Assembly (NCBI GenBank): GCA_947505055.1
Contig: CANNLO010000026.1
Location: forward strand, 1 to 24,963
Reading direction: 5' to 3'
Origin: Methylococcaceae bacterium
GTDB taxonomy: Bacteria; Pseudomonadota; Gammaproteobacteria; Methylococcales; Methylomonadaceae
Length of the DNA: 24,963 bases
Made by a program: the position numbers and the translations under genes. Positions 1-24,963 of the stretch are shown here, in pieces. Positions within the stretch are counted from its first letter, which is position 1, and each line of letters opens with the position of its first letter. The notes below the pieces were generated by a model that was given only the letters and a program-made list of their open reading frames with translations, did no database searches and was not told where the DNA came from.

Positions 1-270
1 GGAATCGATATGGTCGTTGGCGGTGCCGTTTCAATTGATGCATTAACCATGCTAAAGCGCATCAAAAAAACAAACTTAACGCGTTTTGAAACGCGCAAAG
101 TGATCTTTAATTCAAATGCGATTGATAGCCCTTCGATTGAAGCTGGATTATTGGATGCAGTAAAATTTGAGATGCTGTGGCTTATGAATAAGCGTGATTA
201 TTATTCGATGATCATGAAAGAAGACGATGCTCGTATAGCCATGCTGGAAGCGCGTTGGAAAGTTCTATAA
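1..270 (+). CDS. HpcH/HpaI aldolase/citrate lyase-like protein, C-terminal fragment
   Basis: Only the last 89 codons are present; the reading frame is open from base 1 and ends with TAA at 268-270, so the gene begins upstream. The visible tail contains VVGGAVS, the stretch LTRFETRKVIF and an Asp/Glu-rich helix ending EDDARIAMLEAR. From memory this tail is typical of the aldolase/citrate-lyase-like proteins found in O-antigen and capsule loci, which probably act on a C-C bond of a sugar-acid precursor. No catalytic metal-binding residues are in the fragment, so activity cannot be judged. It lies 7 bases before the next gene and is probably co-transcribed with it. The family call is moderate: it rests on the C-terminal motif only. 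Confidence 0.55.
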   Translation, partial: GIDMVVGGAVSIDALTMLKRIKKTNLTRFETRKVIFNSNAIDSPSIEAGLLDAVKFEMLWLMNKRDYYSMIMKEDDARIAMLEARWKVL

Positions 271-277
271 ATCATCA

Positions 278-1231
278 ATGAAAACATTGCTTGTTATAGG
301 AGGGACTGGATTTTTTGGCAAGTCCATCTTAGATGCATTTTCTAGGAATCTATTGGCGCCATGGCATATAAGTAAAGTCATAGTGATGTCAAGGAATGCC
401 AACAAACTTCTTCAAGATACTCCCGATTTAGTTGGCCCAAATGTTGAGCTTTATTCTGCTGACATTACAAATACAGAACGTTTGCCCTTGGCTGACTATG
501 TTATCCATGCTGCAGCATCGACTGACGTTAGAAACTATTTATCAAGTCCAGAAGATGAGAAAAAGAATATACAAGCAGGCACATACCATTATTGTGATTT
601 AGCAAGAATACACCATACTAATAGTAAAATCGTCTATGTCAGTTCCGGAGCGATTTATGGTGTTCAGCCACCTGATTTTGATCAAATTGATGAGTCGTTT
701 GTAGGCGAGCTCTCTAAAATGGCTCCCGGAAAGCTAGACTATGCTGTTGCAAAACAAGATGCTGAAAAGGCAATCATCGATTTGGGGACGGCGGGATTAA
801 ATGTGAGTATTGCTAGATGCTTTGCCTTTGTTGGGAAATATTTACCGCGAGACCAACATTTTGCAATAGGAAACTTCATTGATGATGTAATTAACAAGCG
901 GCAAATTACAGTAAAAGCTAACTACCAAGTTTACCGAAGTTATATGTACGCTGATGACCTTGTGGAATGGCTGATGACGATAGCAGATAATTCATCAACG
1001 AATTGCCCTATTTATAATGTAGGGTCAGACCAAGCCGTTCTTGTTGGTGATTTAGCCAAGATTTTAGCCAACACTTATCATGTCCAACTAGAGATTCCTC
1101 TAATCAATAATTTTAAGATTGATCGGTATATCCCCTCGATTGAAAAGGCAAGTAGAGAATTGAATTTGAATATAACTACTCGCCTAGATGATGCAATCAA
1201 CATAACAATAAAAAAAATTATTAATGCTTAA
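278..1231 (+). CDS. NAD(P)-dependent sugar epimerase/dehydratase (extended SDR)
   Basis: A 317-residue protein with an N-terminal Rossmann fold: the glycine motif G8-G9-T-G11-F-F-G14 follows directly on strand 1 (MKTLLVI). A serine-rich SSGAIYG stretch holds the catalytic Ser/Thr, and the Y155-x3-K159 pair (YAVAK) completes the extended-SDR active site. The length is normal for nucleotide-sugar epimerases/dehydratases. It is cytosolic and should act on an NDP-sugar (4,6-dehydration, epimerisation or 4-keto reduction); the sequence does not say which. The ATG is 7 bases after the upstream stop, with GGAG-like bases inside the gene rather than before it, so translation may be coupled to the upstream gene. 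Its last 8 bases overlap the flippase gene, so it belongs to the same operon. Family certain, substrate unknown. Confidence 0.85.
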   Translation: MKTLLVIGGTGFFGKSILDAFSRNLLAPWHISKVIVMSRNANKLLQDTPDLVGPNVELYSADITNTERLPLADYVIHAAASTDVRNYLSSPEDEKKNIQAGTYHYCDLARIHHTNSKIVYVSSGAIYGVQPPDFDQIDESFVGELSKMAPGKLDYAVAKQDAEKAIIDLGTAGLNVSIARCFAFVGKYLPRDQHFAIGNFIDDVINKRQITVKANYQVYRSYMYADDLVEWLMTIADNSSTNCPIYNVGSDQAVLVGDLAKILANTYHVQLEIPLINNFKIDRYIPSIEKASRELNLNITTRLDDAINITIKKIINA

Positions 1232-2558
1232 ATATTTTGGAGTAAATCGAGCAATCGGTTATGGAGTTATGACTCGTTTTTGGTCTGTATGCGCTGGACC
1301 AATAACAATGATATTAATTGCATACAATTTAACAAGAGTTGAACAAGGTTATTACTATACTTTTGCTAGTTTATTAGCACTTCAAGTATTTTTTGAGCTT
1401 GGTTTAGTTACAGTTATAGCACAGTTCGTAAGCCATGAATTTGTATCTTTATCATGGGGAAGCGCTGGTGAAATAGTTGGTGACGAAAGTAGAAAAAATC
1501 GTGTTTTAGACATATTAGGCAAAAGTTTAAAGTGGTATTCATTTTGCTCCATTATTTTAATTTTGACTTTGTCATTTGTAGGGTATTTATTCTTTCGAAA
1601 TGAATCAGGTCAATATATTTCATGGGAGTTACCTTGGTTTTTGGCTGTAGTGGGCGTCGGTATAAATTTATTAATAATACCCTTTTATGGGGTTATTTCT
1701 GGGAGCGGCGATGTTGCCTCTGTTAATTTTCGTGAATTAATCGGGGGTATTTTAGGATCGCTTTTAGGCTGGAGTATTTTAATTATTGGCGGTGAAATGT
1801 ACGCCATCCCAGCTGTAACGTTCGGTAGTATTATTGTGGGTGTTCTATATTTACTTAAAAATAAGTCGGTATTAATTAAGCAAGGTATATATTTTGCACT
1901 AAGTAAAAAAAACATTATTAATCCCATTTCATGGCGTCGTGAAATATGGCCAATGCAATGGAAGATAGCTGTTTCATGGATGTCTGGCTATTTTATATTT
2001 CAGTTATTCACCCCTGTCTTGTTTAAATTCCATGGACCAGAAGTAGCGGGTCAAATGGGTATAACTTTAGCGGCAATAAATGCAATTCAAGGCGTCTGTT
2101 TAATTTGGCCTATTAGTAAGATGCCTGAATTTGGTAGGTTTATTAATCAAAAAAAGTGGGATGATTTAGATGCTTTATCTATAAAAACCTTAAAGCAATC
2201 GCTAGAGATCTGTTTGTTGCTTTTGATTTTATTCTTAATTGCATTGTTAATTCTAAAAAACATTTCAATTATAGGTCACCGATTTTTGCCAACCTGGGAA
2301 GTTGCTATTTTTTCACTTTCTATATTTTGTCAAGTTTTGATATCTAGCTGGGCTATGTATATGAGAGCTCACAAACAAGAACCAATGATGCTCTTATCTA
2401 TTATTGGGGGAATTTTAACTGCGATTTCAACTGTTGTTTTGGGTTATTATTTTTCTAGTACGGGCATGATAATTGGATATCTTTTTATCAACGTTTTATA
2501 TGGTTTGCCATCTACATATAATCTTTTTAATAGATTCAAGAAATTGAACCATGGATAA
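1224..2558 (+). CDS. wzx: Wzx-type polysaccharide repeat-unit flippase
   Basis: A 444-residue, very hydrophobic protein with about 12 predicted membrane segments running from about residue 20 to the end, separated by short charged loops. It has the typical polytopic layout of the polysaccharide transport/MATE-like (MOP) superfamily. It would translocate undecaprenyl-diphosphate-linked repeat units across the inner membrane. The N-terminus lacks a cleavable signal, and segment 1 begins near VMTRFWSVCAGPITMIL, as in O-antigen flippases where an Arg sits just before the first helix. The gene overlaps the preceding SDR by 8 bases and the following glycosyltransferase by 8 bases, indicating translational coupling. 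A matching Wzy-like polymerase lies downstream at 6202. The symbol is by role; Wzx sequences diverge strongly, so no specific serotype homologue is claimed. Confidence 0.82.
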   Translation: MLKYFGVNRAIGYGVMTRFWSVCAGPITMILIAYNLTRVEQGYYYTFASLLALQVFFELGLVTVIAQFVSHEFVSLSWGSAGEIVGDESRKNRVLDILGKSLKWYSFCSIILILTLSFVGYLFFRNESGQYISWELPWFLAVVGVGINLLIIPFYGVISGSGDVASVNFRELIGGILGSLLGWSILIIGGEMYAIPAVTFGSIIVGVLYLLKNKSVLIKQGIYFALSKKNIINPISWRREIWPMQWKIAVSWMSGYFIFQLFTPVLFKFHGPEVAGQMGITLAAINAIQGVCLIWPISKMPEFGRFINQKKWDDLDALSIKTLKQSLEICLLLLILFLIALLILKNISIIGHRFLPTWEVAIFSLSIFCQVLISSWAMYMRAHKQEPMMLLSIIGGILTAISTVVLGYYFSSTGMIIGYLFINVLYGLPSTYNLFNRFKKLNHG

Positions 2559-3489
2559 TATGTCGCCCATATATTTAACTATTGCAATTCCAACTTTTAA
2601 TAGGTCGAGTGTTCTTGATCTCTCTCTGGCGTCATTAACAAGCCAAAAAATTTTCTCGCATAGTAATTGTGTTCAGATAATTGTTTCTGATAATTGTTCT
2701 ACCGATAATACTCAGATTGTTTGTGAAAAATATCTAGAAAAATACCCAGGCAAGTTTTTCTATTATAAGAACACCTCAAATATTGGGGATAAGAATTTTG
2801 AGAAATCATTAAGCTATGGGACTGGCCAATTTTTAAAGTTAAGTAACGACTCTCTATGTTACGAAAATGGCTCACTAAAACATATGGTTGATTTAGTGAA
2901 GAAAAATGTAATTGAAAAACCAACTCTATTTTTTCTAAATGGCGTATTTGAGAAATTTAGTTATACCTATTCAGCAAAAAATCTAGATGATTTTCTAACA
3001 AAGGTTTCTTTCTATATAACTTGCATTGCTTGCTTTGGTATTTGGAAAAGAGATTTTGATAGTCTCCCAAACTTTAATAGATATTCAAATCTTTATCTCA
3101 CTCAGGTTGATGTTTTGTTGAGATTGCTTAGTGTGCCTAATAATTATTCAATAGTAGATAACACTAAAATATTTGATGTTCAGGATGTTGGTGATAAGGG
3201 GGGGTATGGTCTCATTACTGTCTTTGTGAAAAATTATTTTTTTCTATTAGAACAATTTAGTATTAGCAGAAAAATTATAAACAATGAAAAGCGCAAGGTT
3301 TTGCTGCGGCATGTTGTTATTTTCGATGCTGAATCAGCCTTTAAACATTCTTTTGTTAAAGAAAATAGATGCCAGATCATTTGGGATCATTCTCGAAATA
3401 ATAGATTCTTGTTCTTCCTTTATTATATTTATTATATTCGTTGGTATTTAAGATTTTTTCTAAAATATTATAGAAACATAAAATGCTAG
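2551..3489 (+). CDS. Family 2 glycosyltransferase
   Basis: A 312-residue GT-A fold protein. The GT2 opening IAIPTFNR (about residues 7-14) and VSDNCSTDNT (about residues 45-54) mark the nucleotide-sugar binding half. The expected DxD is represented by a weaker SNDS near residue 95, so the metal-binding acid is not obvious. The C-terminus is basic and aromatic (many Tyr, Phe, Arg), suggesting membrane association. It should add one sugar of the repeat unit on the cytoplasmic face; donor and acceptor are unknown. It starts at ATG 2551 inside the flippase gene (8-base overlap). It is very AT-rich, like its neighbours. Its stop codon is the first arm of a long imperfect hairpin at 3486-3533. Confidence 0.82.
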   Translation: MDNMSPIYLTIAIPTFNRSSVLDLSLASLTSQKIFSHSNCVQIIVSDNCSTDNTQIVCEKYLEKYPGKFFYYKNTSNIGDKNFEKSLSYGTGQFLKLSNDSLCYENGSLKHMVDLVKKNVIEKPTLFFLNGVFEKFSYTYSAKNLDDFLTKVSFYITCIACFGIWKRDFDSLPNFNRYSNLYLTQVDVLLRLLSVPNNYSIVDNTKIFDVQDVGDKGGYGLITVFVKNYFFLLEQFSISRKIINNEKRKVLLRHVVIFDAESAFKHSFVKENRCQIIWDHSRNNRFLFFLYYIYYIRWYLRFFLKYYRNIKC

Positions 3490-3533
3490 GGTTTATAGCC
3501 ATTAAATTTTTAATTTAAGCCTTAAACCACTAG
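3486..3533 (+). terminator. Long imperfect hairpin after the first GT2 gene
   Basis: The 48 bases fold on themselves. CTAG (3486-3489, containing the stop codon) pairs with CTAG at 3530-3533. GGTTTA (3490-3495) pairs with TAAACC (3523-3528). After small bulges, TTAAATT (3502-3508) pairs with AATTTAA (3512-3518) around a TTT loop. No U-run follows on the + strand, so it is not a textbook intrinsic terminator. It may attenuate transcription or protect the upstream mRNA 3' end in the 141-base gap before the next gene. The structure is seen; the role is inferred. Confidence 0.4.
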
Positions 3534-3630
3534 CCTAAAAAAATAGCTTTTAGTACTTGTAGGTAGCTACTTTTATATAGAATTTCCTCTTCGATATTAC
3601 AGCTGAGGAATAATAAGGGACACGTTAAGG

Positions 3631-4245
3631 ATGAATAATGCTATTGAAGTGATTGTATTTGGCTTTGATATTCTACGATCAAAAATCAGATGTTATCTTT
3701 GGAAACGAATCCTTAATATTGAGGGACTTCAGCTAGGTAAGGGTTCAAAACTAATTGCATATCGATTGATTGTCTTGGGAAAAAACTTTAATGCAGGTTC
3801 TGGACTTTGGTTGGCTGCAGTAAATCGAGATGGAGAGAAAATATTAACACCTAACTTTAAAATTGGTGATAATTTTAGTTGTAGTGATAATGTACATATT
3901 GCATGCGCTCACGAACTGATAATTGGACAAAATTGTTTGCTGGGAAGTAAGGTTTATATTACAGATCATAATCACGGTAATTATGGTGGTTTGATGTCAC
4001 ATAGTTCTCCAGATAGCCCTCCTATTTTAAGGGAGTTATCATTATCTTCAGTACATATAGGAGATAACGTATTTCTTGGAGATAATGTTGTTGTTCTGCC
4101 CGGCGCTAAAATTGAAAGTGGAGTCGTTGTTGGCGCTAACTCTTTGGTTCGAGGGTTGCTTCCAGTTGATACTCTTTGTGTAGGCATTCCAGCAAGACCT
4201 ATCAAACATTTTGATAGGACGATAAATAGATGGGTTTCTATCTGA
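3631..4245 (+). CDS. Hexapeptide-repeat (left-handed beta-helix) acyltransferase
   Basis: A 204-residue protein. From about residue 75 it shows repeated I/V-G-x-x hexapeptides (IGDNFSCSDNVHI, IIGQNCLLGS, IGDNVFLGDNVVV, VVVGANSLV), which build the trimeric left-handed beta-helix. ITDHNHG (about residues 110-116) carries the catalytic His motif of CoA-dependent sugar O-/N-acetyltransferases of the CapG/WcaF/VatD type. It probably O-acetylates a sugar of the repeat unit or an NDP-amino-sugar in the cytosol. The ATG follows an AAGGGA-like purine run (3616-3621). A 141-base gap precedes it, which fits an internal promoter or processing site. Its TGA overlaps the next ATG as TGATG, so it is coupled to the next glycosyltransferase. 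Family certain; acceptor sugar unknown. Confidence 0.83.
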   Translation: MNNAIEVIVFGFDILRSKIRCYLWKRILNIEGLQLGKGSKLIAYRLIVLGKNFNAGSGLWLAAVNRDGEKILTPNFKIGDNFSCSDNVHIACAHELIIGQNCLLGSKVYITDHNHGNYGGLMSHSSPDSPPILRELSLSSVHIGDNVFLGDNVVVLPGAKIESGVVVGANSLVRGLLPVDTLCVGIPARPIKHFDRTINRWVSI

Positions 4246-5165
4246 TGTTTAATCTTGCTGAGCAAAAGATGTTTGTAAATAAAATTGGTGTAGAGTTTTC
4301 TGAAAAGAACGAACCAAATTCTGCTGATAAACTTGTTATAGCAGTTTTGGTTACTTACTCAAAACCATTGATTAATGTGCCAGCTTGGAGCACATTAAAT
4401 GATTGGTTGATTTCATCCAAAAATTCTCATTTAACTCTTAATCATATTTTAATCTATGATAATTCTCCTGATCCCATTCTTAGAGATTTTCAAGATGATG
4501 ATCAGCTAACATATATACATGATCCATCTAATGGAGGAACCAGAGCAGCGCTTCTTAAGGGGAGTGAGATTGGATTGTTAAAAAATGCTGATTGGCTTCT
4601 GATGGTAGACCATGACACATTGTTACCAAAAAATTTATTAAATATTGCAGCAGATGTCAGCTCTCAAATATCTGCCATACCATACGCAGCATTAGCTCCC
4701 AAAGTTTTACAGAATGGCGCTTTAATTTCTCCAGCTACAATAAGTTCTGCCGGCATAATTCGACCTATTGAGGAAGATGCAACCCATAATGCCCGAGTAT
4801 TAATAACTGCGATTGCTTCGGGCACATTTTTCAATGTTGCTTCACTAAATAAAATAGGGAAAATCCCGGATATTTTTTGGTTGGACGGATTGGATCACTG
4901 GATATTCTGTAAATTTAATCAACAAAATGAATCTGTAGGGATTTTAAATTGCATGTTAGAACATGAGCTATCATTAAATAATATAAAAAATATGCCAGAT
5001 TGGCGGATTATTAACTTTATCAATTCACAACGTGAGCTTTTGAAAGTGCTGCCAATATTAGCAAGTCTTACTTACCCATACAGGTTATTCAGATTTTTAC
5101 TTAGAGTTTATTGGGCAGATAAGATTAAAGCTAAGGTAATTTTAAAGAGACTATTTTTTAAATAA
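4245..5165 (+). CDS. Family 2 glycosyltransferase (rhamnosyltransferase-like)
   Basis: I place the start at ATG 4245, which overlaps the upstream stop (TGATG) and gives 306 residues. In-frame ATGs at 4230 (311 residues) and 4269 are alternatives. The GT2 features are VAVLVTYS-like strand 1 (AVLVTYSKP), YDNSPDP for the first acidic loop, the SNGGTRAAL motif and LMVDHDTLLP, where DHD is the DxD metal site. The NxGG...A plus DxDxxLP spacing resembles the rhamnosyltransferase-like branch of GT2 (WbbL/RfbF style). That fits a dTDP-rhamnose supply from the rfb genes further on, but donor identity cannot be read from sequence. It is a cytosolic, inner-membrane-associated enzyme. The C-terminus is basic and hydrophobic. 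Confidence 0.8.
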   Translation: MFNLAEQKMFVNKIGVEFSEKNEPNSADKLVIAVLVTYSKPLINVPAWSTLNDWLISSKNSHLTLNHILIYDNSPDPILRDFQDDDQLTYIHDPSNGGTRAALLKGSEIGLLKNADWLLMVDHDTLLPKNLLNIAADVSSQISAIPYAALAPKVLQNGALISPATISSAGIIRPIEEDATHNARVLITAIASGTFFNVASLNKIGKIPDIFWLDGLDHWIFCKFNQQNESVGILNCMLEHELSLNNIKNMPDWRIINFINSQRELLKVLPILASLTYPYRLFRFLLRVYWADKIKAKVILKRLFFK

Positions 5166-5181
5166 GATAACACTGGCTTGA

Positions 5182-6132
5182 ATGCAAATACCCAGCAAAT
5201 TAATTAAAAATAATGATATGCAAATAGATATTTTGTTGCCTGTATACAATGGTGAATCATATTTAGCCGATCAACTTGACTCAATAATTAATCAAACAAA
5301 CAAAAATTGGCGCTTGTTAGTAAGGGATGATGGATCTACAGATAATTCAAGCAAGATATTGCATCAATATGCAAGAAAATATCCAAAAAAAATTGTCTTT
5401 ATTCAAGATGACATAGGTAATGTTGGCACTAAAGAATGTTTAAATATTTTGAGTGCACATGTCGATGCTGAAATATTTTCCTTCTGTGACCAGGACGATG
5501 TTTGGCATCCAGAAAAAATCTCGATATCACTTAATGCACTTAATAAAATTAATCAAAATAATATGCCTTTATTAGTTTATTGCGATATGGCCGTAACTGA
5601 TAAAAATCTTAATATTACAAATAAATCTTTTTGGGAAATGCATAAGCTTACTGACTATGCTTTAAGTCTAAAAGGCTTGCCAATAATTAACAGTATTGCA
5701 GGCTGCACTATGCTCGGGAATAGGGATCTTTTAGAGGCTGCATTTCCAATACCATATTGTGCTCCGATGCATGATATTTGGGTGGCTTTTGTTGCAAAAA
5801 ATTCTGGTCAAGCTATGGCAATTGATAGTCAATTAATTTATTACCGTCAGCATGAGTCAAATCAGTTAGGTGCTGGGTCCAAAATTATTCTTCCTTTGAG
5901 ACTGATTCATGTCTTAAAAAATATAAATGCGTATTTTCAACGTGGGGAGGTATTACGTAATCAAAGAGTTGGAATGATAGAAGAATTGCTTAAAAGAAAA
6001 ATCTCTTCTTTGCGATATAGAGATTGTATTGATATGCTTGAGTCGGAACGTGGAGGGATGCTTAAAAAAATAATCTACCTTATTAGAAATCGTATTTCAC
6101 TATTGCGCACATTTATATATTGGATCACATAA
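5182..6132 (+). CDS. Family 2 glycosyltransferase
   Basis: 316 residues from ATG 5182. A second in-frame ATG at 5218 (MQIDILLPVYNG) starts right at the first beta strand and may be the true start, because the 12 preceding residues are not part of the fold. GT2 signatures are LLPVYNG, VRDDGSTDNS, NVGTKE and FCDQDDVW, where DQDD is the metal/nucleotide site. The SFCDQDDVW block is characteristic of GT2 enzymes near rhamnosyltransferases of Gram-negative and streptococcal polysaccharide loci (RgpB/WbbL-like). It should transfer one sugar onto the lipid-linked intermediate at the cytoplasmic face. It starts 16 bases after the preceding stop with no clear Shine-Dalgarno in front of 5182. The gene is very AT-rich. 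Confidence 0.84.
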   Translation: MQIPSKLIKNNDMQIDILLPVYNGESYLADQLDSIINQTNKNWRLLVRDDGSTDNSSKILHQYARKYPKKIVFIQDDIGNVGTKECLNILSAHVDAEIFSFCDQDDVWHPEKISISLNALNKINQNNMPLLVYCDMAVTDKNLNITNKSFWEMHKLTDYALSLKGLPIINSIAGCTMLGNRDLLEAAFPIPYCAPMHDIWVAFVAKNSGQAMAIDSQLIYYRQHESNQLGAGSKIILPLRLIHVLKNINAYFQRGEVLRNQRVGMIEELLKRKISSLRYRDCIDMLESERGGMLKKIIYLIRNRISLLRTFIYWIT

Positions 6133-6201
6133 AATTGTTAAAGCTTATGTTGAGTTCAAATTATTTAAAATTTTATTTTTTGTAATCTAAGGATTGAAAA
6201 A

Positions 6202-7407
6202 TTGAGCGCTATCGTTCCCAGTCAGACTAGGTTTAATAATAGTGAAGGTCTAGCAATTCCTATTAAAAAAATTACCGTTCCCGAATGGATTTTATTTTTG
6301 TTGCTTTTCTTGCTTACAAGACAGGCGCAATTTGAATTTCTTACAAACATTACTTTGGCTTTATCAGCTTTATCAATATTGGTTTATCTCGATTTAAAAA
6401 AGTCAGTCAAGCTTATCTGTTTTTTTTTGATTTACATATCAATTAGTGGCATCTTCTCAAGCATATTTGAATATAAATTTGATTCTATTCTAAGATTTTA
6501 CGGTGTTCTATTTATGACTTTATTAGTTTTTTATAGCCGATTTAGAATACATAAGCTTGGGATGGTATCCCTTCCGATAATATTACAATCATTAATTGTT
6601 ATTCTTGTTTCTTGTTACCTTGGACTATTACAAGACCCCGTCGTTTCTGAAGGAGTTAGAGGCTTTGTTGTGGGAAATGGGTGGGGTGATGTTTATTCAT
6701 TTGATGGTGTTTATTACAGAACTCAGTTGAGAGGAAATGCACTTATCCCACTATTTTATTTGATATTTCTTTTTAAATATAATGAGTGTCGAACAAATAA
6801 AATATTTTATTTCATAACGTTATTTGCATTAATTTTTGCTGGAAATGCCACCTACTTATTCGTATGTTTTTTTGCAACAATTCTTAGGGTGAAAAAATTA
6901 TTTACCAGTCATCGTATTAGATACGTGATGCTTTTTTTAATACTTGCTCTTGCGATCTATTATTCGGGACAGATGATAGATTTTTTGATTGAGACCAAAT
7001 TTAGCGGGAGTCCAAGTTCATCAAGTGCTGTAAGAATTGATCAGATAAATTCATATCTAAACTCAATTTCTATGAATCCTGTAAGTGTTTTATTTGGAAA
7101 AGGTATTGGCGCATGTTTCCCTAGTTCTAACTTGACTGACTATTGCAGCAGTCACTATATTGAGCTTCAAATTCTAAATATTACTCATCAGATAGGTTTT
7201 GTTGGCATTATTTTCTATTTGTTCATAGTTTGGTATTTGTCAAAAAAGCAATTAAATCGAGAGGGTTTTGCTTTGCTTTGGCTGTATTTTTTTATGTCAA
7301 GTTCAAATCCATATATTTTCGACATGAATCAGATAATAGCTACAATGATTATATTGTCATTATATAGTCGAGTTACAGTGCTACCACAGCAGAGAGTAAA
7401 GGTTTAA
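6202..7407 (+). CDS. wzy: Wzy-type O-antigen polymerase (polytopic membrane protein)
   Basis: A 401-residue integral membrane protein with about 10-11 hydrophobic segments. A larger extracytoplasmic loop at about residues 138-175 (LLQDPVVSEGVRGFVVGNGW onward, ending at RTQLRGNAL) and a second loop near residues 260-315 match the usual Wzy arrangement, with Arg-containing periplasmic loops. The start is TTG 6202, supported by AAGGA at 6189-6193 about 9 bases upstream; no ATG lies near the beginning of the first helix. It would link flipped repeat units in the periplasm. Wzy proteins share little sequence, so the call rests on topology, size and position beside a flippase and glycosyltransferases. 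A different O-antigen-ligase-like or EpsG-like role is possible. Confidence 0.72.
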   Translation: MSAIVPSQTRFNNSEGLAIPIKKITVPEWILFLLLFLLTRQAQFEFLTNITLALSALSILVYLDLKKSVKLICFFLIYISISGIFSSIFEYKFDSILRFYGVLFMTLLVFYSRFRIHKLGMVSLPIILQSLIVILVSCYLGLLQDPVVSEGVRGFVVGNGWGDVYSFDGVYYRTQLRGNALIPLFYLIFLFKYNECRTNKIFYFITLFALIFAGNATYLFVCFFATILRVKKLFTSHRIRYVMLFLILALAIYYSGQMIDFLIETKFSGSPSSSSAVRIDQINSYLNSISMNPVSVLFGKGIGACFPSSNLTDYCSSHYIELQILNITHQIGFVGIIFYLFIVWYLSKKQLNREGFALLWLYFFMSSSNPYIFDMNQIIATMIILSLYSRVTVLPQQRVKV

Positions 7408-7470
7408 TAGTTTATATGGTGTTCTTTTTAATATATAACAATCAGTGATTTTATATAAACAGATTATTCA

Positions 7471-8352
7471 ATGATTGAGGATTTAAAAATTTATACTGTT
7501 TTAGTTGCCTATAACTCAACTAAAGAAAATCTATATCCTCTTGTCAATGAGTTGCTAAAGCAGAGCAGCTTTTTAGTGATTTGTAATAATTCAAAAGTTG
7601 ATTTAATTTATGACCACATAAGGATAAAAGTTTTAAATTTTTCAGAGAATTTAGGCATAGCAAGAGCGCAAACACTTGGAATGAGTTGGGCATATGAGCA
7701 AGGTGCAGATTTTGTTTTACAAATGGATCAGGACAGTTTGCCTGATGTCGATATGGTTAAAATTTTACATACTACTTATTTAGACTTGATTGCTGCCAAT
7801 TATAACGTTGGATTAATTGGGCCTCAAGATTATGATAGGAATACAAAAAAAATTCAAAGGGCAAGATTTAATAAGGGGATTTCCGTAACAGGGATTGACT
7901 CGGTTGTTTTAGTAGATGCAACCTTGAGTTCTGGCAGTCTAATTCCCAAGACAGCCTTTCATTCAGTTGGAGGGATGTTGGATGAGTTGTTTATAGATGC
8001 GGTTGACTTTGAGTATTGTTGGAGACTAAGTTCTAATGGGTTTGTGATTGCGCGTAGCAATGAAGCAGGACTTGCACACTGTCTTGGTGAGGGTAGGAAA
8101 AGCTTTTTAGGTCTTTTTGACTTTGGAATACCATCTCCTGTAAGACATTATTATGCGTTTAGGAATGTATTTTATTTATTTGGCCTAAAATATGTGCCAA
8201 CGTATTGGAAGGTTTCAAGTGCTTTGAAGATAATATTTAAAATATTTTTTTATCCAGTGATACTAAAGAATGGCACAGAGCGCTTAAGGTATATGCTTCT
8301 AGGTATAAAGGATGGATTGAGGAAGAAAATGTATCGTATTGATTCATTCTAA
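7471..8352 (+). CDS. Family 2 glycosyltransferase (rhamnosyltransferase-like)
   Basis: 293 residues. Strand 1 is YTVLVAYN, followed by ICNNS in place of the usual DNxS. SENLGIARAQ is the conserved nucleotide-contact helix, and LQMDQDSLPD carries the DxD-type metal site. The NxGIAxAxN-like helix plus DQDSxP is the pattern of rhamnosyltransferases in family GT2, so a dTDP-L-rhamnose donor is plausible but unproven. Residues 150-200 include a conserved SGSLIPKTAF and FEYCWR, where the EY-W block resembles the ED-W acceptor-activating region of the family. It is cytosolic or membrane-associated. It is followed by a 255-base non-coding gap, so it is likely the last gene of the first transcription block. 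Confidence 0.82.
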   Translation: MIEDLKIYTVLVAYNSTKENLYPLVNELLKQSSFLVICNNSKVDLIYDHIRIKVLNFSENLGIARAQTLGMSWAYEQGADFVLQMDQDSLPDVDMVKILHTTYLDLIAANYNVGLIGPQDYDRNTKKIQRARFNKGISVTGIDSVVLVDATLSSGSLIPKTAFHSVGGMLDELFIDAVDFEYCWRLSSNGFVIARSNEAGLAHCLGEGRKSFLGLFDFGIPSPVRHYYAFRNVFYLFGLKYVPTYWKVSSALKIIFKIFFYPVILKNGTERLRYMLLGIKDGLRKKMYRIDSF

Positions 8353-8607
8353 CTAGCACACCACAATTCTTGTTTAATTTTAATTAAAGTAATGCTATGA
8401 AGCTCTTTTCTTGATTTTGCAACTCTTCTTATTTGATTTGGTGGAAGCTCTTGTTATCTTAAACTTTAATCAATCCTCAACTGTTTCTGTTAACTTTCAT
8501 AAAAAATTATTTTTGCGTAAATTTAGATTAAGGTTTTTACCTTAAAGCTTTCATGGACTTGTTGCTCGTTAGTATTGGAAATTTGACAATTTTTTAGAGA
8601 GTATGAA
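8353..8607 (+). promoter_or_regulatory. 255-base AT-rich intergenic region, probable regulatory/promoter region
   Basis: No credible ORF lies here. It contains a perfect 7-bp inverted repeat, TTAAGGT-TTTT-ACCTTAA (8528-8545), about 60 bases before the next start. A TTGACA at 8583-8588 is present but too close to the ATG at 8608 to serve it with a normal -10. The gap is the largest break in the first 13.9 kb and is a reasonable place for a fresh promoter for the SDR/GT2/heptose genes. AGAGAG at 8595-8600 is the ribosome binding site of the next gene. Confidence 0.3.
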
Positions 8608-9576
8608 ATGGTATCAATAATATTAGGTGGTGCTGGATTTATAGGGACCAATTTAATTGGCCGTCTCATAAATGAGGGGCGTACGGTTGTTGTACTAGAC
8701 AACTTTTCCAGAGGTCGTAAGCAATATTCTGATGAGCTATTCGCCAATAGTAATGTATTTCACATATTAGAATGTGATGCATCATCTTTTGAATGGCTAT
8801 CAAAATCTTTTGAATTGGTGAGGGAATTAGGTGTTATTAGTGAAGTTTGGCATCTGGCAGCAAACTCTGATATCCCGGCTGGCGTCAATGATCCTTGCGT
8901 GGATTTAAAGGATACTTTCCTTACTACATTTGAATTGCTTCGAGTGATGAAGTTGTTTGATGTAAAAAACTTAAATTTTGCTTCTAGCTCAGCAATATAT
9001 GGTGACTTGGGGGATGTTACTCTTCATGAATCAGTGGGCCCATTGTTACCAATTTCAAATTATGGTGCGATGAAACTTGCTTCAGAGGCTTTAATATCCG
9101 CGGCAACGGAATCACATCTTAATAAAGTTAATATATTTAGATTTCCAAACGTTGTTGGTATTCCAGCAACACATGGAGTAATACTCGACTTCATTATAAA
9201 GCTTGTCAAGAACCCATTGCAGTTGAATGTACTGGGGGATGGAACACAACAAAAATCTTATTTGCATGTGTCAGATTTGGTAGATGCAATGCTGGTTATT
9301 TCTCATAGAAAATCTTTGAAAAAGATTGAAGTTATAAATATTGGTCCTGTCGATGAAGGTGTAACTGTTGATTGGATTGCTAAACAGGTTGTTAGTCGAG
9401 TAAGCCCAAATGCTGAAATCATTTTTGGTGATGGAAATAAAGGATGGGTTGGAGATGTTCCTATGTTTAAGTACTCTACAGAGAAGCTTCAGTCTTATGG
9501 ATGGACCCCTAAATTTTCTTCTCGAGAGGCTATTAATCTCGCAGTAAATCAAGTAGCCGATCAGATTATTATATGA
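8608..9576 (+). CDS. NAD-dependent epimerase/dehydratase (extended SDR)
   Basis: A 322-residue extended SDR. It has glycine motif G7-G8-A-G10-F-I-G13 at the N-terminus, LDNFSRGRK after strand 2 (Asp favours NAD), SSSAIYG with the catalytic Ser, and Y152-x3-K156 (YGAMK). SYLHVSDLVDAM and the C-terminal substrate-binding half match UDP-glucose 4-epimerase/dTDP- or GDP-sugar dehydratase relatives. The ATG at 8608 has AGAGAG 7 bases upstream; an out-of-frame ATG at 8603 is ignored. It overlaps the next GT2 by ATGA and heads the block that contains the GDP-heptose genes. A role in modifying GDP-D-manno-heptose (for example a 4,6-dehydratase or epimerase step) is attractive, but that is inference from context; it could equally be an NDP-hexose 4-epimerase. 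Confidence 0.82.
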   Translation: MVSIILGGAGFIGTNLIGRLINEGRTVVVLDNFSRGRKQYSDELFANSNVFHILECDASSFEWLSKSFELVRELGVISEVWHLAANSDIPAGVNDPCVDLKDTFLTTFELLRVMKLFDVKNLNFASSSAIYGDLGDVTLHESVGPLLPISNYGAMKLASEALISAATESHLNKVNIFRFPNVVGIPATHGVILDFIIKLVKNPLQLNVLGDGTQQKSYLHVSDLVDAMLVISHRKSLKKIEVINIGPVDEGVTVDWIAKQVVSRVSPNAEIIFGDGNKGWVGDVPMFKYSTEKLQSYGWTPKFSSREAINLAVNQVADQIII

Positions 9577-10382
9577 AAAAAATAATACCTAAAGTTTCAA
9601 TTCTCGTGCCCGTTTACAATGAGAACGTAGAAATATTAACGCAAAGTTTGAAGAGTATTGCGTCACAAACTTTTAGAGAGTTTGAATGTATTATTGTCGA
9701 TGATAGTACTAATTGGGCGACTATCAATGCATGTAAGTCTTTTTGTAATTCTGATAATCGTTTTAAATATATAAAACCTCCCCATCGATTAGGTCTTGCA
9801 GCTAGTCTCAACAAGGCATTGGCAGAAGCTTCAGGTGATTTAATAGCACGTTTTGATGCCGATGATATTTGTATGCCGAATCGCATATCACGCCAGTTTG
9901 ATTTTTTAACCTCCCATTCTGATGTTGACGTTTTAGGTACTGGCATTAGGATTATTGATGAAGGAGGTAAAGTTCTGCATAGAAGGATTTACCCATCAAC
10001 ACATAAACTTATAGATAGAAAATTTATTTTTACAACAGCAATTGCTCATCCCACAGTTATGGTAAGACGTTCAGTATTTCTATCAGCCGGTGGCTATGAT
10101 GAAAGTTTTAAATTTGCAGAAGATTTGGAATTGTGGCTTCGCCTCTTAAATATAGGGGCTAAATTCCACAATCTAGCTGATGAATTAATTTTATACAGGC
10201 AATCAAAAACGAGTCGATCAAAAAATAACTGGCATTCCAATATACGGGCTCGTATTAAGAACCTTTCATTTAGGTTTTTCCCTCTTAATATTTTATCGAT
10301 TATGGGAATATTTATCTGGAGCTTGTTACCAAAATTTCTACAAGAGTTAATTTACAAGGCATTGATGCTTAAGATTGCCTGA
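9573..10382 (+). CDS. Family 2 glycosyltransferase
   Basis: 269 residues. Clear GT2 core: SILVPVYNE (residues 9-17), VDDSTN, the RLGLAASLNKAL helix, and ARFDADDICMPNRI, where DADD is the metal-binding DxD. FAEDLELWLRL is the ED-x-x-LW catalytic-base motif. A C-terminal segment around residues 235-262 is hydrophobic and may anchor it to the inner membrane. The start overlaps the upstream SDR stop as ATGA, a coupled pair. Immediately downstream are the GDP-heptose precursor genes, so a heptosyltransferase role is possible by context only. A 40-base gap separates it from the next gene. Confidence 0.85.
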   Translation: MKKIIPKVSILVPVYNENVEILTQSLKSIASQTFREFECIIVDDSTNWATINACKSFCNSDNRFKYIKPPHRLGLAASLNKALAEASGDLIARFDADDICMPNRISRQFDFLTSHSDVDVLGTGIRIIDEGGKVLHRRIYPSTHKLIDRKFIFTTAIAHPTVMVRRSVFLSAGGYDESFKFAEDLELWLRLLNIGAKFHNLADELILYRQSKTSRSKNNWHSNIRARIKNLSFRFFPLNILSIMGIFIWSLLPKFLQELIYKALMLKIA

Positions 10383-10422
10383 CTTGGTAATGATTTAATG
10401 ATCTCATGGAGACTATAAACTT

Positions 10423-12339
10423 TTGAAACAAGAGAAGACATGCAGGGTTGCTATTCTAGCTGGAGGTATGGGCACTCGCTTAAAGTTAAGAAGTGGTGAG
10501 GTTCCTAAGCCATTAGTTAAGGTTTGCGGTGTTCCAATACTTGAGCATCAGATTAAACTATGTTGCAAGCATGGGTTCACAGAAATAGCACTTTTAGTAC
10601 ACCATCAATTTGAATTGATTAAAGACTATTTGGGAGATGGTTCAAAGTTTGGAGTATCAATACATTATGTTGTAGAAAAAGATCCGCGTGGAACTGCTGG
10701 TGCTTTAAAAGATGCACTTTATCTTATGGATGATCGATTTTTAGTTTTATATGCTGATACATATGCAAGTGTTGATTTAGAGAGTTTTTGGTATTTTGAT
10801 CAGGAAGTTAACTCATCAGGAACCTTGTTTCTTCATCCTAATTCACATCCTTATGACTCAGATTTGGTTGAGATCGATAAAAAAAACCTAGTTGTTAAAT
10901 CTATAAAGGCTTACCCACATCCAGCAAATGCGGATTATCCTAATCTGGTTAATGCTGCTTTATATATTTTAGACAAATCAACCTTGTCAAAAGTAATTCC
11001 ATGCGAGGGTAAGTATGACCTGGCAAAAGATATATTTAACAGGATTATATCGCAGGGTTTTAAACTGACGGGGTATGTCTCTTGTGAGTATATAAAAGAT
11101 ATGGGGACCCCTGATAGGCTCGACGCTGTAGAAAGTGATATTGATAAGGGGTTGCCTCATAAACTATCTATACAGAATTTTCGTTCTTGTGTTTTTATTG
11201 ATCGCGATGGTGTTATTAACGAAGATATTGATCATTTAAGCAATCCAGATGAGATTGAGTTAATTAATGGCTCTATTGATGCTATTCGAGCACTTAATAA
11301 GTCTGGGGTCCTCGCCATAGGTATAACAAATCAACCGGTGATAGCAAGAGGCGATGCAACATTTTCAGATATAGAGTCAGTTCATCTAAGGCTTGGAAAG
11401 TTGCTTGGAGATGGGGGTGCATATTTGGATGAGATTTATTACTGTCCGCATCATCCAGATAGTGGTTTTGCCGGTGAGGTGACTTCCCTTAAAATTAGAT
11501 GTGAATGCAGAAAGCCTGGTACAGGAATGATTGATGATGCTGTTAAAAAATTCAATATATCTAGAAAAAATTCATGGATAATTGGAGATAGAACTGCAGA
11601 TATTCTTGCTGGTGAGCGCGCTGGTCTGAGAACAATTCTCGTAAAGACCGGATATGCAGGAAGGGATTATTTGTATGATGTAGAACCTAACTTTATAGCC
11701 CGAAACTTAAAGGCTGCAGTCGACTGGATTAATGAGGGCTACAACGAGGTGTGTCGAAAAATTATGCCTATGCTGCCATCATTTATAGAATCACGCTTAA
11801 TTTTGATTGGTGGGCCATCGAGAACTGGTAAAACTTCGTTTGCTAGGGTGCTTAAGGAAATGCTGAGTTTGGTTGGACGCGATGTTCATTTGATCTCGCT
11901 AGATGGTTGGTTGGATCCTGATAGAAAATTAAATGAGGGGCATGGGGTATTGCGTCGTTACAAAATTGATGAATTTGTTGCTGATTTAGAAACTGTTTTA
12001 AATTCTAAACAGAGGGAACATTTCATACACCCGTCATATGATCCGATAAGTAGTAAAAGACTAAGAGATAAAAAAATATCAATAGGCCCTAGAGATATTA
12101 TCATCGTTGAAGGTGTCGTTTCACTTCTTGATTCTCGATTAATTGGCATGTCTAGTGAGAGTGTATTTTTAGATCTAGAATCAGATGCTGAACGACTAGA
12201 TAGATTGTTTTGTGAATATAGATTTCGAAATCAGGATTCAGATGCTGACATTCAAATTAAATTACAGTCGCGAGAGAAAGACGAAGTTTCAATCATTCGT
12301 GCTAATTCCTTTAAGGCAACATATAAAGTGACTTTCTAA
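10423..12339 (+). CDS. Three-domain heptose enzyme: HddC-like guanylyltransferase, GmhB-like phosphatase and P-loop kinase-like domain
   Basis: 638 residues from TTG 10423 (GGAG at 10408-10411, 11 bases upstream). Domain 1 (about 5-235) is a nucleotidyltransferase: LAGGMGTRL, then PKPLVKV, DPRGTAGAL and a YADTY metal site. It resembles D-glycero-D-manno-heptose 1-phosphate guanylyltransferase. Domain 2 (about 255-435) is a HAD-IIIA phosphatase of the GmhB type: nucleophile D260 and acid D262 (DRDGV), TNQP at 302-305, zinc ligands in CPHHP (341-345) with C360 and C362 before RKP, and GDRTAD at 388-393. Domain 3 (about 455-638) has Walker A G464-x4-G469-K470-T471, SLDGWLD (492-498) and IIVEG with E563, resembling the uridine-kinase/phosphoribulokinase family. 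The first two domains supply two steps of GDP-heptose synthesis; the third has no assigned role in that pathway. All key residues look intact. It lies 2 bases before hddA. Confidence 0.85.
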   Translation: MKQEKTCRVAILAGGMGTRLKLRSGEVPKPLVKVCGVPILEHQIKLCCKHGFTEIALLVHHQFELIKDYLGDGSKFGVSIHYVVEKDPRGTAGALKDALYLMDDRFLVLYADTYASVDLESFWYFDQEVNSSGTLFLHPNSHPYDSDLVEIDKKNLVVKSIKAYPHPANADYPNLVNAALYILDKSTLSKVIPCEGKYDLAKDIFNRIISQGFKLTGYVSCEYIKDMGTPDRLDAVESDIDKGLPHKLSIQNFRSCVFIDRDGVINEDIDHLSNPDEIELINGSIDAIRALNKSGVLAIGITNQPVIARGDATFSDIESVHLRLGKLLGDGGAYLDEIYYCPHHPDSGFAGEVTSLKIRCECRKPGTGMIDDAVKKFNISRKNSWIIGDRTADILAGERAGLRTILVKTGYAGRDYLYDVEPNFIARNLKAAVDWINEGYNEVCRKIMPMLPSFIESRLILIGGPSRTGKTSFARVLKEMLSLVGRDVHLISLDGWLDPDRKLNEGHGVLRRYKIDEFVADLETVLNSKQREHFIHPSYDPISSKRLRDKKISIGPRDIIIVEGVVSLLDSRLIGMSSESVFLDLESDAERLDRLFCEYRFRNQDSDADIQIKLQSREKDEVSIIRANSFKATYKVTF

Positions 12340-12341
12340 TA

Positions 12342-13319
12342 ATGATTACAACAAAAACTCCTTTGCGAATGAGTTATGTGGGTGGTGGTAGTGATTTTTC
12401 TTCTTTTTATAAGGAAAATGATGGTGCTGTTCTCTCAACATCAATTGATAAATACGTCTATGTGTCAATAAATAAGAAATTTGATGACCGGATAAGATTA
12501 AGTTATTCGGAAACTGAGAATGTTAACAGTGCAGCTGAGGTCAAGCACCCCATAGTTAGGCATGCTTTGAATTATCTGAAAGTAGATAAAGGAGTCGAAA
12601 TTGTCTCTATGGCAGATATCCCCTCTCAGGGAACTGGGCTAGGGTCATCAAGTACTTTTACAGTTGGATTGTTAAATGCAATTTATGCCTACAAAGGGGA
12701 GAAGGTTTCCAAGGAACTCTTAGCTGCCCAAGCCTGCAATATAGAAATAAATTTATGTAAATCGCCTATAGGAAAACAAGATCAGTATGCCGCTGCTTAT
12801 GGCGGTATGAATTTAATAGTTTTTAAAAGGGATGAAAGTGTTGAAGTCCAACCTGTATTAGCATCTGATGTGGTGTTAAGACAGATAGAGGATTGGACTT
12901 TGGTTTTTTACACAGGTAAAACAAGAAGTGCTGGATCAATTCTTGCAACTCAAACGGAAGTTTTAAAGCTAAATCACAAACAGGTGCTTGTTCGAAGAAT
13001 GGTCCAGCTGGCTTATGATTTAAAGAGAGAGATTGAATCGGGATCATTAGAAAATTTTGGTGAAATACTACATGAGAATTGGAAATTAAAGTCTCAAATT
13101 TGCGATGGAATAACAGATAAGTTAATTGACGAATGGTATGAGGCTGGAATTAATGCAGGTGCATTGGGCGGCAAATTATTAGGAGCAGGCAATGGGGGTT
13201 TTATTATGTTTTTCGCTCATCCGAGTAAGCATGAACTCATTTCTAGAACGCTAAAAAATCTAAGTCCCATTAAATTCGGTTTTGATAAAGATGGTGCTAA
13301 TATTTGTTTTAGAAATTAA
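12342..13319 (+). CDS. hddA: D-glycero-alpha-D-manno-heptose 7-phosphate kinase
   Basis: A 325-residue GHMP-superfamily kinase. The N-terminus TPLRMSYVGGGSDF is the substrate-binding opening typical of HddA. The ATP phosphate loop is G97-T-G-L-G-S-S-S104. SPIGKQDQYAAAYGG gives the conserved GKQDQ block with the catalytic-region Asp. LGGKLLGAGNGGF is the C-terminal GHMP motif 3. It phosphorylates D-glycero-D-manno-heptose 7-phosphate at C1, giving the alpha-anomer 1,7-bisphosphate used for GDP-activation (the ADP-heptose route uses HldE instead). It starts 2 bases after the three-domain gene and is followed 12 bases later by gmhA; with them it makes a complete route. Length and motifs are normal; the call is firm. 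Confidence 0.93.
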   Translation: MITTKTPLRMSYVGGGSDFSSFYKENDGAVLSTSIDKYVYVSINKKFDDRIRLSYSETENVNSAAEVKHPIVRHALNYLKVDKGVEIVSMADIPSQGTGLGSSSTFTVGLLNAIYAYKGEKVSKELLAAQACNIEINLCKSPIGKQDQYAAAYGGMNLIVFKRDESVEVQPVLASDVVLRQIEDWTLVFYTGKTRSAGSILATQTEVLKLNHKQVLVRRMVQLAYDLKREIESGSLENFGEILHENWKLKSQICDGITDKLIDEWYEAGINAGALGGKLLGAGNGGFIMFFAHPSKHELISRTLKNLSPIKFGFDKDGANICFRN

Positions 13320-13331
13320 TGGGGAAATAAA

Positions 13332-13901
13332 ATGAGCGAATTTAGTTGTAAGCAATATTTAAGCGGCCACGCCTTATTGGCGGAGAAGCTTGATTTAGAC
13401 AGCTTTAATTTAGCAATCGCCCTAATCAAAGAAAAGTATGATGAGGGCAAAAAAATCTTCACTTGTGGTAATGGGGGAAGTGCACATACAGCTTCCCATT
13501 ACATCACGGACTGGAACAAGATGATTTATCTTGCTACAGGCCGAATGTTTCGCGGAATTTCTCTATGTGACAATATTGGAGCAATAACTGCATATTCAAA
13601 CGACATTTCTTATGAAGAGATTTTTTGTGGCCAGTTAAAATCTTTAATGGATGATGGAGACCTCGTTATAGGAATTTCTGGAAGTGGTAATTCAAAGAAT
13701 GTTATTAATGCAATTGAATATGCCAATAAAAACGGTGGTGATACCTTAGCTGTTGTTGGTTATGATGGAGGAGCCCTTAAAAGTATTGCAAAAAATAATG
13801 TTTGGGTGCCTTCATTTGACATGCAGTTGTGTGAAGATTTGCATCTTATGTTTGGGCATATGGTTATGAAGACTTTATGCGCTTCAAAGAAAAAAAACTG
13901 A
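13332..13901 (+). CDS. gmhA: Sedoheptulose 7-phosphate isomerase
   Basis: A 189-residue SIS-domain protein of normal GmhA length. TCGNGGSAHTASHYITDW (about residues 44-61) is the phosphosugar-binding signature. GISGSGNSKNV carries the second Ser-rich phosphate loop, and CEDLHLMFGHMV near the C-terminus supplies the conserved Glu/His pair at the active site. It converts sedoheptulose 7-phosphate into D-glycero-D-manno-heptose 7-phosphate, the substrate of HddA; it is a cytosolic tetramer in the family. The start has GGGG at 13320-13323 about 8 bases upstream. It may be a second, cluster-dedicated copy beside a housekeeping gmhA for LPS core, which cannot be checked here. Directly after its stop the sequence decays into an rfbB relic. 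Confidence 0.93.
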   Translation: MSEFSCKQYLSGHALLAEKLDLDSFNLAIALIKEKYDEGKKIFTCGNGGSAHTASHYITDWNKMIYLATGRMFRGISLCDNIGAITAYSNDISYEEIFCGQLKSLMDDGDLVIGISGSGNSKNVINAIEYANKNGGDTLAVVGYDGGALKSIAKNNVWVPSFDMQLCEDLHLMFGHMVMKTLCASKKKN

Positions 13902-13917
13902 TTTCAAACGATACCAT

Positions 13918-14445
13918 ATAAAAGTACTTGTCAAAGGTGGCGCCAGCTTTATCGGAGCTGATTTTATCTTAGGTTGGATTAAGGAAATCTAGGCACAGTT
14001 GTTAATCTGGACAAACTCACCTACGCCGGTAATCTAGAAAATCTGTTCGAAATTCAGCATAATACACAGCATATATTTGTTCATGGTGATATTGGCGATC
14101 AAGGACTGGTGAAAAAACTGTTGGGAAAGCATCAGCCTTGTGCTGTTGTGAATTTTGCAGCAGAGAGTCACGTAGACCGCTCTATCCATGGCCCTGAAGA
14201 TTTCATCCAAACCAATGTAGTAGGTACGTTTCATTTGCTTGAAGCGGTGCGTGCTTATTGGAGTGGTTTAGATTCAGATCAACAACAAGCCTTTAGATTT
14301 ACATGTGACTACCGATGAAGTTTACGGTTCATTGGGGCCTGCTGAGACTGCATTTACTGAAACGTACACTTATGCATCGAACAGTCCTTACTCAGCTTCT
14401 AGGGTGGCATCTGACCATTTAGTGAGGGCTTATCACCATACTTAA
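13918..14445 (+). pseudogene. rfbB: Decayed, truncated dTDP-glucose 4,6-dehydratase gene (rfbB relic)
   Basis: The bases translate, across frame changes, into RfbB sequence matching the intact copy at 22663. KVLV-x-GGASFIGADFILGW is read from 13921, then a stop TAG at 13990-13992. Then VVNLDKLTYAGNLENL up to DQQQAFRF is read in another frame, and after a 2-base deletion near 14300 it continues [12 protein letters not shown] up to YSAS and HLVRAYHHT, ending in TAA at 14443-14445. The start codon position reads ATA, the coenzyme motif TGGAGFIG is altered to KGGASFIG, and YSASK is YSASR. It stops where the intact gene continues for another about 180 residues, so it is a 3'-truncated, multiply damaged copy. 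It cannot make active enzyme. Confidence 0.92.
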
Positions 14446-14473
14446 TAGCCAAGATTGCGCCCTGTGGCCGACC

Positions 14474-14752
14474 ATGAAAGTTAAGACATCAGATGGTAAT
14501 GTGCATTCATTCATTAAGTTTTATTGTGAATATTTTCTAAAGGAAAATGTAGATTTCTTCAATGTAATTAGCGATATTGCTCATCTTCGTCAGATCGTAA
14601 AAGAAATCAAGGATGCACGCCTCCCAAAGATAGCAGTATCCAACGCGTACGATGACCTTGATCGCGCCTTCTACCGAACCTGATCCGAACTACGTAAGCA
14701 CCAGCATTTGCGACAAGAGGGCAACACCGTGGACATCTTGTCTGAAGACTAA
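14474..14752 (+). pseudogene. Unrecognised ORF interrupted by an in-frame stop
   Basis: From ATG 14474 an open frame of 69 codons ends in TGA at 14681-14683, but the same frame stays open afterwards for 22 codons (SELRKHQHLR... ILSED) to TAA at 14750-14752. The hydrophilic, Lys/Asp/Glu-rich composition continues across the stop, which looks like one small gene broken by a nonsense mutation. Upstream the frame is also open back into the rfbB relic, so the original start may be lost. I do not recognise the family; no catalytic motif or membrane segment is visible. It sits in the scar between the heptose genes and the next module and may be debris of whatever rearranged this site. It could also be a chance open frame. 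Confidence 0.35.
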
Positions 14753-14912
14753 GTAAGTCAATTATCTCATTTCACACATGTTTGCTAGGAAACGTTCTTA
14801 ATAGTGCAAAAGATGCTATAAAGCCAATTTTTAGAACAAAATTCATTCTATTTAATTCTTACGATTCTATTGTCCTGTATAATTTTCACACTACAAGCTT
14901 AGGCTGCCATCC
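14753..14912 (+). promoter_or_regulatory. Intergenic region with candidate promoter for the 14.9-21.5 kb module
   Basis: No ORF. A perfect TATAAT at 14878-14883, about 30 bases before the ATG at 14913, is a plausible -10 element. Its -35 partner 17 bases upstream (ATTCTT) is poor, so activator dependence or a different start is possible. A promoter is expected here because the seven following genes are coupled and the sequence before them is decayed. Confidence 0.4.
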
Positions 14913-15938
14913 ATGAACAACTGCCTGCCAATTTTTATTTCCATCGTTTTAGTCCTTAAAAATCAAGCCTTACATCTAAACAAAATCATCTGTGAATCAT
15001 CGTACTGCATTGAACCACTGGTTGTTGATTATGAGTTGATTATTGTCGATAACGCATCAAATGATGAGAGTGTGCTGGCGTTAAAAAAATTAACGGCTGA
15101 AAACGGCATGCCTAACTTACAAGTCTTTGTGTTAACCAAGGAAGTCGATGCGGATACGGCCGCTTGGGTGGGGTTAGAAAATGCGCTGGGAGATTTTGTC
15201 GTAGTCATTGATCCTTTGACAGACGATATTGCTTTTCTTCCAGAAATGCTTGATGCAGCAGTACACGGAGCTGATGTGGTGTTTGCTAATAATCAACATA
15301 AACCTAGACAAAGTATCGCTTATCGGACTGCCTCTAATGTTTTTAATAGACTTTATAAGACCTTTAACGGTATAGATTTGGCCAAAGATGCACCACAATA
15401 TCGGTTGCTAAGTAAACGAGTCGTCAACTTTATATTGCAACACCCTCAACCTGCTATGACCTATCGGCATTTACCTGCCTCGGGCGGATTTGCCCGCACT
15501 AATCTTGAATACACGGCTCAACCTAAAATCGTTTACACCAAGAAAATCGGAGAAAGCATTGATCGAGGGATGCGTATGCTGGTATCTACCACGCGTGCAC
15601 CCATGCGTTTAGTCAATACGCTATCTGTATTTGGTGCGATAGCTAACTTATTGTATTCATTTTATGTTGTCGGCGTTGCCTTATTAAAATCAGATGTTGC
15701 ACCGGGATGGGTTAGCATGTCATTACAACAATCAGGTATGTTTTTCTTACTTTCGCTCGTGCTACTGGTCTTGGGAGAATACATCGTACACATGGCCAGT
15801 TTATCGAACGAAGGCCCGCTTTATCATGTCGGACAAGAATTCACGAGTGCCAGAATGACGCGGCACGAAAAGTTGAACATAGAAGTAGTGGCTGCCATTT
15901 CAAAAAATCAGCTTCCCACTTTTCCAAAGATTGACTAA
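14913..15938 (+). CDS. GT2 glycosyltransferase with C-terminal membrane helices (GtrB/DPM-like)
   Basis: 341 residues. The N-terminal GT-A domain has ISIVLVLKNQ as strand 1, ELIIVDNASNDES for the first acidic loop and FVVVIDPLTDD at the metal-binding position, here DPLTDD rather than a strict DxD. NVFNRLYKTFNG is the helix typical of polyprenyl-phosphate glycosyltransferases. Two hydrophobic segments follow at about residues 232-256 and 270-292, the arrangement of GtrB and related enzymes that load a sugar on undecaprenyl phosphate. The C-terminus after residue 292 is cytosolic and ends with a charged tail. It begins a gene series in which nearly every junction overlaps. Its stop overlaps a possible TTG start of the next gene by 8 bases. 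The exact donor is unknown. Confidence 0.78.
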   Translation: MNNCLPIFISIVLVLKNQALHLNKIICESSYCIEPLVVDYELIIVDNASNDESVLALKKLTAENGMPNLQVFVLTKEVDADTAAWVGLENALGDFVVVIDPLTDDIAFLPEMLDAAVHGADVVFANNQHKPRQSIAYRTASNVFNRLYKTFNGIDLAKDAPQYRLLSKRVVNFILQHPQPAMTYRHLPASGGFARTNLEYTAQPKIVYTKKIGESIDRGMRMLVSTTRAPMRLVNTLSVFGAIANLLYSFYVVGVALLKSDVAPGWVSMSLQQSGMFFLLSLVLLVLGEYIVHMASLSNEGPLYHVGQEFTSARMTRHEKLNIEVVAAISKNQLPTFPKID

Positions 15939-17064
15939 AGTCATGCAAGCCAATCAACCTTACGATGCGGTCATTATTGGAGGCGGATTTTATGGCGCAA
16001 CAATTGCGATTTACCTGGCAAAGCAACGCGACCTAAAGCACATCTTGCTGGTGGAGCGTGAATCAGCCATACTCACCCGCGCCTCCTACAACAATCAAGC
16101 TCGCGTTCACAATGGGTATCATTACCCGCGCAGCTTTACCACAGCCTATCGCAGCCGTATCAATCTGCCCAAATTTGTTCGCGATTGGCCATTCGCAGTT
16201 AAACAAGACTTCACTAAGTTATATGCCATTGCCCGTCGTAATTCCAAAGTCACTGCCAAACAATTTGTGCGCTTCTGTAAAGAAATCGGCGCCAAGATTG
16301 AACCAGCAGATCAATCGTTGCGCCAGTTATTTGAACCTAATCTCATCGAAGAAGTGTTCTTGGTTGAAGAGTTCGCCTTTGACTCAAGCAAGTTGGCGAG
16401 TTGGGCTCAAAGAGAATTAAAAGAGTGTGGAGTAAAAGTACGTCTTGAAACTCGCGTTACAGCAATCTCAAAAAAAAATGATAACACGCTCAAGGTCACC
16501 ATGCATGAGGAAGGGGGAAATGTAGCTGAAATTGCCAGTCGTTATGTTTTCAATTGCACCTACTGCGGACTCAATCAGTTCTCAGGGGATTTTCCGGGTA
16601 CGACCACGCACCTCAAGCAGGAAATCACCGAGATGGCATTGATGGACGTACCTCCTGCTCTTAAGGGGTTGGGCATAACCGTGATGGATGGCCCCTTTTT
16701 TTCGATGATGCCTTTTCCCGCACGTGGATTGCATACTTTATCTCATGTTCGCTATACGCCGCACATGCACTGGAATGACCAACGCGGCATTGATCCTTAC
16801 CAAAAGCTAAGTGACTATGAGCGTGCTACTCGTGTAGATCGTATGATCAGAGATGTGGCGCGGTATCTACCTTCAGTGCTGCAAGCCAAATATGTTGAGT
16901 CGTTGTTTGAAGTCAAAACCATTCTTGTAAAAAACGAGGGTGATGACGGCCGACCGATTTTATTTGAGAAGCATCAGGAACTGCCTGGATGTTATACCGT
17001 GCTGGGTGGAAAGATTGACAATATTTATGATGTACTAGTGAAGTTAGATGAAGAAGTTATTTGA
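15931..17064 (+). CDS. FAD-dependent oxidoreductase (DAO-like family)
   Basis: 377 residues from TTG 15931; ATG 15943 is an equally good start and avoids the 8-base overlap. The Rossmann FAD motif is VIIGGGFYGATIA near the N-terminus, and LLVERE ends strand 2 with the acidic ribose contact. Right after comes RASYNNQARVHNGYHYPRS, a His/Tyr-rich stretch in the position where DAO-family enzymes contact flavin. A C-terminal TVLGGKIDNIYD closes the FAD domain. The family oxidises C-N or C-OH bonds (glycine oxidase, 2-hydroxyglutarate oxidase relatives). In this setting it may oxidise a sugar or amino sugar, but no substrate is implied by the sequence. It overlaps the next gene by 17 bases. Confidence 0.8.
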   Translation: MTKVMQANQPYDAVIIGGGFYGATIAIYLAKQRDLKHILLVERESAILTRASYNNQARVHNGYHYPRSFTTAYRSRINLPKFVRDWPFAVKQDFTKLYAIARRNSKVTAKQFVRFCKEIGAKIEPADQSLRQLFEPNLIEEVFLVEEFAFDSSKLASWAQRELKECGVKVRLETRVTAISKKNDNTLKVTMHEEGGNVAEIASRYVFNCTYCGLNQFSGDFPGTTTHLKQEITEMALMDVPPALKGLGITVMDGPFFSMMPFPARGLHTLSHVRYTPHMHWNDQRGIDPYQKLSDYERATRVDRMIRDVARYLPSVLQAKYVESLFEVKTILVKNEGDDGRPILFEKHQELPGCYTVLGGKIDNIYDVLVKLDEEVI

Positions 17065-18703
17065 TTTAAAGAACAACAATTGGTTGATCCACCTTATAGC
17101 GATTGGAGTTTTGTTATTAGGTGCTTTTGTGAATTTTTTCCCGCATAGTGGAATCTTTTTTGACGATCCTTTTCATTATGGTGAGTATGTTGCAACTCTG
17201 CCATCGGTGCTTGTGGGTGAAATGAGTTTCATCACAATACACGGAGCATTAGATTGGATGCCTGCATGGATTGCTCAACTTTTTGTTGGCACCGAAAGGC
17301 ACTTCCTTATAACTATGACTCTTTACGCAGTTTTAAACCTTATTGCGTGTTTTCTGCTTTATTTAATTATCACCTTGTTTGCCCAAGCCCATATAAAATA
17401 TTGGGCGTTTATACTACTGGTTTCATCTGTTACGGCTATCTATCTGGTTTCGCATAAGGATGTTTTTCTTTTGCTATCTATTTTTCTCTTTTTTCTTCAC
17501 CAGCGATTTTTACAATCAGAGCTCCAAGCCCGTTTACTGGAGGTGTCTTTAGGCGTAGCACTTGCTGTGGGTATGTTTTGGTCGTTTGACCGGGGTGTTG
17601 CTGGTATTGGTGGGATAGGTGGTGCTTGTATGATCTTATTCGCTACAGAACGACGACATTCAATTACAGTAATTTCCTTTATTCTGTTTATCGCAATTTT
17701 CTCATGGATGGGCTTTTTCTCTTTTACTGACCACATCGATAACTTCAAGTTTTTACTCGCTACTTCTTCACAGTGGAGTTATGGTTTCCAAAGATTTGCA
17801 GTATTAATGACATTGGTGGCAGCAATATTCAATGCAATGGCTGCATATTATTTAGTGAAAGGTTTCTTTCGTTCATATGGGAACGACTGGAGGGAGTTGG
17901 CAAACATTTATTTGATTTTTGTTTTATGCCTAATAATGCTGAAAATCGGCATTAATAGAGCCGACATGGGTCATATTGATATGGCGCTTTGGATGCCTAT
18001 ACTTGCTTATCTTTATTTGCGGATAAAACAAAAAGAACGTCCTAATATACTTTTTTTGGTGATATTAACACTAATGACATCTGGCTTAGGGTTGATAGCG
18101 GCTTGGTATGGAAGGCAGTATTTATTAGGAGTAAGTACTATTATTCCTGTTCTATATATTGTCGAAAATAAGTTTCCAAAACTGTCCACTAAATTTACAG
18201 ACTCACGATGGGCTGTTTTTATTTTTGCATTTGTGGTGATTTCAATTAATGGCACTTTCTTCACGCTTAATCTGATTCATGAGAGGTATCAATGGTTAGT
18301 TCAGATAACAAATCCGCCTCGCAATGAATTGTTGGTTGACGAAAGTATTCGGTGGGTCTCTACAGAAATATTGAAGGCAGGCTCGAACTGTGTATTCGAT
18401 CTTTCCAATCATGGGGTAATAAATGGAGTCAGTGGATTGTCGGCTTGCACAAGATATACATATCCAGTTTATGCAACCCAACACTATGAAGCCGATATGA
18501 TTCAACAATTGCAAAAACGTAGCCCTCCTGTGGTTGTCTATTCTTCTACTCACGTGGCTTTCGAAATTGATGGCAGGTCTATGCATGATCGTTTTCCTGA
18601 GTTGAAAAAATATATGCTAAAAACTTATCAATATGAAAAATGTAATTTTGGTTATTGCCTCCGTTATCTTCATCAACCAACAGAGAAGAGCATTGCTTCA
18701 TGA
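17048..18703 (+). CDS. Polytopic membrane protein, probable GT-C-type glycosyltransferase
   Basis: 551 residues. Helix 1 lies at about residues 13-31, followed by an extracytoplasmic loop with FFDDPFHYGEY (D39, D40, H43, E46). Acidic residues in loop 1 after helix 1 are the hallmark of GT-C enzymes that use polyprenyl-phosphate sugars. About ten more helices continue to about residue 415, and a C-terminal soluble part (about 420-551) with several Cys probably lies in the periplasm. It should transfer a sugar from undecaprenyl phosphate to a periplasmic acceptor, if the GT-C call is right. It overlaps the FAD gene by 17 bases and the following SDR by ATGA. Base composition is lower in GC than its immediate neighbours. 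I do not recognise a named homologue. Confidence 0.68.
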   Translation: MKKLFDLKNNNWLIHLIAIGVLLLGAFVNFFPHSGIFFDDPFHYGEYVATLPSVLVGEMSFITIHGALDWMPAWIAQLFVGTERHFLITMTLYAVLNLIACFLLYLIITLFAQAHIKYWAFILLVSSVTAIYLVSHKDVFLLLSIFLFFLHQRFLQSELQARLLEVSLGVALAVGMFWSFDRGVAGIGGIGGACMILFATERRHSITVISFILFIAIFSWMGFFSFTDHIDNFKFLLATSSQWSYGFQRFAVLMTLVAAIFNAMAAYYLVKGFFRSYGNDWRELANIYLIFVLCLIMLKIGINRADMGHIDMALWMPILAYLYLRIKQKERPNILFLVILTLMTSGLGLIAAWYGRQYLLGVSTIIPVLYIVENKFPKLSTKFTDSRWAVFIFAFVVISINGTFFTLNLIHERYQWLVQITNPPRNELLVDESIRWVSTEILKAGSNCVFDLSNHGVINGVSGLSACTRYTYPVYATQHYEADMIQQLQKRSPPVVVYSSTHVAFEIDGRSMHDRFPELKKYMLKTYQYEKCNFGYCLRYLHQPTEKSIAS

Positions 18704-19500
18704 ACTTATTTGATGCCTTGATTGGCTATTCCGGCTTTGTCGGATCAACGCTATTAAAGCAATCTTCCTTCGAAGGACTTTATCGCTCAACCAATATCGG
18801 CGAGATCAGTGGCAAGACTTTCGACACCGTAGTCTGTGCCGGAGCGTCCGCGCAAAAATGGATTGCGAATCGCGAACCTGAAGCGGATCGGAAAAAGATC
18901 GAAGGATTGATCTCGCACTTGAAGTCGATGACTTGCCAAACCTTCATCCTGATAAGCACCGTTGATGTTTTTACAACGCCCATCAATGTTGATGAGGGGA
19001 CCCCTGTTGATGAAGAAGGTCTTCACGCTTACGGTCTGAACCGTCGCCAGTTAGAGAAGTTTGTTGAAAGCTATTTTCCTAATTACCTCATCGTGCGTTT
19101 GCCAGGCTTAGTTGGGCCTGGTCTGCGCAAGAACGTCATCTTTGATTTTCTGAATGAAAATAATATTCAGGCAATTGATAGTAGGGTTTTTTTTCAGTTT
19201 TACCCGATGGTAAACCTCTGGTACGACATTCAAACAGCGCTTAATGCGGGCTTGAAGTTGGTTCACCTCACCGCAGAGCCGATTAGCGTCGCTGACATTT
19301 CTGCGCATGGTTTCGGCAAACCGTTTGCCCAAGCGCAGGCAAATAGCCCTGTTAACTATGATTTGCGGAGTCAGCACGCAGAAATTTTCGGTACAACTGG
19401 GCATTACCAATACAGTCAGCGCGAAACTATTCAAGCCGTTCGTGCTTATGCGCAATCAGAGCCGATTACGCTTAAAGCAACGGAAGAGAGAAACGTATGA
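18700..19500 (+). CDS. Atypical SDR-like NAD(P)-binding protein
   Basis: I choose ATG 18700 (266 residues): it overlaps the upstream stop as ATGA and has GAGAAGAG at 18683-18690. The frame is open to 18655, but that extension lacks fold features. The N-terminal glycine motif is reduced to G9-Y-S-G12-F-V-G15 directly after strand 1. STVDVF supplies a Ser/Thr, and the Tyr motif reads YGLNR (Y111, R115), so the usual catalytic Lys is Arg. RLPGLVGPGL follows, as in extended SDRs. Length is short for an epimerase, with a reduced substrate domain. It may be a reductase/epimerase with altered chemistry or a catalytically weak binding protein. It is coupled to the isomerase gene by ATGA. Confidence 0.72.
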   Translation: MNLFDALIGYSGFVGSTLLKQSSFEGLYRSTNIGEISGKTFDTVVCAGASAQKWIANREPEADRKKIEGLISHLKSMTCQTFILISTVDVFTTPINVDEGTPVDEEGLHAYGLNRRQLEKFVESYFPNYLIVRLPGLVGPGLRKNVIFDFLNENNIQAIDSRVFFQFYPMVNLWYDIQTALNAGLKLVHLTAEPISVADISAHGFGKPFAQAQANSPVNYDLRSQHAEIFGTTGHYQYSQRETIQAVRAYAQSEPITLKATEERNV

Positions 19501-20333
19501 GGTTGGCAATTTCAAATATTGCGTGGGATGTTGCAGAAGACAAAGATGTCGCCAAGTTGCTTAATCGTTATGGCATTGACGCGATTGATATTGCACCGGG
19601 AAAGTATTTTCCTGATCCAACCAAAGCAACAGAAGCTGAAATTGCCCAAGTAAAAAACTGGTGGCGTGAACGGGGTATTGAAATCACAGGGATGCAAGCG
19701 CTGCTATTCGGCACTTCCGGCTTAAACGTATTTGGTGCACCAGAAGTACAAGCCAGTTTATTACAACACCTTGCTGCTGTTTGCCGCATCGGGGCTGAGC
19801 TTGGCGCCACTCGCATTGTGTTTGGCTCCCCAAAAAACCGCGATCGCACAAGTTTAAGTGATGAACAGGTGCAGGCGATTTCAGTCCCGTTCTTTAGGAA
19901 ACTGGGAGATATTGCGCAGTCCCATGGCGTGATGATTTGTTTAGAACCGAATCCGCCGTGTTATGGCGCAAACTTTATGACGACGAGCGAGGAAACTGCA
20001 GAGGTTGTTAGGCAAGTGGCGCATCCTGCAATCCGAATGCAATTGGATACAGGAGCTATCACCATCAATGGCGAAGACGCTCTAGCAGTATTTGAAAACT
20101 ATGCAGCGTTCATCGGCCATGTTCACGTCAGTGAGCCAGATATTGCACCGCTCGGTGATAGAGGGACTAATCACGCAGTAATGGCAAGCGCCTTGAGACA
20201 GTTTCTGCCGAACCAAATTGTTTCTATCGAAATGTTAGCCACTAAAAATGAACCTCATCTAGTTTCAATCGAACGGGCTTTGGACGTGGCGGTTAGGTTT
20301 TACCGAGGGATTAGCGCGGACGTACCCAAATGA
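19497..20333 (+). CDS. Sugar phosphate isomerase/epimerase-like TIM-barrel protein
   Basis: A 278-residue xylose-isomerase-like TIM barrel (IolE/IolI/hydroxypyruvate isomerase superfamily). The four expected metal ligands on strands 5-8 are visible: E150 in CLEPNP, D184 in QLDTG, H210 in HVHVSEPD and E245 in SIEML, all correctly spaced. Strand 1 is MRLAISNIAWD. The enzyme should bind a divalent metal and isomerise or epimerise a keto/aldose or keto-acid substrate in the cytosol. Its neighbours (SDR upstream by ATGA, transporter-like gene downstream by ATGA) suggest it handles a precursor of the sugar that this module builds. The substrate cannot be assigned. Confidence 0.85.
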   Translation: MRLAISNIAWDVAEDKDVAKLLNRYGIDAIDIAPGKYFPDPTKATEAEIAQVKNWWRERGIEITGMQALLFGTSGLNVFGAPEVQASLLQHLAAVCRIGAELGATRIVFGSPKNRDRTSLSDEQVQAISVPFFRKLGDIAQSHGVMICLEPNPPCYGANFMTTSEETAEVVRQVAHPAIRMQLDTGAITINGEDALAVFENYAAFIGHVHVSEPDIAPLGDRGTNHAVMASALRQFLPNQIVSIEMLATKNEPHLVSIERALDVAVRFYRGISADVPK

Positions 20334-20686
20334 AATGGCTAATTCTTTTCCTTGGCATCGCCTCCAACGCTTCAGCCAGTGTGCTGGTAAAATTTGCGAT
20401 GATGGCACCACGCAAATTTCCTTCACTATCTGATCCAATGGCAGCCTTAAGTAATTGGCCATTCTGGCTGGGTTTGGGTTTATATGGCGTTGCTTTTTTG
20501 CTGTATGCGGCGGCTTTGGCGCGTTTGCCGTTAAATGTGGCTCATCCCATTTTAACTTCGGGGGCCGTGGCAGCGGTGGCTTTGTGTTCGCTGTTTATTT
20601 TTCGTGAATCTTTTCATTGGACGACGATTACTGGGATTTTATTGGTGCTGGTGGGCGTAGTATTAATTACGTTGAAGGCTGTATGA
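20330..20686 (+). CDS. Small four-helix membrane protein, ArnE/EmrE-like (EamA/SMR superfamily)
   Basis: 118 residues with four hydrophobic segments (about 2-20, 43-66, 70-90 and 97-117). HPILTSGAVAAVALCSLFIFRE is the helix 3 to loop region typical of SMR/EamA half-transporters, and ITGILLVLVGVVLI is the last helix. In size and motif order it resembles ArnE/ArnF, the paired flippase subunits for undecaprenyl-phosphate-aminoarabinose. Because a polyprenyl-phosphate glycosyltransferase and a GT-C-like protein lie in the same operon, a lipid-linked-sugar flippase is the best guess, probably as a homodimer because no second subunit is seen. A drug exporter is the alternative. The start overlaps the upstream stop as ATGA. 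Confidence 0.78.
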   Translation: MKWLILFLGIASNASASVLVKFAMMAPRKFPSLSDPMAALSNWPFWLGLGLYGVAFLLYAAALARLPLNVAHPILTSGAVAAVALCSLFIFRESFHWTTITGILLVLVGVVLITLKAV

Positions 20687-20701
20687 GATTGAAAGCTGAA
20701 A

Positions 20702-21508
20702 ATGAGTGAGATAGTGATGATTTGTAATGATCGTGCAAGTTGGCAAGTGCCCGCATTTGAAACGAAAATGTGGCTTGGTCGTCAACATCTTTGGTGCGTC
20801 GTGATCCCTGTTATTAATGAAGGGGATCGCATTCAAAGCTTATTACGAAAAATGGCAAAGCTCAACATCGCAGGGATTGCCGACATTATTATTGTGGATG
20901 GAGGTAGTCGTGATGGTTCGTTAGAAATTGAATTTCTAAAAACCAATGGGGTACGTGGCTTGCTATTAAAAACCGCACCGGGCAAGCTCAGCGCACAACT
21001 CCGTTGTGCCTATGCTTTTGCCATGGATCAAGATTACGAAGGTGTCGTGACGATTGATGGTAATGACAAGGATGATCCGATTACAATTCCAAAATTCATT
21101 GATTCATTAAAACAAGGCGTTGACTTTGCGCAAGCTTCACGTTTTTTGGCGGGCGGCGTTGCTTTAAATACGCCGAAGTTGCGCGATTTCGCCATTCGGT
21201 TCATACACGCGCCATTGTTGAGTTTATTTTCTGGATTTCACTGGACTGATACTACCCAAGGTTATCGTGCATACAGCAGAAAAATGTTGCTCGACGTCAA
21301 TATGGCGGTATTTCGTGACGTATTTATGACATATGAATTGCTGGCATATCTTTCTTATCGGGCTCCAAAGCTTGGATATAAATGTCTTGAGATCCCAGCT
21401 GCTAGGAGTTACCCAAAAGGTAAAATCCCCACTAAGATTAGCACATTTAAAGGAAACTTTTCTGTATTAAAGATTCTTTTTTATGCGTGTATGGGATGGT
21501 ATGATTGA
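20702..21508 (+). CDS. Family 2 glycosyltransferase, DPM1/DPG-synthase-like
   Basis: 268 residues; ATG 20702 lies 15 bases after the previous stop, and ATG 20717 is an alternative because the fold starts only at about residue 30 (WCVVIPVINEG). IIIVDGGSRDGS and VVTIDGNDKDDP mark the GT-A nucleotide and metal sites. TDTTQGYRAYSR and PKGKIPTKIS near the end are the signature of dolichyl/undecaprenyl-phosphate sugar synthases. No C-terminal membrane helices are evident beyond a short hydrophobic tail, unlike the 14913 gene. It probably makes a polyprenyl-phosphate-linked sugar for the module's membrane transferase. It is the last gene of the coupled series; 233 non-coding bases follow. Confidence 0.83.
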   Translation: MSEIVMICNDRASWQVPAFETKMWLGRQHLWCVVIPVINEGDRIQSLLRKMAKLNIAGIADIIIVDGGSRDGSLEIEFLKTNGVRGLLLKTAPGKLSAQLRCAYAFAMDQDYEGVVTIDGNDKDDPITIPKFIDSLKQGVDFAQASRFLAGGVALNTPKLRDFAIRFIHAPLLSLFSGFHWTDTTQGYRAYSRKMLLDVNMAVFRDVFMTYELLAYLSYRAPKLGYKCLEIPAARSYPKGKIPTKISTFKGNFSVLKILFYACMGWYD

Positions 21509-21741
21509 AGAAATACATGCTTGTTATGAACATTTATTTTAAGCCGTCTTTAAAATAGCTTTATTGTAGTGATACCAACTTCATTTCTTGTCTATATTGT
21601 TCTTAGTGGTAATCTTAAAGATTGATATTAAGGTAAGACTCATTTTAGGTTGTCATTTTTTGAGAAATTCTAGATAAAAACAGTGCTGATTAGATTTTTT
21701 CTTTGACAAACAAAATGATTACAGGGTTAAAAAATTGAATT
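21509..21741 (+). promoter_or_regulatory. Intergenic region with candidate promoter for the methyltransferase gene
   Basis: No ORF is supported. A consensus TTGACA at 21703-21708 is followed after 18 bases by TTAAAA (21727-21732), a weak -10; a transcript from it would start close to the GTG/ATG start, nearly leaderless. A 6-bp inverted repeat AATCTT-A-AAGATT lies at 21611-21623. The stretch is AT-rich and marks a break between the coupled module and an AT-rich gene of different composition. Confidence 0.35.
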
Positions 21742-22536
21742 GTGACAGTTAATATGATTAATAAGTTTAAGTGCTGCATAAAATCTTTGTTACCCCAACC
21801 CTTATTTAATGTGATTTTGTCACTAAAGTATTTCTTTAAAAAAGTGCCTCATTTAGATGTTTATTTAAGGCATCTCTCTGGAGGAGAAGGCATTGAAATA
21901 GGGGGGGCTAGCGAACTCTTTAAAACCCTTCTTCCTTTATACAAAAATATAGAGAAATTAGATGGTGTTAACTTTTCATATAATACTGTATGGGAAGGGG
22001 AGTTGCGGGCGGGACTAAACTACAATTTTTTTGGAAACAAGAGGGGCGTTCAGTTTATTTTTGAAGCTACTGACCTACATCAAATCAAAGATAAATCTTA
22101 TGACTTTCTTTTGTCATCAAATTGTCTAGAGCATATAGCTAATCCAATACTTGCTTTAATGGAATGGAAAAGAGTTTTAAAGGATGGAGGTTCTTTAGTA
22201 TTGGCGCTGCCAAATAAGAAAAGTAATTTTGATCATAAACGCCCCATTACTTCATTCAATCATATAATTGACGATTACAAAAATAAAGTCACAGAATACG
22301 ATTTAACACATTTAGACGAAATTTTAAAGCTACATGACCTATCCTTAGACCCTGCAGCTGGAAGCTTTGAAACTTTTCGAAGTCGCAGCCTAGAAAATTA
22401 TAGCAATCGAACACTTCATCATCACGTTTTTGACATGGACCTGATGAAGTCTCTTCTCGAATATTGCGGCTTCGACACTGTGCAAAATAATGAAATAAAA
22501 ACAGATTTTATTGTATTAGCTATAAAGAGAAGATAG
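21742..22536 (+). CDS. Class I SAM-dependent methyltransferase
   Basis: 264 residues from GTG 21742, or 260 from ATG 21754, which I consider as likely. The SAM-binding motif I is GIEIGGASELF, an unusual variant of ExGxGxG (E-I-G-G-A). ATDLHQI gives the acidic motif for the adenine/ribose side. SNCLEHIANPILAL followed by WKRVLKDGGSLVLALPNK is the classic Methyltransf_11 block (motifs post-I to III). It could O-methylate a sugar, perhaps the terminal residue of the chain, but the acceptor is unknown. It stands alone between two gaps, is strongly AT-rich, and differs in composition from both neighbours, which suggests separate acquisition. A hairpin follows directly after its stop. Confidence 0.8.
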   Translation: MTVNMINKFKCCIKSLLPQPLFNVILSLKYFFKKVPHLDVYLRHLSGGEGIEIGGASELFKTLLPLYKNIEKLDGVNFSYNTVWEGELRAGLNYNFFGNKRGVQFIFEATDLHQIKDKSYDFLLSSNCLEHIANPILALMEWKRVLKDGGSLVLALPNKKSNFDHKRPITSFNHIIDDYKNKVTEYDLTHLDEILKLHDLSLDPAAGSFETFRSRSLENYSNRTLHHHVFDMDLMKSLLEYCGFDTVQNNEIKTDFIVLAIKRR

Positions 22537-22537
22537 T

Positions 22538-22559
22538 GCCGTCTTAGCTTCAAGGCGGC
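22538..22559 (+). terminator. Hairpin just after the methyltransferase stop
   Basis: GCCGTCTT (22538-22545) pairs with AAGGCGGC (22552-22559), 8 pairs with one G-T wobble, around the 6-base loop AGCTTC. It begins 2 bases after the TAG stop. There is no T-run after it (AATATAAATTG follows), so it may be a terminator remnant or a Rho-assisted 3' end. Confidence 0.45.
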
Positions 22560-22662
22560 AATATAAATTGAGTGTTAAAGTGCTGACCAAGCCTCAAGCT
22601 TATCAAGCTAATTTCGCTTGCAGTTGAGTTTTAAATAATTAATTATCGGTTAAATTCATTGT

Positions 22663-23754
22663 ATGTATAAATCCATTATTGTTACAGGCGGTGCCGGATT
22701 CATCGGCACAAATTTTGTTCTAGCCTGGCTGCGGCAAGAACAAATACTCGGTAAGCTTGTTAATCTTGATGCGCTAACTTATGCCGGTAATCTAGATAAT
22801 CTAGCCTCTATTCACCAAAATACGCAGCATATTTTTGTGCACGGCGATATTGGTGACCAAGCGCTGGTATCGCAATTATTAGCAGAACATCGGCCTGAAG
22901 CGGTTATTAACTTTGCCGCTGAAAGCCATGTGGATAGATCCATCCATGGGCCAGAAGACTTTATTCGAACCAATGTGGTTGGCACATTTCATTTACTAGA
23001 AGCTGTACGTGCCTATTGGAGTGGTTTAGATTCAAATCAGCAAGAAGCATTTAGATTTTTACATGTATCTACGGATGAAGTCTACGGCTCATTGGGAGCA
23101 ACTGATGCTGCGTTTACCGAAACTCACACTTATGCACCGAACAGTCCTTACTCAGCTTCTAAAGCAGCATCTGACCATTTAGTGCGGGCTTATCACCATA
23201 CTTATGGATTGCCTACATTAACCACCAACTGTTCTAATAATTATGGGCCTTATCACTTTCCAGAAAAGTTGATTCCATTGGTTATTCATAATGCACTAGC
23301 AGGCAAGCCTTTGCCTATCTATGGTAGCGGCCAGCAGATTCGTGATTGGCTTTATGTGGAAGACCATTGTGCAGCTATTCGATGTGTTCTAGAAAAAGGT
23401 AAGGTTGGTGAGGTATACAACATTGGCGGCTGGAATGAAAAGCCAAATATTGAAGTAGTCAAAATATTATGTCGCATGCTGGATACTAAAAAGCCTCGAG
23501 CAGATGGCAAATCCTATGTTGACCAGATAACTTTTGTAGAAGATCGTTTAGGGCATGATCAGCGATATGCGATTGATGCCTCTAAAATAGCTAAAGATTT
23601 AGGCTGGAAGCCAAAAGAAACCTTTGAATCCGGTATAGAAAAAACCGTTGACTGGTATTTGGAGCATCAAGATTGGGTTAACAACGTTACCAGTGGCGAT
23701 TACCGTCACTGGGTTTCAAAACATTATGTAAATCGCGGAGAAGAGTTAGCATGA
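22663..23754 (+). CDS. rfbB: dTDP-glucose 4,6-dehydratase
   Basis: A 363-residue extended SDR of normal RfbB/RmlB length. [10 protein letters not shown] binds [15 protein letters not shown] is the RmlB signature. T137-D138-E139 (STDEVYG) supplies the catalytic Asp/Glu pair for dehydration, and Y163-x3-K167 (YSASK) the SDR Tyr/Lys. [14 protein letters not shown] and [10 protein letters not shown] complete the substrate site. It converts dTDP-D-glucose to dTDP-4-keto-6-deoxy-D-glucose in the cytosol. It overlaps rfbA by ATGA. A decayed second copy lies in the same orientation at 13918-14445; from 14368-14444 the two differ at only 6 of 77 bases, while further upstream they differ at many silent positions. 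Confidence 0.97.
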
Positions 23755-24626
23755 AAGGTATTATTTTAGCCGGTGGTTCTGGCACACGTTTATACCCAGT
23801 TACTCAGGTGGTTTCTAAGCAGCTGTTGCCTGTGTACGATAAGCCGATGATTTATTATCCTCTTACGACTTTAATGTTGGCAGGTATTCGTGAAGTGTTG
23901 ATTATTTCTACACCCGAAGATACTCCACGCTTCAAGCAGTTGTTAGAAGATGGCAGTTTGTGGGGCATGGATATTCAATATGCTGTGCAGCCATCACCTG
24001 ATGGGCTTGCACAAGCCTTTATAATTGGTAAGGATTTTATTGGAAATGACAGCTGCGCATTGGTATTGGGTGACAATATATTTTACGGTCATGAACTCGC
24101 CCACAAAACACAGCTCGCTGCAAAAATAACCCAAGGTGCCACAGTATTTGCCTACCCGGTGAGTGATCCGGAGCGCTATGGCGTTGTAGAGTTTAATGCA
24201 CAAGGCCAAGCCATAAGCTTAGAAGAAAAGCCCAAAGCCCCTAAATCTAGATACGCCGTTACGGGCCTGTATTTCTATGACAACCAGGTGATTGAGATTG
24301 CTAAGAATTTAAAGCCATCATCACGAGGGGAGCTAGAGATTACTGATGTAAACCGCGAGTATTTGAAGCGGGGTGAATTGAAAGTAGAAGTAATGGGCCG
24401 TGGCATCGCCTGGCTAGATACGGGCACACATGAATCGCTACTAGAGGCTTCTTCCTTTATTGAAACTATAGAAAAGCGCCAGGGGTTAAAGATTGCTTGT
24501 CCTGAAGAGATTGCCTACCGTATGCATTTTATTGATGCGGCAGCATTAGATAAGCTAGCAGATAAATACATTAAGAATAACTATGGCCAATACTTGAAAC
24601 AACTTCTCAATGAGCAGGTGTTTTAA
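23751..24626 (+). CDS. rfbA: Glucose-1-phosphate thymidylyltransferase
   Basis: A 291-residue nucleotidyltransferase of normal RmlA length. [16 protein letters not shown] is the signature loop, [17 protein letters not shown] binds the sugar phosphate, and LGDNIFYG holds the metal-binding Asp. EEKPKAPKS and [13 protein letters not shown] are the conserved later blocks. It makes dTDP-glucose from dTTP and glucose 1-phosphate and is the feedback-controlled entry step in the family. It begins in the rfbB stop (ATGA) and its TAA overlaps the rfbC start as TAATG, so the three are coupled in the order B-A-C. Confidence 0.97.
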
Positions 24627-24963
24627 TGCAAGTAGTGCAAACGGCTATTCCAGATGTGCTGATACTGGAACCTAAAGTATTTGGTGATGACAGGGGGTTC
24701 TTCTTTGAAAGTTTTAATCAACAGACTTTTCAAAATCTTACAGGTGTTAAAGCCAACTTTGTACAGGACAATCACTCAAAATCATCTGCCAATGTATTGC
24801 GAGGCCTGCATTACCAAATAGAACAAGCCCAAGGTAAATTAGTGCGCGTCACTGCTGGTGAAGTGTTTGATGTGGCGGTAGACATCCGTCGTCAGTCGGC
24901 GACTTTTGGTAAATGGATAGGGGTGCTGTTATCAGCCGAGAATAAGCGTCAATTATGGGTGCC
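24626..24963 (+). CDS. rfbC: dTDP-4-dehydrorhamnose 3,5-epimerase, N-terminal part
   Basis: The gene starts at ATG 24626 within the rfbA stop (TAATG) and runs off the end of the window after 112 codons; the full protein is normally about 180 residues. DDRGFFFESF is the RmlC opening. QDNHSKS and LRGLHYQ contain the active-site region, with H62 as the probable catalytic His. FDVAVDIRRQSATFGKW carries the second conserved block. It epimerises dTDP-4-keto-6-deoxyglucose at C3 and C5 before RfbD reduction to dTDP-L-rhamnose. rfbD is not in view and may lie just beyond the window or elsewhere. Confidence 0.95.
   Translation, partial: MQVVQTAIPDVLILEPKVFGDDRGFFFESFNQQTFQNLTGVKANFVQDNHSKSSANVLRGLHYQIEQAQGKLVRVTAGEVFDVAVDIRRQSATFGKWIGVLLSAENKRQLWV

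Follow-up and report, generated by a model that had tools for sequence, protein, structure and literature searches.

Seven adjacent genes, A to G, in the window analysed here (the whole stretch of 24,963 nucleotides from Methylococcaceae bacterium, contig CANNLO010000026.1) consist of a six-gene core, A-B-D-E-F-G, and one exchangeable gene, C, which is swapped in the manner of GtrC. We give about an even chance to the hypothesis that they form a horizontally moving, two-arm cassette for surface-glycan modification, in which B, E and D would make a sugar and G with A, F and C would load, flip and transfer it. The features concerned are:

14913..15938, + strand: gene A, GtrB/ArnC-like protein with a decayed GT2 domain (from the match to GtrB 5eke, motif counts and helices)
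15931..17064, + strand: gene B, FAD-dependent oxidoreductase with the DAO/GlpD fold and a putative sugar oxidase (could also start at ATG 15943)
17048..18703, + strand: gene C, probable GT-C membrane glycosyltransferase, exchangeable and acceptor-specific
18700..19500, + strand: gene D, short atypical SDR, putative keto-sugar reductase (Y111-x-x-x-R115; a longer TTG start lies at 18655)
19497..20333, + strand: gene E, xylose-isomerase-like TIM barrel, putative keto-sugar epimerase (PF01261, four metal ligands)
20330..20686, + strand: gene F, SMR-type small membrane protein, putative undecaprenyl-phosphate-sugar flippase (from Pfam and NCBIfam)
20702..21508, + strand: gene G, DPM1-like GT2, probable catalytic subunit of a polyprenyl-phosphate sugar synthase (PF00535, 5mlz)
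13910..14450, + strand: remains of a second rmlB, immediately upstream of the module (from nucleotide identity to the intact rmlB)

A preliminary description of this DNA had proposed seven translationally coupled genes, and all seven open reading frames lie where it placed them, with overlaps of 8, 17, 4, 4 and 4 bases and one gap of 15 bases. The 8-base overlap of A and B depends on the start of B, a TTG at 15931 giving this overlap and an ATG at 15943 giving a 4-base gap. Scans for promoters and terminators found no excess over shuffled sequence, and no tRNA was found across the window. The rmlB remnant is 78% identical over 448 bp to positions 22757-23204 within the intact rmlB and is possibly a recombination footprint. 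The window as a whole is a polysaccharide locus with rml and heptose genes.

Using gene D as bait, we collected a reference set of 80 loci (L001-L080). The core is complete in 64 of them, and in 62 of these 64 the genes follow the order of the window on one strand. With starts chosen by script, an identical 4-base overlap joins D and E in 67 of the 80 loci and a 4-base overlap joins E and F in 55 of the 71 loci that have both genes; since these overlaps recur across loci, the coupling is not a product of chance, and the earlier claim of translational coupling is strengthened. Matches with less than 40% identity, with coverage of 85% or less or with internal stops were left out of the column counts. 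Pairwise distances among the core genes correlate (r 0.59-0.77 over 62 sequences, host ancestry not removed). With gene B as bait, 5 of 200 genomes in the order of a Collimonas genome and 18 of 298 in the genus of a Pseudomonas genome were positive (centre genome included in each case), and at blastn sensitivity B was found in one of 5426 E. coli genomes. Some relatives of D occur without B or E.

The six core genes thus co-occur in other genomes, but the proposal that all seven form a unit is not supported: homologues of gene C occur in 13 of the 80 loci and do not follow the relatedness of the core. Other membrane proteins fill the C slot in other loci; in Cereibacter we observed an 839 aa protein comprising GT2 plus PMT_2. 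C has no match in Pfam or NCBIfam; its modelled structure resembles GT-C enzymes and shows the GT-C fold, and C is probably such an enzyme (its structure alignment holds 12 of the 13 clustered homologues from L001-L080, L028 being left out). The family assignments made earlier are confirmed in Pfam for A and G (GT2), B (DAO), E (AP_endonuc_2) and F (TMEM234/EamA/SMR), while that of D finds a sub-threshold match and that of C, which lacks a family match, is GT-C-like by its model.

Among the enzymes of the putative sugar arm, B matches the DAO flavoproteins in Pfam, and GlpD comes first among the matches listed for its modelled fold; DprE1 is absent among these matches listed, which excludes no kinship with DprE1. 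B is also similar to 2-hydroxyacid and amino-acid oxidases (24 chosen homologues were aligned by structure, 19 from loci and five database proteins). The Pfam match of D to Epimerase, at 19.9 bits, falls below the cut-off of 20.9. D carries Y-x-x-x-R where a classical extended SDR has Y-x-x-x-K; the Y and R are present in all 88 sequences, and the motif is kept in 16 of 19 phage copies. E belongs to the AP_endonuc_2 family (PF01261, 83.8 bits), and its residues E150, D184, H210 and E245, which we take to be the metal ligands of a ketose 3-epimerase/IolO-like TIM barrel, are present in 87 of 87 sequences and in seven of seven phage copies. E reaches no curated NCBIfam cut-off for IolO or psicose epimerase, the two weak matches being 4e-14 and 52.6 bits for IolO and 1.4e-8 and 34.9 bits for psicose epimerase, each against a cut-off of 300. 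It is also weakly similar to hydroxypyruvate isomerase. From the active-site counts for A, D and E we dropped any protein interrupted by an internal stop and any A copy no longer than 300 residues. An aldo-keto reductase (AKR) stands in place of D and E in four loci, and both genes are absent from L113-L115.

The two GT2 proteins of the membrane arm show complementary conservation. A matches GtrB (5eke, E 1.4e-16) and is a GT2 protein in Pfam, and its site reads DPLTDD in the window, without the usual GT2 DxD; D-x-D is missing from this stretch in 82 of 84 sequences, D100 is kept in 71 of 84, and 74 of 76 have two helices towards the C terminus. In distant A copies even the first aspartate is gone, as is the DNxS motif, while the helices remain. 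G matches PF00535 (39 bits, Pfam) and dolichol-phosphate mannose synthase (5mlz, E 3.3e-6), carries a motif, DGNxKDDP, in 76 of 84 sequences and by hydropathy has no helix in 58 of 77. A therefore keeps its helices with a decayed GT2 site, and G keeps its motif, mostly without helices. On these sequence patterns A and G may constitute one split synthase; because A is degenerate they are probably not two separate synthases, so that of the earlier claim of two GT2 enzymes the family assignment stands and the duplicated function probably does not. F matches the TMEM234/EamA/SMR families in Pfam, and its position is filled by a GtrA-family protein in L084-L087, L134 and L113-L115.

The core is also found on plasmids and in prophages (as cargo in L136 and L133), so that O-antigen loci are not its only setting. 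In six viral records B-D-E is present with no match to A or G; B-D-E is separable from the export genes. In one of these six, L137, a homologue of T4 beta-glucosyltransferase directly follows the trio, and the tested viral neighbours of B-D-E include cytosolic glycosyltransferases (the neighbour table draws on a set of 28 viral loci, from which L153, L164 and repeats of earlier contigs were left out). Gene fusions occur in phages, D-E in L148 and B-D in L162, and five phages carry B-D without E. Among the 50,697 records of the annotated phage collection, a single one, 4 kb long and itself without annotation, carries pieces of D-E-G-B. Because the viral records carry B-D-E without a match to A or G, the division into two arms is independently supported. 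The earlier proposal of a lipid-linked sugar cassette, with three soluble enzymes for an unusual sugar and a membrane arm, is supported as well.

The sequences show which genes the module holds, how these are conserved and which motifs they keep or have lost, and they also show the swaps, the B-D-E groups of phages and, by modelling, the folds of B and C; from all this we infer each of the following reactions, the nucleotide-sugar level of the substrate and the partnership of A with G. In the cytosol, B would oxidize an activated hexose that is probably a nucleotide sugar, turning a secondary hydroxyl into a ketone; E would invert the carbon adjoining the ketone in a metal-dependent step, and D, with its Y-x-x-x-R, would reduce the ketone, the flavin step driving the route to an otherwise unfavoured epimer. 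G, the DPM1-like transferase, with A, a GtrB homologue presumably kept for its membrane part, would transfer the sugar to undecaprenyl phosphate; F, or elsewhere GtrA, would flip the lipid-linked sugar, and the exchangeable C would transfer it to a periplasmic glycan. The non-homologous swaps (GtrA for SMR, AKR for D and E, and the various proteins in the C slot) keep this pathway logic, which argues for the two-arm cassette. More tentatively, and with somewhat more doubt than belief, we suggest that B-E-D is an undescribed, portable FAD-driven route to rare nucleotide-hexose epimers, that the bacterial cassettes use a split synthase with a dead GtrB membrane subunit and that phages use the route to modify their own DNA or other targets.

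The redox epimerization could instead take place on a lipid-linked sugar, as with DprE1/DprE2, with G making Und-P-hexose, A presenting it to B, E and D acting on it and F flipping it; we consider this unlikely, though a serious candidate. It would account for the position of A beside B in 23 of the 23 loci found with B as bait, AKR-type Pseudomonas loci among them, and GlpD, the closest fold to B among the matches listed, points the same way. GlpD is membrane-associated and oxidizes a hydroxyl close to a phosphate. Moreover, the available portion of PMC11127046 places DprE1/DprE2 and the Citrobacter ORF13 epimerase at the polyprenyl level. We rate a docking of B by A lower because the viral B-D-E groups have no match to A or G, and the cytosolic or DNA glycosyltransferases among their tested neighbours also speak against it. 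More doubtful is a scheme in which A and G are both active polyprenyl-phosphate transferases for two different sugars and B-E-D supplies one of the two. Both are GT2 proteins kept in most loci, D100 of A is largely retained, and because G too departs from DxD (DGN) an altered motif is no proof that activity is lost; against this stand the decay of the A motif, for which we rate an active A lower, its further loss in distant copies that keep the helices, and the presence of one small flippase per locus.

That the product of B, E and D is a small group, either a sugar acid or no sugar at all, to be attached to a lipid-linked sugar seems improbable: the likeness of B to 2-hydroxyacid and amino-acid oxidases and that of E to hydroxypyruvate isomerase would suit it, but the core has no acyl-activating or acyltransferase gene and some phage neighbours are sugar transferases. 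The sugar acid product envisaged in the preliminary description is unsupported, and redox epimerization fits the parts better. There is scarcely any probability that these are ordinary O-antigen genes brought together here by chance; the polysaccharide setting of the window would allow it, but the recurrence of the core, mostly in the same order and also on plasmids and in prophages, refutes it.

If the two-arm cassette is right, it would bring a new sugar-activation chemistry, flavin-driven epimerization of an activated hexose, to bacterial glycobiology, explain an accessory locus seen in Collimonas-order and Pseudomonas-genus genomes and connect phage-borne surface conversion, by a shared set of enzymes, with the glycosylation of phage DNA. 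Gene A would offer a testable example of a pseudo-glycosyltransferase retained because of its membrane part, and the optional E together with the exchangeable reductase, flippase and GT-C enzyme makes each step directly testable.

In the available portions of the literature searched, a scope that does not take in the paper on DNA base modification by Iyer and co-workers, we found neither a description of the cassette nor a characterized locus that matches it, and the earlier view of the pathway as undescribed holds to that extent; PMC6896180 and PMC9823363, in the portions available, describe other genes. One close parallel is Gtr (GtrA flippase, GtrB synthase, variable GtrC), with which the cassette shares a small flippase (F) beside a GT2 polyprenyl-phosphate transferase (G with A), a variable acceptor enzyme (the GT-C protein C), prophage carriage and, in some lineages, a GtrA-family protein replacing F. 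A gtr cluster has three genes (PMC3688519, in the portion available), whereas the cassette has the further core genes B, D and E, which seemingly make a sugar. Its synthase, moreover, appears split into G and A, and A lacks the intact DxD of GtrB.

DprE1 is a flavin oxidase of the VAO family and DprE2 an SDR reductase; the cassette also pairs a putative flavin oxidase with a putative SDR reductase, but its B has the DAO/GlpD fold. The mycobacterial decaprenyl-phosphoryl-arabinose pathway, as given in the available portion of PMC11127046, combines DprE1/DprE2 with the SMR-family Rv3789 exporter and GT-C enzymes, and the cassette likewise has an SMR-family protein and a probable GT-C transferase; it differs in adding a TIM epimerase and in having a GT2 synthase instead of a phosphoribosyltransferase, and the phage data would favour a soluble substrate for it. 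The pentofuranose systems (GT136) of Citrobacter youngae O1/O2 resemble it in their lipid-linked donor, flippase, GT-C enzyme and auxiliary epimerase; theirs, however, are a MATE flippase, a PRPP-derived pentose and a single SDR epimerase, whereas by Pfam and NCBIfam the cassette has GT2 and SMR/EamA proteins in place of a PRPP-dependent polyprenyl phosphoribose synthase and a MATE flippase. The term 'FAD' is absent from the available text of PMC11127046.

In T-even DNA glucosylation and RB69 DNA arabinosylation, a phage puts an activated sugar on DNA, and the beta-glucosyltransferase homologue adjoining the L137 trio offers a parallel; the candidate sugar-supply genes of RB69 are other genes as far as the available text goes, and the term 'oxidoreductase' does not appear in that part of the RB69 paper. 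Finally, the human type-II dolichyl-phosphate-mannose synthase has a catalytic GT2 subunit, DPM1, without helices and separate membrane partners (PMC5526996, in the portion available). Its pairing with DPM2/DPM3 parallels the soluble GT2 and membrane partner proposed for G with A, but the putative partner in the cassette is a decayed GtrB homologue and not a protein of 80-90 residues.

The seven ORFs of the preliminary description, their strand and their junctions (overlaps of 8, 17, 4, 4 and 4 bases and one 15-base gap) were borne out; an alternative ATG start of B, the FAD oxidoreductase, changes its overlap into a 4-base gap. The module is flanked by heptose genes on one side and rmlBA on the other, and the window contains the following:

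10423-12339: a single 638 aa protein combining a nucleotidyltransferase, a HAD phosphatase and a phosphoribulokinase/uridine-kinase-like domain; it adjoins GHMP kinase and SIS genes, a set for heptose activation with an added kinase domain
13910-14450: an rmlB remnant (decayed second copy) upstream of the module
14450-14912: a stretch of about 460 bp separating the remnant from gene A
14913-21508, + strand: the seven-gene module

Over 448 bp the remnant shares 78% identity with the intact downstream rmlB, and this suggests recombination around the module.

We find that the core of the module, namely A (GtrB-like GT2), B, D (SDR), E (TIM barrel), F (SMR small membrane protein) and G (DPM1-like GT2), is a real, conserved and mobile cassette. 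A D profile run against one genome per species gave 95 relatives; the 80 top-ranking loci were retained and scored by tblastn, requiring a match over more than half of the gene length. All seven genes had been described as one module; the six core genes occur together in 64 of the 80 loci, while the exchangeable GT-C-like gene C lies outside this count. The window's gene order on one strand is kept in 62 of the 64 complete loci, the exceptions being L005 (B-A-D-E-F-G) and L080 (D-E-F-B-A-G). F was undetectable by tblastn in 8 of the 80, and partial sets comprise D-E-F-G (four loci), A-B-D-E-F (two), B-D-E-F-G (one) and A-B-D-E (one); contig ends coincide with several incomplete sets, but not with those of L033 and L040. 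A 4-base overlap joins D to E in 67 of 80 loci and E to F in 55 of 71. By record title, the carriers include Pseudomonas, Paraburkholderia, Gallionella, Methylobacter, Legionella, Roseilinea, Anaerolineae, Ignavibacteria and Nitrospirae. Pairwise correlations between the distances of the six core proteins lie at r 0.59-0.77 (62 sequences including the window, 999 permutations), values that still include shared host ancestry. Protein searches gave at least 7993 relatives of B out of 7999 scored candidates and 5121 of D out of 5737. In one genome (L117) a single locus holds D-E twice, the copies lying about 8 kb from each other.

A membrane protein of 1053-1165 aa is found in 18 loci (including L001, L003, L006, L009, L010, L013, L022, L029, L032 and L035), 2-3 kb downstream of the D start, after G, in 15 and upstream in three. 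The member tested, from L035, has no Pfam match; this protein is likely another enzyme family of the exchangeable slot.

B used as bait recovered loci in two sets, each counted with its centre: 5 of 200 genomes belonging to the same order as a Collimonas genome, and 18 of 298 belonging to the same genus as a Pseudomonas genome. At least four of these 23 loci duplicate known ones (those of L013, L008, L072 and L012), which makes this test only partly independent. A adjoins B in all 23, its match covering only 55% of its length in L102, and D is present in 20 after eight regions were widened. The three D-less loci (L113, L114, L115) share the variant A-B-GT2-aldo/keto reductase (AKR)-GtrA, and D and E have no match at E 0.001 in their genomes. 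Wider B-bait samples gave 5 of 398 and 2 of 247 genomes, centres included. After widening, L128 shows the full set with C, L130 a GtrA-type set, L131 B-A-D on one strand with G and E on the opposite one, and L132 another arrangement of the B-AKR-GT2 kind, where an A-like protein stands two genes past B; L129, on a 7.5 kb contig, holds A-B alone.

The module occupies more than half of a 10.8 kb Psychrobacter plasmid. Alphaproteobacterial plasmids have the order D-E-A-B-GtrA-G, followed in L084 by an exosortase gene; what follows in L085, L086 and L134 is a large hypothetical protein, which in L085 and L086 clusters with C; in Cereibacter, GT2 and PMT_2 are joined as a single 839 aa protein. The whole core is carried by a contractile-tailed prophage contig (L136; tail sheath, tape measure, repressor), together with a gene of weak, below-cut-off PMT_2 likeness. 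The core was found in one of 5426 E. coli genomes, on a plasmid, with phage late genes on one side and the remains of an integrase on the other; in this prophage remnant (L133) the annotation flags A, and none of the other five core genes, as frameshifted.

Six viral-contig scans revealed adjacent B, D and E in six further records (L135, L137, L142, L145, L148, L150), at most five of them independent since L135 and L145 are related. Whole-record searches of these six records, themselves possibly incomplete, gave no match to A or G; the same searches matched both in the prophage record. D and E are fused in L148 (501 aa) and B and D in L162 (593 aa), one of five records with B-D and no detected E (L147, L162, L163, L167, L169). 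In L137 (386 kb), the genes for B, D, E and a T4 beta-glucosyltransferase homologue (PF09198, 5.7e-15; PHROG 7922, 4.5e-39) overlap, and upstream lies a gene of the thymidylate synthase family. Eight other neighbours were tested: four score above cut-off for a glycosyltransferase family (in L142, GT10 and group 1; in L148, GT2; in L147, group 1), two match DUF4422 and DUF4214 respectively, one is a sub-threshold GT2 match and one has no match. A neighbour in L150 matches a glycosyltransferase PHROG.

In two phages (L135:953-2020, L145:5888) the gene immediately upstream of B encodes a 355-358 aa protein (PHROG 14998, tested in L135) that could be the transferase for the sugar. Directly after E lies a C5-cytosine DNA methylase gene in L135 (4566-5765; Pfam) and a gene of the same cluster in L145 (9541-10734). 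In many further phage contigs with D relatives, neither B nor E was detectable, and an aminotransferase adjoins the D relative in some; these probably carry other pathways. A separate phage sugar locus is probable in L149, L151, L152, L154-L159 and L166: no B or E was detected there, and the D relative adjoins an aminotransferase-like protein (PHROG 3139 in L149, the one tested) and further recurring gene families.

From these observations, we infer the function of the cassette. Its sugar arm would proceed by oxidation, an optional inversion beside the ketone, and reduction; B is constant, the reductase is either D or AKR, and E is optional, which is the pattern that such redox epimerisation predicts. 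The phage B-D-E copies, which come without the lipid arm, point to an activated sugar in soluble form as substrate, the simplest case being a nucleotide sugar. The export arm would work by Gtr logic.

A resembles GtrB and ArnC of known structure. GtrB binds metal through a DXD site (PMC4728340) and Pyrococcus DPMS through Asp91 and Gln93 (PMC5526996). Within A's DXD stretch, any D-x-D occurs in only 2 of 84 sequences; residue 100 is aspartate in 71 and asparagine in 8, and residue 101 is proline in 76. The distant copies (L080, L084-L087) have lost even the first aspartate, and with it the greater part of the DNxS motif. Alphaproteobacterial copies are 20-25% identical to the window's A, and an A profile matches each at E 1.8e-8 or better, few sequences being searched. 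A's two C-terminal helices are present in 74 of 76 sequences, with at least two in ten distant copies. The G motif DGNxKDDP is found in 76 of 84 sequences, and DGNxK in the six distant copies listed; G has Asn in place of DPMS Asp91, which makes its own metal site unusual. G has no helices in 58 of 77 sequences, one in 18 and two in one; human DPM1, which has DPM2/DPM3 partners, likewise has none (PMC5526996). These sequence features lead us to infer that A and G may form one split synthase.

Our literature search of open-licence papers, some available in part, yielded no description of the gene set, and as far as these papers go the sugar-making side is unrecorded. One describes the origin of UDP-arabinose in RB69 as unclear (PMC6024577), and the available portion of another contains neither of the words FAD and oxidoreductase (PMC12838424). 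The export side represents a variant within a known type of system. At the lipid level, the closest systems are DprE1/DprE2 and the Citrobacter pentofuranose systems (PMC11127046).
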